64,000 nucleotides of DNA, taken from NCBI GenBank assembly GCA_016929095.1, contig JAFGJM010000022.1, forward strand, positions 1 through 64,000, in the 5' to 3' direction. The translations under genes were made by a program, and so were the position numbers. Positions 1 to 64,000 of the stretch are shown piece by piece. A model generated the notes under the pieces. The model made no database searches. It was not told the DNA's origin and saw nothing but the letters and a program-made list of their open reading frames with translations. Every line of letters begins with the position of its first letter. Position 1 is the first letter of the stretch. This DNA comes from Anaerolineales bacterium. GTDB taxonomy: Bacteria > Chloroflexota > Anaerolineae > Anaerolineales > UBA4823.

Positions 1-1
1 A

Positions 2-721
2 ACACTGCTGCTATTGAACGGCGGCTTGCGTATTGCCGAAACCGCCTTCGCCTATATCCGATTATGCGAACCTTATTACCGGGTGATTGTGCCGACCTAC
101 CCGCCTATATGGGATATCGATGCCCTGACCGATGGGATTATCGCCATATTGGATATGGAGGGCGTGCAGGATTTTATGGTATTGGGGCAATCCTATGGCG
201 GTATGGTCGCCCAGGTGATGATTCAACGCTTCCCGGGCAGGGTGAGCAAATGTGTGTTAAGCAGCACCGGTCCGCTCTCAGCGCCCCTCGTACAAAGAGT
301 GATGTTGCGTTTTTTCCTGGCGGTCATTCCCATTCTCCCGGAAAAGATCGTGAAAAATATCTATAAGAAAAGTTTATGGCAGGTTTTATCGATCCCTGAA
401 ACGGATTTGCCCTTTTGGAAACCATTCCTTGATGAAATCTTCGATAATCGCTTGACGAAAGACGATGTGTTGAGCCATTTCCGCACCGGCGCAGACACAC
501 TGAGAAAATACGGGGTTGGCATGCAAGAGCCGTGGCGTGGAGAAGTGTTGGTCATCGGAGGGGATAAAGACCCGGTCAGCACAGATGGCGACCGTCGGGC
601 GATGCTTAACTATTACCCGCAGGCAAAACTTATCGTGATCCAGGGGGCAGGACACACCATGGCGATGCATAAGCCGGGTGAATTTATTAAACACATCCGC
701 CAGTTTTTCGACGAACTGTAA
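2..721 (+). CDS. alpha/beta hydrolase, 5' end cut by window
   Basis: Alpha/beta-hydrolase fold protein of unknown substrate. The reading frame is open to the first base of the window, and the codons before the first possible start (TTG at 14) encode a run of leucines followed by NGG, which looks like the first core strand of the fold. The gene therefore almost certainly begins outside. The nucleophile elbow is GQSYGG (Ser codon 191-193), the acid is probably the Asp in GGDKDPVS, and the catalytic His lies in GAGHTMAMHKP near the end. The region between, rich in large hydrophobics, would be the cap. Lipase, esterase or C-C hydrolase cannot be told apart from sequence alone. Confidence 0.85.
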   Translation, partial: TLLLLNGGLRIAETAFAYIRLCEPYYRVIVPTYPPIWDIDALTDGIIAILDMEGVQDFMVLGQSYGGMVAQVMIQRFPGRVSKCVLSSTGPLSAPLVQRVMLRFFLAVIPILPEKIVKNIYKKSLWQVLSIPETDLPFWKPFLDEIFDNRLTKDDVLSHFRTGADTLRKYGVGMQEPWRGEVLVIGGDKDPVSTDGDRRAMLNYYPQAKLIVIQGAGHTMAMHKPGEFIKHIRQFFDEL

Positions 722-867
722 AATAATCTCCTTTCGGAGACAGGTGGCTTAAGGTGGGCGATTTATGCAAAAGGCGCGATAATAAGTATAGTTGGTATAT
801 CGCATCTAAGCCGCGCAACAAAACGTATCAAAATAGTGTAGAGGTGTTTTTATTGAAGGAGTAGAGC

Positions 868-1626
868 ATGAATCGCGATGTTTTACGTCAGGTAATTAAT
901 GTTTTGGCTGTGGTGCTTACATTAACAATCAATGGATTGGCTAACGCAATACCGCTGAACGGCAAAACCACCGGCGATATATCCGATCAATTCGATGTAT
1001 ATTTTGTCCCCGCGGGCTATGTTTTCTCCATCTGGGGGTTGATCTACATAGCATTGATTGCATTTGCCATCTTTCAGGCGCTGCCGGCGCAGCGTGAAAA
1101 TCCCCGCCTGCGCCGCATCGGGTATTGGTTTGCCCTGAGTTGTGCTGCCAATGTGGTGTGGCTGTTTTTCTGGCATTACGAAATATTTGTGGGAACGATC
1201 ATTGTGATGGCGGTGCTTTTGGTTTCGCTGATCGTGATCTATCTTCGCTTGAATATAGGACGCCAGCGTGTATCCCAGGTAGAAAAGTGGTGTGTGAATA
1301 TCCCCTTCAGCATCTACCTGGGATGGATTTCGGTGGCGACGATTGCCAATGCCGCTGATGTATTGTATTACTACAACTGGAACGGCTTGGGGATCACCCC
1401 GCAGGTCTGGGCTGTCATTATGCTGATGGTTGGCCTGGCTTTGGCTGCGGCGATGAGCTTCATGCGCAGGGATATCCCCTATCAACTGGTGCTGGTGTGG
1501 GCGTTTATCGGCATCGCCGTCAAACAAGCCGGCGCGCCGCTGGTTGCCAACGCCGCCTGGATAATGAGCGGGCTGGTGGTTATGGTGCTGGTAGCTGGTG
1601 TATTTATGAAAAAACGAGCTTTTTGA
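868..1626 (+). CDS. TspO/MBR-related tryptophan-rich membrane protein
   Basis: Integral membrane protein of 252 residues with about seven hydrophobic segments. Aromatic-rich stretches such as VFSIWGLIYIAL (about residues 50-65) and the later YLGWISVATIAN resemble TspO/MBR-family proteins, which bind tetrapyrroles and related ligands. It is longer than a classical five-helix TspO of about 160 residues and belongs to the extended group often annotated as tryptophan-rich sensory protein. An AAGGAG-type ribosome site lies just before the ATG. The gene stands alone with its own upstream spacer. Ligand and role are unknown; the family call rests on pattern recognition, not on an alignment. Confidence 0.7.
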   Translation: MNRDVLRQVINVLAVVLTLTINGLANAIPLNGKTTGDISDQFDVYFVPAGYVFSIWGLIYIALIAFAIFQALPAQRENPRLRRIGYWFALSCAANVVWLFFWHYEIFVGTIIVMAVLLVSLIVIYLRLNIGRQRVSQVEKWCVNIPFSIYLGWISVATIANAADVLYYYNWNGLGITPQVWAVIMLMVGLALAAAMSFMRRDIPYQLVLVWAFIGIAVKQAGAPLVANAAWIMSGLVVMVLVAGVFMKKRAF

Positions 1627-1777
1627 TCAATTTAACCACCGGAATATAATTGCATTACTGGCGCAGAGCTAAATTGTTCGCAGAGGTTACCACAAGGATT
1701 GTTAAATAACTCTTCTTTTTTCTCAGCGCACTCCGCGGCTCTGCGGTGTATGTTAATTTTAATGTCAGAGGTATATC

Positions 1778-2146
1778 ATGAAACCCGATAAACAAATCCC
1801 AAAAAACATCGACGAATACATCGCGACATTTCCGCCAGATGTTCAAGCCGTCCTGCAAAAAATCCGGATGACCATTCGAGAAGCCGCGCCTAACGCCGAA
1901 GAAACCATCAGCTACCAGATGCCCACCTTTAAACTCAAAGGCAACCTGGTGCATTTTGCCGCCTATAAAAATCATATCGGGTTTTACCCTACACCCTCCG
2001 GGATAGAAGCTTTTAGAAAGGAGTTGTCAGTTTATAAAGGCGCTAAAGGTTCGGTGCAATTTCCGCTGGATAAACCGATACCTTATGACCTGATCATAGA
2101 AATCGTAACCTTCAGGGTCGCAGAAAACTTTAAAAACCAAAAGTAA
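1778..2146 (+). CDS. DUF1801 (frataxin-like/YdhG) family protein
   Basis: Small soluble protein of 122 residues matching the DUF1801 family, whose members adopt a YdhG-like fold and include a proposed iron chaperone. Family hallmarks are the N-terminal IDEYIATFP segment, the LQKIRMTIREAAPNAEETISYQ helix-turn, and the MPTFKLKGNLVHFAAYKNHIGFYP core (all split by short gaps in other members). The start ATG is the first in frame. The 150 bases in front contain no gene. A metal-related role is only family inference. Confidence 0.8.
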   Translation: MKPDKQIPKNIDEYIATFPPDVQAVLQKIRMTIREAAPNAEETISYQMPTFKLKGNLVHFAAYKNHIGFYPTPSGIEAFRKELSVYKGAKGSVQFPLDKPIPYDLIIEIVTFRVAENFKNQK

Positions 2147-2471
2147 AAAAATAGTAAGCGTATTTCGTTGCTCTTGCGAGGCCCTAAGGAACTGTCACTG
2201 AGAGGAGCAAGGCAACGAAGCAGTCTCCTTTAATGTGACGGCGTGCTTCACCAGGCAAAGCACACCTGGTTCGCAATAATAAAATATGGGGATTACTTTC
2301 CGAATGAATAGTGCATCTGTGCTGAGTCGCCCCTCGCAAAGACATTCTCAATATGCCATCAGAGCGGCGTGGGAGTGAAGCCTCCGTGAGAGCAGTAGAA
2401 AGATCTCTGCAGCATGGTAAACACCTCCCTCCTCATTGCATATATTCCCCCTCTGGGCTAAAATCATTCTC
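2147..2471. other. gene-free spacer holding a dispersed repeat
   Basis: No credible coding region. It carries one copy of a repeat that recurs inverted near 60.0 kb (listed separately). The remaining part before holB has no clear promoter or riboswitch fold that I can see. Confidence 0.6.
2175..2277 (-). repeat. dispersed intergenic repeat, copy A
   Basis: Read on the minus strand this stretch contains, in order, the words ATTGCGAACCAG, CTTTGCCTGGTGAA, GGAGACTGCTTCGT and CAGTGACAGTTCCTTAGG. The same words occur in the same order and similar spacing on the plus strand at 59969-60094. Both copies are between genes. The ends are not sharp and no transposase is present, so it is a non-coding dispersed repeat of unknown mobility. 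Confidence 0.75.
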
Positions 2472-3458
2472 ATGAATTGGGACATGCTGGGACACGAATG
2501 GGCGGTCGATCTGCTTAAATCGCATATCGCGGAGGATAACCTGCGCCATGCCTACCTGCTCACCGGGCCGAATGGTCTGGGCAAACGCACGCTTGCCCTG
2601 CGCTTTACCCAGGCGCTCAATTGCACTTCGCCAACCGACGCCGGCGAACCTTGCCAGCAATGCCGAAACTGCAAGCAAATTGCCCTCGGGCAATACCCCG
2701 ATCTATCCATTGTACAGGCTGAGGAAAAGAGCGGAAAGTTGGTCGTTGACCAGGTACGGGAGCTGTCGCACTCGCTGGCATTAGCGCCCTATCAATCCAA
2801 ATACCGGGTCGCTTTGCTGCTCCATTTTGAAGACGCCAATCCAAATGCCTCCAACGCCCTGTTGAAAACGCTCGAAGAGCCCCCCCCGAAGGTGATCCTG
2901 ATGCTCACCGCCGCAAACAGCGACCTGCTTTTACCTACCGTTGTTTCCCGCTGCGAAATCTTGCGGTTAAGACCCATACCTATTGAAATCATTTCAGAGC
3001 AATTGCAACAACGCTGGCAAGTTGAGGCATCCAAAGCCGAGCTGTTGGCGCACCTCTCTGATGGCTGCCCGGGGTTAGCCCTGACCTATTGGCAAAATCC
3101 CCAGGCTCTTGCCCAACGCAGTATATGGCTGGATGAACATCTGGCTTTGTTGGCAGATACACGCGTATCCCGATTTGCCTATTCGGAAAAACTATATAAA
3201 ACCAAAGAAAAATACATTATTATCGAAATTTTAAACGTATGGCTCAGCTTTTGGCGGGATGTGTTCATTCAAACCTGTGACGCCTCGGTTGCACTGGTAA
3301 ATTTCGACAAAATCGAAGATATCAAAATGCTGGCCAACCGATATGATGTCGAAGTTGCCTATCGCTGCGTTTCATCACTCATCAGTACACTGCGTTTACT
3401 CGAAAAAAATATCAATACACGCCTGGCGTTGGATAATTTGCTGCTCGACTTGCCCTGA
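2472..3458 (+). CDS. holB: DNA polymerase III delta' subunit
   Basis: Clamp-loader subunit that with tau/gamma and delta loads the sliding clamp at replication forks. The AAA+ signatures are visible: Walker A GPNGLGKRT near residue 33, a zinc-binding cysteine group (C..CQQCRNC), the conserved NASNALLKTLEEPP segment and the sensor-1 motif SRCEILR. A start at ATG 2472 gives the typical N-terminus (LGHEWAVDLLK); an upstream TTG at 2436 would add 12 atypical residues. Neither start has a strong ribosome site. The length of 328 residues is normal. The usual neighbour tmk is not next to it here. Confidence 0.9.
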   Translation: MNWDMLGHEWAVDLLKSHIAEDNLRHAYLLTGPNGLGKRTLALRFTQALNCTSPTDAGEPCQQCRNCKQIALGQYPDLSIVQAEEKSGKLVVDQVRELSHSLALAPYQSKYRVALLLHFEDANPNASNALLKTLEEPPPKVILMLTAANSDLLLPTVVSRCEILRLRPIPIEIISEQLQQRWQVEASKAELLAHLSDGCPGLALTYWQNPQALAQRSIWLDEHLALLADTRVSRFAYSEKLYKTKEKYIIIEILNVWLSFWRDVFIQTCDASVALVNFDKIEDIKMLANRYDVEVAYRCVSSLISTLRLLEKNINTRLALDNLLLDLP

Positions 3459-3839
3459 TTATGCTATACTCAATGAGTGAACAATCAAAAATTAGGAAGG
3501 CAGGAGTCAAAAGGAGATCAGGAAAAAACATTATTGATGAAGAAACAAATAAAAAATATTCCTGATCACTCATACCCGATTTCAAATTAATTTACCCGAA
3601 AACGGTTAACCGAAAACTAATAACGATCTTATTTGGTGCGCCTTGATTTATTGGGAATGCCCACAACATTGTAAAAATGCCTCGAAAACTATCTTATAAT
3701 TATTTTGCCGTGTGGTGAATCGGTGACTATTGCCCATAAATTGGCAAATTATTTGCACCCGAATATTATGAGATGGGTTTATTCGAATAATCGTATGATT
3801 TTTTTTGACACCCATACAGGAATTATTAGGTGAAATATC
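3459..3839. other. gene-free spacer between holB and kinase
   Basis: AT-rich spacer with no credible gene. An inverted repeat GATCAGGAA (3516-3524) / TTCCTGATC (3559-3567) encloses an A-rich loop but lacks a T-run, so it is a weak terminator candidate for holB at best. I searched by eye for a c-di-GMP or other riboswitch fold and saw none. An AGGTG ribosome site lies directly before the kinase ATG at 3840. Confidence 0.5.
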
Positions 3840-5951
3840 ATGGGGAAAAAACTACCTAAACATAAAATTCCACAAGCCCAACTTTCCAGCTCGGTGAATA
3901 CCCTGGAACTACTCTATAACGTTAATAGGGAATTGACTGCCGCCCTGGATTTACGCACCGTGCTGCAACGTGTGGTCACGCTTTCCATGAATAGTATCGG
4001 CGCCCTCAGTGGCAGCATCATCGTGCTGGATGATTCCCAGGAGCCGGTGGAATCGGCTATTGTGATTGGAGACCGGGTGCTGGATCATACCACCACGCAA
4101 TTACGGATTACCTTTAAAAGCGGTTTAGCGGGATGGGTTGCCAGACGCCGAGAATCGGTGTTGATCGATAATACCAGCCTGGATAAACGCTGGCTGCACC
4201 GGCCCGACGATGATGACACGGCAAGCGGTCCTAAGTCAGTGGTCAGCGTGCCTCTGCAAGTACGCGGTCAATTGCTCGGAGTCATGACGCTGGTTCACCG
4301 TACCCCGGGGCATTTCACCCGACACCATCTCGAATTGGTGCAAATCATCGCTGACCAGGCTGGGATTGCCATACTGAATGCACGCTTGTTCGCCGAAAGT
4401 CAAAGGCGCACTATGGTAATGACCGCCCTGGCAGATAGCGCCGCAGCCATCACTGGCAGTCTGGATTTGGAAGAAGTTCTGCAGCGCATTTTAGACCAGA
4501 TCAGCCAGGCTTTATGCGTCGAAGTGGTATCGCTGGCTTTGATCGACCCAAAACAAAATGAGCTGGTCTTTGGCGCCTCCACCGGTGAGAAAAGCCAGAA
4601 TGTGGTTGGCGTGCGGCTTAAAATGGGTCAGGGAATTGCCGGATGGGTGGCGACACATGGAGAAGGCGTGGTCGTTCCAGATGTTTCGACCGACCCCCGT
4701 TTCTTCCCGGATGTGGATAAACAAACCGGTTTTATGACCCGCGCTATTGCCTGCGCCCCCATCTATTGGCGCGATCAGGTGATCGGCATCCTGGAAGCGC
4801 TGAACCCGGTGGAAGGTATATTTGCTCCGGATGCCTTGCTGGTGCTCACGGGCATCGGCGGATTAGCAGGCACGGCTATACGCCATGCTCAACTTTTTGA
4901 AAGTCATCAATCGGCACATAAACGCTATCGTGAACTTTTCGAAGACAGCATAGATCCTATCTTGATCACCGATTGGCAGGGTGATATTCTGGAAGCCAAC
5001 CGTCAGGCAGAAATCCTTTCCGGCGCCGACGCCGAAACGCTTTATTGTTCTCAAATCGATACATTAAAGGTGGTGGATTTCGCCAAAGTGGGCAAGTCAT
5101 TTGCCACGCTGGCTTCAGGAGATATTGTTTCGTACGAAACGAACCTGGTCTCTCTCAAAGGCGTGAGTGTCCCTGTCCATGTGTATGTGCGTGAAGTGGA
5201 TATCGATGGCGTTCCGCATCTACAATGGATCCTGCACGACCTGACCGAACGCAAGAATCTGGAATCCCTGCGCAATGATCTGATATCCATGATCTATCAT
5301 GACCTGCGCTCCCCTCTGGCAAACGTGGTTTCCAGTCTGGATGTATTGGAAACCATGGTGCCTCTCGAAGATGATCCGGCTTTGAAATCTTTGCTCAATA
5401 TCGCCATACGTTCCACGGAAAGGATCCAGCGGTTGACAAATTCACTCCTGGATATGCGCCGCCTTGAAGCGGGGCATACCGTAGGCGATTTCCAACCCAC
5501 CCCCCCCATTTCGCTCATCATGGAGGCTATTGATGCGGTATTGCCGACCTCACAAACCAAGAAGCAAGAGATCGATTTGCAAATACCGCCAGATCTCCCC
5601 CAGGTAAACGTAGACGCCGAAATGATGAAGCGGGTGTTGATCAATTTACTGGAGAATGCCGTGAAATATTCTCCGACCGGCAGTAAGGTGATTTTAGGCG
5701 CAGAATTAGATGATACCCACATATTGATATGGGTGCAGGATAATGGACCCGGCATCCCAGACGCCGACAAGCACCGGGTTTTCGATAAATTCACCCGGCT
5801 TCACGCGCATAGCGGACCTCATGGTTTCGGGCTGGGACTGGCATATTGTCGATTGGCAGTAGAAGCAAACCGCGGTCAAATCTGGGTGGAAAATGCCCCT
5901 GATGGCGGTTCCTGCTTTAAATTCACCCTTCCGGTGGAAAATCAAACCTGA
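3840..5951 (+). CDS. GAF-GAF-PAS sensor histidine kinase
   Basis: Cytoplasmic two-component sensor kinase of 703 residues without membrane segments. Domains in order: two GAF domains (about 25-185 and 205-360), a PAS domain (about 365-475), the dimerisation/phospho-acceptor helix with H-box IYHDLRSPL (His487), and a HATPase domain with N-box NLLENAVKYSP, G1 DNGPGIP and G2 GFGLGLAYC. All catalytic motifs look intact. No response regulator lies beside it, so it is an orphan kinase. The signal is unknown; GAF domains bind small ligands, haem or chromophores. The next gene (MBL-fold) starts 39 bases later and may be co-transcribed. Confidence 0.93.
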   Translation: MGKKLPKHKIPQAQLSSSVNTLELLYNVNRELTAALDLRTVLQRVVTLSMNSIGALSGSIIVLDDSQEPVESAIVIGDRVLDHTTTQLRITFKSGLAGWVARRRESVLIDNTSLDKRWLHRPDDDDTASGPKSVVSVPLQVRGQLLGVMTLVHRTPGHFTRHHLELVQIIADQAGIAILNARLFAESQRRTMVMTALADSAAAITGSLDLEEVLQRILDQISQALCVEVVSLALIDPKQNELVFGASTGEKSQNVVGVRLKMGQGIAGWVATHGEGVVVPDVSTDPRFFPDVDKQTGFMTRAIACAPIYWRDQVIGILEALNPVEGIFAPDALLVLTGIGGLAGTAIRHAQLFESHQSAHKRYRELFEDSIDPILITDWQGDILEANRQAEILSGADAETLYCSQIDTLKVVDFAKVGKSFATLASGDIVSYETNLVSLKGVSVPVHVYVREVDIDGVPHLQWILHDLTERKNLESLRNDLISMIYHDLRSPLANVVSSLDVLETMVPLEDDPALKSLLNIAIRSTERIQRLTNSLLDMRRLEAGHTVGDFQPTPPISLIMEAIDAVLPTSQTKKQEIDLQIPPDLPQVNVDAEMMKRVLINLLENAVKYSPTGSKVILGAELDDTHILIWVQDNGPGIPDADKHRVFDKFTRLHAHSGPHGFGLGLAYCRLAVEANRGQIWVENAPDGGSCFKFTLPVENQT

Positions 5952-5990
5952 ACTGTCCCGGCTTTATGGGTTCATGCGATAAGGAGATAC

Positions 5991-6869
5991 ATGCAACAAA
6001 TTAAACAAGGCATTTATTACGAAGATGGATATCTTGGCGTGACTCTTGGCGCATTGATTTTACCTTTGGGTACGATAATAATCGACGCCCCACTTAAACC
6101 GGAAGATGCCCGTTCATGGCGGTCTTCGCTCATTAATCAAAGGGGTGGGGCAAACAGGGTGCTCGTCTCTCTCGATTCCCACATCGATCGTACATTGGGA
6201 GTGCGCATGATGGAATGCACCATCATCGCCCACCAAAAAGCAGCTCAGATATATCGTAACCGTCCAAACATCTTCAAAGGGCAGGGATTTGAAAGCGGCG
6301 CCGAGTGGGAGTCTTATATGGATGCCATCGGAACACGCTGGGCAACACCGGATATTACCTTTACCGATCGCCTGGAATTGCACTGGGGGAATCCCGATGT
6401 GATATTAGAGCATCACCCCGGACCAACGCCAGGGGCTTCATGGGTGATCATCCCCGAAGAGGAAATAATCTTCGTCGGCGACACCATTGTATTGAACCAG
6501 CCTCCCTTTCTGGCCAATGCCGATCTTCCCGAATGGATAGAAGCCCTGGATTTATTGAACACCCGGTATGCCAATTACCTGGTGATCAGCGGTAGAGGTG
6601 GCCCGGTTGCCAATGAGGTGATACGCGCCCAATATAAATCGCTGAAATCCATTTTAAAGGGTTTCGAAAAACTTGCCAGGCGTAATGCCGCACCCGAATC
6701 CACGGAATCATTGATCAATAATATTATGTCAGATAGCAGCTTTAATGCTGAAAAAACCGAACAATTCGTTCAGCGCCTTCGGATGGGTTTGTACCAACAC
6801 TACGTACGCCACTACCGCCCAACTAGCCAGATTGATGAAGACAACATGGAAGGTAATGGAGATTCATAA
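5991..6869 (+). CDS. MBL-fold protein with altered metal-ligand motif
   Basis: Metallo-beta-lactamase-fold protein of 292 residues with an AAGGAG ribosome site before the ATG. The canonical HxHxDH zinc motif is replaced by D62-S-H64-I-D66-R67, and the downstream ligand in the family motif GHTPG appears here as GPTPG, so a second expected His is a Pro. The later Asp in FVGDT is kept. Two or three of the usual zinc ligands are therefore missing, and hydrolase activity of the standard type is doubtful. The C-terminal helical part (from about residue 215) is not part of the core fold. It sits between the orphan kinase and asparaginase, with one base separating its stop from the next ATG. Confidence 0.82.
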   Translation: MQQIKQGIYYEDGYLGVTLGALILPLGTIIIDAPLKPEDARSWRSSLINQRGGANRVLVSLDSHIDRTLGVRMMECTIIAHQKAAQIYRNRPNIFKGQGFESGAEWESYMDAIGTRWATPDITFTDRLELHWGNPDVILEHHPGPTPGASWVIIPEEEIIFVGDTIVLNQPPFLANADLPEWIEALDLLNTRYANYLVISGRGGPVANEVIRAQYKSLKSILKGFEKLARRNAAPESTESLINNIMSDSSFNAEKTEQFVQRLRMGLYQHYVRHYRPTSQIDEDNMEGNGDS

Positions 6870-6870
6870 C

Positions 6871-7977
6871 ATGGATAAACCAATTAATATGCCCGCTTCC
6901 CATTATTTTCCCATGCTTGAACTCACCCGGGGAGAAGCCCGCCCCGATGGCGCATACCCCAACATCGAGACCGTCGAATCGATCCATTATGGGGCTGCCG
7001 CAGTGGTGGATGCTCACGGCAACACGCTCGCCTGGTATGGCGATCCTCAGACGGTGACATTCCTGCGCTCTTCGGCGAAACCTTTCCAGGCCATGCCGTT
7101 CTTCGAGCGCGGCGGTCAGGAGCATTACCAGCTCGATCCTTGTCAAATAGCCATATTATGCTCCTCGCACTCAGGCACCGACGACCATATGAACACCGTA
7201 CAATCCATTCAAGTAAAAGCCGGTATCAATGAGTCCGATTTGTTATGCGGAACACATCCGGTTTTCGACCCGGTAACGGCTAAGGCGCTACGAGAGCGTC
7301 ATGAAAAGCCTACTCCTAACCGGCATAATTGTTCTGGTAAACACACCGGTATGCTGGCATTTGCCCGTATGCAAAACCAGCCGATTGAGAATTACCTTGA
7401 CCCGCAACACCCTATTCAAAAAACCATCCTATCGACATTTGCCGATATGGTGCGCTTTCCTGAGGAGGAAATTGCCCTGGGTACGGATGGATGTTCTGCG
7501 CCTGTTTTTGCCATCCCCCTGTATAACGCAGCCCTGGGGTTCGCCCGCCTTTGTGATCCCCATAACGGGCAAGTATCGCCTTCTGCGCGGGTGGATGCCT
7601 GCCAGTTGATTACCACCGCCATGACATCCAACCCGGATATGGTCGCCGGCCCCGGGCGCTTCGATACGCTGCTCATGCAAGCCTATCAAGGCAAGGTATT
7701 ATCCAAAGCCGGCGCCGAGGCTTTCCAGGCGCTGGGCATTATGCCGGGTGTGTTGCACTCTGGCAGCCCGGGTATTGGCATTGCCTATAAAATTTCGGAC
7801 GGCGATAATACCGGCAGAGCTCGGCGGGCGGTTGGACTGGAAATATTACGCCAGCTTGGCTTACTTGCCATGATCGATATACAGCCTTTGACTGAGTTCG
7901 GACCTGAATATCCCATCTTTAACTGGCGCAAGCTGAAGGTGGGACGGGCGCAACCCTGCTTCGCTTTACAATCATAG
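6871..7977 (+). CDS. asparaginase II family protein
   Basis: Probable L-asparaginase of the Rhizobium etli type II family (PF06089), unrelated to E. coli AnsA/AnsB, splitting asparagine to aspartate and ammonia. Family features are LRSSAKPFQAMP, the CSSHSG segment, the NCSGKHTGML loop, LGTDGCSAPVF and MVAGPGRFDT. The start is ATG 6871, one base after the preceding stop and preceded by GGAG; the frame stays open upstream inside the previous gene but that part is not family-like. Length (368 residues) is somewhat longer than typical (about 330-360). The tight spacing implies translation coupled to the MBL-fold gene. Confidence 0.88.
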   Translation: MDKPINMPASHYFPMLELTRGEARPDGAYPNIETVESIHYGAAAVVDAHGNTLAWYGDPQTVTFLRSSAKPFQAMPFFERGGQEHYQLDPCQIAILCSSHSGTDDHMNTVQSIQVKAGINESDLLCGTHPVFDPVTAKALRERHEKPTPNRHNCSGKHTGMLAFARMQNQPIENYLDPQHPIQKTILSTFADMVRFPEEEIALGTDGCSAPVFAIPLYNAALGFARLCDPHNGQVSPSARVDACQLITTAMTSNPDMVAGPGRFDTLLMQAYQGKVLSKAGAEAFQALGIMPGVLHSGSPGIGIAYKISDGDNTGRARRAVGLEILRQLGLLAMIDIQPLTEFGPEYPIFNWRKLKVGRAQPCFALQS

Positions 7978-8044
7978 CCAACATATCACAGATATGCGAG
8001 TGTGATAAACATCGATCCGGCAAACAACCATCGGTACACGATTT

Positions 8045-8752
8045 ATGCACACCTCGACCTCGCTTCCCGAACGCGCTTTGGTCATACACCAAAAATTGAT
8101 CGATCACTACGGCTATCCGCAGTGGCGTACACCGCTTGCTCCTCTGGATGAACTGGTTTCCACCATCCTTTCGCAAAACACCAATGATAATAATCGTGAC
8201 CGCGCCTTTAACGCCCTTAAAAGGCGCTATCCCACCTGGGAAGCGGTACGTGATGCCAAACTGCAGGGGGTGGTTGAAGCCATCCGTCCGGCAGGGCTGG
8301 CGAATCAGAAAGGGCCGCGCATCCAAAACATATTACAGGAAATCACCCATCAACGCGGTACATTAGATCTGGATTTTCTACGTGAGCTATCTGCCGAGGA
8401 AGGGCGGAAGTGGCTGTTACAGTTCAAAGGGGTGGGCCCTAAAACAGCCGCTATCGTTCTGCAATTCTCGCTGGGGAAACCTGCCTTTCCGGTAGACACC
8501 CATATTCATCGTGTGAGCGGGCGGATTGGGCTGCGTCCCCCGAACATGAACGCCGAACAGGCGCACGAACATTTGGCTGGCTTGTTTTCGCCGGAAAGCT
8601 ATTACGCGGCGCATTTAAACCTCATCCGCCTGGGACGTGAAATCTGCCAGGCGCGCAAACCACTGTGTGAAAGCTGCCCCTTGACCGAAATGTGCGATTA
8701 CTATCAGGCGAATAAAACGAATTCCCGCAAAAATTTCTCCACCGTTTCGTAA
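8045..8752 (+). CDS. nth: endonuclease III (DNA glycosylase/AP lyase)
   Basis: Base-excision repair enzyme that removes oxidised pyrimidines and cuts the abasic site. The helix-hairpin-helix FKGVGPKTA carries the catalytic Lys133 and VDTHIHRV carries Asp151, 18 residues later as in E. coli Nth (K120/D138). The [4Fe-4S] cluster motif C-x6-C-x2-C-x5-C is complete (Cys201, 208, 211, 217). The N-terminal core has LSQNTND where Nth has LSAQATD. Its last 49 bases overlap the 3' end of the oppositely oriented S9 peptidase gene. MutY is unlikely because the C-terminal MutT-like domain is absent. Confidence 0.92.
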   Translation: MHTSTSLPERALVIHQKLIDHYGYPQWRTPLAPLDELVSTILSQNTNDNNRDRAFNALKRRYPTWEAVRDAKLQGVVEAIRPAGLANQKGPRIQNILQEITHQRGTLDLDFLRELSAEEGRKWLLQFKGVGPKTAAIVLQFSLGKPAFPVDTHIHRVSGRIGLRPPNMNAEQAHEHLAGLFSPESYYAAHLNLIRLGREICQARKPLCESCPLTEMCDYYQANKTNSRKNFSTVS

Positions 8753-10617
8753 TAATGCATGAGGGTTTCACTCTTACGGAAGCCATGCCCCTCACCCGGG
8801 TACACATGATAAATATACGGTACCCCGCGCTTTTGCAGCACTGCCACCATCTCATCCGATTGGTTGCGCCGCACCACCTGATCATCTTCGCCCTGAAACA
8901 AAGCCACCGGGTCTTTGATCTTTTCGGCAAAAAATAACGGTGAGCGCTGCCGGTACACCTCGGCAGCTTCGGGTAATTCTCCCAATAACATATCGTTATA
9001 GTGCACTTCAAATTTATGCGTCTCAACGGCAGCGGTAAATTGGTTAGAGATGCCATATAAGCAAATGCCGGCTTTAAAGAATCCGGGGTAGTCTTCCAGG
9101 GCTTTCAACACGGTATAACCGCCCGCACTGCCGCCGATGATCACTAAACGACTTCCGTCTGCTTTACCGCTGTCCACCAGATACTGTGCCCCGCTGACGG
9201 CATCTTGAACATCGTAAATACCCCACTGACCGCGTAATTTATTGCGATATTCCCTGCCATAACCAGTACTGCCGCGATAATTAACTTCCAGGACAGCGTA
9301 ACCGCGGCTGGTAAAAAATTGGTCCCGCATAGAAAATTCATTCTGCGCCTGGCTGGTGGGTCCGCCATGGATCGAGACGATGAGCGGGGGCTTCCCCTTC
9401 CCCTCGAAACGGGAATTATGAGGCGCGTAAAATAAGCCAAAAGCCTGCTCGCCATCCATCGCCGTCCAGGCAATACACTCTGGCTGAGAAAATGTATCTT
9501 CGGGTAATTCTTCGCTGGTCGCCCGCCGCCAAATCCTTTCCCTTCCTCCGGGTTGAAAGGAAACGATCCGTCCCGGTCGTTTTCCGCCGGAAACCGCGAA
9601 AGCCAGGCTCTCCGTATCTCTTTCTCCCCATAAGGCAATCTGTTCTAAACAGGTATACGCCGGGTCGAGCGGCAGCCTGAATTCTTCTCCCGAATCGACA
9701 GCCAACTGCCATAAACTCTCTACCCCCTGGTCGTTACGTATAAAATAGATGTGACTGCCATCGCTGTTGAACGAAAACTTACGCATACCCTGTACCCAGG
9801 CAGGCGCGCCATGCTCGGCAGCCACGTGGGTGATTTGCCGTTGCGCGCCGCTTGCGATATCATGAAGGATAATTTGCCACCAGCTGCTGGCATCCGAACA
9901 AAACGCCAGATATCGCCCGTCCGGTGAAAATTGAGGCTGGAAAATGCTGGTTTGTTCATCGCCTGCAATAGTAGCAATATCAGTGACCATTGGCAATGAT
10001 GCCTGGTGGTTTTCAGCGGGAACCTGTAACGTTGCCACCCTTAAAAATGTACCGTCCCAGGGCATATTGGGATGATTCCAGTCTACCCAGGCCAGGGTTT
10101 TAGCGTTGGGGTGCCAGGCAGGCTGCATATAAAAATCGGCGCCCGCCACCAATTTAGCCGGCCACCCGCTGCCCTCGCTATCCACAATTGCCAGGCAATC
10201 CTGGTCTTCATAGCTGTGAACAAAAACCAGCCAGCGTCCGTCTGGCGACAGCGCCGGTGAAGCCGCCTGCCCAAAAGCGGGAGTGACCGCTTGAGGTAAG
10301 CCGGCTTGCAAATTTTGACGATAGACCCTGCCAGAATCGGCGGCAACGTAATAAACCCGGCCAAGCCCCACGGTAAAATCTCCCCCGCCGTAGCCAACTC
10401 TGGCCCGGACAGCCAGGTCGGCAGTCAAGTCACGCGGGGCGCTGCCATCGCCCGGCTGTACCACGATCGCTCCGCGATTGCCGCGGTTTTCGAGCCAAAC
10501 CAAAGCGCCGCTCTGATCCCATTCCACATTGGCAAACGAGATTCCCTGCGCCATCTTATGAGGGGAAATGGGGCTATCCCACAAACCGTACTGGCGACGG
10601 ATCATATTTTTAATCAT
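8704..10617 (-). CDS. S9 family serine peptidase
   Basis: Prolyl-oligopeptidase-type (acylaminoacyl/dipeptidyl peptidase-like) enzyme of 637 residues, without a signal peptide. The N-terminal two thirds form a beta-propeller with repeats such as SPDGRWLVF and SPDGRYLAF; the C-terminal alpha/beta-hydrolase domain has the Ser motif GGSAGGY, the Asp in GEDDQVV and the His in GEGHGF. The conserved VNYRGSTGYG loop is present. The start ATG has an AAGGAG site. It overlaps rnhB by 8 bases upstream and nth by 49 bases tail to tail. It probably trims peptides taken up by the importer encoded further right (inference). Confidence 0.92.
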   Translation of the reverse strand: MIKNMIRRQYGLWDSPISPHKMAQGISFANVEWDQSGALVWLENRGNRGAIVVQPGDGSAPRDLTADLAVRARVGYGGGDFTVGLGRVYYVAADSGRVYRQNLQAGLPQAVTPAFGQAASPALSPDGRWLVFVHSYEDQDCLAIVDSEGSGWPAKLVAGADFYMQPAWHPNAKTLAWVDWNHPNMPWDGTFLRVATLQVPAENHQASLPMVTDIATIAGDEQTSIFQPQFSPDGRYLAFCSDASSWWQIILHDIASGAQRQITHVAAEHGAPAWVQGMRKFSFNSDGSHIYFIRNDQGVESLWQLAVDSGEEFRLPLDPAYTCLEQIALWGERDTESLAFAVSGGKRPGRIVSFQPGGRERIWRRATSEELPEDTFSQPECIAWTAMDGEQAFGLFYAPHNSRFEGKGKPPLIVSIHGGPTSQAQNEFSMRDQFFTSRGYAVLEVNYRGSTGYGREYRNKLRGQWGIYDVQDAVSGAQYLVDSGKADGSRLVIIGGSAGGYTVLKALEDYPGFFKAGICLYGISNQFTAAVETHKFEVHYNDMLLGELPEAAEVYRQRSPLFFAEKIKDPVALFQGEDDQVVRRNQSDEMVAVLQKRGVPYIYHVYPGEGHGFRKSETLMHYYETVEKFLREFVLFA

Positions 10618-11284
10618 GGATCACTCCTTGCATTTCTAATCGATTTAAAGGGGCAAAACTTCGGCGGTGAAGAGGACAACCGCCCAATTGTGCGATAGCT
10701 GCTCTATGCCTGGCTGTGCCATACCCTTTGTGCCTGGCAAAGCCGTAGCCCGGAAAGCATTGGTCATACTGGCGCATTAATGCATCCCTGGCGGTTTTGG
10801 CCAACACCGATGCTGCGGCGATGCTCAAACAGCGCGCATCGCCTTTCACCAGTGAAGTTTGAGGAATTGTACAATCAGGTAATTCAATATAATCCACTAA
10901 CAAATGCTGCGGGGTAATGCTTAAACTTTCCATCGCCCGTTGTATGGCCAGGCGGGTGGCGGGCAGGATGCCTGAAATGTCAATTTCGATATTGCTGGCA
11001 AAACCAACCGCCCATGCCAGCGCCGACTGCTTGATCTCCATTGCCCAATATTCCCTTTGTGCGGGGGTCATTTGTTTTGAATCGCGCACCCCTACCAACA
11101 TCTTGAGTAAACCCACATCAGAAGGAAAAATAACCGCCGCGGCAGCCACCTCCCCGGCTAAAGCCCCCCGACCGGCTTCATCCACCCCGGCAACATGTTC
11201 AACATGCGCCTTCCATAGCGCGATTTCAAAATCAAGGTCAGGCCTGGAAGGTACTGCTCCCTGAGTCAATTTAAGCGCCTTCAC
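10610..11284 (-). CDS. rnhB: ribonuclease HII
   Basis: Cleaves the RNA strand of RNA-DNA hybrids and removes single ribonucleotides from DNA. Catalytic residues are visible: D35-E36 in GVDEAGRG, D131 in LLVDYIELP and D167 in the SIAAASVLAKTARD block, which is diagnostic for type II. The predicted start is GTG at 11284, overlapping the 3' end of the upstream glycosyltransferase gene by 14 bases; a slightly later start is possible because the ribosome site is weak. Length of 224 residues is normal. It appears to be in one transcript with the glycosyltransferase and the S9 peptidase. Confidence 0.93.
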   Translation of the reverse strand: MKALKLTQGAVPSRPDLDFEIALWKAHVEHVAGVDEAGRGALAGEVAAAAVIFPSDVGLLKMLVGVRDSKQMTPAQREYWAMEIKQSALAWAVGFASNIEIDISGILPATRLAIQRAMESLSITPQHLLVDYIELPDCTIPQTSLVKGDARCLSIAAASVLAKTARDALMRQYDQCFPGYGFARHKGYGTARHRAAIAQLGGCPLHRRSFAPLNRLEMQGVIHD

Positions 11285-12008
11285 TTTGCCGATACCTGCC
11301 TCTCAGATGATTGAGCCGGATGGTTCCCAGATCAATGGCCATGCGCAATGAATCGCGCCAGACATTTACCTTACTCTCCGGATTGAAAAACCAGGGTATA
11401 GGCACCTCCACAATACGATAGCCTCGTTGTCGGGCGATGAACAATACCTCCACATCAAAAGACCACCCCGGTATGGTTTGGTAGCGAAAAATTTCCTCGG
11501 CTACCTCCCCGCGAAAACACTTAAATCCACATTGGGTATCGTGCAAGCCCGGCAGTGCACAGGCGCGGATTAACCCGTTATAAAAACGCCCCACCAGATG
11601 ACGGAAATTTGGTTCATTGTAACGTCTGGCGCCTGGCGCTTCACGGGAAGCCATGGCGATATCGTAATCGATGAGTTGAGGCGGAAGAAACCGATTGATT
11701 TCACTGATAGGCATCGAAAAATCAACATCGCACATGAAACGGTAATCGCCTCTGGCTGCCAGCATCCCCCGTTGCACCGCCCGGCCTTTTCCTCTCTGCG
11801 TTTCCTGAAGTACGCGTAATTGCGGAAATTTCTCACAAAATGCTAGGGCTGTTTCATAGGTATTATCCCGGCTGCCGTTCTCAATCACCATTACTTCTAC
11901 GTGGTATGTTTGTGCATTTATAAAAGTGCGCAGGCTTTCCAACGTGGCGGGCAGTCGGTTCGCTTCATTATAGGCTGGGATGATAATAGATAAAAAGCAG
12001 TTAGACAA
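11271..12008 (-). CDS. GT2 family glycosyltransferase (dolichyl-phosphate glucosyltransferase-like)
   Basis: Transfers a sugar from an NDP donor, most likely to a polyprenyl phosphate or lipid acceptor at the membrane face. The GT-A fold begins at once with LSIIIPAYNEANRLP; the metal-binding DxD is CDVDFSMP; the segment DTQCGFKCFRG and the WSFDVEVLF motif are typical of the ALG5/DPG-synthase-like subgroup. There are no C-terminal membrane helices. The start is TTG 12008, since no ATG is available before an upstream in-frame stop. It heads a run of overlapping minus-strand genes with rnhB. Confidence 0.88.
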   Translation of the reverse strand: MSNCFLSIIIPAYNEANRLPATLESLRTFINAQTYHVEVMVIENGSRDNTYETALAFCEKFPQLRVLQETQRGKGRAVQRGMLAARGDYRFMCDVDFSMPISEINRFLPPQLIDYDIAMASREAPGARRYNEPNFRHLVGRFYNGLIRACALPGLHDTQCGFKCFRGEVAEEIFRYQTIPGWSFDVEVLFIARQRGYRIVEVPIPWFFNPESKVNVWRDSLRMAIDLGTIRLNHLRGRYRQSEGA

Positions 12009-12032
12009 GATGAAAGCCTTCTTGCACAGGTA

Positions 12033-12857
12033 TTACGAACTGATCAGGATAAAAATTACAAAGCCAACGATGAGCAAAATATTGACCAGCATCATGCAGC
12101 CCAGTACAATCCATTGCTTATTGGAGATTGGCACCTTCTTTACCAGCCGCATGGCAGCGTCGTCGTTGGGTACGGGTATGTCAATCACTGGCAGAGTCAT
12201 TCTCGCTTTTTCATCGTCTTTCATCGAAAAGGCATCTTGTTTGGGTGCCGCGCTCTCTTCGCTTTCCGGCTGCTCCATAGAGTGGGAAAGCAGGTTGACA
12301 ATCATTTGCACCTGTTGAGGGCTGAGGAAGGGTCTACTCTGCACCAACGCAGTGAAAAAGCGCTCCATGGCATCCATGAGCACCACCCGTACGTTGGGGT
12401 GAATTGATTCGACGTGCACGCCAGGATCGGAAAACATCAATACCGGTTCAACCACCGGCAGATTTTCCACGTGTGTTGCCAGGAATGCATCGACAGCTTT
12501 CCCCATCAGTTCTGTGCGCGTGATCAAGTTGGGTTGAGCGGAACGGTAATTCTGTGACCTTTCATCCAATTTTTCCCAATATTCATCTCTGGCGCGAAAG
12601 ATACCCCGCTCCCCACTTACATACAAAACGCGCAAACCGGGAGGTCCAACCAATATCAGTGGAATGGGTATATCCAAGCCCTCTAATAGCACGTTACGTA
12701 GCAGATAATATCTGGCATCCAATGATTTCTGCATTAGGGGGATGATGCTCTCTTGAGCCTGGGTATCTTGCGTCCATAACCGATCGGTTTTCAGCAAGTT
12801 ATCCAGACTAAATTTACGGCGCTTATCTTTTATATTGGGATTTTCAATTAGCTTCAT
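12033..12857 (-). CDS. uncharacterised protein with NERD-like region and C-terminal anchor
   Basis: Function unknown, 274 residues. The middle part (about 60-170), with VGPPGLRVLYVSGERG, a following YRSAQPNLITR stretch, and EPVLMFSDPGVHVE, resembles the nuclease-related NERD fold, but I cannot point to an intact Asp-(Glu)-x-Lys active site. A Glu/Ser/Ala-rich linker follows, then one C-terminal transmembrane helix (about 250-272), so the protein is probably tail-anchored with a cytoplasmic body. ATG 12857 is chosen over a start seven codons earlier because AGGAGAGG sits six bases before it. Other readings, such as a structural membrane protein, are possible. Confidence 0.6.
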   Translation of the reverse strand: MKLIENPNIKDKRRKFSLDNLLKTDRLWTQDTQAQESIIPLMQKSLDARYYLLRNVLLEGLDIPIPLILVGPPGLRVLYVSGERGIFRARDEYWEKLDERSQNYRSAQPNLITRTELMGKAVDAFLATHVENLPVVEPVLMFSDPGVHVESIHPNVRVVLMDAMERFFTALVQSRPFLSPQQVQMIVNLLSHSMEQPESEESAAPKQDAFSMKDDEKARMTLPVIDIPVPNDDAAMRLVKKVPISNKQWIVLGCMMLVNILLIVGFVIFILISS

Positions 12858-12908
12858 CTTTCCTCTCCTTGAAAGCAAACCAAATGCTTTCTTTATTCTC
12901 CCGGGGCA

Positions 12909-13664
12909 CTAATTTTTTATAAAATAGTTATCGACCAGTGCAATACATGCGTCTTCCGTCTCCTGACGGTAACGGGTAAGCTTTTCTCGGGGAAGGTGAA
13001 TAAAGATTTCGTCATCCATACGTTCTTCTGAGTCCAGCAGCATCATATATTCCTCAGGAGTCATCCCCTGCCGCCTGGCGAGTACTTCAACCGTATGTAC
13101 TGTTGCCCCTGGTTGCAACTGTTCTGCCAAGTAATCTCTCCAGGCGCAAAGAAATCGATCGTTCACAAATGGCAGCCATTGTTCTGGGGCAACTTTCTCC
13201 AGCGTTTTACTGGTTTCATCAACCAAACCAGGGAGTATCTGCCGATCAAGGTATGCGCGCAAAACATTATGTAAATATAGTCTATGCGGAAAAATGCTCC
13301 ACTCTGCTTGTTTACCAAAGGCAGGTACAAATATAGTGCCAATCCAGAGCCAATCTGCCATCAAATGGCACTGATACCCAGCCACAAAAGCAGCCTGTGT
13401 CTCGGCGCAAAGGCGGCAATCATCCAAACTGGGGAAGGTTCGCAGCATCAGCTCCCAGGGCGCTATTGAGTTATTATGCAGGGGTAATTTAAAAAAATGG
13501 GTGATCTGCCGCGCCTGACCGGATAATACCTGCACATCCGCAGCGGTATTTCCAAACAAGAAAGCCCCGCGCCGGCGCTCCAGAATTTCTTGAACGCCCG
13601 GAGAGAACGCTTTTTGATCTAATAAGGTTTGCGCAATGCTCAAGTGATAAAAAGGCGTCGGCAT
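12909..13664 (-). CDS. zinc-dependent phospholipase C-like protein
   Basis: Protein of about 251 residues resembling the zinc-dependent phospholipase C/S1-P1 nuclease helical fold (PF00882). Supporting features are the N-terminal PTPFYHLSIAQTLL His helix, GAFLFGNTAADVQ, a THFF motif, and YQCHLMADWLW, with His/Asp pairs placed like the family's zinc ligands. There is no signal peptide. I prefer the ATG at 13664, where family-like sequence begins, over an upstream ATG at 13724; neither has a clear ribosome site. The substrate is unknown. The C-terminal part, with an acidic EERMDDE stretch, is not recognised. Confidence 0.68.
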   Translation of the reverse strand: MPTPFYHLSIAQTLLDQKAFSPGVQEILERRRGAFLFGNTAADVQVLSGQARQITHFFKLPLHNNSIAPWELMLRTFPSLDDCRLCAETQAAFVAGYQCHLMADWLWIGTIFVPAFGKQAEWSIFPHRLYLHNVLRAYLDRQILPGLVDETSKTLEKVAPEQWLPFVNDRFLCAWRDYLAEQLQPGATVHTVEVLARRQGMTPEEYMMLLDSEERMDDEIFIHLPREKLTRYRQETEDACIALVDNYFIKN

Positions 13665-13815
13665 ATTCGGATTATAAGCTACTTGGGTGATCTCGAAAAG
13701 CAATCGCTGCTTTTTCATAAACAAGAGATAATATAATGAGTTGTTATAAAAGCAAAATGGACAGATTATCAGGGTAAAAATATCCTGGTAAACCTATCCA
13801 TCCTGTGAATAATAG

Positions 13816-13889
13816 TCGGGGCGGGCGGACTTGAACCGCCGACCCCCGCGTCCCAAACGCGGTGCGCTACCGATCTGCGCTACACCCCG
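13816..13889 (-). tRNA. tRNA-Pro (anticodon TGG)
   Basis: On the minus strand the acceptor arms CGGGGTG and CGCCCCG pair with one G-T wobble, discriminator A. The D arm begins TAGCGCAG, the anticodon stem CCGCG/CGCGG encloses loop TTTGGGA (anticodon at 13855-13853), and the T loop is GGTTCAAGTCC. The 3' CCA is not encoded. Confidence 0.95.
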
Positions 13890-13944
13890 AGGATTATCGA
13901 ACAGTATAATGCGTAGAGGGGGATATCGTCAAGGCAGGTATTCG

Positions 13945-14337
13945 TCATGGATTCGCTGGCTGGGGATCAACAAAAAGGTATACCCACATCTGCCAGTTGG
14001 AAACCACCGCAGGCGTCACCCTGGGGGTGGGTGTGGGTACCGGCGTAGTCTGCAGCGCTGGTAATGGAATCACCGGAACATCCCCCGGCCGTACCATATG
14101 CCCATCCTGGTACGCCCATTTTGCTACCACTTCTTCGGAATTAGCTTCTGCAATTTGTGTTTTTAATGTAAGATTCTCGATCACCAGACTGGTCACAGTG
14201 GCAGCCACCAATTCTTTCTGCGTGTTGAATTGGTGCATTTCCGCCACCCGGCTATTAAAATCCATCAATAAATACGCCGCCATGATAATTCCACCGATGA
14301 TCAACGCATATTTCCAACTAAATTGCAGGCGTTTCAT
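13945..14337 (-). CDS. FtsB/DivIC-like septum formation protein
   Basis: Small bitopic membrane protein of 130 residues: short basic N-terminus, one transmembrane helix (about 8-26), then a heptad-rich helix (about 33-75) and the segment VAKWAYQDGHMVRPGD with a following VIPLP. This order matches septum formation initiator (FtsB/DivIC) proteins of this phylum, which bridge FtsL and FtsQ in the divisome. A Thr/Pro-rich linker and a WQMWVYLFVDPQ tail follow, which is longer than E. coli FtsB. It lies between two minus-strand tRNA genes. The family call is by architecture, as the sequence is weakly conserved. Confidence 0.7.
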   Translation of the reverse strand: MKRLQFSWKYALIIGGIIMAAYLLMDFNSRVAEMHQFNTQKELVAATVTSLVIENLTLKTQIAEANSEEVVAKWAYQDGHMVRPGDVPVIPLPALQTTPVPTPTPRVTPAVVSNWQMWVYLFVDPQPANP

Positions 14338-14460
14338 TCTTTCATCTTACCTCATGCTTTATATAGGTGCAAGAGATTTGTGAAAACAAAATGAAAAGAT
14401 GGTCTCTTGGCATGGTTATTGCTACTCTTAAAAATAGCAAGAACTATGCCAGTTTAACAA

Positions 14461-14486
14461 TAAAACCCGGTTTTTAAAAAACCGGG
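14461..14486 (-). terminator. intrinsic terminator after tRNA-Leu
   Basis: Read on the minus strand, the arms CCCGGTTTTT and AAAAACCGGG (14486-14477 and 14475-14466) are followed by TTTTA. It lies 18 bases downstream of the tRNA-Leu 3' end and fits its terminator. Confidence 0.7.
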
Positions 14487-14503
14487 CGCATCGAATGCCT
14501 GTA

Positions 14504-14588
14504 TGCCGAAGGAGGGATTTGAACCCTCACGAGCTAATGCCCACTACGCCCTGAACGTAGCGCGTCTGCCAAATTCCGCCACTTCGGC
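14504..14588 (-). tRNA. tRNA-Leu (anticodon CAG)
   Basis: Minus-strand class II tRNA of 85 bases. Acceptor arms GCCGAAG/CTTCGGC pair (discriminator A), the anticodon stem CTACG/CGTAG holds loop TTCAGGG (anticodon at 14553-14551), a long variable arm follows, and the T loop is GGTTCAAATCC. CCA is not encoded. Confidence 0.95.
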
Positions 14589-14672
14589 GTGCGGCATTAT
14601 TGTAACCCGAAACCGGGTTTTGTCAACCTTTTGAGTTTTGCCATGTTGTAATCTCGTTCAGGGTGCGGAACA

Positions 14673-17099
14673 ATGGCTGAATATATGCAACAGTTAGAAA
14701 ACTTGCTGCTAAATCCTCCGGGCAATTTAATTTATCAATTGGTTCTGGTGTTTTCCATTGCCGGAGTATTGCCATCTATATTGAGTCAATCCACCAATTC
14801 ATATTATGTCCAGGCGAAACGCATGGGGATTGGGTTGTCGCTTTTATTGTGTATTCGTTTGGTATTATTTTTAGCCGCCATTATCGCCAGAAAGATAGCA
14901 ATCGACGAACATTTCATAATTCCTCCCATCGAACGGGCGGTGTCTTTATTAGGCTTGGTGGTCATTATTTGGTTATGGTGTTTTCCCAAACCGCTTCGCA
15001 CCGCCGATATTTTCACGATCATCGCCGGGGGAATAATAACCATCACTTCAATTGTGAGCGTGATATGGTGGTTTTATCAAGGGACAATAGACATTTCCTT
15101 CAACAGCTTCCCAGCCAGTAGTATCAGTGATGTGATCGCATTGTTCTTGTTGGCGATTGGTGTTGTGACCATCGTTGTTAGGCGCCCTGTGGGCTGGGGA
15201 TTTGGCTTGGTGATGTTTGTTTTCCTCGGCGCAGGTCATACGGCTTCATTATCATCCGGCTCACTGAATTCAGATTATTCGGGGATTTTGCGTTTCATGC
15301 AAATGATCGCTTACCCGCTTCTATTTACCTTACCACAACGTTTTGTAAGCGAGATCAGTTCTGCACCTGCCATACTCCATGCGCTTGAAGAACATCGCCA
15401 ATATGGCGTCAATGATCGCTTGCTAAAATCATTCTTAACCTTAAGTGTGGAGAATGATTTTGAAAAATTGTACCAGGCGATGTCCCTGACTGTATCTCAC
15501 GCCATGGTGGCGGACTTATGTTTTCTGGCATTTCCTGTCGCAGAAAAAGAGGAGATCGTCTTTAATCACGGATACGATTTAATTCGGGAAGAGTATTCTC
15601 CGAGTATGACCATAAAGATGCGCAAACTACCGGCATTGGTTAATGCATATCAGCAAAACGAGCCTTTATCAATACACGCCAGCAGTAATTCGCCCGACCT
15701 GACCAGCCTGGCGCGTGCATTGAGTCTGGCAAACGCCGGTCATCTGTTATCCGCACCCATTGGCAATGCCTCCGGAAATGGCATTTGCCTGGCAGTCCTT
15801 CTAACCCCCTATTCCGGGCATGAATGGAGCGATGAGGATCGATCAACCTTGAGTCTGATCTGCGATTCACTGGCGCAAATCTTGCAACGCCATAGGTTAA
15901 TGGCTTCTTTCCGCCAGGAGATCGAAGACTTGCAGCAAGATATACAAACCTCTCGCTTAGAAAGGGATGCTGCCCAACTCGAAATCGATCGATTATCAGA
16001 GCAAATTAAATCTTTCCGTGAATATGCCGATCAGGAAAGCCGTGAGTTTGCCAAGAGCGAAGCAGAGCATGAACCCATCAGCTCTGATATTCCTCAAGAA
16101 GAGACTCAACCGCTCGAAACGATCACACCCCAGGAACCTGTTGAAAACTCTAAGATGCAGGAAATCCTGGCAACCGGAGAAACCGAAGGAATAAATAAAA
16201 AATTGGAAGGCGAATGGTTCCTTGCTCTGGAAGAGATCGACCGCTTAAACAAAATAATTTTGGAAATGGAACAAACTCAACGTGAATATGCGAGTTTAAC
16301 GAGTAGTCAATTTGCTTCAGGAAGCAAATCGGAAATGTATGCCAACCTTATCAAAGAATTAAACTCACCACTCTCTTCAATCACTGGTTATACCGATTTT
16401 TTATTGGCAGAATCATTCGGAAACCTGGGCCCTATTCAGCGAAAATTCGTCGAAAGGATAAAATTCTCCTGCGACCGCATCAACAGCATATTAGAGGTAA
16501 CCCCCGATTCAAACATCACATTGGCAGAAAAATTACAGTTGAATCCGGAGTCGCTTGACTTGCAAGATATTATCGATAGCGCCATCGAGCGTACACGTTT
16601 TGAAATGTTAGAAAAGCGAATTACTCTGGATAGAACACGTTCCCAATACCTGCCGACAGTATATGCCGACCAGGATGCACTGGAACAGGTACTCATCAGT
16701 TTATTGGAAAATGCCATCGCGGTTACCCCTGAGGAAGGTAAAATTTCTTTACGAACCCTGAAAAAACCGATAAACGGGGGCGTTCCAAAAGTATTGATTC
16801 AGGTTACCGATCAGGGTGGCAGCAGCGCTGCTAAAACAACCTACCAGGTATTTATCTCGCAGTCCGATTCTGCTTTTTTCAATATCAGCCAGGAAGGCAT
16901 TGATATGGCTATGGTAAAAGACCTGGTAGAAATGCAAAATGGCAGTATCTGGATCGAAAGCGAAGAAGGGTTTGGCTCAACGGTCAATCTTGTTATGCCC
17001 ATTTCTTCTCCCCAATCTTCTGACACGGACCACGAAACTACCGAGACCAATTCGGAAGAAGAAATTCAACCAGACGCAGACGGAGGTATTGAAGAATGA
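14673..17099 (+). CDS. 7-TM GAF histidine-kinase-like protein without phospho-acceptor His
   Basis: Membrane protein of 808 residues built like a sensor kinase: about seven transmembrane helices (15-230), a GAF-like domain (about 250-410), a coiled coil (415-450), an acidic linker, a second coiled stretch, and DHp plus HATPase-like domains. The DHp helix reads LIKELNSPLSSITGYTDFLL, aligning with the usual HELRTPL motif, so the phospho-acceptor His is Lys561. The ATP domain keeps an N-box (SLLENAIAVTP) but the DxGxG box is disrupted to DQGGSS and the G2 glycines are absent. It is likely a pseudokinase or a scaffold. Its stop overlaps the LysM gene start (ATGA), tying it to the envelope genes downstream. 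Confidence 0.85.
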   Translation: MAEYMQQLENLLLNPPGNLIYQLVLVFSIAGVLPSILSQSTNSYYVQAKRMGIGLSLLLCIRLVLFLAAIIARKIAIDEHFIIPPIERAVSLLGLVVIIWLWCFPKPLRTADIFTIIAGGIITITSIVSVIWWFYQGTIDISFNSFPASSISDVIALFLLAIGVVTIVVRRPVGWGFGLVMFVFLGAGHTASLSSGSLNSDYSGILRFMQMIAYPLLFTLPQRFVSEISSAPAILHALEEHRQYGVNDRLLKSFLTLSVENDFEKLYQAMSLTVSHAMVADLCFLAFPVAEKEEIVFNHGYDLIREEYSPSMTIKMRKLPALVNAYQQNEPLSIHASSNSPDLTSLARALSLANAGHLLSAPIGNASGNGICLAVLLTPYSGHEWSDEDRSTLSLICDSLAQILQRHRLMASFRQEIEDLQQDIQTSRLERDAAQLEIDRLSEQIKSFREYADQESREFAKSEAEHEPISSDIPQEETQPLETITPQEPVENSKMQEILATGETEGINKKLEGEWFLALEEIDRLNKIILEMEQTQREYASLTSSQFASGSKSEMYANLIKELNSPLSSITGYTDFLLAESFGNLGPIQRKFVERIKFSCDRINSILEVTPDSNITLAEKLQLNPESLDLQDIIDSAIERTRFEMLEKRITLDRTRSQYLPTVYADQDALEQVLISLLENAIAVTPEEGKISLRTLKKPINGGVPKVLIQVTDQGGSSAAKTTYQVFISQSDSAFFNISQEGIDMAMVKDLVEMQNGSIWIESEEGFGSTVNLVMPISSPQSSDTDHETTETNSEEEIQPDADGGIEE

Positions 17100-17974
17100 G
17101 TGGATTACGCCAGGTTTTAATTGGGTTCCTGGTTGTTCTTCTTGCGGGTTTGATCATCATCGGCGTGATGACCTTGTCTTCATCCAGGCCTGGTCAGGAA
17201 ACATCCGCAGCGCCTTCCCAAACCCGGCAAGAGACGCCTGAGAATACCAAAGCCGTGACCCAAATGCCAACCGCCTCTCCAACGATCAATGTAATTCCAT
17301 CGGATGACTTTCCCGTAACGATAAAAGTCTCTTCGACCCCAATCGATAAAGCCGCCGCTACTCAGACGCCGGGAAAAGGTACGACGGAACCTCAAACCGG
17401 TGAGATTACCGCTACGCCGGTTGTATGCGGCGGTGATGAAGAATATAATTATTACAGTATGCTGCCCGGTGCGTTTCTCGAAGATACTTACACAAGCTCG
17501 ATTGTAATCATTCAAGATCAACCCGAGCCAACACCAACCGCTACAGAACAAACCATAAGCGAAAAATCGAAATCCTGTACAAAACCGCGGGGCTGGGTGG
17601 CTTACACAGTCCGCCGGGGTGACACATTATCCCAATTGAGTCGATGGACAGGAGTGAGCATTGCCAAGTTAAAAAAGGTGAACTGCATGGGTGCTTCTAA
17701 TAAACTCAAAGCAGGCAAGAAGATTTATATTCCCAGGGCTTCTTATATCCCGCGAATGGCGCCTCCTGTATGGCGGCCTGTACCACCGCCCATATACCCG
17801 CCGTCCTGGTATGTTCCATCTAAAGACCCTAAACCGGTTCAACCTACGCGGCCGGTCATCATTATCACTATGCCACCAGATGCGCCTAATGCAGCCATCC
17901 CCGACACACCGGAATTGTCCGGGATTGACTATGCGTTAAGCAATAAACTGGGGTACAATGCGACTCATTTCTAA
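17096..17974 (+). CDS. membrane-anchored LysM-domain protein
   Basis: Single N-terminal transmembrane helix (about 7-27) followed by a long extracytoplasmic Thr/Ser/Pro-rich region, one LysM domain (about 168-213, YTVRRGDTLSQLSRWTGV and KLKAGKKIYIPR) and a Pro-rich tail with YPPSWYVP. LysM binds N-acetylglucosamine in peptidoglycan, so the protein should tether to the cell wall. Four cysteines flank the linker and LysM. It overlaps the kinase-like gene by four bases and is followed 10 bases later by the LCP gene, which suggests one transcript. No catalytic domain is present. Confidence 0.88.
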   Translation: MSGLRQVLIGFLVVLLAGLIIIGVMTLSSSRPGQETSAAPSQTRQETPENTKAVTQMPTASPTINVIPSDDFPVTIKVSSTPIDKAAATQTPGKGTTEPQTGEITATPVVCGGDEEYNYYSMLPGAFLEDTYTSSIVIIQDQPEPTPTATEQTISEKSKSCTKPRGWVAYTVRRGDTLSQLSRWTGVSIAKLKKVNCMGASNKLKAGKKIYIPRASYIPRMAPPVWRPVPPPIYPPSWYVPSKDPKPVQPTRPVIIITMPPDAPNAAIPDTPELSGIDYALSNKLGYNATHF

Positions 17975-17984
17975 AGGTTGATAA

Positions 17985-19058
17985 ATGTCCCGTATTAATC
18001 GTACCGCTCTCATTTTGATGCTCTTAAGCATGAGCGCTTGCTCCCTGCCGAGCTTTACCGTTGTCCCAGTTTCTTCATCATCGGAATTGAATGTCACCGT
18101 ACAAGATGCTCAGGTGGCTGCAATCGCGGCAGAAAATTCACCCGAGATGGCTATTACCCCCACACCATTTCAGCCAATACCGCCCACGCCGGTGATATTA
18201 CCTACCGGGATACCCACCTCGACACCGGCGCCTACCAATACGCCTCTCCCCGAACCCCCCATCGCCTTATCCACTTTACCTGTGGTCGAAATCGACAATG
18301 TCCCCAACCAAACCAATTGGCTGTTACTGGGCTCCGATCGTCGTAAAGGCGATAAAGGCTACCGCACGGATACCATTATATTATTGACCTTAAATCCCAA
18401 ATCCGGTACAGCCGCTATGACATCTTTCCCCAGAGATCTGTGGGTATATATTCCCGGTTATGGCGAAGAACGAATCAATACCGCGTTTTACAGAGGTGGT
18501 TTTAAAATGCTGGCTGCCACCATGCAGCATAATTTTGGCGTTAAACCTACCGGATATGTGTTGATCGATTTTTCTAATTTCAAGCAAATCATCGATGGAT
18601 TAGGCGGCCTGGATGTGGAAGTTACTACAACACTGACCGCTAAAAGGCAAGGCCGGGGTTATATCACAATTCCTAAAGGCATGAACCATATGAACGCCGA
18701 TAAAGTGTTGTGGTATGTTCGCTCCCGCAAGACTACCAACGACTTTGCCCGTAATGTCCGGCAGCAAGAGGTGCTCATGGCATTGGCCAAGAAATTCCTG
18801 AGCATGGACGGGCTATCGAAGGCGCCGGATTTATATAAAAAATATAAAAAAGCTGTGATTACCGACCAGGGTTTTGATGACCTTATCCAGTATCTGCCGT
18901 TGGCCATCACACTGGCATCGGATATGTCACGCATCAAACACTACTATATCGGTCAAGGTCAGGTATACGATTTCGTAACCGCTGGGGGGGCGATGGTCCT
19001 GATGCCGCAAAAAGATAAGTGCCAGGCTGTTGTGAAAAAGGCACTAAAAGGCAAATAA
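17985..19058 (+). CDS. LytR-CpsA-Psr family lipoprotein
   Basis: LCP-family phosphotransferase expected to attach a polyprenyl-linked glycopolymer to peptidoglycan on the outer face. An N-terminal lipobox (LLSMSAC) makes it a probable lipoprotein, which differs from the usual single-helix anchor. A Thr/Pro-rich linker leads to the LCP domain (about 105-290) with LLLGSDRR, the RTDTIILLTLNP motif, FPRDLWV with the catalytic Arg/Asp, and RINTAF. YVRSRKTTNDFARNVRQQ is the late conserved Arg block. It sits in a row with LysM and glycosidase-like genes. Confidence 0.92.
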   Translation: MSRINRTALILMLLSMSACSLPSFTVVPVSSSSELNVTVQDAQVAAIAAENSPEMAITPTPFQPIPPTPVILPTGIPTSTPAPTNTPLPEPPIALSTLPVVEIDNVPNQTNWLLLGSDRRKGDKGYRTDTIILLTLNPKSGTAAMTSFPRDLWVYIPGYGEERINTAFYRGGFKMLAATMQHNFGVKPTGYVLIDFSNFKQIIDGLGGLDVEVTTTLTAKRQGRGYITIPKGMNHMNADKVLWYVRSRKTTNDFARNVRQQEVLMALAKKFLSMDGLSKAPDLYKKYKKAVITDQGFDDLIQYLPLAITLASDMSRIKHYYIGQGQVYDFVTAGGAMVLMPQKDKCQAVVKKALKGK

Positions 19059-19085
19059 TCCAGAGTCTCAGACACAGGAGTTTGC

Positions 19086-20174
19086 ATGGCGTTAACCGGT
19101 AAAGGCTACTTTATTTGGCAAATTCCATATTGTGAAAATGGGGTGGTCAACACCATTGCCAGCCTGGCTGAACAATCTGGTTTCACGCATATACTTATCA
19201 AAGTTGCCGACGGCGCATGCAGCTATAATGTCTATGATGGGGTAGACCGGGTGCCGCCATTGGTTTCTGCACTTAAAGCCCGCAATATCGAAGTTTGGGG
19301 ATGGCATTACATTTATGGCGATTACCCTGCCAATGAAGCGGATAAAGCCATTGAGCGCATCAATTCATTGGGTTTGGAGGGGTATGCCCTGGATGTGGAA
19401 AAGGAGTATAAAGAAGATGGGAAAGACGTTGCTGCCACAAAATTCATGAACCGGCTGCGCAACGCGTTACCTAATTTTCCGGTGGCTTTATGCTCATACC
19501 GCTACCCATCTTATCATCCCAAGGTGCCCTGGACCATTTTTTTGCAGGGGTGTAATTACAATATGCCGCAAGTGTACTGGGAACTATCGCACAATCCCGG
19601 TGCTCAATTAACCCGCTGTGTCAATGAATTTCAAGCCATGACGCCGTACCGACCCATCGTTCCGGTCGGTTCGGCATATATCCGCGGCTCCTGGGCGCCC
19701 ACCACGGCGGATATTCTCGAATTCATGCAAACCGCGCAAAACCTGGGTCTGACGGCTGCCAATTTTTGGGAGTGGGCTAATACGCGCAAAAACCTTCCGG
19801 ATGTGTGGACGACCATCCAGGATTACGATTGGTCTAACCCCGCGGTTTTCACAATGGCGCAGGAAGTCATCGATGCCCTCAACAGCCATGATCCCAACCA
19901 GGCGACCAACCTGTATTCATCTTCCGGGGTGCACGTCACTTCTGCCCGCACTGTGAGGGGCTCCACAGCCGTGTACAGTTGGTATCAAACGCTGTTCGAT
20001 GACCTGCTTCCCAATGCCACATTTACCCTGGTCAGCTCGCAAGCTACCAGCACATCCTGTCATTTCACCTGGACAGCGACCTCATCTGCGGGGAATGTGA
20101 ACGATGGCAGCGATACACTGGGGGTTTTAGACGGGAAGATCGTGTATCATTACACGGCATTTAGCGTTATTTAA
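19086..20174 (+). CDS. glycosidase-like TIM-barrel protein with C-terminal NTF2-like domain
   Basis: Protein of 362 residues without a visible signal peptide, although its neighbours are exported. The N-terminal 250 residues look like a TIM barrel: FTHILIKVADG, EVWGWHYIYG, GYALDVEKEY (possible acid pair Asp/Glu at strand 4), ALCSYRYPSYH and NFWEWANTR. This resembles glycoside-hydrolase-like domains near peptidoglycan-modifying genes, but I cannot assign a GH family. The C-terminal ~95 residues (SGVHVTSARTVRG to the end) resemble a SnoaL/NTF2-type cone. CAGGAG precedes the ATG. Substrate unknown. Confidence 0.6.
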   Translation: MALTGKGYFIWQIPYCENGVVNTIASLAEQSGFTHILIKVADGACSYNVYDGVDRVPPLVSALKARNIEVWGWHYIYGDYPANEADKAIERINSLGLEGYALDVEKEYKEDGKDVAATKFMNRLRNALPNFPVALCSYRYPSYHPKVPWTIFLQGCNYNMPQVYWELSHNPGAQLTRCVNEFQAMTPYRPIVPVGSAYIRGSWAPTTADILEFMQTAQNLGLTAANFWEWANTRKNLPDVWTTIQDYDWSNPAVFTMAQEVIDALNSHDPNQATNLYSSSGVHVTSARTVRGSTAVYSWYQTLFDDLLPNATFTLVSSQATSTSCHFTWTATSSAGNVNDGSDTLGVLDGKIVYHYTAFSVI

Positions 20175-20299
20175 AAAAAATTTCCCTTTCATTGACAATC
20201 ATTTGACTCTCTGCTACAGTTGAGAAGTTTCAACAAGATTTCTGTTGTGTTATGATTTCTCAGAAATCAAGCCATTTCTGTTGATATTTGCGAGGTATC

Positions 20300-21055
20300 A
20301 TGAAAACCAATCGACCATTTTCTTCTGCATTAAAATCCCCAAAATTTTTATTATTAATATTAATTGCGCTTCCTGTTATTTTAGGCTGCTCGCTTTCCAG
20401 TTATCTTGGGTTTAATCCAACCCCCACCATTGCCCCCACCCAGCCGCCTGAAGTGACCGTGATGGTGGTGGTGCAATCGCCCACCCCGGAAATGGTACTC
20501 CCGCCTACCGAAACGCCTGAACCCACGCCAACCGAACAACCCACTGAAACAGCCCAGCCTGTGGTTCCCACCGATACTGAGATCGTCATCGAAGTTCCGG
20601 ATTTCATTGAGGTCGCCAATATTCAGGCGTTTAATTGGTATTTTGCCAATTCAACCAAGTGTAAAGATGAAAAAGAAGGCTGCTGGTTCCTGACCACTTA
20701 TAAACAGGAAGGGTCACTGGAACCCAGGGATTTTTATTATATCGATCCCACTTGGGAAAATCCCCATTTAGTTTTTTGGCACAAATTCATTTCGGATGGT
20801 TATTCTTACTTTGGCTTCGTTGAGACCACGGGCGATACCGAGGTGGGCTGGACACAGATAAAGGGATACAAGGATTCGAATTTTTCCTGGAAAGAAGAAG
20901 CCATTGACATAAGCCAATATAAAGGCAGCGAGATTTTAATCCGCATCATGTTTGTGCCTACGATTGATACGTTTTCACCCCAGCAAAAAGCAAAATACAA
21001 TGCTCATGATTGGGCTATTGCCTCGATCCGAATCGTGCCAGACTACGCGCCATAA
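20300..21055 (+). CDS. hypothetical lipoprotein with Thr/Pro linker
   Basis: Predicted lipoprotein: basic N-terminus, hydrophobic core and lipobox VILGC (about residues 27-31), then a Thr/Pro/Glu repeat linker (TPEPTPTEQPTETAQP type) and a globular domain of about 150 residues rich in aromatic residues (FNWYFANSTKCKDEKEGCWF, then SYFGFVETTGDTEVGW). The domain has a beta-sandwich look but I do not recognise a family. ATG 20300 with GAGGT eight bases before it is preferred to a TTG at 20288. It closes the envelope gene row and is followed by a strong terminator. Confidence 0.75.
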   Translation: MKTNRPFSSALKSPKFLLLILIALPVILGCSLSSYLGFNPTPTIAPTQPPEVTVMVVVQSPTPEMVLPPTETPEPTPTEQPTETAQPVVPTDTEIVIEVPDFIEVANIQAFNWYFANSTKCKDEKEGCWFLTTYKQEGSLEPRDFYYIDPTWENPHLVFWHKFISDGYSYFGFVETTGDTEVGWTQIKGYKDSNFSWKEEAIDISQYKGSEILIRIMFVPTIDTFSPQQKAKYNAHDWAIASIRIVPDYAP

Positions 21056-21150
21056 GACCGCTAAAAGCGATTGGCTATCCGCTTTCAGTTTTCTGAATAA
21101 TTATCAATTATTTTTTCCTAACTGCCGGACATGTTCAATGACTAGGCAGC

Positions 21151-21177
21151 AAAAAAACCTGTGATACAGGTTTTTTT
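21151..21177. terminator. bidirectional terminator between lipoprotein and gyrA-type gene
   Basis: Perfect stem AAAAAAACCTGT / ACAGGTTTTTTT with a GAT loop, flanked by T-runs in both directions. It lies between convergent genes and can end transcription from both sides. Confidence 0.9.
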
Positions 21178-21223
21178 GTTTTTTTCTACGGATTGATGTA
21201 AACAGCTTTATAACCGATGTATC

Positions 21224-24200
21224 TTATTCATCTGAATTCTCAGGCGTCTTTTTAACAGGTGTTTTTGCGCGTGTTCTGGTTCTCGCCGAAGTTGAGCGTT
21301 TCGTACGGCTGGTTGTTTGTGTGGTCTCTTTTGTGCCTTTTGCACGGCCTGTTTTTTGAGCGCCTGATCCGGTACTTTGCGCCCGAGTCGTTTTTGACAT
21401 GGTCTCAGAAGATTTATTTGTGCGACTCGTTTTTTGGGTTGTCACTGTTGCGCTTTTGGTACGCCGGGTTTTTGTTGTGGTCGGTTTTGCCGCTTTTGGT
21501 CTTTCCGGTTTTTGGGTTGTCGTAATAGCCTTTCTGGTTCGACCGGTTTTCCCCGTTGTGCTAACAGCGTTTTGAGAATCAGCTTTGCCAACTACGCGGC
21601 TGCGAGTTTTGCGTTCTGTGGTGGAAGTGGCTGCGCCCGCCGCGCCGCGTGTTTTGCGGGGGTTAGTTTGCGCCGATTTAGCAGGCTCGGCTTTCTTTCC
21701 ACGATTGGTCGCGGCTCGTGATCCGGATGACGAAGAGGCTTTTCGGGCGGTCTTTCCGTTTACCTGGCGCAGCATATTGTTCATACTTAATTGAGTGGCA
21801 GATGTTTCGCTTTCTTTTTGCTTCTCTGCCAACGGCTTCTGTGCGGTCCTGCGGGCTGCCCTGCTGCGAGTTCTCTTCTCCGATGCAGAAGCTTTCCCAT
21901 CAATTGCCCACACGATCGACAACCCCAAAACCCGGCACCCTTTGAGCGCCGGGATGATCTTCCCTCGCGCCTGACGCCCTTGCAAAGGCACTTCATCGAG
22001 TTGCACCAGCTTGGGCGCCAACCGATCGATAAACAAGGTCACATGCGCAGAATCCGGACCCACCGCCATTCCCACCACCTGCACTTTCCCCGGCAGTTTC
22101 CAGGCAGTCACGCCCTGTCCATACCGACCCTGGCGAGGGAATTGATCGACCGCCACTCGCTTGGCGCTGCCATCGGAGGCTGCTATGAAAACATTTCCAG
22201 GTTTGGGCAGGGTTTCCATACCAACCAATAAATCGTTCGCTTTTAGCTTCATACCCAATACACCCGCAGATACCAGCCCCATTGGGCGCACATCATCTTC
22301 GCTAAAACGGATCGCCATGCCAGAGGCTGTCAAAAGCAGCACATCTGCCGTACCATCTGTCACCTTCAACCATGCCAGTTGATCGCCTTCGTTCACTTTC
22401 GCCAAAGTAAATGTATTAGCGGAAGAACCGGGTAACTCACTCAATGACGATTTTTTCAGCATTCCCTGACGGGTGGCGCTCAATACAAACCAGTTCTCCG
22501 GGCGTTCATTCTTGGGTGGTAAAGTGAAAAGTGTTGCCAATTGGTCTTCAGGCTGCAATGGAGTCACTTTGTGCATCAATGTGCCAGTAGAAGGATTTTC
22601 TGCTTCCGGTATGGCATGCACGGGAACAGCCGCGGCTTTACCATCGCCGCACACCAGATAGAGAATATGCCGCGTGGAGGCTTGCGCCAACCATGCCGGC
22701 GCTTCGTTTCCACTCTGGCGGGGGGCTTTATCTTCCAGCGAACGAGAAATCAACCCTTCCCTGGACACTGATATCCATACGCTTTTTTCCTCCGCCAGAT
22801 CGCTGGTGGTCAGCAATGCACGTGTATCGCCGTTAGTCGATTTCACGATCTTTGTACGCCGCCGCCCACCATAAGTCGCTTTAACGACTTGTAACTCATC
22901 CGATACAACCTGGCGCATCTTCTTGGGAGAGCGCAGTAAGGCGGCCAATTCTTTGATTTTTATCTGCAATTCTTTATATTCTTCTTCAATTTTCTTACGT
23001 TCCAGGGCTGCCAGGCGGCGCAACTGCATATCCAGAATGGCTTGCGCCTGGATTTCGCTGAGTCGAAAACGCTTGATAAGCCTTTGCCGCGCCGTATCCA
23101 CATCCGGCGCTCTGCGGATCAGGCTGATGATCTCATCCAGGTTCGCTAAAGCGATGCGCAGCCCCTCTAAAATATGGGCTCTTTGGCGGGCGCGTTCCAG
23201 TTCATATTCACTGCGCCGGCGGACAATTTCCAGGCGGTGGTCGAGATATACCCTCAGCGCTTGTTTCAGGCTTAACATACGCGGTTCGCCATCTACCAAC
23301 GCCAGCAAAATGATACTGAAATTACTCTGCATAGGTGTGTGCCGGTAAAGCTCACGTAATGCGGTCTGCGGGTCGGCGGTACGCGCCAATTCAATGACGA
23401 TGCGCATGCCCTGACGGTCGGATTCGTCGCGCAGGTCGGCAATGCCTTCCAATCTGCCATCCCTCACTAATTCAGCGATGCGTTCGATCAGGGAGGCTTT
23501 ATTGGTCATGTAAGGCAGCTCGGTGACAATGATACGGTTACGTCCGCGTTCCATTTCTTCCAGATGCGCTAAAGCTTGCACTTTGATCTTGCCCCGTCCG
23601 GAGCCATACGCGCTGGTGAGGGTTTCTTCACCGCTATCCGGCAAGATGACGCCGCCAGTGGGGAAATCGGGGCCCTGGATAAATTTCATCAGATCTTCAA
23701 TCGTGATATCATCCAGTTTTTCCCAATGGGTAAGCATATAAGATAAAGCATCTACCACTTCTCCCAGGTTATGCGGCGGAATATTGGTGGACATGCCCAC
23801 CGCAATACCGGTGGCGCCGTTGACCAGCAGGTTGGGAATGGCAGAGGGCAGTACGGTAGGTTCTTCGAGCGACCCGTCGAAGTTGGGGATCAGGTCCACG
23901 GTCTGTTTTTGAATATCAGACAGCAGCTCCATTGCCGGCGCCGCCAGGCGAGCCTCCGTGTAACGCATGGCAGCCGGCGGGTCGCCATCCACACTGCCGA
24001 AATTGCCTTGCCCGTCTACCAGTAAGCACCTCATCGAAAATTCTTGCGCCATGCGCGCCATGGCTTCGTAAACGGCTTGATCGCCGTGCGGATGATATTT
24101 GCCGAGCACCTCACCCACGATACGGGCGGATTTTTTATAGCTCGAATCCGGGCGCAAGCCCATATCGTACATAGCGTAAAGAATGCGGCGGTGCACCGGC

Positions 24201-24319
24201 TTCAAACCATCGCGGGCATCCGGCAAAGCACGGGCGATGATCACACTCATGGCATAATCTAGATAGGCTTGCTGCATCTCGCTGTCGATATCGATTTTTT
24301 GAACCAGACCAACTTCCAT
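21224..24319 (-). CDS. gyrA: DNA gyrase/topoisomerase IV subunit A with long basic tail
   Basis: Breakage-reunion subunit of a type IIA topoisomerase. The N-terminus is textbook ([26 protein letters not shown]), the catalytic Tyr is in MRYTEARL, and the tower/coiled region is followed by a beta-pinwheel with blades such as [21 protein letters not shown]. That last segment occupies the GyrA-box place but is not the canonical QRGGKG, so ParC-type activity is possible. From Ala810 to the end (DNA 21224-21892) comes a 222-residue Lys/Arg/Ser/Thr/Ala-rich tail, histone-H1-like and low in hydrophobics, not present in ordinary GyrA of about 810-870 residues. No gyrB/parE is in the window. Confidence 0.93.
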
Positions 24320-24629
24320 GGGAAAACTCCCCGACTTTCATGATTTGAATATGTGTATTGAGATAATCTTATAGGGAAAATCGGGAAACGTCAATGCATC
24401 GAAAATACGATAAACCCTCACCCCAAAACCCCTCCCCCGAGTAGAAGCGACGCATGCGTCGCCCCTACAAAATTATTTGCGATTTAGGAATGTTATAATG
24501 TTTTTATATCATTCCTGGCATTAACGCCCCATAATATCAATTTCCCGCCACACCCCAAACCCTCCAGTTGCACACCAGGGTTGTACAATGGTAATAAATC
24601 CCATTTTCACAACAACTCATGGAGCGTTT
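24320..24629. other. gene-free spacer with short repeat pieces
   Basis: Divergent spacer that must carry the promoters for both flanking genes. It contains a C-rich fragment (about 24418-24440) like those seen beside other hairpins in this window and a 16-base perfect palindrome (listed separately). No gene seen. Confidence 0.6.
24441..24468. repeat. short palindromic repeat, copy 1
   Basis: Core GCGACGCATGCGTCGC is a perfect palindrome, bordered by GTAG and CTAC. The layout GTAG-GC-rich palindrome-CTAC recurs at 27174-27203. REP/MITE-like non-coding element. Confidence 0.7.
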
Positions 24630-27161
24630 ATGAATTCCTATATTTCTATACGTAATGCACGCCTGCATAATCTAAAAAACGTCGATCTCGATATTCCCAA
24701 GAATAAATTTGTAGTACTAACGGGCATCTCCGGGTCGGGAAAATCCACGCTGGCGTTCGACATCCTGTATAAAGAAAGTCAACGCCAGTATATCGAATCA
24801 CTTGGCTATGTTACCCATGGATTATGCAAACCACCTGTGGATACCATCACCGGCTTGTCGCCTTCCATCAGTATCGATCAGCATCTCACCAACCGCAACC
24901 CGCGCTCCACGGTCGGCACTGTTACTGAAGTCTACACCTATCTGCGGGTACTGTTTGCCCGCCTGGGTCACCGCCCCTGCCCAATGTGCGCCAGGGATGT
25001 CCCGCCGCCGACGTTTGAGTCCGCTGAAGATTTGTTGGATGAAAGCGACGAAAGTCCCGATGAGACTTATCCCTGCCCGCATTGCGGAGCTTCCATACCT
25101 GAGATGGGAATGGCAAATTTCTCTTTCAATAAACCCGCCGGCGCCTGCCCCACCTGCACCGGATTGGGCGTTGTACGTCAGGTGATAATCGAGCGTCTGA
25201 TCGATGAGAACAAAACCATTGCCCAAAATGCCATCAACGGATGGGAAGATTTTCATATCAACTATTACCGTCAGATATTAATCAATGCCGGGGAATATTA
25301 CGGGTTTACGTTTGATCCCGAAAAACGACTCAAGGAGTTCACGCCCGTCGAGCGGGATTTGTTCCTCTATGGGGTAAACAGCCCGCAGTTCAGTCGTCAC
25401 TTTCCCGAAGTTAAACCCCCTGCCACAAATAACCGAGGGCGCTTCGAAGGTGTGATCACAAATTTGCTGCGCCGATATGACGAACACGCCGACAATGCTG
25501 CTTATCGTGAAAAACTGGACCAGTATTTTTCTACGCAAACTTGCCCCGATTGCGGGGGGACACGCCTGCGCCCGGAAAGCCGCGCGGTGACCATCGCTCA
25601 ACAAACCATTATTCACGTGGCGCGTTTTTCGCTGGACAAGCTTGATGCCTGGCTAAAAAATCTGCTGCAAACTTTCACTGCCGAAGAAATGAATATCGCC
25701 CGCCCAATTCTGGATGATTTATTCGAGCGTGTCGAGCGCCTGCTGCAGGTTGGCGCAGGTTATCTTACCCTGGAACGCTCTTCGCCAACTCTTTCAGCGG
25801 GGGAATCCCAGCGATTGAGATTGGCGTCTCTGCTTGGCTCGGGGTTAACCGGCGTCCTCTATGTTCTCGATGAACCGACGATTGGTTTACACCAACGCGA
25901 CACTCAGCGTCTGATCGGTGTACTGCGCCGCTTACGGGACCTGGGCAATACCGTATTGGTGGTGGAACATGACCTGGAATTGATCAAAGCGGCGGATTAT
26001 GTGGTAGATATTGGCCCCGGGGCAGGGAAACACGGTGGACAGATCGTAGCTGCAGGAAAACCCTCCGAGTTGGCGCAAGATCCTGCATCGCCCACCGGTA
26101 TGTATCTTGCCGGAAAAGCCGCTGTAACCCACCCCGAAAGACGACACCCTGATAATGAAAAATCACTCATCATCCACGAGGCGCGCCACCATAACCTGCA
26201 AAATATAACCGTAACCATACCGCTTGGTAGGCTGGTGGCTGTCACCGGTGTTTCCGGTTCGGGGAAATCATCATTAATTCTCGATATCCTCGACCACGCC
26301 GCGCGTCAACGCCTGAATAATGCCAGCGATACACCTGGCGAGCATGATTCGATCGAAGGCTGGCAGCATATCGATAAGATCATCACCATCGATCAGAATC
26401 ATATCGGGCGCATCCCGCGCTCCAACGCTGCCACCTATTCGGATACTTTTACGCCGATCCGCCAGGCGTTTGCCGCCACACCCGAAGCGTTGAAACGGAA
26501 AATGACCCCGCGGTACTTCTCATTCAACGTGCCTGGGGGACGTTGTGAACGCTGTGAGGGGGCTGGTACTCTGACCGTTAAGATGCATTTCCTGCCCGAT
26601 GTCGAGGTGCGCTGCCCGGTTTGCCGTGGTCGCCGCTTTAAACGGGAAACCCTGGAGGTTAAATATCACGGTTTTGATATCTCAAATGTGCTCGATATGA
26701 CGGTAGAGGAAGCTCTGGAGTTATTTGCAGATGTGCCCGCAGCAGCAGCCCGGCTACGCCTCATGGTGGATGTGGGGTTAGGATATCTGCAGCTCGGACA
26801 ACCCGCCACCACTCTTTCGGGTGGAGAGGCGCAGCGGGTGAAGCTTGCCAAAGAATTGGGGCGACGCGGCACCGGGCGCACGCTTTACCTGCTCGATGAA
26901 CCCACCACCGGTTTACACCTTGCCGATACAGCTTGTTTGCTGGGCATTTTGAATCGATTGGTCGACGCTGGAAATAGTGTGATCGTCATCGAACACAATC
27001 TGGACCTGGTCAAAGCCGTGGATTGGGTGATCGACCTGGGCCCGGAAGGCGGCGACGCAGGGGGGAGACTCATCGCCGAAGGCACGCCTGAGCAGGTGGC
27101 AGGGGTTGAGGGTTCATATACGGGTCAATTTTTGCGAAAGATGTTGATATTTACCTCATAA
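24630..27161 (+). CDS. UvrA-like ABC ATPase (excinuclease subunit A paralogue)
   Basis: UvrA-family protein of 843 residues with two ABC modules. Visible: Walker [14 protein letters not shown] and [13 protein letters not shown], signatures [14 protein letters not shown] and [15 protein letters not shown], Walker [13 protein letters not shown] and [12 protein letters not shown], and the zinc module CERCEGAG...CPVCRGRR. It is about 100 residues shorter than housekeeping UvrA, which together with its isolated position suggests a class II UvrA2-type paralogue, some of which are linked to resistance to DNA-binding drugs. ATG 24630 has GGAG before it; the frame extends 14 codons upstream without family similarity. 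Housekeeping UvrA itself cannot be excluded. Confidence 0.88.
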
Positions 27162-27173
27162 TTAATTATTAAT

Positions 27174-27203
27174 GGTAGGGGCGAGGCAAGCCTCGCCTTT
27201 ACC
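27174..27203. repeat. short palindromic repeat, copy 2
   Basis: GGTAG...TACC borders around the near-palindrome GGCGAGGC-AA-GCCTCGCC (27180-27197). It lies between the convergent ends of the UvrA-like and ABC permease genes, where its RNA hairpin could act as a terminator. Related in design to 24441-24468. Confidence 0.7.
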
Positions 27204-27206
27204 AAT

Positions 27207-27998
27207 TTAACTCGAGGCGCTGGCATACCGCCGCAGCGCAGCCCGGAAAAATATCGAGGCGCACAAAATCAATATCACTGCCATCACCAGACTGAATGCC
27301 AGGCGCTCCATGGATAATCCTCCCCTCAGCGCCTGCGCCGGGATAGTGGTAATAACCCCCACCGGAATGATCCAGGTAAGCGCCAGACGAACCCAGCCGG
27401 GATAAAGCCCCAGTGGATACCGCGCCAGTTGAAAAACGCCGTCGAATATCCACATAAACATCACCCCGGGGCTCCAAAACACCAGGGCAGAGAAAGCCAG
27501 CAGAATCGCATATAGGATGCCCGCCCCAAAAAGCAGTGTGAGCAAGAACATGGCAATATTTGAAATTGATAGCGCCTGATCCATACTGATTGCCGCATAC
27601 ACTAATACGCCCAATCCGAGAAGGAGATCAAAAAGGGCGAAAAGGCGCCAGCGGCGAAAGCTGGCCAGGAACTGGATACTCATCGGCCGGAGCAGGGTAA
27701 AATCCAGATTTCCCGACCATACTTCGCCATCCATGCCTGCCAGCGCATCCAGGCTGGGCCCAATAAAAAGGTTACGCAACGCTTGAATGGTGAGGTAAAC
27801 ACCTAACACCGATAGCGTCTCGGCATAACTCCAACCGCGCAGGGTATCGATTTGCCCAAAAATGACATATACACCCAACACGCCGGTGATCAGGTTCAAC
27901 AATGAGTGCAGCAGGTTGATCCAAAAATTCGCCCGATAGCTGACTTCTTCCACAAAGGACACTTTAATAAATCGATCTATCAATCGCAAGTAACGCAT
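27207..27998 (-). CDS. ABC-2 type permease (PF06182-like), second
   Basis: Polytopic membrane protein of 263 residues with about six helices, third gene of a three-gene exporter operon. Features of the PF06182 ABC-2 group include LRNLFIGPSLDALAGMDGEVWSG with the following LDFTLLRPMS and a late ITTIPAQALRG. It is not obviously similar at the sequence level to the adjacent permease beyond family pattern, so the exporter is likely a heterodimer. Six bases separate it from the preceding gene. The substrate is unknown. Confidence 0.88.
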   Translation of the reverse strand: MRYLRLIDRFIKVSFVEEVSYRANFWINLLHSLLNLITGVLGVYVIFGQIDTLRGWSYAETLSVLGVYLTIQALRNLFIGPSLDALAGMDGEVWSGNLDFTLLRPMSIQFLASFRRWRLFALFDLLLGLGVLVYAAISMDQALSISNIAMFLLTLLFGAGILYAILLAFSALVFWSPGVMFMWIFDGVFQLARYPLGLYPGWVRLALTWIIPVGVITTIPAQALRGGLSMERLAFSLVMAVILILCASIFFRAALRRYASASS

Positions 27999-28004
27999 TT
28001 TTTA

Positions 28005-28796
28005 TCAACCTCCAACGGCGGTATATCTTTGTATGCCCAACCGCCAGATGAAAGCGGATAACAGTATGGCGAAAACTGCCCATATGGCTTGATAAACAAA
28101 ACCAATGAGCAAATCCTGCCTGCTTATCTGCCCGAGCAATATTTCAACCGGGAAACCCACCATAAAGCGGAACGGTAGTACGCTTGCCGCCAGTTTAAAA
28201 CCTGCTGGCAGCATCCACACCGGGGCGACAATGCCTGCCATGAGAAAAACCAGCGAGTCTTGCAGCGCCAACAATGCGTCAGCGCGGGCTGTCCAGAATG
28301 CCAGCAGCGCCAGCCAATAGCCCCAGAAAAAACGCAGCAACCAGGCAAATGCCAAAGCCAGCAAGGATAGAACCACCTTATCCCAGGTCGTATGGAGCTC
28401 CGGGCGCAGAACGACTGCCAGAATTGACGCTATCGGTATGACGAAAATCATTGTTACCACTTTCCCGGCGACTTCATTAGCCAGGGGATTGTAGAGCGGC
28501 AGCATGGGACGCAGCAGCCAGTGATTGAGGTCTCCCATTCGGATCACATCCCCTACCGTCCAGTTGGTTTGCGAGTAAGTGAGTTGATTAACCAGGATCA
28601 AAATCAGATAATATGCAATGAATTCCCCGGAGGTCAAACCGCCAAGCGTGCCTGTTCCGGCAGCGCCAGACCAGACCAACATATAAATCAACGGCGTGAT
28701 CATCCATCCAAACACCAGGATGAAGAAAAAGCTGCTATATTGCATCCAGGAAAGCCAGGAACTTTTAATTAACGCCCAACCGCCTCTGTGGTTCAT
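28005..28796 (-). CDS. ABC-2 type permease (PF06182-like), first
   Basis: Membrane subunit of 263 residues with about six hydrophobic segments. It has the companion motif NWTVGDVIRMGDLNHWLLRP, equivalent to the GEVWSGNLDFTLLRPM region of its partner, and PFRFMVGFPVEILLGQ near the end. Its start overlaps the stop of the ATPase gene by four bases, which implies translational coupling. Together with the ATPase and the second permease it forms a complete exporter; such systems are usually involved in efflux or lipid/antibiotic export, but nothing here fixes the substrate. Confidence 0.88.
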   Translation of the reverse strand: MNHRGGWALIKSSWLSWMQYSSFFFILVFGWMITPLIYMLVWSGAAGTGTLGGLTSGEFIAYYLILILVNQLTYSQTNWTVGDVIRMGDLNHWLLRPMLPLYNPLANEVAGKVVTMIFVIPIASILAVVLRPELHTTWDKVVLSLLALAFAWLLRFFWGYWLALLAFWTARADALLALQDSLVFLMAGIVAPVWMLPAGFKLAASVLPFRFMVGFPVEILLGQISRQDLLIGFVYQAIWAVFAILLSAFIWRLGIQRYTAVGG

Positions 28797-29800
28797 ACAT
28801 TCCCCTCCTGATAGACCTGATCCATCACCGCCTCGATAGGGGGGTCTTCAATGGTCAGATCGGTCACTGCGAGTTTATCCAGCAGATACGCCGCCGCAGA
28901 CGGGGCGGCTTCCCGGTCGACGCGTAACGTGAGATGGCTGTTCTCTTGCTCGATGATTTCTGCGTTAGGCGGGAGATCGAGAGCGTTGGTAGTGGAAATT
29001 CCGTGATTTAACGTCAGGCGCACCAGTTTAAATGGCGCTAACTGTTGAGCCAGCCCGTCAAGCCTTCCGTCGTAAAGTAATTTGCCGTGGTGGATCAGGA
29101 TCACCCGCGGGCACAGCGCCATCACGTCTGCCATATAATGGCTGGTGAGCAGCACGGTAACACCGTAACGCTGGTTATATTGACAGAGAAAATCGCGTAC
29201 TCTCCGTTGGATAGAGATATCCAACCCCAATGTCGGCTCATCCAAAAAAAGCACTGCCGGGCGGTGAAGCAAACCAGCGACCAGTTCGCATTTCATGCGC
29301 TCGCCTAATGAAAGGTTACGTACCGGCTTCTTAAGCACTTCTTCCATCCCCAGGAGATCCACCAGCTCATCCAATGTATTGCGATATTCAGCCGCCGGCA
29401 GGCTATAGATTTCACCCAACACACCAAAAGTATCTAAAGGCGGGATATCCCACAGCATCTGGCTTTTATTACCCAAAACAATGCTGATACGACGTAAATA
29501 CGCGGTTTCTCGTTTCCAGGGAATATGCCCGAGCACTTGCGCAGCGCCCTCCGATGGGTAAAGAATTCCAGCCAGCATTTTTAGGGTGGTGGTTTTACCG
29601 GCGCCGTTTGGTCCGATGAACCCCACCATTTCCCCTGCCTGGATGGAAAAACTAATCTCTTGCACAGCTTTTACATCTTGATAACTGCGCCTGACCATGC
29701 TTTTGAGTGAAGCGCCTAACCCGCTCTCCCGCTCAGGCACGCGGTAAGTTTTGGTCAAATTGCGAACGAAAATGACCGGGGAATTTGATAATGAAGGCAT
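28793..29800 (-). CDS. ABC exporter ATPase subunit
   Basis: ATP-binding subunit of 335 residues: Walker A GPNGAGKTT, Q-loop region VLGNKSQMLWDIP, signature NLSLGERMKCEL, Walker B LFLDEPTLGLD and switch His in LLTSHYMADV. It is close to the DrrA/NatA-like group. The C-terminal 90 residues form a small extra domain. A GGAGGT ribosome site lies ten bases before the ATG. First gene of the exporter operon; the 154-base gap to the double-MerR gene carries two palindromes that may be regulator sites. Confidence 0.93.
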   Translation of the reverse strand: MPSLSNSPVIFVRNLTKTYRVPERESGLGASLKSMVRRSYQDVKAVQEISFSIQAGEMVGFIGPNGAGKTTTLKMLAGILYPSEGAAQVLGHIPWKRETAYLRRISIVLGNKSQMLWDIPPLDTFGVLGEIYSLPAAEYRNTLDELVDLLGMEEVLKKPVRNLSLGERMKCELVAGLLHRPAVLFLDEPTLGLDISIQRRVRDFLCQYNQRYGVTVLLTSHYMADVMALCPRVILIHHGKLLYDGRLDGLAQQLAPFKLVRLTLNHGISTTNALDLPPNAEIIEQENSHLTLRVDREAAPSAAAYLLDKLAVTDLTIEDPPIEAVMDQVYQEGNV

Positions 29801-29820
29801 TTTAAAATTAAACCTCCGAA

Positions 29821-29841
29821 AATGATGAAGTTATCATCATT
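29821..29841. promoter_or_regulatory. inverted repeat before ABC exporter operon
   Basis: Perfect 8-base inverted repeat AATGATGA-AGTTA-TCATCATT, 20 bases upstream of the ATPase start codon. A TATAGAAT-like -10 sequence lies next to it on the minus strand. Candidate operator; the binding protein is unknown, with the adjacent MerR-type regulator the first suspect. Confidence 0.45.
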
Positions 29842-29915
29842 CTATAACATTGGTGTATAAGGGGAGGGTTTGTTTTTGGGTGGAAGAATAATAATCAATA
29901 TAGAAAATCCGAAAC

Positions 29916-29931
29916 GTCATTCATGAATGAC
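29916..29931. promoter_or_regulatory. 16-base perfect palindrome after MerR gene
   Basis: GTCATTCATGAATGAC is a perfect palindrome 24 bases downstream of the MerR gene stop and about 115 bases upstream of the exporter start. It could be a second operator or the weak hairpin ending the regulator transcript; no T-run follows on the minus strand. Confidence 0.35.
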
Positions 29932-29954
29932 CTTTATGGCTGTTTTTTTTAGTA

Positions 29955-30761
29955 TTACAAATCCCCCAACGAATCAAAGGTGATTTTCGGATGCAAGATA
30001 TGATCCAGCTCTTGTTTGGCAATCATCCCTTCTAAAAACTCGATACTTTTTTCGGCGCGCGTCTCTTGTTCGGCAAGCTCGGTAAGCCAGCGGTCAGCCG
30101 CCATATAAGCATCTTCATCAGGGCGCGGTGTATCCAAAACCTGACGCAAATTCATTCCACCCTGGTTATCCAAATACAACACCATGCGCAAAATCGCCAT
30201 CATGCTATAACCTGCCTGGCTCAGCATACGGATTACCCTTAATCGGCTGATCTCAGCACTGGTGTATAACCGATAACGGTTTTCCGGATGGCGCGGAACG
30301 CTTATCAACCCATTTCGCTCCCAGTTACGCAGTACATCTCGGCTGACCCCCAGCCGCTGCGCCACTTCCCCGATCTGCATACGCTCACTGCTGGCATCGG
30401 CAGCCGTTCCTTGCGCCCAACGTTCCAACATTTTCACGGCCGCCTCGGCATGAGCGCGTTCCGATTGCACCAACGCCAGGTGATGATAGGCTGATTCTAA
30501 GGCTCCTCCCAGATCGCCTGTGGCTGCCAGGCGTATTAAATCCAGCGCCGAATGGCGGATTTTTTTACCGGCAAAGGGACCTTTAAGCATCATGCGCGCC
30601 AAACGCATGTGGTCGATATGCGCTTCAACAAAAAGACGATATCCAGACGGGCTGCGCGGCACAGACGGTATAAAGCCCCAGGCTTCATAGAGGCGCACTG
30701 TATTGGGGTGTACACCGGCGGCTTTGGCTACCTGAGAGGTTGATAAATGCTCTGATTTCAT
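29955..30761 (-). CDS. MerR-type regulator with two tandem DNA-binding domains
   Basis: Transcription regulator of 268 residues that carries two MerR-type winged HTH domains. The first (about 6-75) has STSQVAKAAGVHPNTVRLYE and SGYRLF; the second (about 128-195) has QIGEVAQRLGVSRDVLRNWE and NRYRLYTSAEISRLRVI. Ordinary MerR proteins have one such domain and bind as dimers. The C-terminal 70 residues are helical with no cysteine cluster, which argues against a metal sensor. It lies directly upstream of, and in the same direction as, the ABC exporter operon, which it probably controls. Confidence 0.88.
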   Translation of the reverse strand: MKSEHLSTSQVAKAAGVHPNTVRLYEAWGFIPSVPRSPSGYRLFVEAHIDHMRLARMMLKGPFAGKKIRHSALDLIRLAATGDLGGALESAYHHLALVQSERAHAEAAVKMLERWAQGTAADASSERMQIGEVAQRLGVSRDVLRNWERNGLISVPRHPENRYRLYTSAEISRLRVIRMLSQAGYSMMAILRMVLYLDNQGGMNLRQVLDTPRPDEDAYMAADRWLTELAEQETRAEKSIEFLEGMIAKQELDHILHPKITFDSLGDL

Positions 30762-30897
30762 AACATTATTTCGCTTCTGTCATTCGACTTTTTTTCTTCC
30801 CCTGAACGATTTCACGGTGAATAGATATAAATATCTTTTGACGATCACGACCGCTTAAAAACTTAACCTCGCATATAATTATAATATATTGATACCT

Positions 30898-31497
30898 ATG
30901 CACATCACTCCCCTCACACTCACCGGAAACTTTGTCCGCCTGGAACCATTAAGTGAAAGCCATACTCCAGATTTTTGCCGTGTCGGTTTAGACGAGCGTA
31001 TCTGGCGTTTCATGCGTTATGGCATGGTGCTCACTGAAAACCAAATGCATCAATGGGTATTAAGCATCCTGGAAAAACAAACCAAAGGCAATGATTTACC
31101 CTTCGCCGTGATCCACCTGGAATCGGGGCGGGCAGTTGGCGCTACCCGCTATCTGAATATTCAGCCCGACCAGCGTAATCTGGAAATCGGCGGCACCTGG
31201 TATGGCATAGACTACCAGCGTACGGCTGTCAATACCGAAAGCAAATACCTGCTGTTGAAGCATGCCTTCGAAGTCATGGACGTTATCCGTGTGCAAATCA
31301 AAACGGATGTGCGGAATATCGCTTCGCAGCGCGCCATCGAACGCCTGGGGGCAGTTAAAGAAGGTGTGATGCGTAAACATATGATCTTGCCGGATGGCTA
31401 TATTCGCGATTCGGTGATCTACAGCATCGTCAACGACGAATGGGAAAGGGTAAAAGCGGGGTTGGAGGAAAAACTCAATACGCACCTTATTTATTGA
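30898..31497 (+). CDS. GNAT acetyltransferase, RimJ/RimL type
   Basis: N-acetyltransferase of 199 residues in the RimJ/RimL/YdaF group: N-terminal LTLTGNFVRLEPLSESH, middle AVGATRYLNI, the acetyl-CoA segment EIGGTWYGIDYQRTAVN, and VQIKTDVRNIASQRAIERLGAVKEGVMR with the typical late strand. The ATG at 30898 is chosen; a TTG nine bases earlier is also open. No ribosome site is visible and AT-rich TATAAT-like words lie only 20-25 bases upstream, so a very short or absent leader is possible. Divergent from the MerR gene. Substrate unknown. Confidence 0.88.
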   Translation: MHITPLTLTGNFVRLEPLSESHTPDFCRVGLDERIWRFMRYGMVLTENQMHQWVLSILEKQTKGNDLPFAVIHLESGRAVGATRYLNIQPDQRNLEIGGTWYGIDYQRTAVNTESKYLLLKHAFEVMDVIRVQIKTDVRNIASQRAIERLGAVKEGVMRKHMILPDGYIRDSVIYSIVNDEWERVKAGLEEKLNTHLIY

Positions 31498-31545
31498 ATT
31501 CCTGGTTGCCTGATACCTTTTTTCGTGGTTAATGGTATAATGCTA

Positions 31546-31572
31546 TATGACTGAATATAATATATAGTCATA
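31546..31572. promoter_or_regulatory. inverted repeat overlapping the TetR gene promoter
   Basis: TATGACT (31546-31552) and AGTCATA (31566-31572) are perfect inverted arms around an AT-only-rich spacer, starting four bases after a TATAAT -10 word (31536-31541) and ending 15 bases before the TetR-family ATG. This is the expected place for an autorepressor operator. Confidence 0.55.
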
Positions 31573-31587
31573 AGGTATATAAAAATC

Positions 31588-32208
31588 ATGCCTAAAGCCT
31601 TTACTGAACACGAAAAAGAGATCATACACCAACGCCTGCTTGAGGAAGGTTTTCGGTTATTTTCCGCCTATGGTTTACGTAAAACAAATGTGGAAGAGAT
31701 CGCTTCTGCCGCGGGCATTTCCAAAGGCGCCTTTTATAACTTCCATGAATCCAAAGAAGCCTTATTTATGGATGTCGTCGAAGAAGCTGAAAAACGTTTC
31801 CGCCAGGAAATCCTTGCAGATATCGATTTGCCGGGGGAAACGCCCCGCGCCCGTCTGGTCACCATCTTCCGCAAAGCTTTCGTGCTTTTCAAAACCTTTC
31901 CCCTCTTACAGGCATTCTCGCGTAGTGAATACGATCTGCTTTTTCGACGCTTGCCAGAGAAAAAACTTCAAGATCACTTGGGAAGCGATCGAAGATTTTT
32001 CGAAGAATTGATCGCTCGCTGCCGGCAATCGGGTATCCCCATCCAGGCGCCCATTGAACAAATCTCTGGATTGATGTATGCGGTTTTCTTTGCCAGTATG
32101 CATGAAAATGATTTTGGGGTGAGCGATTTTTCCGAGTCCAGTGATGTGCTCTTAGAACTTATCGCTGCGTTTTGCCTGGGTGAAATAAAAATACAATCGC
32201 ACAACTGA
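31588..32208 (+). CDS. TetR/AcrR family regulator
   Basis: DNA-binding repressor of 206 residues. The N-terminal HTH (about 20-65) shows FSAYGLRKTNVEEIASAAG and ISKGAFYNFHESKEALF, typical of TetR proteins. The C-terminal ligand domain is divergent, as usual. It is the first gene in front of a two-gene ABC exporter (starting 38 bases later), so it likely represses its own operon and responds to an exported compound. A 27-base dyad in its promoter supports autoregulation. Confidence 0.92.
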   Translation: MPKAFTEHEKEIIHQRLLEEGFRLFSAYGLRKTNVEEIASAAGISKGAFYNFHESKEALFMDVVEEAEKRFRQEILADIDLPGETPRARLVTIFRKAFVLFKTFPLLQAFSRSEYDLLFRRLPEKKLQDHLGSDRRFFEELIARCRQSGIPIQAPIEQISGLMYAVFFASMHENDFGVSDFSESSDVLLELIAAFCLGEIKIQSHN

Positions 32209-32246
32209 TCACCATAAAATAATAACAATAATCAAGGATCGCAAGT

Positions 32247-33173
32247 ATGAATACCGTCATAGAAACCGAGAATCTCGGTAAACGCTACGGCGATGTTGTC
32301 GCCGTGGAAAACCTCTCATTGCGGGTGGCAGAAGGAGAAATCTATGCTTTTCTGGGCTTGAACGGCGCTGGAAAAACCACCACCATCCGTATGCTTTTAG
32401 GGATGATAAAACCGACAACGGGTACAGCCCATGTGTTAAATACCAGGGTAAGTCTGGGCAGTCAAAAGCCATGGGCTTCGGTTGGCTACCTGGTAGAAGC
32501 CCCCCATTGTTATCCGGAATTAACCGTCGAAGAGAACCTGGAAGTTGCCCGTCGCCTGCATCCTGCCACACCCCCCGGGGCAGTGGGCGACATCATTGAA
32601 CAATTACGCCTGTCTCCTTACGCACACCGGCGCGCCGGTAATCTTTCGCAAGGCAACTTACAGCGTTTGGGAGTGGCTAAAGCCCTGCTGCACAATCCCA
32701 AATTGCTGCTGCTGGATGAGCCTGCCAACGGCATGGATCCAGCAGGCATCGTAGAGATGCGCGAACTTTTACTTAAGCTAACCCGCGAACAAGGCGTGAC
32801 CGTCTTCATGTCCAGCCACATCCTGGCAGAAGTGGCGCGGCTTGCCCAACGCATCGGTATTATCCACAATGGGCGTTTGCTGCAAGAACTGGATATCGAT
32901 GAACTGGAATGTAATCGGCGCAGACGATTGTTGATCCGTACACGGGATATTCAAACCGCCCAATCGATCTTGTTAGAGGCGGGTCACGACATTGAAGTTT
33001 TGCAAAATCGCATTATCGCGGTAAAAAACGGATATTCATTCGAACACTCCGATGATATCGCCAGCCTTTTGGTGCAAGGTGGCGCACCGCCCACCGAGTT
33101 GATATTAGAAGAAGAGGATTTGGAGCAATATTTCCTGCGACTGATCGGGGTGAATGGAGGTCAGAATGAATAA
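32247..33173 (+). CDS. ABC exporter ATPase subunit
   Basis: ATPase of 308 residues with Walker A GLNGAGKTT, signature NLSQGNLQRLGVAKAL (the usual SGG becomes SQG), Walker B LLLDEPANGMDP and switch His in SSHILAEV. The C-terminal domain of about 90 residues is of the CcmA/bacitracin-export type. CAAGGATC precedes the ATG. Its last eight bases overlap the permease start. Probably a TetR-controlled drug or lipid exporter; substrate unknown. Confidence 0.92.
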   Translation: MNTVIETENLGKRYGDVVAVENLSLRVAEGEIYAFLGLNGAGKTTTIRMLLGMIKPTTGTAHVLNTRVSLGSQKPWASVGYLVEAPHCYPELTVEENLEVARRLHPATPPGAVGDIIEQLRLSPYAHRRAGNLSQGNLQRLGVAKALLHNPKLLLLDEPANGMDPAGIVEMRELLLKLTREQGVTVFMSSHILAEVARLAQRIGIIHNGRLLQELDIDELECNRRRRLLIRTRDIQTAQSILLEAGHDIEVLQNRIIAVKNGYSFEHSDDIASLLVQGGAPPTELILEEEDLEQYFLRLIGVNGGQNE

Positions 33174-33957
33174 TTTATGGAACATGCTGTGGGTTGAACT
33201 GCGTAAAACCCTGCGCTCCAAAGTACCTCAGTTGACCATTTTAGGCTCCCTGTTTTTGCCCTTTGGTATCGGTTTTTTGTTGTTCATTGCCAGGAACCCC
33301 GAAATCTCTCGAAAAATGGGATTGATCACGGCTAAAGCCGACTTGATGCGGGTTACAGCCACTGACTGGCCTTCTTATCTGACCTTGTCTGCGCAAATGG
33401 TAGCCATGGCAGGATTCTTTTTCTTTTGTCTCATCACGAGTTGGGTATTTGGGCGCGAATTTATCGACGGCACCTTGAAAGATATTCTCGCCGTCCCGGT
33501 GCCCAGAGTCACTATCATCCTGGCAAAATTTGCTGTTTCGGCAATCTGGTCAAGTATGTTTACGCTGGTCATGTATGTTTTCATTTTGATCATTGGCGGT
33601 ATATTTAATCTACCTCAGGGCTCTCTGAGGGTTATTTGGCAAGGCAGTGTATTGATCGTGGTCACTGCGATCATGACAATCCTGGTTGTTTTTCCTTTTG
33701 CCTTGCTGGCAAGTATCGGAAGAGGTTATTTACTCCCCATGGGGGCGGCCATCATCACCCTGATCCTGGCAAATGTAGCCGTTATCGCCGGATGGGGAGA
33801 CTATTTCCCCTGGGCTGTGCCAGGCATGTACACTCAAGCCATGCTGCCTTCCGGCGATTCTCCTGGGGTGGCCAGCTATTGGGTTGTGATTTTAACCGGA
33901 TTGGCTGGTATCATTGGCACTTACTATTGGTGGAAATACGCTGATCAAAGCAGATAA
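33166..33957 (+). CDS. ABC-2 type permease subunit
   Basis: Membrane protein of 263 residues with six predicted helices, partner of the preceding ATPase. It shows the ABC-2 pattern: cytoplasmic N-terminus WVELRKTLRSK, a large first loop, FGREFIDGTLKDILAVPVPR (coupling helix region, residues 95-115), then four hydrophobic segments. ATG 33166 is preferred over 33154 because GGAGG sits six bases upstream of it, inside the end of the ATPase gene. Followed by a shared terminator. Confidence 0.9.
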   Translation: MNNLWNMLWVELRKTLRSKVPQLTILGSLFLPFGIGFLLFIARNPEISRKMGLITAKADLMRVTATDWPSYLTLSAQMVAMAGFFFFCLITSWVFGREFIDGTLKDILAVPVPRVTIILAKFAVSAIWSSMFTLVMYVFILIIGGIFNLPQGSLRVIWQGSVLIVVTAIMTILVVFPFALLASIGRGYLLPMGAAIITLILANVAVIAGWGDYFPWAVPGMYTQAMLPSGDSPGVASYWVVILTGLAGIIGTYYWWKYADQSR

Positions 33958-33960
33958 AAT

Positions 33961-33992
33961 AAAAAAGGTGAGACAATCAATCTGTCTCACCT
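33961..33992 (-). terminator. terminator shared by rpoC and the ABC permease gene
   Basis: Perfect stem AGGTGAGACA / TGTCTCACCT with a 7-base loop. On the minus strand it is followed by TTTTTTATTTT, so it ends rpoC well; on the plus strand the T-run is weaker (TTCTCGTT). Confidence 0.88.
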
Positions 33993-34016
33993 TTCTCGTT
34001 CTATAAACAAAGAGAT

Positions 34017-38291
<4,275 letters not shown>

Positions 38292-38603
38292 TCAGTTGCC
38301 TCCTAATGTATTTCGCTTAATTCCATGATCACGAAAGAGACACATCTGCCCTGACGACAGTCTACAGAGAATTATCGCCCTGGTAGAAATTGCGTGTTCG
38401 CGCGTAATATTCGGGGAAATAATTAACCAACCTTTAATATAATTTCTTGCGCCCATAGACAAATAAAGACAAGCGCAAGAGAATCACTCTCAAGCGCTCA
38501 TCCGGCGCAATGACATTAGTTTTTTTGCATGCAAGAATTATTTTATCAGTAAGGGGCAGGATTCGTCAAGATGATATTTCACCTGCCCGTTCCCTGAAAA
38601 CGA
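38292..38603. other. spacer upstream of rpoC
   Basis: Gene-free stretch between the peptide-importer operon and rpoC, both on the minus strand. It holds a terminator-like hairpin (38472-38498) and must contain the rpoC promoter. The part nearest rpoC is AT-rich and contains no rpoB remnant that I can recognise. Confidence 0.6.
38472..38498 (-). terminator. probable terminator of the opp operon
   Basis: On the minus strand AGCGC...GAGA pairs with TCTC...GCGCT (one internal 2x2 mismatch) and is followed by TTGTCTTTATTTG. It lies about 110 bases after the last importer gene, separating it from rpoC. Confidence 0.55.
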
Positions 38604-39668
38604 TCATATTAACCAGCAAGCTGCCTGATGCCCATCCCCAACCGTTTTATATTCCGGGTCGGTTTCTTTACATTTCTCCATGACCACCGGGCAACGCGGG
38701 TGGAAACGGCAGCCGTTAGGCACGTCGGCGGCATTGGGTGTCTCACCTTGCAAAATCACCCGCTCGCGCCGCAAACGTGGATTAGGCACCGGTACCACCG
38801 AGAGCAGCGCCTTTGTATAAGGGTGACTGGGATTGGCAACCACCTCTTTCACGGGGCCGCTTTCCACGATCCGCCCCAGGTACATGACTGCCAATCGGTC
38901 GGCGAAGAAGCCTACCGTACCCAGGTCGTGCGTGATAAAGACGATACTCACGCCACTCTGCCGACGCAAATCATTTAGTAAATTCAATATCTCTGCCCGG
39001 ATCGATACATCCAGCATCGAAACCGGTTCGTCGGCAATGAGCAATTCAGGCTGCAGCACCATAGCTCCGGCAATCACCACCCGCTGGCGTTGCCCCCCGG
39101 AAAGTTCGTGAGGGTAGCGCATGCTAAAATCTTCAGCCGGGCGCAAGCCTGCATCTTCAAGGGCTTTTTTCACCCGCGCCGCGCGTTCGCCGCGGCTGCG
39201 CGAGAGACCATGCACCACCAGTGGTTCGGCGACGATTTCGAAGATCGTGGAACGCGGGTTGAGGGATTCGTATGGGTCCTGGAAGATCATCTGAGCTTGT
39301 TGACGCAAACGCTTGAGTGCGATTCGCGGCAAGGCAAGATGCTCGCGGGTACCCACAGTGCCAGCCGATTCAAGGGGTGCCAGCCCGGCGCGCAAACGGC
39401 GTTCCTGAGCCCCAACACACTCCCCTTGAAAGAGGATTTCACCGTCAGTTTGCTCCTCCAGGCCGATCAATGTGCGGGCAATGGTTGTCTTTCCGCACCC
39501 CGATTCACCCACAATTGCCAAAACTTCGCCACGCGCCAGCGAAAACGACACACCATCCACCGCTTTAACGTAATTGGGTGGTTTCCGACGCAGCATATCC
39601 AATATGGATTGATGGATGGGAAAATATTTATACAGGTCACGGACTTCAAGCAAATCATGTTGGGTCAT
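38604..39668 (-). CDS. oligopeptide ABC importer ATPase (OppF-like)
   Basis: Second ATPase of a peptide importer, 354 residues. Walker [10 protein letters not shown], signature [14 protein letters not shown], Walker [15 protein letters not shown], switch [10 protein letters not shown], and the C-terminal oligopeptide/dipeptide domain with [15 protein letters not shown], which in relatives binds an Fe-S cluster. An insert of about 25 residues ([18 protein letters not shown] region) between Walker A and the Q-loop is longer than usual. ATG 39668 overlaps the oppD stop as ATGA and has GGAGG upstream, so it is preferred to an earlier start. Confidence 0.93.
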
Positions 39669-40651
39669 TGAAAACGAGCCTCCGTTCCCTGGCAAAGATG
39701 ACAGGCAGCATAATGCTCTGTTTCCACCTCAAGGATAGGCGGGGTAGCTTGTTGACATTTTTCGATTACCTTATGGCAACGCGGCGCAAAACGGCAGCCT
39801 GGTGGTAGTTGAGTAAGGCGCGGGGGAGTTCCCGGAATGGAAGCCAGGGATTCACCGGGGCGGTTCAAATCCGGGAAAGATGCCAACAGACGCTGGGTAT
39901 AAGGGTGCTGGGGGCGGTTGTAGATATCATCCGAAGAACCATATTCCGCTACTTTTCCGCCATACATCACCACCACCGAATCGCACACCTCAGCCACCAC
40001 TCCCAGATCATGGGTTACCAGCACAATGGCTAATTTGAGACGCTCCTGGATTTCTTTGAGCAATTCCAGCACCTGCGCCTGCACCATCACATCCAGAGCC
40101 GTGGTGGGCTCATCGGCGAATAACAACGACGGTTTACAGGCTAATGCCATGGCAATCATAGCGCGCTGGCGCATACCTCCCGAATATTGGTGAGGATACT
40201 GGTCTCGACGGGCATGAGGAATGCCAACCAAATCCAATAGCTCATCCACCCGTGCATCAGCTTTCTCGCGATCCATCAACCCATGTAAAAGTATCGGCTC
40301 GCGAATCTGATCGCCGACAGTCATCACAGGATTGAGAGCGTTCATGGCTCCCTGGAAAATGATGGACATTTCCTTCCAGCGATAATCACGCATTTGCCGC
40401 TCGGATAAACCCAGCAGGTTGATATTTTTAAACCTGATATTTCCATTCGTTATCCTGCCACTGGAAGGCAACAGGCGCATCACCGACATGAGCGTTGTGG
40501 TCTTACCGCAACCCGATTCGCCCACCAGACCTATCGTTTGACCGGGGCATATATCGAAAGAGACATCTTCCAGGGCGCGCGCCACTTTCCCCTCTTGCAA
40601 CACAAATTCGGTGTTCAAATTTCGGACGCTTAATATTGGTTGTTCACTCAT
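39665..40651 (-). CDS. oligopeptide ABC importer ATPase (OppD-like)
   Basis: First ATPase of the importer, 328 residues: Walker [26 protein letters not shown] signature, LLFADEPTTALDVMV Walker B, LVTHDLGVVAEV switch, and the C-terminal PPGCRFAPRCHKVIEKC cysteine motif. It works as a heterodimer with the OppF-like subunit. Four-base overlaps on both sides (with oppC upstream and oppF downstream) show a tightly coupled operon. Confidence 0.95.
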   Translation of the reverse strand: MSEQPILSVRNLNTEFVLQEGKVARALEDVSFDICPGQTIGLVGESGCGKTTTLMSVMRLLPSSGRITNGNIRFKNINLLGLSERQMRDYRWKEMSIIFQGAMNALNPVMTVGDQIREPILLHGLMDREKADARVDELLDLVGIPHARRDQYPHQYSGGMRQRAMIAMALACKPSLLFADEPTTALDVMVQAQVLELLKEIQERLKLAIVLVTHDLGVVAEVCDSVVVMYGGKVAEYGSSDDIYNRPQHPYTQRLLASFPDLNRPGESLASIPGTPPRLTQLPPGCRFAPRCHKVIEKCQQATPPILEVETEHYAACHLCQGTEARFQ

Positions 40652-41631
40652 GATACCGCCTCCGACCCGCTGCCGGAAAGCGATTGGGCATCCGGCAATG
40701 ACACCATATGTTGTTCGCCCTCCAGGTGGTGTTCCGTGAGGCGGGGATTGAGCATTTCCTCTAGCACATTACCAAGCAGCACACATCCCAGCGTAACCCA
40801 TACAATGGCAAAACCCGGCGGTAGGTAGAACCACCAGGCGCCGTTGGTGATAGCGCTGCGGTCGAAGGCAAAATTCAACATAGTGCCCCACGAAGGTTGA
40901 GTGGGGTCGCCCAGACCAAGAAAAGCCAGCCCCGATTCCACCAGGATGGCAGTGGATAAGATCAACACGGTGTTAGCCACAATCAACGGCATGATCTGCG
41001 GCAAAATATGTTTTCGGATAATATGAGCATGTCCGGCGCCAATCGCCCTTGCCCTGGCTACAAACTGGCGTTCTTTGATGGTGAGCACCTGCGAGCGGAT
41101 GAGGCGGGCGGTGCTGGTCCAATACAGCAAACCGATGACGATGACCAGTACGATCAAAGGTGAGATGTGCAAATCCATTTGGCGCATGGTGGCTACCAGC
41201 ACCAGCATCAACGGCAGGTCGGGGATAACCAACAATATATCGGTGATGCGCATCAAAAGAGTATCCACGCTCCCACCATAATACCCGGCGGTGATGCCGA
41301 ATAAACTACCGATGAACATGGCGATGAATCCTGCCAGGAAACCGACCATGATGGAAATGCGCGCGCCGTACACCAATTGCGTCCACACATCCCGGCCGGC
41401 GTCATCGGTACCCAGAGGACCATGCACCGAGGGCGGCGCAAAGGTTAGACCGCGGCCATTCTCATCGCGGATCACATCTGTGGGTTTATAGGGTGAAAAT
41501 GCCGGCGCAAATACCGCCACCAATACTGCGCTCAAAACAAGCACTGCCCCGATCAAACCCAACTTGTTGCGGCGAAAAGTGCGCCAGAAATCCGTTACAT
41601 TTCGTTTGAAGAGTATCCAGCGTTCGTTCAT
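40648..41631 (-). CDS. oligopeptide ABC importer permease (OppC-like)
   Basis: Inner-membrane permease of 327 residues with the N-terminal helix region (FRRNKLGLIGAVLVL) found in OppC/DppC proteins, about six helices, and the EAA coupling loop ARAIGAGHAHIIRKHILPQ. The C-terminus has an extra hydrophilic stretch of about 35 residues after the last helix (NPRLTEHHLEGEQHM region) beyond the usual end. Its stop overlaps the oppD start by four bases. Confidence 0.94.
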   Translation of the reverse strand: MNERWILFKRNVTDFWRTFRRNKLGLIGAVLVLSAVLVAVFAPAFSPYKPTDVIRDENGRGLTFAPPSVHGPLGTDDAGRDVWTQLVYGARISIMVGFLAGFIAMFIGSLFGITAGYYGGSVDTLLMRITDILLVIPDLPLMLVLVATMRQMDLHISPLIVLVIVIGLLYWTSTARLIRSQVLTIKERQFVARARAIGAGHAHIIRKHILPQIMPLIVANTVLILSTAILVESGLAFLGLGDPTQPSWGTMLNFAFDRSAITNGAWWFYLPPGFAIVWVTLGCVLLGNVLEEMLNPRLTEHHLEGEQHMVSLPDAQSLSGSGSEAVS

Positions 41632-41632
41632 G

Positions 41633-42610
41633 TCAGGTTGCCTTAATGCGCGGGTCTAGATATGTATAAAGCAGGTCGGCAATCATATTGGCGACAATGA
41701 CGCTAATTGCCAACAACAGAAACGCGCCCTGCAGGAGGGGATAATCTTGTTTGGTGAGGGCGGTTTGAAAGAGTTTTCCCAGTCCATCATACGAAAACAC
41801 GGTTTCGATATAGATAGCTCCCGATACCGTAAAACCTAAATTGAGAGCGATCAACGTGACGATGGGCAACATGGCGTTTTTTAATGCGTGCTTTCGCAGC
41901 ACTTGCCAGTGACTCATCCCCTTGGCTTTGGCGGTCAAAATATAATCCTCGCTGAGCACTTCCAGGATAGACGACCGCATGATAAGCATGTATTCGCCCA
42001 GGTAGAGTATGGTCAGCGTTAACGTAGGCAAAATTAAATGCCTGGCTAAATCCGGAATGACGGTATGCAAGGGTTTCCCGGTGTTGGCAGGGCTGACAAT
42101 CCCTCCGGTTGGCAACCCCAGCCAGGTGCTGCCGGCAGCCAGCAGGATGATGCCCAGCCAAAAGGTAGGGATTGCCCAGGCAATGAGTGAAAAGGTAAGC
42201 GCACCCACATCAATGGCTGTTTTCCGCTTCCATCCCGCCAATAAGCCAAGTAATACACCGAATATGATGGCTAAAATTTGTCCCAAGCCAATCAAGAGCA
42301 GCGTATTGCCCAACTTGGAAATTAATATCTCACTCACCGGGCGGCGCAACGACCAGGAAATACCCAGGTTGCCACGCGCCCATTGCCCTAATGTATCAAA
42401 GAATTGGTCCGGAAAAACAGGCTTATCCAAACCAAATTGCTCGCGTAAAGCCTTTTGTGTTTCAGCAGAAATGCGCACATTACGACCAATCACCGAGCGC
42501 ACCGGATCGCCAGGCAGGACGCGGAACAACAGGAAGTTTATGATGACGACTACGAGAATCGTCACCAATGAAAGTCCAAATTTTCGTAAGAGATAATCGC
42601 GTCGGTTCAT
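41633..42610 (-). CDS. oligopeptide ABC importer permease (OppB-like)
   Basis: Permease of 325 residues with the OppB/DppB-type start (RRDYLLRKFGLSLVT) and FRVLPGDPVR, six predicted helices, and the EAA loop TAKAKGMSHWQVLRKHALKNA. It pairs with the OppC-like subunit; their genes are one base apart. An AAAGGTC ribosome site precedes the ATG. It is separated from the binding-protein gene by a 112-base spacer with a strong hairpin. Confidence 0.94.
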   Translation of the reverse strand: MNRRDYLLRKFGLSLVTILVVVIINFLLFRVLPGDPVRSVIGRNVRISAETQKALREQFGLDKPVFPDQFFDTLGQWARGNLGISWSLRRPVSEILISKLGNTLLLIGLGQILAIIFGVLLGLLAGWKRKTAIDVGALTFSLIAWAIPTFWLGIILLAAGSTWLGLPTGGIVSPANTGKPLHTVIPDLARHLILPTLTLTILYLGEYMLIMRSSILEVLSEDYILTAKAKGMSHWQVLRKHALKNAMLPIVTLIALNLGFTVSGAIYIETVFSYDGLGKLFQTALTKQDYPLLQGAFLLLAISVIVANMIADLLYTYLDPRIKAT

Positions 42611-42657
42611 GACCTTTGGTATGTATTCAAGAATTTTGAATTAACCTCACCCGATTC

Positions 42658-42703
42658 CTCAAACCCCTTCTCCTGCCGCTTGCAGAATGAGAAGGGGTTT
42701 GAG
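42658..42703 (-). terminator. strong hairpin between binding-protein and permease genes
   Basis: Perfect 15-base stem CTCAAACCCCTTCTC / GAGAAGGGGTTTGAG with a 16-base loop, no T-run after it on the minus strand. In the peptide-importer operon such a hairpin would protect the upstream binding-protein mRNA or attenuate read-through. The arms resemble C-rich repeat pieces elsewhere in the window. Confidence 0.6.
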
Positions 42704-42722
42704 ATAAGGTGAAGATTATTTA

Positions 42723-44447
42723 TTATTGAACTGGCTCGACATTAATCATCGATAACCCGATTTCAATTCCTAACGGCGATTCGACGAATCCCGTAAAGCG
42801 GTCTGACCGATACGCCTGCAATAGATTCTCGTAATATAAGACGATGTATGGACGGTCGCTGTAGACCATTTCCTGCATCTCCCAGATGACTGCCTGTCGT
42901 TCTTTATCGTCGACCAGGAGTTGCTGATCCAGATACATCTGATCGTATTCAGGATTATGGTAACCGCTGTCACTCCAACCGCCATCCACAAACTGGTCGG
43001 TTGTCATAACGCTTAAAATAAAGTCTGGGTCGGGATCCGGCCCCCAGCCCCATAGCACCAGGTCATAATCGCCTGCCGGTGTGGTAGCTGCCACCAGGGC
43101 ATCAGGATCTACCGCTTCTGGGTTAACCTTCATGCCTGCCTGGTTGAACCAATCGGCAATCATATCCGCCATACGCGGGTAAACCGTGTTATCTGAGGGG
43201 AACTGCAGGCGGAATTCCAGGCGCATATCGTCTTTGGTGCGCACGCCGTCTGAACCTGCAACATAACCGGCTTCTTCCAGAATGCGGCTGGCTTCTTCCA
43301 GGTTAAATTCCACCCGCTGGATATTGGGGTTGTGCCAGAAACCACCACCAAGTGTGGGGGGAACAATGGTGTCGCCAACCGTAGCCAATCCTTGTAAAAC
43401 AATATCTACAATATCCTGCCGGTTGATGGCAGTTTCAATAGCCAATCGAACTGCCGGATCTGCCAAAGCCGGGTTGCCGGTTGGCGCGGGATCATTGGCA
43501 GGATCGACTGAGTTGATGATCAATTCGTTGAAATAGCGACCGGGATATGAAATCGTGGAGACACCCTCATAGCCTTGCACGGTAGTAAAAGCGCTGGCAG
43601 GCAATTCATTGATCAAATCGATGTCGCCAACCTTGAGCGCCTGGATCATGGCATCGGCGTTGTCAAAAGTTTGCATGATCACCCGGTCTAGCTTGGGCGC
43701 TCCGTCGAAATAATCTGCATTGGCATCCAGAATCAACACTCCGGTATCCTTATCGAAAGTATTAATTTTGAATGGACCAGTCCCGATAGCCTCGAAATTG
43801 GTGAAATTTTGCAGGTCTTCCGGCGTGGTGAAGACTTCAAAATCGGGCGGGTAGACGGCATACAGGAAAGACAGGCGGTATTCCATATTAGCGATGGGCG
43901 ATTCGGTGACGACCTGCACCGTCTTGTCATCAGGAGCGGTCACTTCCGAGAACCCGCCCACATACCCCGACATGGCAGCCCAGCCATCAGGGTCAGCGAT
44001 CACGGCGTCGATCGCCCAGGCGACCTGATCGGCGGTCAATGCTTCACCGTTATGCCACTTGATGTTATCTTTGAGGGTGAAGGTCCAGGTCAAACCATCT
44101 TCGCTGACCGACCATTCCTTTGCTAACCCGCCTACATATTCACCGGTTGGCGCTTCTGTAGTCAATGGGCTATAGATCAAATCGAAGACAGTGTAAGATT
44201 CAGTCAGGAATGCATAAGCCGGGTTGAGGGTATCGGGTTTTCCTTGCATACCCATGTTCAGAACAACCTCTCCAGCCGGCTCTTCTGCAGCCGGTTCTTC
44301 CGCGGCTGGTTCTTCGGCTGCTGGTTCTTCGGCGGCCGGTTCTTCGACGGCAGGCGCTTCAACTGGCGCTTGCGTGGCGCCGCCGCAAGCCGCGAGCAAC
44401 AAGGCCAGGATAACCAGAATGCCATAAAACAATTGTTTGTTTCTCAT
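42723..44447 (-). CDS. peptide ABC importer substrate-binding lipoprotein
   Basis: Family 5 extracellular solute-binding protein of 574 residues that captures oligopeptides for the OppBCDF importer. The lipobox LLAAC (Cys21) marks a lipoprotein. A linker made of about five EEPAA repeats (residues 33-58, DNA about 44262-44350) precedes the mature domain, which has the family markers TLNPAY, GLAKEWSVSEDGLTWTFTLK and IKWHNGEALTADQV. ATG 44447 with GGAGGAGAA before it is clearly the start; the frame stays open 38 codons upstream. First gene of the importer operon. Confidence 0.95.
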   Translation of the reverse strand: MRNKQLFYGILVILALLLAACGGATQAPVEAPAVEEPAAEEPAAEEPAAEEPAAEEPAGEVVLNMGMQGKPDTLNPAYAFLTESYTVFDLIYSPLTTEAPTGEYVGGLAKEWSVSEDGLTWTFTLKDNIKWHNGEALTADQVAWAIDAVIADPDGWAAMSGYVGGFSEVTAPDDKTVQVVTESPIANMEYRLSFLYAVYPPDFEVFTTPEDLQNFTNFEAIGTGPFKINTFDKDTGVLILDANADYFDGAPKLDRVIMQTFDNADAMIQALKVGDIDLINELPASAFTTVQGYEGVSTISYPGRYFNELIINSVDPANDPAPTGNPALADPAVRLAIETAINRQDIVDIVLQGLATVGDTIVPPTLGGGFWHNPNIQRVEFNLEEASRILEEAGYVAGSDGVRTKDDMRLEFRLQFPSDNTVYPRMADMIADWFNQAGMKVNPEAVDPDALVAATTPAGDYDLVLWGWGPDPDPDFILSVMTTDQFVDGGWSDSGYHNPEYDQMYLDQQLLVDDKERQAVIWEMQEMVYSDRPYIVLYYENLLQAYRSDRFTGFVESPLGIEIGLSMINVEPVQ

Positions 44448-44782
44448 GTGATTCTCCTCCAAAGTATAGAACGATTTGCTTAAATTACAAAACGCCATGA
44501 CACATCCCGTCATGGCGTTACGCACATAAATTGGAAACCTTATTGGTTGATAAACAATCATTATCTAAATATTTCACCACACCCGATTCCTTCTTTCGAA
44601 TTTTACATTAGTTTTACATTTCGGGAAAGTGTAAATTCAATGAAATTTGGTGAATTTATGATTATTGGATAATTTTCGGGGAAAATATGTAAATGAAAAG
44701 ATTCTTGTTTTCGGTTCTCTTACTTTATAAAAAGGTATGCTACAATCCAATCTCGCAATATGAATCCAAATGGTAAAAAATC
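44448..44782. other. divergent spacer of importer and DMT genes
   Basis: AT-rich region between divergent genes holding promoters for both sides. It contains a perfect hairpin close to the binding-protein start (listed separately). No gene seen. Confidence 0.6.
44491..44519 (-). promoter_or_regulatory. hairpin in the leader of the peptide-binding protein gene
   Basis: Perfect 11-base stem AACGCCATGAC / GTCATGGCGTT with a 7-base loop, followed on the minus strand by TTGTAATTTAA and located 44-72 bases before the start codon. It is positioned like an attenuator or a 5' stabiliser; it could also be a repressor dyad at DNA level. Confidence 0.5.
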
Positions 44783-45709
44783 ATGGACAAACGGCAAATT
44801 ACCCAGGGACACCTTAGCGCATTCATCTCCATTTTCATTTGGGGAACGACATTTATTTCCACCAAGGTGTTGTTAGACAGTTTCTCGCCCATTGAAATTT
44901 TATTTTTCAGGATTGTTATTGCCTATTTTGTTTTGCTGCTCATCTATCCCCGCATCATGAAATTTTTAAGTTGGAAAGAAGAACGACTATTCATGGCCGC
45001 CGGCTTATGCGGTGTGACCCTGTACTTCATATTCCAAAACACAGCATTAACCTACACTCTGGCTTCCAACGCCGGTATTTTAATCTCTGTGGCGCCATTT
45101 TTTACGGCGTTTCTCTCGCACTTCTTTCTAAGAGAAGAGCACCTGACGGCCAGCTTTTTTATCGGTTTTGCCGTTGCTATTGCCGGAATTATATTGATCG
45201 AATTTAATGGGAATTTCTATCTAAAACTCAATCCCCGGGGAGATTTATTGGCAATTTTCTCTGCGGTAGCCTGGGCGCTTTATTGTGTGGTCATGAAAAA
45301 AATAAGCGCCTACCACTATCACCCCATTCAAAGCACCCGAAAAATTTTCCTCTATGGATTGCTATTTATGATCCCTTCGTTATCCTTGTTCGAGTTTCAA
45401 CTTGGATTACCGCGGTTCAAGTATATCCCCAATTTACTGAATATACTATTCTTAGCAATTGGCGCTTCTGCGTTCTGCTTTATCACCTGGAATTTTGCGG
45501 TCAGTGTTTTAGGCGCAGTAAAAACCAGCGTCTATATTTATATCGTTCCAGTCATTTCGGTGGTGATGGCTGCTATTGTTTTAGGTGAAAAAATCACATT
45601 GATGGCTATCATCGGCGTGATCCTTATTCTGGCTGGGCTTTATCTTTCTGAAAGAAAAAACGAAACCATCGACCAGACATTTCGATTTCGCAATATCTCC
45701 GGTAAATAA
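44783..45709 (+). CDS. EamA/DMT family transporter
   Basis: Drug/metabolite-superfamily carrier of 308 residues with ten predicted helices in two EamA repeats. Repeat 1 begins HLSAFISIFIWGTTFISTK, repeat 2 LLAIFSAVAWALYCVVMKK; each ends with a helix like AAIVLGEKITLMAIIGVILILAGLYLS (split here for length in the family motif LGExxT). Such proteins export or exchange small metabolites such as amino acids. Substrate unknown. It is divergent from the peptide importer and followed by a bidirectional terminator. Confidence 0.92.
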   Translation: MDKRQITQGHLSAFISIFIWGTTFISTKVLLDSFSPIEILFFRIVIAYFVLLLIYPRIMKFLSWKEERLFMAAGLCGVTLYFIFQNTALTYTLASNAGILISVAPFFTAFLSHFFLREEHLTASFFIGFAVAIAGIILIEFNGNFYLKLNPRGDLLAIFSAVAWALYCVVMKKISAYHYHPIQSTRKIFLYGLLFMIPSLSLFEFQLGLPRFKYIPNLLNILFLAIGASAFCFITWNFAVSVLGAVKTSVYIYIVPVISVVMAAIVLGEKITLMAIIGVILILAGLYLSERKNETIDQTFRFRNISGK

Positions 45710-45714
45710 AAAGC

Positions 45715-45742
45715 AAACGGGCTCTTTGGCGAGCCCGTTTTT
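45715..45742. terminator. bidirectional terminator
   Basis: AAACGGGCTC / GAGCCCGTTTTT with a 6-base loop, between the convergent DMT-transporter and DUF2917 genes; A-rich on the left and T-rich on the right, so usable on both strands. Confidence 0.88.
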
Positions 45743-45745
45743 ACA

Positions 45746-46018
45746 TTACCAGCAAATGACTGCTTCAGGCAAAGCTTGCAACACCGCCTCGCCTTTTTTG
45801 GAAATATCGAGGCTCTCATTGGCTTGCAGAACATGATCCTCCGGATCGCCGGTTTGAGTAATCCAAACAATTCCGCTGAGGCATTTCAGATGGATTCGTT
45901 CTCCCTGGATTTTAAGACTCGTGATCTCTTTATTTTTCAAATGCACAGAATCTTTGCAAACATCGGCGCCCTGGGCAACCGGAAAAGAAGAAGTGGGGTT
46001 TAAAATTTGTGTTTTCAT
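45746..46018 (-). CDS. DUF2917-like small protein
   Basis: Protein of 90 residues. The segment LKCLSGIVWITQTGDPEDHVLQANESLDISKKGEAV matches the DUF2917 pattern (in parts: GxVWxTxxGDPxDHxLxAGExL), a small cupin-like beta fold of unknown function. The N-terminal 30 residues are not conserved. It lies in isolation, with its 3' end on the shared terminator. Start ATG 46018. Confidence 0.78.
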   Translation of the reverse strand: MKTQILNPTSSFPVAQGADVCKDSVHLKNKEITSLKIQGERIHLKCLSGIVWITQTGDPEDHVLQANESLDISKKGEAVLQALPEAVICW

Positions 46019-46171
46019 ATACTTATTATAGACAATATAAAAATAAATAACAGATGCAGGATTTACGAATTGAGACCAATACAGTTATAATTGCCACAGA
46101 ACTGTATTGGTCGATAAATGAAACTTCTGTATATGTTTTTTTTGCATCCTGTGAGGTAAAATCTACATATT

Positions 46172-47629
46172 ATGGAAAACATTGCCGTACAGCCAGAGCA
46201 AGATTTCCTATATGAACAGGTGGCGGATGATATTGCAACGATGATCGAAGCGGGTTCTTTTCGGTTCGGAGACCGTATCCCGTCGGTGCGCGAGCTCAGC
46301 CGCAAACGCGGGGTGAGCATCACCACGGTAATGCAGGCTTACCGCTCATTAGAGGATAAAGGCTTGATTGAAGCCCGTCCCCAATCCGGATATTATGTAC
46401 GGTTGCGAAAGCCGCCCGGCCTGCCTGCCCCCGACCCGGTGCCGGGTTCCACATTGAATCCGGCAGAAATCAGCGTGGAAAAGCTGGCCATTCAAATCTT
46501 TCGCGAAAATTTAATCCCCGGAATGGTGCATTTTGGCGCGGCTACGCCCGATCCCGATTTGTTGCCCACCTCACGACTAAATCGTATTCTCGCAACCCTC
46601 TCCCGAAAACCCGATTATCGTCATAGCCTGTGTGGAATTATCGATGGGTGTGAAGAACTGCGTGTACAGGTAGCGCAGCGTTCTTTCCAATATGGCTGCC
46701 GGTTAGCGCCGGAGGATATTCTGATCACTTCCGGATGCATTGAGGCTGTTAGTTTGGGTTTGCGCGCCACATGCAAACCGGGTGATACGGTAGCCATTGA
46801 GTCACCCACTTATTTCAATTTATTGCAAATGCTTGAAGCCCAAGGGCTGCGCGCCCTGGAAATCCCCACCCATCCCGAAACCGGTGTGAGCCTGGATGCG
46901 CTGCGTTTTGCCATCGAGCACCAGTCGGTACGGGCGTGCTTATTTGTTACAAATTTCAATAATCCCCTGGGAAGTTTAATCCCCGACGAGCGAAAAGAAG
47001 AGATGGTGGCGTTTCTGGCAGCACACGATGTTCCTCTCATTGAAGATGACATCAATGGCGAGTTGTATTTCTCCGGCGAGAGATCGAATGTCGCCAAAGC
47101 GTATGACAAAAAAGGGTTGGTACTTTTATGTTCCTCTTACTCTAAAGACATATCCCCCAGCTATCGGGTGGGATGGATTGCGCCAGGGCGATATAAAGAT
47201 GAAATCGAACGGTTAAAATTGGTGTCTAACATTGCGCCTTCGCTATTGCCTCAATTAGCCATTGCAGAGTTTCTGGCTGGCGGCGGGTATGACCACCACT
47301 TGCGGCGCATCCGCAAGGCGTATGCCCAGAAAACTGCCTGCATGGCAGATTCGATTTTACGGCATTTTCCGCCAGGCACCTGCGTTTCCTCGCCGCAAGG
47401 CGGGTTCGTATTATGGGTACAAATGGCAGAATCGGTGGATGCTTTGGAGATGTACAGCCGGGCTTTAAAATTGGGTATCACATTGGTTCCCGGGCATGTC
47501 TTCTCCACTTCAAATCAATATCGTAATTACATCCGGCTCAATACCGCTCAATGGTCCGACAAAACAGCCTGGGCGGTGCAGCGCCTGGGTGTATTGGCGG
47601 CGCAATTAGAGAATAAGCGCCAGGTTTAG
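46172..47629 (+). CDS. MocR-type regulator (GntR HTH + aminotransferase fold)
   Basis: Transcription regulator of 485 residues with an N-terminal GntR winged HTH (about 10-75: YEQVADDIATMIEAG, RIPSVRELSRKRGVSITTV) fused to a PLP-dependent fold-type I aminotransferase-like domain (about 110-475). The PLP lysine should be in CSSYSKDISPSYRVGW (SxSKxxxPxxRxG), and the Asp of the pyridine-N contact lies in EDDINGELYF. Relatives control pyridoxal, amino-acid or GABA pathways. No obvious target gene is adjacent. A terminator follows at once. Confidence 0.92.
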   Translation: MENIAVQPEQDFLYEQVADDIATMIEAGSFRFGDRIPSVRELSRKRGVSITTVMQAYRSLEDKGLIEARPQSGYYVRLRKPPGLPAPDPVPGSTLNPAEISVEKLAIQIFRENLIPGMVHFGAATPDPDLLPTSRLNRILATLSRKPDYRHSLCGIIDGCEELRVQVAQRSFQYGCRLAPEDILITSGCIEAVSLGLRATCKPGDTVAIESPTYFNLLQMLEAQGLRALEIPTHPETGVSLDALRFAIEHQSVRACLFVTNFNNPLGSLIPDERKEEMVAFLAAHDVPLIEDDINGELYFSGERSNVAKAYDKKGLVLLCSSYSKDISPSYRVGWIAPGRYKDEIERLKLVSNIAPSLLPQLAIAEFLAGGGYDHHLRRIRKAYAQKTACMADSILRHFPPGTCVSSPQGGFVLWVQMAESVDALEMYSRALKLGITLVPGHVFSTSNQYRNYIRLNTAQWSDKTAWAVQRLGVLAAQLENKRQV

Positions 47630-47656
47630 TTTGCGTCTGAACCCCCCTCCTTGCTT

Positions 47657-47694
47657 CCCCCCATTTCGCACCTATGAAGTGGGGGGAGTTTTTT
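47657..47694 (+). terminator. intrinsic terminator of the MocR-type gene
   Basis: Stem CCCCCCATTTC / GAAGTGGGGGG (one G-T pair) with an 8-base loop, followed by AGTTTTTTAA. Confidence 0.85.
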
Positions 47695-47819
47695 AATCTC
47701 TCATAGACAGTATTCGGCGAATGTGGTATCCTGTGCACCTTGTCTGAATATTGCGAAAAATCATAGGTGCGACGTGCAGTCATTGATGCACGTCGCACCT
47801 GAGTGTGTAAGAGGTTCGT

Positions 47820-48890
47820 ATGCGTTTAGGTATTATCGGTTTTCCCCAATCGGGAAAAACCACCATTTTCAACGCCCTGACCCGCGGAGATCAACCCGTG
47901 ACCATGAGCGGCGGGCGGGTGGAAATCCATACCGCCGTGGTGGATGTCCCCGACTCGCGTGTGGATCGATTGGCATCATTGTTCAATCCGCAAAAGACCA
48001 CCTACGCCAAAGTCACATACGCCGATATCGCCGGGTTAGAAGGCGCCAATGGGAAAAAAGGCATGGCTGGTCCGTTGCTCAACCAACTCAACCAGGTAGA
48101 TGGTTTATTGCATGTGGTGCGCTGCTTTGAGAACACCAGCGTCCCGCATAGTTTGGGCAGCGTCGATCCGATGCGGGACATCGCCAGCATGGATGCCGAC
48201 CTGTTGCTCAACGACTTGATCGCCGTTGAACGCAAGCTGGAGCGGCTAACCGAAGAAATCCGGCGCAATGTCAAAGGGGACAAGGCGCAAATGGAGCGCG
48301 AGGCAGCCCTTTTTGCCAGATTTAACGATGCGCTGCAGCAGGAAATCCCACTGAGGGATATGGATTTTACCGAAGAAGCGTTAAAAGAAGTATCCGGCTT
48401 CGGATTTCTTACCCTCAAGCCCATGCTGATTTTGCTCAATCTTTCCGAAGGGCAGGCCGCCCCAGTAATTGACTACCCCCATAAAAACAGCCTGGTAGTT
48501 TCATTGCAGGGTAAATTGGAAATGGATCTGGCGCAACTGCCTTCTGACGAAGCTGAACTGTTCAAATCGGCTTATGGATTGGAAGAATTGGGATTAGCTA
48601 AAGTCATCAATCTTTCTTATGATCTGCTGGGTTACCAATCGTTCTTTACCGTAGGAGAAGATGAGGTGCGCGCCTGGCGTGCACGGCGCGGCGCATCGGC
48701 ATACGATGCCGCGGGCGTCATCCATTCTGACCTGCAAAAAGGATTCATCCGGGCAGAAGTTATCAGCCAGGAAGATTTATTGGCGTTAGGGGGATTAAAT
48801 CAAGCCCGCTCCAATGGCAAACTGCGGCTGGAAGGTAAGGATTATTTCTTGCACGATGGGGATATCATGCATGTGCGCTTTTCATTATGA
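47820..48890 (+). CDS. YchF/OBG-family GTPase-like protein
   Basis: Translation-associated P-loop NTPase of 356 residues related to YchF (OLA1). The G1 loop is GFPQSGKTT instead of the usual GxPNVGKST; the later DIAGLEGANGKKG matches the switch-II/G3 region, and NLSEG takes the NxxE place that gives YchF its ATP preference. The coiled insertion (about 120-185) and the C-terminal TGS-like domain (about 270-356, GAVDAAGVIHSDLQKGF-type segment with FIRAEVIS) are present. It may be the genome's YchF or a lineage paralogue. A weak AGAGG ribosome site precedes the ATG. Confidence 0.85.
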   Translation: MRLGIIGFPQSGKTTIFNALTRGDQPVTMSGGRVEIHTAVVDVPDSRVDRLASLFNPQKTTYAKVTYADIAGLEGANGKKGMAGPLLNQLNQVDGLLHVVRCFENTSVPHSLGSVDPMRDIASMDADLLLNDLIAVERKLERLTEEIRRNVKGDKAQMEREAALFARFNDALQQEIPLRDMDFTEEALKEVSGFGFLTLKPMLILLNLSEGQAAPVIDYPHKNSLVVSLQGKLEMDLAQLPSDEAELFKSAYGLEELGLAKVINLSYDLLGYQSFFTVGEDEVRAWRARRGASAYDAAGVIHSDLQKGFIRAEVISQEDLLALGGLNQARSNGKLRLEGKDYFLHDGDIMHVRFSL

Positions 48891-48931
48891 GAATTGATTT
48901 CCTACAAAAAGGAAAAAACCACGATTATTTC

Positions 48932-48968
48932 GCCACTGAATATTTGGAACATATCCAGTGGCTTTTTT
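48932..48968 (+). terminator. intrinsic terminator of the YchF-like gene
   Basis: GCCACTG / CAGTGGC with a 17-base loop, then TTTTTTAT. Confidence 0.8.
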
Positions 48969-49033
48969 ATAGAAAATGACATCGAGTATAATGATATAAA
49001 GTTGCTTAATTATAAATCACGCCGGGTTAATCA

Positions 49034-50773
49034 ATGACTGAGATTATATATCCTCCTCAAGAAAATTTATATGAATGTTTAACCAAAGCGCCTGCCAATT
49101 CTACGAATGCCATTATCCTCATCTCTGGAGCGTTAGATTGGAGAGATACAATCGGGATAAAAAATTATTTAAACCATTGTATAAGGGTACTAAAACCAGG
49201 AGGATTATTATTTTTTCAAGGTATGCCGTATTATTTACCCGAATTTGGTATTTTTCTTGATAAATTCCTTGTATTTAAATATTGGATCGCTATTAAATCA
49301 ATATTACATAATCCCACAAAAGGAATACCTTCAGAACATGCCGCTATTCTTTTATATGTGAAAGGTAAAGAACGCTTTAATATACAACGCGTTAGGTTTC
49401 CTCATGAAGTATGTTCATTTTGTAAAAAACCATTAAAAGATTGGGGGGGAAAAACGCACTTGATGAATCCGGAAGGATATGCAATTTCTGACGTTTGGAA
49501 AAGTTTACCTGTTGGGGACAATTATTCACAATTAACATCCGATGTAATAAGTACATTGATAAAAATGATTGGTGTTCAGCCTGATTATCCAAAAGAACAG
49601 AGTAAAAATATATTCTCCAATAAAATTCAAGATGATTTTAATCAAAGTAAAATTATTATTGGCCCCCGTGAAGGGATTGAAGTGTTAGAGCATTTTATTT
49701 GTGAGCCACACCATCAATATTATCTACCGGGATTTTCTGCTACCGTTAATAAAGAAATCAAAACTACTAAGATAAATAGCAATTATTGGGATGTAATCCA
49801 CCAAGGTGATGCTATTGATATATTGAAACAATATCCAGATAATTCAATTGATTTAGTGTTTGCAGATCCACCTTATAATCTAGAAAAAGCATATGGCGTT
49901 TATAACGATGGAAAAGGAATAGATACGTATCTAGATTGGTGCAGCTCTTGGTTAATAGAATATATTCGTATATTAAAACCAACCGGATCATTATGGCTGC
50001 TGAATCTTCCTCATTGGGCAATGTACCATGCACATTTCTTAAATCAATATTTATACTTTCAAAATTGGGTGGTTTGGGATGCACTTTCTGAGCCGCGTGG
50101 AAAACTCATGCCGGCGCATTATGCATTATTATTTTATACAAAACACCCGACAAAATTTACTCTAAATTATGAATTATTAAAAAATATTGATTCAAGACAA
50201 TATTGTTTACGATCGTCATGTATAAATAAGCGAAAAAGTTCAGGTGATGATCAAAAAGATTTACTAACCGATATTTGGTCAGATATTCATAGATTAAAGC
50301 ATAAACGTGACAGAGATTACCATCCTTGTCAGTTGCCAGATGCTTTGATGGAACGTATTATATTGTTATCAACGAATCCTGGTGATATTGTACTTGATGC
50401 ACTAGTTGGAACAGGAACAACCGTTGTTCAAGCAGCACGATTAGGAAGGAAATATGTTGGTATAGATATTGATGCGGAATATGTTCAAATTTCCAGCGAC
50501 AAACTTGAACAAATTAACAAAAATGGATTTGTTCTACGAAAAACTATTCATCGACAAAAATCTAGCATTAACAAAAAAGCCTTACAATTAGAGTTAAAAG
50601 AATTAGCCAGGAATTTGGGCCGATTACCTACACCAAATGATGTAAAAGAGAATAGTAAATATGGATTAGATGCATATTTGGAAGCCTTTCCTACGTGGGG
50701 AAAAGCGTTAAAAGCTGCAAAGTTGGAGGTACGCGAAAATGCCAATCGACGCTCAGAAAATATCTTTCAATGA
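49034..50773 (+). CDS. beta-class N6-adenine-type DNA methyltransferase with duplicated domain
   Basis: Modification enzyme of a type II restriction-modification pair, 579 residues. The active copy is in the second half: motif IV DPPYNL (278-283), then motif I as LDALVGTGTT (about 454-463), the beta-class order of PF01555. DPPY suggests adenine methylation. The N-terminal ~200 residues repeat the same plan (NYLNHCIRVLKPGGLLFF, PSEHAAILLYVKG, ISDVWKSLP mirror TYLDWCSSW...IRILKPTGSLWLL, PAHYALLFYTKH, LTDIWSDI) but have lost DPPY and motif I. Residues 516-566 (ELKELARNLGRLPTPNDV, YLEAFPTWGKALKAA) match the homing-endonuclease-associated repeat, a DNA-binding unit. AT-rich unlike its neighbours. 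Confidence 0.9.
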   Translation: MTEIIYPPQENLYECLTKAPANSTNAIILISGALDWRDTIGIKNYLNHCIRVLKPGGLLFFQGMPYYLPEFGIFLDKFLVFKYWIAIKSILHNPTKGIPSEHAAILLYVKGKERFNIQRVRFPHEVCSFCKKPLKDWGGKTHLMNPEGYAISDVWKSLPVGDNYSQLTSDVISTLIKMIGVQPDYPKEQSKNIFSNKIQDDFNQSKIIIGPREGIEVLEHFICEPHHQYYLPGFSATVNKEIKTTKINSNYWDVIHQGDAIDILKQYPDNSIDLVFADPPYNLEKAYGVYNDGKGIDTYLDWCSSWLIEYIRILKPTGSLWLLNLPHWAMYHAHFLNQYLYFQNWVVWDALSEPRGKLMPAHYALLFYTKHPTKFTLNYELLKNIDSRQYCLRSSCINKRKSSGDDQKDLLTDIWSDIHRLKHKRDRDYHPCQLPDALMERIILLSTNPGDIVLDALVGTGTTVVQAARLGRKYVGIDIDAEYVQISSDKLEQINKNGFVLRKTIHRQKSSINKKALQLELKELARNLGRLPTPNDVKENSKYGLDAYLEAFPTWGKALKAAKLEVRENANRRSENIFQ

Positions 50774-51698
50774 TGCCTGGAATAGTACTTCAATATTTTT
50801 TGTTGATAACCAATTAGAAAATGAGATTGACCAAAAGGTTGATTCTTTATTAGAAATTGCTAAAGACCCGCGTATTTCAGAAAAAACCGCGATTGATGCG
50901 AATATGATTTCTGATTTACTCAGGGAAAAAACTAATTCTCTAGATGTAGTATTAAAAGATATTGAATTATCTGAAGAAAAATTTATGCGGATTGTGACGT
51001 TATTAAGAAAAATAGGCAGAATACCAGGTGGATTTGATGTTGATAACGTTGAATGGAATATGCAAAAAATTAAAAATTTTATAATACAGGATAATAGCTT
51101 TACAGAAACAATATCACAATTACTGGTAGAAGGAAAATATGATCAAGGATTATCCCAATATATTCCCAGATATTACTTGGACAAATTGAATTATCGCGAA
51201 ATTCAAGGCAGTCCTCAAGCTGCCAGAAGAATCCGATATAAAGGTTCACTCATTGGAACATATGGGGGGCGTAAAGGATATCAGGTCGAAAAAAAAGTAA
51301 AGGAAAAATTAGAAGAGGTCAAAGATAAATACGGAATACCTTATTCAAAAGGTCGATCAAGATTCATTGACACTGATATTGATCACGCAATTCCAATAAT
51401 CGACGATCCTTGGGTCATAATCATGTGTTCGTTTCAAGAAACAACGAGTAGCGGACAAACAACAAAAACACGCGATATGCTATCTGCGTATGTCAAAGTA
51501 ATCGAAAATAATAGTAGAAATCGAGAAAATCGAGTTTTTGTTAATTTTATTGATGGCGGTGGGTGGTTAGCTAGAAAACGTGATTTCGAAAGATTAGTTT
51601 CTCAATGTCATTACTTTATTAACCTAAATTATTTGGATATGTTGGAATCAATCATCTTGAAACATGTACCAACAAAATATTTTAATAATTCTGCATAA
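50739..51698 (+). CDS. probable type II restriction endonuclease
   Basis: Protein of 319 residues in the AT-rich island, overlapping the methyltransferase gene by 35 bases; its ATG has GGAGGT eight bases upstream. The N-terminal half is helical and unrecognised. The C-terminal half contains GTYGGRKGYQVEKKVKEKL (172-190), an acidic FIDTDIDHAIPI (209-220) and IIMCSFQETTSSGQTTKTR (227-245), arranged like a PD-(D/E)xK core with Asp213/Asp215, Glu234 and Lys243 as candidates; the GQTTK part recalls the GGSK segment of DpnII-like enzymes. The endonuclease role is inferred mainly from its place behind a methyltransferase. Recognition site unknown. Confidence 0.7.
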   Translation: MPIDAQKISFNDAWNSTSIFFVDNQLENEIDQKVDSLLEIAKDPRISEKTAIDANMISDLLREKTNSLDVVLKDIELSEEKFMRIVTLLRKIGRIPGGFDVDNVEWNMQKIKNFIIQDNSFTETISQLLVEGKYDQGLSQYIPRYYLDKLNYREIQGSPQAARRIRYKGSLIGTYGGRKGYQVEKKVKEKLEEVKDKYGIPYSKGRSRFIDTDIDHAIPIIDDPWVIIMCSFQETTSSGQTTKTRDMLSAYVKVIENNSRNRENRVFVNFIDGGGWLARKRDFERLVSQCHYFINLNYLDMLESIILKHVPTKYFNNSA

Positions 51699-51722
51699 AA
51701 TAATAGCTTTTTTGGAGATTAT

Positions 51723-53501
51723 ATGACAACACAATATTCCCAAAGCCCCTGGAACCTGAAAGACCTGTTCCCGTCCCATGATGGACCCGAAGTACAAGAA
51801 GCTTTTGCAGATCTCGAGAAAATGGTATCAGAGATCGAGGCTTATCGCCCGCAATTGTCCGACAATATCCCCTCCTCCACTTTTATGGATATCATTCATC
51901 GCATGGAAAAAGCGACCGACCTGGCGGTGAGATTAAATGCGTATGCCTTCATGTTCTTTAGCGGCGATACGCAAAACCAGACTGCCCAAACCTTTATGGG
52001 CAAGGTAGACCAATTCACGGCGTTAATTCAAAACCGTGTACTGTTCTTCAGTTTGTGGTGGAAAGACCTGGACGATAACGCCGCTAACCGCCTGATGGAA
52101 AACACCGGCGATTACCGCTACTGGTTGGAAGCGATGCGGCTGTTCAAACCACACACACTCACCGAGCCGGAAGAAAAGATCATCAACATTAAAGATGTAA
52201 CCGGCAATAAAGCGATCTCAAATTTCTATGACACCATCACTAACCGCTATCTCTTCAAGCTCACCGTGGACGGTGAAGAAAAAGAACTCACCCGCGATGC
52301 ATTGGCGGTATATGCCCGTCACCACGATCCCGAAGTAAGGGCTGCGGTATATCAAGAGTTGTACCGAGTGTATAGCCAGGATGGATTGATCCTGGGTCAA
52401 ATGTATCAATCGCTGGCGCGCGACTGGCATAACGAGCAGGTTGATTTACGCCATTACCCCCAACCCATCTCTGCCCGCAACCTGAGTAACGATGTTCCCG
52501 ATGAGGCTGTGGATATTTTATTGTCTGTCTGCGAGCAAAACGCACCGTTGTTCCAGCGTTATTTCCAGCTTAAAGCAAAATGGCTGGGTGTGCCAAAGCT
52601 GCGCCGGTATGACCTGTACGCCCCGGTAGCGAAATCCGATAAAACCTATGATTTTAATACCGCTGTTGAAATGGTCTTCGAAGCATTTAACGGATTCCAT
52701 CCAAAAGTAGCCCAACTGGCTGAACGGGTGCTGGAATACCAACATCTGGATAGCGAAGTTCGGCATGGCAAATATGGAGGCGCCTATTGTTATTCGGCAT
52801 CGCCTGGGTTAACGCCCTGGGTTTTAGTCAATTTCCAGGGGAAGGCGGACGATGTCGCGACGCTGGCGCATGAACTCGGTCACGCCATCCATGGCATGAT
52901 GGCAGAGGCGCATACCGCATTCACCTTCCATTCCACTCTCCCCCTGGCAGAGACCGCCTCCACATTCAGCGAGATGTTGCTGGTGGATTACTTATTGGCA
53001 AAAGAGAGTGACGATGCTGTACGGCGGGATATCCTTTTCCGCCAGATGGATGATTCGTATGCCACAATCATGCGCCAGGCTTATTTTGCCCTGTTCGAAA
53101 AGCAGGCACATGAGATGATATTCAAAGACGCCTCGGTGGATGAACTCTCGGCAGCATACCTGGATAACCTTGCGCGGCAGTTTGGGCAATCCATGGAATT
53201 AAGCGATGAATTCAAATGGGAATGGGTCTCTATTCCACATATCTACCGCACACCATTTTATGTATACGCCTATACATTTGGTCAACTCCTGGTGCTGTCT
53301 CTATATAAGCAATATAAATCTGAAGGCGAATCCTTCAAACCTCGTTACCTCAAGATATTAGCTGCCGGGGGTTCGGCCGCGCCGGCGAATATTTTAGCCG
53401 AGGCGGGTATTGATATCAATAAAGCAGAGTTCTGGCAGGGCGGATTTGATGTGCTCGATCTTATGCTTAAAGACCTGGAAGCGATTCCAATTGCTAAATA
53501 A
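51723..53501 (+). CDS. pepF: oligoendopeptidase F (M3B peptidase)
   Basis: Cytoplasmic zinc metallopeptidase of 592 residues that cuts oligopeptides. Zinc motif H383-E-L-G-H387 in the family context DVATLAHELGHAIHGMMA, with the third ligand Glu in ETASTFSEMLLVDYL. The N-terminal helical domain and the C-terminal RTPFYVYAYTFGQLL substrate region are as in PepF. GGAG lies eight bases before the ATG. It directly follows the restriction-modification island. With the peptide importer at 38.6-44.4 kb it would process imported peptides (inference). Confidence 0.95.
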   Translation: MTTQYSQSPWNLKDLFPSHDGPEVQEAFADLEKMVSEIEAYRPQLSDNIPSSTFMDIIHRMEKATDLAVRLNAYAFMFFSGDTQNQTAQTFMGKVDQFTALIQNRVLFFSLWWKDLDDNAANRLMENTGDYRYWLEAMRLFKPHTLTEPEEKIINIKDVTGNKAISNFYDTITNRYLFKLTVDGEEKELTRDALAVYARHHDPEVRAAVYQELYRVYSQDGLILGQMYQSLARDWHNEQVDLRHYPQPISARNLSNDVPDEAVDILLSVCEQNAPLFQRYFQLKAKWLGVPKLRRYDLYAPVAKSDKTYDFNTAVEMVFEAFNGFHPKVAQLAERVLEYQHLDSEVRHGKYGGAYCYSASPGLTPWVLVNFQGKADDVATLAHELGHAIHGMMAEAHTAFTFHSTLPLAETASTFSEMLLVDYLLAKESDDAVRRDILFRQMDDSYATIMRQAYFALFEKQAHEMIFKDASVDELSAAYLDNLARQFGQSMELSDEFKWEWVSIPHIYRTPFYVYAYTFGQLLVLSLYKQYKSEGESFKPRYLKILAAGGSAAPANILAEAGIDINKAEFWQGGFDVLDLMLKDLEAIPIAK

Positions 53502-53973
53502 ACGTGTGGGCGATTTAAATATAAACGGCAAGCCGCTTCTTTATCCTTTACTCCCTAACCCCCACTCCTCTCTCACCCTTTAGCTTCAATCAGGAGAACT
53601 GTGAGAGAGGATGGGGGGCTGAAAGGGGGAGGTGAGAATATTATCCGGCTCGCCGCCTTCCTCGTATTTATTAGATATTTCATTTGATCGTGTTCAATAG
53701 CGCTGGCGTGTCGCCAGAATTATTCAACACTTCAATATCACATTACAGTGATCGATGGTTGTATCATATCGCGAGAATGTAAAGAATTTATGAAGGAAAT
53801 ATATATTTTTTGTTAGAAACCTTCCGTTGTGAGCAGTACACACAAAGCCTCGGGCGGAAGATTGATAGAGAAAGCTCCCCCATTTTTCACCTGAAGCAAC
53901 CTGTAAATGCAAAATCAATATCAATTTATCCGATTCCTGACAATAAGCATGGAATATCGTATAATCCTTATAT
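53502..53973. other. gene-free spacer with large imperfect hairpin
   Basis: No credible gene. It holds the inverted C/G-rich repeat at 53559-53617 (listed separately) and then AT-rich sequence up to the GIY-YIG gene, which must carry that gene's promoter. Confidence 0.6.
53559..53617. repeat. intergenic inverted repeat
   Basis: CCCCCACTCCTCTCTCAC (53559-53576) faces GTGAGAGAGGATGGGGG (53601-53617) across a 24-base loop with a single mismatch. C-rich left arms of the same flavour occur at 24418-24440 and 42648-42672, so it belongs to a loose family of intergenic hairpins in this genome. Confidence 0.65.
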
Positions 53974-54270
53974 ATGCCCATCTGGTCGATTTACATGCTG
54001 CGCTGTAAAAACGGTGCCTTATATACCGGCATCTGCACCGATGTTCATCGCCGGGTAAGTGAACATCAAGCAGGAGGTCGTAAAGCTGCCCGCTATACCC
54101 GTCAATTTGCGCCCATCCAACTGGTGTATGATGTTATGATTGGTAATCGAAGCCTGGCGCTCAAGGTCGAAAAGCGTATAAAAAAGCTCCCCAAAAGCAA
54201 AAAAGAGTTGATCGTATCTCAGGCATTGTCCAATCAGAGGTTACTCGATTTTCTCAAATTACACGAGTAA
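53974..54270 (+). CDS. GIY-YIG domain protein (YhbQ-like)
   Basis: Small nuclease-fold protein of 98 residues consisting of one GIY-YIG domain: SIYMLRCKNGALYTGICTD (the GIY and YIG strands, here as SIYML and LYTGI), the catalytic Arg in DVHRRVSEHQAG and a Glu in LKVEKRIKK. It matches the stand-alone YhbQ/UPF0213 group, whose cellular role is unclear. Several ATGs are far away; 53974 gives the usual short N-terminus. It is not linked to an intron or a mobile element here. Confidence 0.9.
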   Translation: MPIWSIYMLRCKNGALYTGICTDVHRRVSEHQAGGRKAARYTRQFAPIQLVYDVMIGNRSLALKVEKRIKKLPKSKKELIVSQALSNQRLLDFLKLHE

Positions 54271-54338
54271 CTAACGGCTCATACCAAAAAATTATTGGTT
54301 CTCCACCCGTTTTCATTTATCATCTCCCGGAGGGAATA

Positions 54339-54959
54339 ATGTTATCGAGGAAGAAAAAAAGAACTTTTGACCAGATATTTCAAGAGCATATTCATCTTTC
54401 ACTACAATGTGCAAAAGAACTCAATGCGTTATTTTCCGATTTCTCAAACGCAGAGCACCACATCGGGAAAATAATTACCCTCGAAAAGGAAGCAGACTAC
54501 CTGGTAGCAGAAACTTTTCAACTGCTGGATAATACATTCATTTCCCGCTATGATAAACCCGATATCGAGCGTTTTATCAGCCATTTGGACGATGTGACTG
54601 ATTACATAAAGAAAGCTACCGTAAGTTTGCGAATTTATCGCATTCAAGCACCCATAAAAGAAGGTCTGGAATTTGTGGTAATCATTAATGATATGGTGAA
54701 ATCACTCGATGAGGCTATTGGAAAGATATCATCATTGAAAATGAACACTGTAGAGCCATATGTCATCCATCTGAAAGAACTCGAAGAAAAAGCGGATGAA
54801 CTTCAAAATCAAGCAATCCAAAATCTATTCGAAGATGAACCTGACCCCAAGCTTGTCATCAAATGGAAAGATATTATTGAGAAAATGGAAACAGTAACCG
54901 ACCACGCCGAAGATGTGATCAACGTGCTCTCCTCCATCGTCAGGAAAGAATCGCTGTAA
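54339..54959 (+). CDS. DUF47/PhoU-like phosphate transport regulator
   Basis: Helical protein of 206 residues of the DUF47 (PhoU_div) family, with FDQIFQEHIHLSLQCAKEL, ITLEKEADYLVAETFQLL, the TFISRYDKPDIERFISHLDDV segment (residues 68-88 region) and DHAEDVINVL near the end. Such proteins pair with Pit-type phosphate transporters and regulate them. GGAGGG lies seven bases before the ATG. The transporter gene starts eight bases after its stop. Confidence 0.93.
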   Translation: MLSRKKKRTFDQIFQEHIHLSLQCAKELNALFSDFSNAEHHIGKIITLEKEADYLVAETFQLLDNTFISRYDKPDIERFISHLDDVTDYIKKATVSLRIYRIQAPIKEGLEFVVIINDMVKSLDEAIGKISSLKMNTVEPYVIHLKELEEKADELQNQAIQNLFEDEPDPKLVIKWKDIIEKMETVTDHAEDVINVLSSIVRKESL

Positions 54960-54967
54960 GGCAGCCC

Positions 54968-55963
54968 ATGAGTATTCTTCTCATTTTGGTATTATTCCTG
55001 GTGCTCGCCGCCGAATTTGTAAACGGGTGGACTGATGCTCCCAATGCTATAGCCACGGTGGTATCGACACGCGTCATCTCCCCTCGCAGAGCGGTTATTA
55101 TGGCTGTCGTGCTAAATATACTTGGAAACCTTTCCGGCACTGCTGTAGCATATACTATCGGTAAAGGCATTGTCGATCCCTCTATCATTAATCTGCCCAC
55201 CATCGCCGCTGCGTTGGTTGGCATCGTCGTTTGGAGCAGTGTCGCAGCTCGGTTAGGTATCCCCACCAGTGAATCACATGCCCTTGTTTCCGGGTTGGCT
55301 GGGGCGGGTTTGGCGACAGCAGGAACACAAGTTTTAATATGGAGCGGCTGGCAGAAGGTTTTTCTCGGTTTGATTTTTTCTTCCATTCTGGGTTTTTGCC
55401 TGGCCTGGTTTTTTGGCAAAACCATCCAAAAATTCTTTGCCGACCGGCAACCGGCAGAATCCAAGCGTATGTTTGACCGGCTGCAGATCCTTTCAGCGGC
55501 GTTCATGGCATATAATCACGGTATGAACGACGGGCAGAAATTTATCGGTGTATTTGTAATGGCATTGGTTATCGGCGGGGTATTGCCCGTTTTCCACGTA
55601 CCGGTGTGGGTGGTTTTCCTGTGCGCCGGCGCTATGGGAGTGGGCACTTCAGTAGGCGGGTATAAGATCATCAGCATGATCGGCGAGAAAATGGTGCACA
55701 TCGATTCGTGGCAAGGCTTTGGCGCCGAACTGGCTGCTTCTTCTACAATATTATTCGCTTCTATCTCCGGTATTCCGCTCAGCACCACCCAAACGATTAC
55801 CACATCGTTGATGGGCGTAGCCGCTTCGCGCCGCATATCGTCGGTGCGCTGGAAATATTCTACCGATATTTTGTTAGCCTGGGTTTTCACTTTCCCGATT
55901 TGCGGCGCAATTGCCTTCGTCGTGTGCTATTTATTGAATACCCTGCTGCCATTTATTTCATAG
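54968..55963 (+). CDS. inorganic phosphate transporter, PiT family
   Basis: Low-affinity phosphate carrier (PF01384) of 331 residues with about ten helices. The two PiT signatures are FVNGWTDAPNAIATVVSTR near the start and YNHGMNDGQKFIGVF in the middle; GIPTSESHALVSGLAG and GIPLSTTQTITTSLMG are the matching inverted-repeat loops. It forms an operon with the DUF47 gene. No Pho-type regulatory genes are in the window. Confidence 0.95.
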   Translation: MSILLILVLFLVLAAEFVNGWTDAPNAIATVVSTRVISPRRAVIMAVVLNILGNLSGTAVAYTIGKGIVDPSIINLPTIAAALVGIVVWSSVAARLGIPTSESHALVSGLAGAGLATAGTQVLIWSGWQKVFLGLIFSSILGFCLAWFFGKTIQKFFADRQPAESKRMFDRLQILSAAFMAYNHGMNDGQKFIGVFVMALVIGGVLPVFHVPVWVVFLCAGAMGVGTSVGGYKIISMIGEKMVHIDSWQGFGAELAASSTILFASISGIPLSTTQTITTSLMGVAASRRISSVRWKYSTDILLAWVFTFPICGAIAFVVCYLLNTLLPFIS

Positions 55964-56167
55964 TTATTAACAGGATCAGCCATAAAAGTGATTTCATTCA
56001 TCCCGAATAGTAATGGCGTGTTTACACAACGGTATTACTTAAGATGAAAAATAACCAAAGATGTGCTGGATTTCCCATGATTTCAGGATTTATAAGCGCA
56101 ATCAATAACCCGCTAATCAAGTATAAAGTGTATGTTATTTGATCGAACATAGAAAAACAGGAGAAGC

Positions 56168-56524
56168 ATGAACAAGATCAATATCGCACAAAAATTCAGC
56201 CTTTTCCAAGAGCAATGGCAGCCAAAAATTGTGGGCGAGCTGAACGATTCCTATGTCAAGCTGGCCAGGCTGAAAGGGGAATTCATCTGGCATAAGCACG
56301 ATAAAGAAGACGAGATGTTCCTTGTGATCAAGGGCATGCTCACGATCAAGCTCCGGGATGGCGATCTCACCCTTAACGAGGGAGAATTCGTGATCATCCC
56401 CCGGGGTGTGGAACACTGCCCCTTTGCAGCAGATGAAGTCCAGGTAATGCTGTTAGAGCAAAAGTCCACGGTTAATACGGGGGATATTCAAAGTGAAAGA
56501 ACCGTCGACAATCAGTGGATTTAG
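56168..56524 (+). CDS. cupin-domain protein
   Basis: Single-domain cupin of 118 residues. Motif 1 is FIWHKHDKEDEMFLVIKG and motif 2 FVIIPRGVEHCPFA, giving metal ligands His, His, Glu and His. Relatives of this mannose-6-phosphate-isomerase-like type are often annotated simply as cupins, and the substrate is unknown. AGGAGAAG precedes the ATG. The next gene begins 43 bases after its stop. Confidence 0.92.
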   Translation: MNKINIAQKFSLFQEQWQPKIVGELNDSYVKLARLKGEFIWHKHDKEDEMFLVIKGMLTIKLRDGDLTLNEGEFVIIPRGVEHCPFAADEVQVMLLEQKSTVNTGDIQSERTVDNQWI

Positions 56525-56567
56525 AGTGAGTGCGTCGTTTAGAACGATTCGAAAATTGAAATCTGCT

Positions 56568-57044
56568 ATGGCAAATCCAAGACTTGATGCATTGACCGCC
56601 AGATTAGAAAAGGGGCATCAAAAAACGATGGCTATCTTTGAGGCGTTAAATCCAACCGCCTGGCAATCGGTCATCTATGAAGAACCTTATCCCTGGACAT
56701 TTCGCGACCTGCTGGCGCACTTCGTCTCCTCCGAAGAAAGGCTGTTACTTTTGGTGCAAAATGTAGCAACCGGAGGTGAAGGCGCCCCCGCCGGATTTGA
56801 CTTCGACGCCTTCAACGCCCAGGAGCAAACGCGGTTGACAGATCGATCACCTCAGGAATTGCTGACAGCCCTTAACCAGGCGCGTAATACCACACTGGAT
56901 TGGCTGCAAACATTGGAAGACAGTCAACTGGAAAATATCGGAAGGCACCCTGCCCTGGGAGAGGTGACGCTTGAAACCATGATCACAGCCATCTACGGTC
57001 ATCAATTAATGCATATGCGAGAGGTAAAAGGCAAGATTGAATAA
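56568..57044 (+). CDS. DinB/DfsB-like four-helix protein
   Basis: Protein of 158 residues with the look of the DinB/YfiT-like four-helix bundle: LTARLEKGHQKTMAIFEAL, WTFRDLLAHFVSSEERLL (first putative metal His) and TAIYGHQLMHMREVKGKIE at the end (HxxxH). Such proteins bind a metal and include thiol-dependent transferases. The start is set at ATG 56568, where family-like sequence begins; the frame is open 25 codons further up, overlapping the cupin gene, but that part is unlike the family. No strong ribosome site. Confidence 0.8.
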   Translation: MANPRLDALTARLEKGHQKTMAIFEALNPTAWQSVIYEEPYPWTFRDLLAHFVSSEERLLLLVQNVATGGEGAPAGFDFDAFNAQEQTRLTDRSPQELLTALNQARNTTLDWLQTLEDSQLENIGRHPALGEVTLETMITAIYGHQLMHMREVKGKIE

Positions 57045-57336
57045 ATGATCTCCAGGCTCCTTTTGAAACAGCCCCAGAATCGCGAAAAATAATCCTTCTC
57101 GGTCATAAAATAGAGCCAAAAACAACAAACCCGGGCTAACAACTTGGATAGGCGGGAAAATCTATAGTTTTTCTTCATCCGCTTTCTTAGAATGTAGATT
57201 AAAATACTATGATTATTTTTCTGGTTAGCCAAAGGACTGGTGTGAAATTATCCTCAACCACACCACTTCTTTTTTCGGAAAGGTGTATGTATACGATTAT
57301 TGGTATTGAAAAAAATATCAACGAAAGCCAATCATT

Positions 57337-58113
57337 ATGATATCAATCGGCACCTCATACAAGGCTTTTTGCCGTACACTACCCCACAAAGTTATCAGGC
57401 TGGAAAACTGGTTTCGTGAAAATCGCCGCCCGTTACGTGAATTGATAATTGTACTGATGTTTATCGGGTTGGCGGTTTCGTTAATCGTGGCAACCGACGT
57501 CTCCGAAGCTCTGTTTGGCTATGCCCGGGAGCATGAAAACGGGCATTTGGACGATCTCGTATTATCCCTGGCTGTGACCTCGTTTTTCCTGGCTATCTTT
57601 GCCACCCGCCAGTGGATTGAATCCATAAAATTCTTACACCGTTCCAACACCGATAGCCTGACGGGATTGAATAACCGCCGCAAAGGCTGGGAGGTTTTGG
57701 AACGCGAAATCCAACGCGCCAGACGATACCAAAGACCGCTTTCCCTGATCATGTTCGATATTGATTTTTATAAAGAGTTCAACGATTCTCTGGGTCATCA
57801 AACCGGCGATGGCATATTAAAAAAAGTTGCCAAAACCGTGCAAGACCGGCTGCGCGTGTCAGACACTCTGGTGCGCTGGGGCGGCGATGAATTCTTGATC
57901 ATCTCAATCGAAACAGATCTGTCCACTTCCCGAACGCTGGCCGAGCGCTTAAGAACGACCATTGAAAATTGTTCCGTCCAAGGGTTGTGGAATATTACTG
58001 CCAGTTTCGGTGTGACCCAATTCGAGCAAGACGATGATTATAATTCATTGACCCGGCGGGTAGACGAACAGCTTTACAAGGCGAAAACACAAGGAAAAAA
58101 CCGGGTGGCGTAG
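57337..58113 (+). CDS. membrane-bound GGDEF diguanylate cyclase
   Basis: Makes the second messenger c-di-GMP. The 258-residue protein has two transmembrane helices (about 32-52 and 72-92) and a C-terminal GGDEF domain (about 100-258) with DSLTGLNNRR, FDIDFYKEFNDSLGHQTGD and the active-site loop RWGGDEFL. No inhibitory RxxD is in the five residues before GGDEF (sequence SDTLVRW), so feedback control through that site is unlikely. No sensory domain beyond the short loop between helices. No clear ribosome site. Confidence 0.93.
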   Translation: MISIGTSYKAFCRTLPHKVIRLENWFRENRRPLRELIIVLMFIGLAVSLIVATDVSEALFGYAREHENGHLDDLVLSLAVTSFFLAIFATRQWIESIKFLHRSNTDSLTGLNNRRKGWEVLEREIQRARRYQRPLSLIMFDIDFYKEFNDSLGHQTGDGILKKVAKTVQDRLRVSDTLVRWGGDEFLIISIETDLSTSRTLAERLRTTIENCSVQGLWNITASFGVTQFEQDDDYNSLTRRVDEQLYKAKTQGKNRVA

Positions 58114-58277
58114 ATCAAGCCTTAGGGCAAGCCCTCAACAGATCCTCCATTGGAAATCATCATGCGCAACCGATACCCCCTAACCGTCCATTTGCTTTTT
58201 ATCCACCAACAGGCGGTTTTGCTTCTGCGTCGCTTCAATACCGGAATTATGAATTTGGCTGGCAATAGAGGCAATGC

Positions 58278-59933
58278 ATGAAAAAAGTCGCTTTCCGCCT
58301 GATGGCGGTCATCGGATTGGTTATCATAACCTGGCAGGTAACACCAGCTCAAACTGCAATGCTGCCTCAGTACGATTTGGCTACTTCGGAAGTTGAAGCC
58401 GCTCTGCAGGAAAATGAGACCGTGCGGGTGGTTATTCGTTTAAATGCGCCTGATTTGAGTCTCATGTCCATGAACGATCAGAGGACAACCGTTCAGTCGC
58501 TGCAGGATTCTGTGTTGAACAACCTCGCCGAAACAGACTTCACATTAAAGCGCCGCTTTCAGACCCTCCCCGTGCTGGCAGGTGAAGTAACCGCTGCCGG
58601 ATTGAAAAGCCTCAGCCAAAACAGCCGCGTGGCTTCGATAGCATTAGATCAACCTATCGAAGCCCATGATACCGTCAGCCTGAACGCTTTGCAGGCTAAT
58701 ACGGTGCACTCCGAATTTGGCGTCACCGGGCAGGGCGTGACGGTGGCCGTGCTGGATACCGGGATAGATGTGGATCATCCTGATTTTTCCGGGCGCATCA
58801 TCGCCCAGCATTGCTTCACCGATGGCAACTGCCAGCCAGGTAATGTTGATGAATCGACTATCGGCGACGATTTAAATGGGCATGGTACCAATGTGGCTGG
58901 CATCGTTGCATCCAGCGGGGCAGTGAGCGCCAATACGAAAGGGTTTGCGCCGGGTGCTAACCTGGTGGCGGTGCGGGTGCTGGATCAATATGGCGGCGGC
59001 TGGGCCAGTGATTGGTTGGCTGGCTTAGATTGGATAAAAAACAATTTGGACACGCTATCCGTAGATGTGATCAACATGAGCCTGGGCACCAATTCCATAT
59101 ACTATGGCTCATGTGATGATACTAATCCCAATGATAGCGATAACACCTGGTATACAACAACCAGCATGATAAATCAATTATATAATGCCGGTGTGGCGAT
59201 TTTTGCATCTTCTGGCAACGCCGGATATTTCAATGCAATGTCTGCTCCCGGTTGTTTTACAAACGTAATCGCCGTAGGTGCCACATCCGATAGTAACCTT
59301 GGATGGCAATATTGGTTTGGCTGTTACGACGACACCACCAGCTTGGATAAGATCACCTGCTTCACCAATCGCAATGCCTTGCTGGACCTGCTGGCGCCAG
59401 GAGCGAAGATCACTTCGTCTGGCATGGGCGGAGGATGGTCTACATATTACGGCACCTCGCAGGCCTCTCCCACCGCAGCCGGAGTGGCTGCTTTAATGCT
59501 GGAGGTCAACCCCGATCTAACTTCTGCGCAGTTACAGCAAGCCATGCAGGATACCGGCATCGCCATTTATGATTCGCACAGCGGGCGGACCTATATGCGC
59601 ATCGACGCCCTGAAAGCCGTCCAATCGCAGACTTCGGTCATCGTTGCCGGGAACACCGTCGGGCTGGTGGGCGATACGTACACCTTCACGGCGGTGGTCG
59701 ATCCATTTGCGGCTACCCTGCCGATCACCTACACCTGGGAAGTAGCCGGGTTCGCCACATACACCAGCACCACCCCCACGATCAACACGGCAGCATATAT
59801 ATTTTCCACCGCCGGAACCAAGACCATCCATCTCACTGTAACCAACAGCTTGGGATCGTTCACCGATACACACACCATAAAAGTGTTTACTTCGTTGCCC
59901 AATAAAAGCTACCTCCCCGTAGCGCTAAAGTAA
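58278..59933 (+). CDS. secreted S8 subtilisin-like protease
   Basis: Secreted serine protease of 551 residues. N-terminal signal peptide (about 1-27, ending near PAQTA), an I9-type propeptide (about 45-130), a catalytic domain with Asp160 (VLDTGID), His202 (NGHGTNVAG) and Ser394 (YGTSQASPTAAG), and a C-terminal PKD-like beta domain (about 455-540). The last residues are LPNKSYLPVALK; tails ending in a YLP-hydrophobic-basic pattern are common on exported Chloroflexota proteins and may be a sorting signal (inference). It would supply peptides for the importer. Confidence 0.94.
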   Translation: MKKVAFRLMAVIGLVIITWQVTPAQTAMLPQYDLATSEVEAALQENETVRVVIRLNAPDLSLMSMNDQRTTVQSLQDSVLNNLAETDFTLKRRFQTLPVLAGEVTAAGLKSLSQNSRVASIALDQPIEAHDTVSLNALQANTVHSEFGVTGQGVTVAVLDTGIDVDHPDFSGRIIAQHCFTDGNCQPGNVDESTIGDDLNGHGTNVAGIVASSGAVSANTKGFAPGANLVAVRVLDQYGGGWASDWLAGLDWIKNNLDTLSVDVINMSLGTNSIYYGSCDDTNPNDSDNTWYTTTSMINQLYNAGVAIFASSGNAGYFNAMSAPGCFTNVIAVGATSDSNLGWQYWFGCYDDTTSLDKITCFTNRNALLDLLAPGAKITSSGMGGGWSTYYGTSQASPTAAGVAALMLEVNPDLTSAQLQQAMQDTGIAIYDSHSGRTYMRIDALKAVQSQTSVIVAGNTVGLVGDTYTFTAVVDPFAATLPITYTWEVAGFATYTSTTPTINTAAYIFSTAGTKTIHLTVTNSLGSFTDTHTIKVFTSLPNKSYLPVALK

Positions 59934-60340
59934 TGGGGGCTATCACAGCGAAGCGTGCATCTTCTGTCATTGCGAACCAGTCGATCTTTGCCTGGTGAAA
60001 CAACCCACAAAATTGATGGAGTCTGCTTCGTCGCAAAGTTTACACTGAACGAAGTGAATGTGCTTCTCCCAGTGACAGTTCCTTAGGAGCGAAGCGAAGC
60101 ATATGTCACTCATCACGACAAAAGACGAACAGTCTGGCAGGTTTTGTCATTCTGATGAGCGCAGCGAAGAAGAATCTTATTCATCATCGAATGGATTCTT
60201 CGTTTCACGATGAGTGATAATTATCTGTGAAATAAGAATATAATGACCTGGATACACGATAGTCATAACCAATAATGAGTTCCACCGGTTAAAGGCGCTA
60301 TCATCGTAATTAAATCCAATATTATTTCAGGCTCACTTGT
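59934..60340. other. gene-free spacer with dispersed repeat and hairpin
   Basis: Contains copy B of the dispersed repeat (59969-60094) and, further right (about 60160-60210), GAAGAATC / GATTCTTC arms that can form a hairpin. No gene seen. The ABC-F gene at 60341 has no obvious ribosome site. Confidence 0.6.
59969..60094 (+). repeat. dispersed intergenic repeat, copy B
   Basis: Plus-strand copy of the repeat at 2175-2277: ATTGCGAACCAG, CTTTGCCTGGTGAA, GGAGTCTGCTTCGT and CAGTGACAGTTCCTTAGG in the same order, with a longer middle part here. Confidence 0.75.
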
Positions 60341-62005
60341 ATGCTGCTCACCATTTCATCCGTCTCAAAAGCCTATGGCATCCAACAGGTCTTAAAAAAT
60401 ATCTCTTTCACCATCCATGCCGACCAGCATGTGGGGTTGATCGGCGCTAATGGCGTGGGCAAAACCACCTTGCTTAAGATCATCCTGGGAGATGTCGAAG
60501 CCGATAGCGGGGAAGTGACCATGACCAAAGGCATCGACATCGGATGCCTGCCTCAAATAATCACCGATTTCTCCGGAAAGACGATCGATGAATACATCCT
60601 CGACGCCACGGGAAACCTGCGCCAGCTCGAAAGCCGTCTGCGATACCTTGAAAATGCCTTGAGTCAATCCGGGGACAGTGAACAGGCTTCTCTGCTCACC
60701 GAATATGGCGCTGTTTCGGAACTATTCGAGCGCCGGGGAGGCTATGCCATCGATTACAAGATCGATCAGATTATGAGTGGATTGCGCATCAGCCATATTC
60801 CCAGAGATCGAGAGGTAGCCATGCTTTCCGGCGGAGAAAAGGCCCGCCTCAGCCTGGCGGTGTTGCTGCTGCGCTCGCCTGACCTCATGTTGTTAGATGA
60901 GCCTACCAATCACCTGGATTTTGACATGCTGGATTGGTTAGAAATTTATTTACACAAACAGCGCGGCACTATATTGATCGTGTCTCATGACCGGCAATTT
61001 CTCAACCGCACGGTGGACACCCTCATCGAGATCGATGAACATTCGCGGGGGTGCAAAGCATATACTGGTAATTATGAAGATTATCTGATGGCAAAGGCAG
61101 TCGAGCGGGCAAAGTGGGAAAAAGAATACCAGGATCAGCAGGCAGAACTCAAAGCCCTGCGCCAATCCTTGAAAGGACGTGCCCGGACACTGGGTCACAA
61201 CCGGGCAGCTACCGACCGCGATAAGATGGCCCATGATTTCTTCATTGGACGCACCCAGCGGTCCATTTCGAGCAATATTCGGGCAGTGAAAGAGAAAATC
61301 CTGCGCATCGAAGCCAAACCCATCCCCAGGCCTCCCGAGAGCATGCGCATGAACCCGGATTTCGACCCGCAAACCTTGGCGGGAAAGACGCCTCTCATCG
61401 CCTCGGAAATAAGCAAAGCCTTCGGCAGCCAGGTCGTGTTGAAAAACATCAGTTTTGCTTTAAGCGCGGATGACCGCATCGTCCTTATGGGCCCTAACGG
61501 CGCCGGTAAGAGCACCCTGCTTAAAATTCTAACCGGCATGGTGATTCCGGATGAAGGTTATGTAACCACAGCCCCCACCGTGAAGATTGGTTATCTCGAC
61601 CAGGAGCAAGAGGGTCTCGACCTGTCTCAAACCCTGCTGGATGCCTATCGAGAAGATTCTTCACTGCCTGAGGAAAAATTGGTTTCCGACTTGATCCGTT
61701 ATGAGCTATTCGTATATAAAGATGTGCGCAAACCGATTGGCGCCTTGAGCATCGGACAGCGGCGAAAACTGCAGATTGCCCGATTGATCGCCCAACGCGC
61801 CAATGTGTTGCTGTTGGATGAACCCACCAACCACATCAGCTTTGACATTCTGGAAGAACTGGAAAAAGCACTGTTGGATTTCCCCGGGGCAATTGTTGCT
61901 GTGTCTCACGACCGGCGCTTCATCAAACGCTTCGCCCACCAAATTTGGGAATTGAAAGATGGCGAACTGATTTTTTATTCAGAATTGGCAGGGCAACTAT
62001 TGTAA
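60341..62005 (+). CDS. ABC-F family ATPase
   Basis: Soluble protein of 554 residues with two ABC domains and no membrane part, typical of ABC-F ribosome-associated ATPases. Domain 1: GANGVGKTT, MLSGGEKARLSLA, LMLLDEPTNHLDFD. Domain 2: GPNGAGKST, ALSIGQRRKLQIA, VLLLDEPTNHISFD. The linker (about 235-330) is basic and helical, as in translation factors that reach the peptidyl-transferase centre. Members range from translation factors (EttA, Uup) to antibiotic-resistance proteins (ARE); I cannot decide which. A weak hairpin with CTTTTTC follows. Confidence 0.93.
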   Translation: MLLTISSVSKAYGIQQVLKNISFTIHADQHVGLIGANGVGKTTLLKIILGDVEADSGEVTMTKGIDIGCLPQIITDFSGKTIDEYILDATGNLRQLESRLRYLENALSQSGDSEQASLLTEYGAVSELFERRGGYAIDYKIDQIMSGLRISHIPRDREVAMLSGGEKARLSLAVLLLRSPDLMLLDEPTNHLDFDMLDWLEIYLHKQRGTILIVSHDRQFLNRTVDTLIEIDEHSRGCKAYTGNYEDYLMAKAVERAKWEKEYQDQQAELKALRQSLKGRARTLGHNRAATDRDKMAHDFFIGRTQRSISSNIRAVKEKILRIEAKPIPRPPESMRMNPDFDPQTLAGKTPLIASEISKAFGSQVVLKNISFALSADDRIVLMGPNGAGKSTLLKILTGMVIPDEGYVTTAPTVKIGYLDQEQEGLDLSQTLLDAYREDSSLPEEKLVSDLIRYELFVYKDVRKPIGALSIGQRRKLQIARLIAQRANVLLLDEPTNHISFDILEELEKALLDFPGAIVAVSHDRRFIKRFAHQIWELKDGELIFYSELAGQLL

Positions 62006-62126
62006 AGAGAGATCAATTTTGATAAACAATAACAACCTCCCGCGGATTTCGCACATGTGGGAAGCTTTTTCTAAATCGTTCTCCAGCCTTCAATTACCCT
62101 AATTCACCGTATTTTTATACAAATAG

Positions 62127-62155
62127 TTGCATTATTTACAAAAATACTGTATAGT
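62127..62155 (+). promoter_or_regulatory. promoter of the selenoperoxiredoxin gene
   Basis: TTGCAT (62127-62132) and TATAGT (62150-62155) with exactly 17 bases between, in AT-rich surroundings. It would start transcription near 62162, giving a leader of about 70 bases. It also shows that a TTG at 62127 is not the translation start. Confidence 0.65.
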
Positions 62156-62231
62156 GAATAAGGCAAGCTTTACTGATTTTTATCGAATATCCTATTGTCG
62201 TAAATTACCAAAATACAGAAAGGAGAACCAT

Positions 62232-62933
62232 ATGCCCGAAATGAAGGATGGGTGTGTGAAACCCGCAGGCGGGGTGCTTTCACCCAAATCGCAAACTCCC
62301 CAACCATCAGGCGCGGTTCCAGTCCAGGAGGTGAAAAAGATGGTAGCCAGAGTAGGAAAAGAAGCGATTGACTTTGAAGCCAATGCCTTTGTGAAGGGAG
62401 TTGGGTTTAAACCCATAAAACTCTCCGATTATAAAGGCAAATGGATTGTGCTTTGTTTTTATCCGGGGGACTTCACTTTTGTCTGACCGACAGAATTAGC
62501 GGCGGTCGCCGCTCTCTATAAAGAATTTCAAGCCTTAGGAACAGAAATATTAGCTGCCAGCACCGATAGCCGTTTTGTGCACAAGATATGGCAGGAACAG
62601 GAACTCTCCAAGATGGTGGACGGAGGGGTGCCTTTCCCCATGCTATCGGACGCCGGCGGGAAAATTGGCGAAGTCTATGGGATATATGACGAAGCCGCTG
62701 GTGTGGACATCCGCGGCAGATTCATCATCGATCCTGATTTTGTAGTCCGCGCCATGGAAGTGTTGACCCCCGAAGTGGGGCGCAACCCCAAGGAAATGAT
62801 CCGTCAAGTGAAAGCCTTCCAGCATGTGGCTGCCACGGGCGAAGTGACGCCTTCCGGCTGGGAACCGGGTGGCAAAACCTTGACCCCAGGACCCGACCTG
62901 GTGGGTAAGGTGTGGGAAGTCTGGAAACCGTAA
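62232..62933 (+). CDS. selenocysteine peroxiredoxin (Sec at TGA 62484-62486)
   Basis: Thiol/selenol peroxidase of the AhpC/Prx1 fold, 233 residues when the in-frame TGA is read as selenocysteine (residue 85). The sequence around it, [16 protein letters not shown], is the family's peroxidatic-cysteine motif, and the frame continues with normal peroxiredoxin sequence ([25 protein letters not shown]). ATG 62232 has AAGGAGAA just before it. The usual resolving cysteine (VCPxxW) is VTPSGW here, so this is a one-Sec type; the only cysteines are Cys8 in a non-conserved N-terminal extension and Cys75. A SECIS-like hairpin follows the TGA. A stop mutation or sequencing error is the alternative. Confidence 0.9.
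62492..62517 (+). promoter_or_regulatory. SECIS-like hairpin directing selenocysteine insertion
   Basis: Perfect stem AGCGGC (62498-62503) / GCCGCT (62508-62513) with loop GGTC; AGA/TCT below can extend it past a small internal loop. The loop starts 17 bases after the TGA. The E. coli fdhF SECIS has the same GGUC in its loop 18 bases after the UGA, and SelB contacts this loop. The hairpin lies inside the coding sequence, as bacterial SECIS elements do. Confidence 0.85.
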
Positions 62934-62950
62934 AATCAAAGTCTCATGAT

Positions 62951-62987
62951 CGACCTGTCAAACCACACATTGACAGGTCGTTTTTTT
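62951..62987 (+). terminator. intrinsic terminator of the peroxiredoxin gene
   Basis: CGACCTGTCAA / TTGACAGGTCG with an 8-base loop, followed by TTTTTTTATC, 17 bases after the stop codon. Confidence 0.93.
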
Positions 62988-63321
62988 ATCTTTATAAAAT
63001 TGTTTGATCTTCATAAACAACCCTGTGCTCAATATTTTTCTTCATAGCAATATATGCCGACCCCAGTTAAAGATTTTTTATTATTTGGTTTCTATTGAAA
63101 AGAATCGAATTATTATGAACGTATGATCCATGTATAAATAAAGAAAACGATCTTAAATGATTCTCTAAAAGTTTAAAAAAGATTATAATCCAATCAAATT
63201 GCTTCTCTTTATTATTTTGCCCATGAGGAAGCGGGGCAATGATTACTGTGTTTTTCTTCTTCGATAAAAAATAGATATTTGGTTTTTATGTGGGTTATCA
63301 AATCTATTGGAGGTTTTTTCT
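62988..63321. other. AT-rich gene-free spacer
   Basis: Strongly AT-rich with no gene recognised. It should contain the promoter of the propeller-protein gene at 63322; several TATAAT-like words occur and none can be chosen with confidence. Confidence 0.5.
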
Positions 63322-64000
63322 ATGAAAAGAGAAAAAATTTATATATTTCCTTTTGCAATGCTAATATTATTTATTATTTTAAATCTAAAACCCATTACCG
63401 CAAAAGCATTACTTTTCCAAACCCAAACTCCAAAACGTGACCCGCAAATTGTCAGAGAATTATTATTTCAAAATATATCCCTGAATATTGTTTTACCAGA
63501 GAAAACAAAACAATCAACAATCTATCCCGATACAAGCATATTGGGCACCCCTCCTTCTTGGTCGCAATTGATTTTTCAAGCTTATCGAGACGGCAGATGG
63601 AACCTTTATTCAATTCAACCCGATGGAACCGGCGATAGAAAAATCACCTCTAATAAAGGAGCAAACACCTATCCGGCATATAAAAAAAACGGTCAACTAA
63701 TAGCCTTTGCAAATGATCGCAGTGATGATTTTGAAATATATACGATTAATAAAGATGGTTCAAATTTAAAACGAATTACCCAAAATAATGCAACAGATAC
63801 CTTACCCACATGGTCTCCAAATGGCGAGTTAATTGCATTCCAATCTGATCGAGAGGGGAATCATAATATCTACGTTATGGACGAAAATGGAAATAATATT
63901 ATACAATTAACGAATTCTTCGGCTTATGACGGAGAGCCAAGTTGGTCTCCCGTAGGGGATCAAATCGTTTTTGTATCCAATCGCACCGGAAATTTCGAAC
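63322..64000 (+). CDS. secreted TolB-like beta-propeller protein, 3' end cut by window
   Basis: Open frame to the last base, at least 226 residues. N-terminal signal peptide (MKREKIYIFPFAM..., hydrophobic to about residue 28), a short linker, then PD40/TolB-type repeats of about 42 residues: QLIFQAYRDGRWNLYSIQPDG, GQLIAFANDRSDDFEIYTINKDG, GELIAFQSDREGNHNIYVMDENG (each split by TYPAYKK-, PTWSPN- and PSWSPV-type turns). GGAGG lies eight bases before the ATG. AT-rich compared with the rest of the window. Function unknown; such propellers are protein-interaction or surface modules. Confidence 0.88.
   Translation, partial: MKREKIYIFPFAMLILFIILNLKPITAKALLFQTQTPKRDPQIVRELLFQNISLNIVLPEKTKQSTIYPDTSILGTPPSWSQLIFQAYRDGRWNLYSIQPDGTGDRKITSNKGANTYPAYKKNGQLIAFANDRSDDFEIYTINKDGSNLKRITQNNATDTLPTWSPNGELIAFQSDREGNHNIYVMDENGNNIIQLTNSSAYDGEPSWSPVGDQIVFVSNRTGNFE

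Follow-up and report, generated by a model that had tools for sequence, protein, structure and literature searches.

It is highly probable that the window, the whole 64,000-nucleotide stretch of Anaerolineales DNA that was analysed, carries a gene for the selenocysteine (Sec) peroxiredoxin PrxU, in which a UGA is predicted to be read as Sec with the help of a hairpin, and which has two likely starts, one for a long form whose extra arm contains a cysteine and the other for an AhpC-like short form. The gene is a member of the PrxU family, a kind of protein already known and earlier demonstrated once. The elements behind this reading, namely the UGA, the co-varying hairpin, the Sec machinery of the genome, the lost resolving cysteine, the arm cysteine and the putative inner Shine-Dalgarno sequence with its start codon, are all present at the sequence level. 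The Sec peroxiredoxin itself being known, the new part is the two-start architecture with a cysteine arm, which was not found in print: among the papers listed by a literature search with limited coverage of subscription papers, none dealt with an additional PrxU start or with an arm that resolves.

The gene was compared with relatives from two sources. A survey of 400 genomes of the phylum gave 14 with PrxU over the cut-off and 16 such loci, counting that of the window. Named species genomes were scanned as well and yielded at least 582 relatives, with PrxU pooled with other proteins of the AhpC type; the best 80 by whole-length score were used. The set of 95 Sec loci referred to below is made up of 13 of 14 phylum loci (window included, locus L025 excluded), these 80 named-genome loci and two plasmid loci. 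Armless relatives are under-sampled in it, because its 80 named-genome loci are the best whole-length scorers of at least 582. The features of the gene are the following.

62219 to 62225, + strand: Shine-Dalgarno sequence AAAGGAG for the long start ATG at 62232 (on average 6.80 matched bases across 94 loci of the family, taking the best start in range)
62232 to 62933, + strand: prxU long form, an AhpC/Prx1-type frame of 233 aa (25.3 kDa), residue 85 being the predicted Sec
62232 to 62339, + strand: N-terminal arm of 36 codons ahead of the AhpC-like core, with the conserved motif G-C-V-K-P-A-x-G-P-I
62253 to 62255, + strand: arm cysteine Cys8 (TGT), shared by 94 of 95 loci (56 with TGT, 38 with TGC)
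62326 to 62334, + strand: putative internal Shine-Dalgarno sequence AGGAGGTGA, five bases ahead of the inner ATG
62340 to 62342, + strand: putative internal start ATG (Met37), adjoining the AhpC-like core, for a predicted short form of 197 aa (21.6 kDa)
62454 to 62456, + strand: Cys75 (TGT), on the strand that precedes the active-site loop; all 95 loci have Cys here
62484 to 62486, + strand: TGA at codon 85, predicted Sec85 at the peroxidatic position, in the frame context FTFV-TGA-PTEL
62498 to 62513, + strand: SECIS-type hairpin of 16 bases, marked by co-variation, with apical GGUC at 62504-62507, 17 nt after the UGA
62847 to 62849, + strand: Thr206 at the usual place of the resolving cysteine (T, M, A or L in 95 of 95 loci)
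62951 to 62980, + strand: intrinsic terminator, an 11-bp stem followed by T7, from a terminator scan

Gene boundaries and family assignment

Translation table 11 divides prxU into two ORFs, of 119 and 118 aa, that share one frame. A first-pass annotation of this DNA had joined them into a single Sec peroxiredoxin gene framed by a promoter with 17-base spacing, a ribosome site and a terminator. The join is borne out by the single TGA at 62484-62486, which falls on the peroxidatic codon, 85, between the two halves, and AAAGGAG at 62219-62225 provides the expected ribosome site before the ATG at 62232. The terminator is also in place, with its stem at 62951-62980 and the T7 run, and counts as weak evidence alone because 1.3 such sites arise on average when the region is shuffled. 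The promoter was overstated and lacks support: TTGCAT-17-TATAGT at 62127-62155 matches 8 of 12 consensus bases, and a promoter scan around prxU returned none on the + strand and one on the − strand, against 1.9 expected by chance. The same annotation had passed over the PrxU name, the absent resolving cysteine, the cysteine arm and the second start. Upstream of prxU, an inverted repeat (86%) at 62106-62119 and 62137-62150 surrounds the putative −35 region and could be an operator.

The best family in NCBIfam is NF040737 (peroxi_PrxU), which the window protein matches with 371.1 bits against a cut-off of 270, while it stays below the cut-off of the AhpC equivalog TIGR03137 (183.1 bits versus 272). 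Its Pfam domains are AhpC-TSA and 1-cysPrx_C. The AlphaFold model (pLDDT 89.9) matches typical 2-Cys peroxiredoxins, the best PDB match being human Prx2 with a TM of 0.90 by target. Fold and active-site loop are thus common to the window PrxU and the typical 2-Cys AhpC/Prx1 proteins (TIGR03137; human Prx2, PDB 7kj1/1qmv), but the former differs by a Thr in place of the resolving cysteine, by the extra arm and by Cys75 where AhpC has Phe. The Sec peroxiredoxins of the PrxQ/BCP type (TxxU), described in PMC9312934 and PMC13188914, likewise have a thioredoxin fold with Sec at the peroxidatic position. They belong, however, to a subfamily other than that of the window PrxU, which scores 30.7 bits with the PrxQ model against a cut-off of 260.

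Predicted decoding of the in-frame UGA

When relatives were aligned at residue 85, as the first-pass annotation had proposed, TGA was found at this same codon in 80 of the 80 best among at least 582 named-genome loci and in 15 of the 16 over-cut-off loci of the phylum, the exception being G089:C13. The protein beyond the TGA is conserved among the best 80, whose labels range over Chloroflexi/Anaerolineae, Desulfobacterales and other Deltaproteobacteria, Zixiibacteriota, Krumholzibacteriia, Acidobacteria, Actinomycetota, Armatimonadetes, Nitrospirae and others; these records are mostly MAG bins, and some of the taxon labels may be wrong. This conservation refutes for the family the idea that the TGA is a true stop in a decayed or mis-sequenced AhpC. 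Such an idea could appeal to the single base that separates TGA from TGC or TGT, and to the phylum locus L025 with its further core stop, yet the co-varying hairpin and the Sec machinery of the genome described below also speak against it, and for the window gene it retains only a very slight probability. The PrxU copy in question (L025, G367:C55), with a core stop in addition to the TGA, is either a decayed copy or an assembly error. Among the peroxiredoxin-like matches of the phylum that score below the cut-off, many others contain a single in-frame TGA as well, and further Sec peroxiredoxins of other subfamilies are therefore likely to occur there.

In the protein databases, the active-site residue is given as Trp in 55 of the 96 proteins with a parsable motif, query included, out of 121 in the set. 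Taken at face value this would favour a genetic code in which TGA is read as tryptophan. Yet 15 of the 45 ORFs of at least 180 codons in the window end in TGA, which is otherwise an ordinary stop there, and there is no genome-wide reassignment. Moreover, the residue corresponds to the catalytic cysteine of AhpC-type relatives, a tRNA-Sec is present, and the Trp entries look like a choice of code made by gene callers. A tryptophan at this codon is accordingly the least credible of all the readings considered, with a probability close to nil. The best 120 database matches (P0002-P0121) recurrently show this annotation error, as Trp at the Sec site or as C-terminal fragments; the 145-residue C-terminal pieces among them agree with the earlier prediction that automatic callers would split the gene.

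The genome that carries the window (3.9 Mb, 61 contigs, 87% complete) was searched for tRNA-Sec, selA, selB and selD, a test set beforehand, and all were found: tRNA-Sec with 72.8 bits (called SeC with anticodon tca by ARAGORN), selA with 541 bits, selB with 364 bits, and two selD genes. One of the latter (L014, G000:C20:4397-5332) has an in-frame TGA itself, so that its SelD is probably also a selenoprotein. By an RpoB segment, the closest to this genome among 50 named PrxU genomes, 46 of which gave a match, is an Anaerolineae MAG at 82%; this puts it in Chloroflexota and probably in Anaerolineae. Among the genomes of the best 80 named-genome loci, 50 were tested and 46 gave a tRNA-Sec over the cut-off, four giving none. 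This marker is not fully specific, because 5 of 14 control genomes, presumably not all of them known Sec users, were over the cut-off as well. Co-occurrence of PrxU with selA within the phylum was considered as evidence and set aside as uninformative: selA is found in 14 of 14 PrxU genomes, but SelA is common in the phylum regardless (56 of 66 PrxU-negative genomes).

According to the Fig. 2 legend of PMC13188914, the bacterial SECIS model consists of an N1-G-U-N2 loop with N1 and N2 paired, on a stem of at least 4 bp, located 16-37 nt after the UGA; the same source adds an energy below -7.5 kcal/mol and a G in the first two loop places. The prxU hairpin agrees with this model in its 17-nt spacing, its GGUC loop and an energy of -13.4 kcal/mol for 51 nt, and the apical loop in 94 Sec loci is GGUC, AGUU or, twice, GGUU. 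Mutual information among third codon positions downstream of the TGA (94 loci) ranks three hairpin pairs as the top 3 of 171, with values of 0.87, 0.77 and 0.55, the next pair reaching 0.23. On a tree of the 95 proteins, the same pairs changed together on the same branch 17, 15 and 12 times, versus 2.0, 1.8 and 1.3 expected, and pairing was restored in 43 of these 44 co-changes. Protein coding hardly explains this co-variation, because changes at these third codon positions are silent or almost so. Four Cys-type peroxiredoxin genes compared as DNA (one PrxU paralogue and three other AhpC-type genes) lack the hairpin, with 1-3 of its 7 pairs, versus 4-7 of 7 in 69 distinct TGA-type sequences. 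The folding stability of the window's hairpin region is unremarkable (z -1.5; 16 of 200 shuffles fold as well), and an Rfam search of the hairpin returned no SECIS family match, so the case for it is built on co-variation and the published model.

Cysteines of the arm and core

The C-terminal resolving cysteine by which typical 2-Cys peroxiredoxins are recognised is absent from the window protein. At that position the 95 Sec loci have T in 79, M in 13, A in 2 and L in 1, and cysteines after the Sec number none in 89 loci and one in 6. Replacement of the second conserved cysteine of 2-Cys peroxiredoxins reportedly served as a mark of PrxU already in the 2001 study. Besides the Sec position, the arm cysteine and Cys75 are the only conserved cysteines in the 95 loci. 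The arm motif (like D-G-C-V-K-P-A-x-G-P-I) is conserved in its amino acids, with third positions free. As there is no C-terminal cysteine for the selenenic acid, Cys8 of the arm is the best conserved candidate for a resolver, and in the long form it possibly replaces the lost one.

The phylum exception mentioned above, G089:C13:40668-41330 (L127), is a Cys paralogue whose genome encodes a Sec PrxU too. The arm motif, Cys75 and the hairpin are all missing from this paralogue; its residue 75 is Phe, and a cysteine stands two residues past the usual resolving place. Ahead of the core, its frame contains no stop for 48 codons and includes one cysteine in another setting, and only the core ATG has a Shine-Dalgarno sequence (GAGGAGAT). 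Likewise, residue 75 is F, I, Y or W in 31 protein records with Cys at 85; the arm cysteine was seen in none of the 21 parsable ones, 19 of which are short gene calls. Cys8 and Cys75 were nevertheless rejected as marks of Sec forms only: P0042-P0044, P0046, P0048 and P0049, with Cys at 85, keep both, and the pair is therefore not exclusive to Sec forms. From protein records by themselves Sec and Cys cannot be told apart, because U may be stored as C. These six records, in which Cys is shown at residue 85 and the arm cysteine is kept, have signal-peptide-like N-termini, and P0049 (Neorhodopirellula) is named selenocysteine-containing PrxU.

The probable second start and the two predicted forms

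A start codon lies within the nine codons up to the core in all 95 loci, the best one being ATG in 79, GTG in 15 and TTG in 1. Ahead of it, the inner Shine-Dalgarno sequence matches a mean of 7.05 bases, versus 5.10 (sd 0.16) in a null in which codons were shuffled silently with start codons kept, and none of 500 runs reaches the observed value. The mean match at 423 other in-frame ATGs, each taken singly and not as the best of several, is 2.92. These figures suggest that PrxU genes likely make both long and short forms from one mRNA.

Production of Sec PrxU from the upstream start only, with the inner Shine-Dalgarno sequence and ATG or GTG owed to chance or to a ribosome pause, is unlikely but deserves consideration. 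Shine-Dalgarno-like motifs within genes can pause ribosomes without initiating translation. The upstream start has a good Shine-Dalgarno sequence of its own (mean 6.80 bases), the arm is conserved as a peptide, a start codon somewhere in nine codons is weak by itself, and KE/QE codons themselves favour AGGAG, the silent-codon null standing at 5.10 already. The observed 7.05, however, exceeds all 500 silent-codon runs, and the excess persists in nine dissimilar representatives (<75% identity), with 7.44 versus a null of 5.00 that reaches it in 0 of 200 runs. A start codon combined with at least six matched bases occurs at 86 of 95 arm/core junctions; in the rest of the core, 32 of 1999 windows of nine codons show this combination. 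The motif lies in a different reading frame in 8 of 95 loci, where it encodes other peptides, and it is absent in 3 loci. Four residues ahead of the core, 83 of 95 loci have Met (63) or Val (20), and 16 of these 20 Val codons are GTG, against a background of 34% (p 3e-5); for a pause, a start codon would be unnecessary.

The opposite possibility, that only the short form is real and the upstream stretch is an untranslated or separately regulated leader, appears less probable still. Two observations would agree with it. The single locus of the 95 without arm, L124, has an unrelated frame that is closed by a TAG directly ahead of AGGAGGTGA and the inner ATG, and is a predicted natural short-form-only gene; and the published PrxU of Eubacterium acidaminophilum, now named Peptoclostridium acidaminophilum, is said to be a 203-aa protein with Sec47 whose N-terminus was sequenced, equal to the short form. 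Against this, the arm is open and carries its cysteine in 94 of 95 loci, G-C-V-x-P is kept while third positions vary (TGT 56, TGC 38), the arm start is preceded by a Shine-Dalgarno sequence, and NCBI annotation places the start of P. acidaminophilum prxU at the long start.

This prxU, which we take to be the once-demonstrated one of the 2001 paper, is 57% identical to the window PrxU over 99% of the protein, and shares with it the TGA at the same codon, an arm with a cysteine, Cys75, the lack of a resolving cysteine and an inner Shine-Dalgarno sequence. It differs in its phylum and in its location on an 808-kb plasmid. From the inner start it would give 203 residues (22.4 kDa) with Sec at 47, and from the long start 240 residues (26.6 kDa). 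The 2001 studies are said to have dealt with the short form only, and to have described a Cys mutant without thiol-dependent activity. Both plasmid copies of prxU, L130 and L129 (Chloroflexota plas-ZRK; the P. acidaminophilum 808-kb plasmid), lie near Mrp/NBP35-type ATPase genes. The 2001 paper is cited in PMC9312934, PMC13188914 and PMC8533274.

Returning to a gene with two products, SelB and tRNA-Sec would insert Sec at the UGA by way of the hairpin, and the selenolate would then attack H2O2 or organic peroxides. In the long form, the selenenic acid may be resolved by Cys8 of the arm, as conservation suggests; in the short form, Cys75 or an outside thiol may take this role. The resolved PrxU would then be reduced by thioredoxin, and a thioredoxin reductase gene is present in the window's genome. 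A Fur, rubrerythrin, ferritin-type, desulfoferrodoxin or rubredoxin-reductase-like neighbour was found at 19 of 82 loci, a raw count, neighbour families having been checked in Pfam with one representative per cluster. Such neighbours would fit peroxide defence in anaerobes. No conserved operon partner emerged, since no neighbour family occurs at more than 10 of the 82 loci when ORFs overlapping prxU are left out. A protein named PrxU is up-regulated under stress in Sulfobacillus thermotolerans, according to PMC7409299.

The finding extends the known PrxU family to an Anaerolineae-type genome, and its members are often mis-annotated, as shortened proteins or with a Trp in the active site. With a conserved second start behind a strong Shine-Dalgarno sequence, it may be that gene callers and earlier biochemical work each saw one protein of a pair and treated it as the complete product. 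It is conceivable, though we hold this only tentatively, that PrxU is a one-gene, two-protein system across many phyla, in which armed subunits that resolve themselves through Cys8 and armless subunits with one selenol would form mixed rings that set the dependence on outside thiols. If so, work on the short form only would explain the Cys mutant reportedly devoid of thiol-dependent activity. The cysteine arm would offer a testable answer to how a peroxiredoxin without a resolving cysteine turns over.
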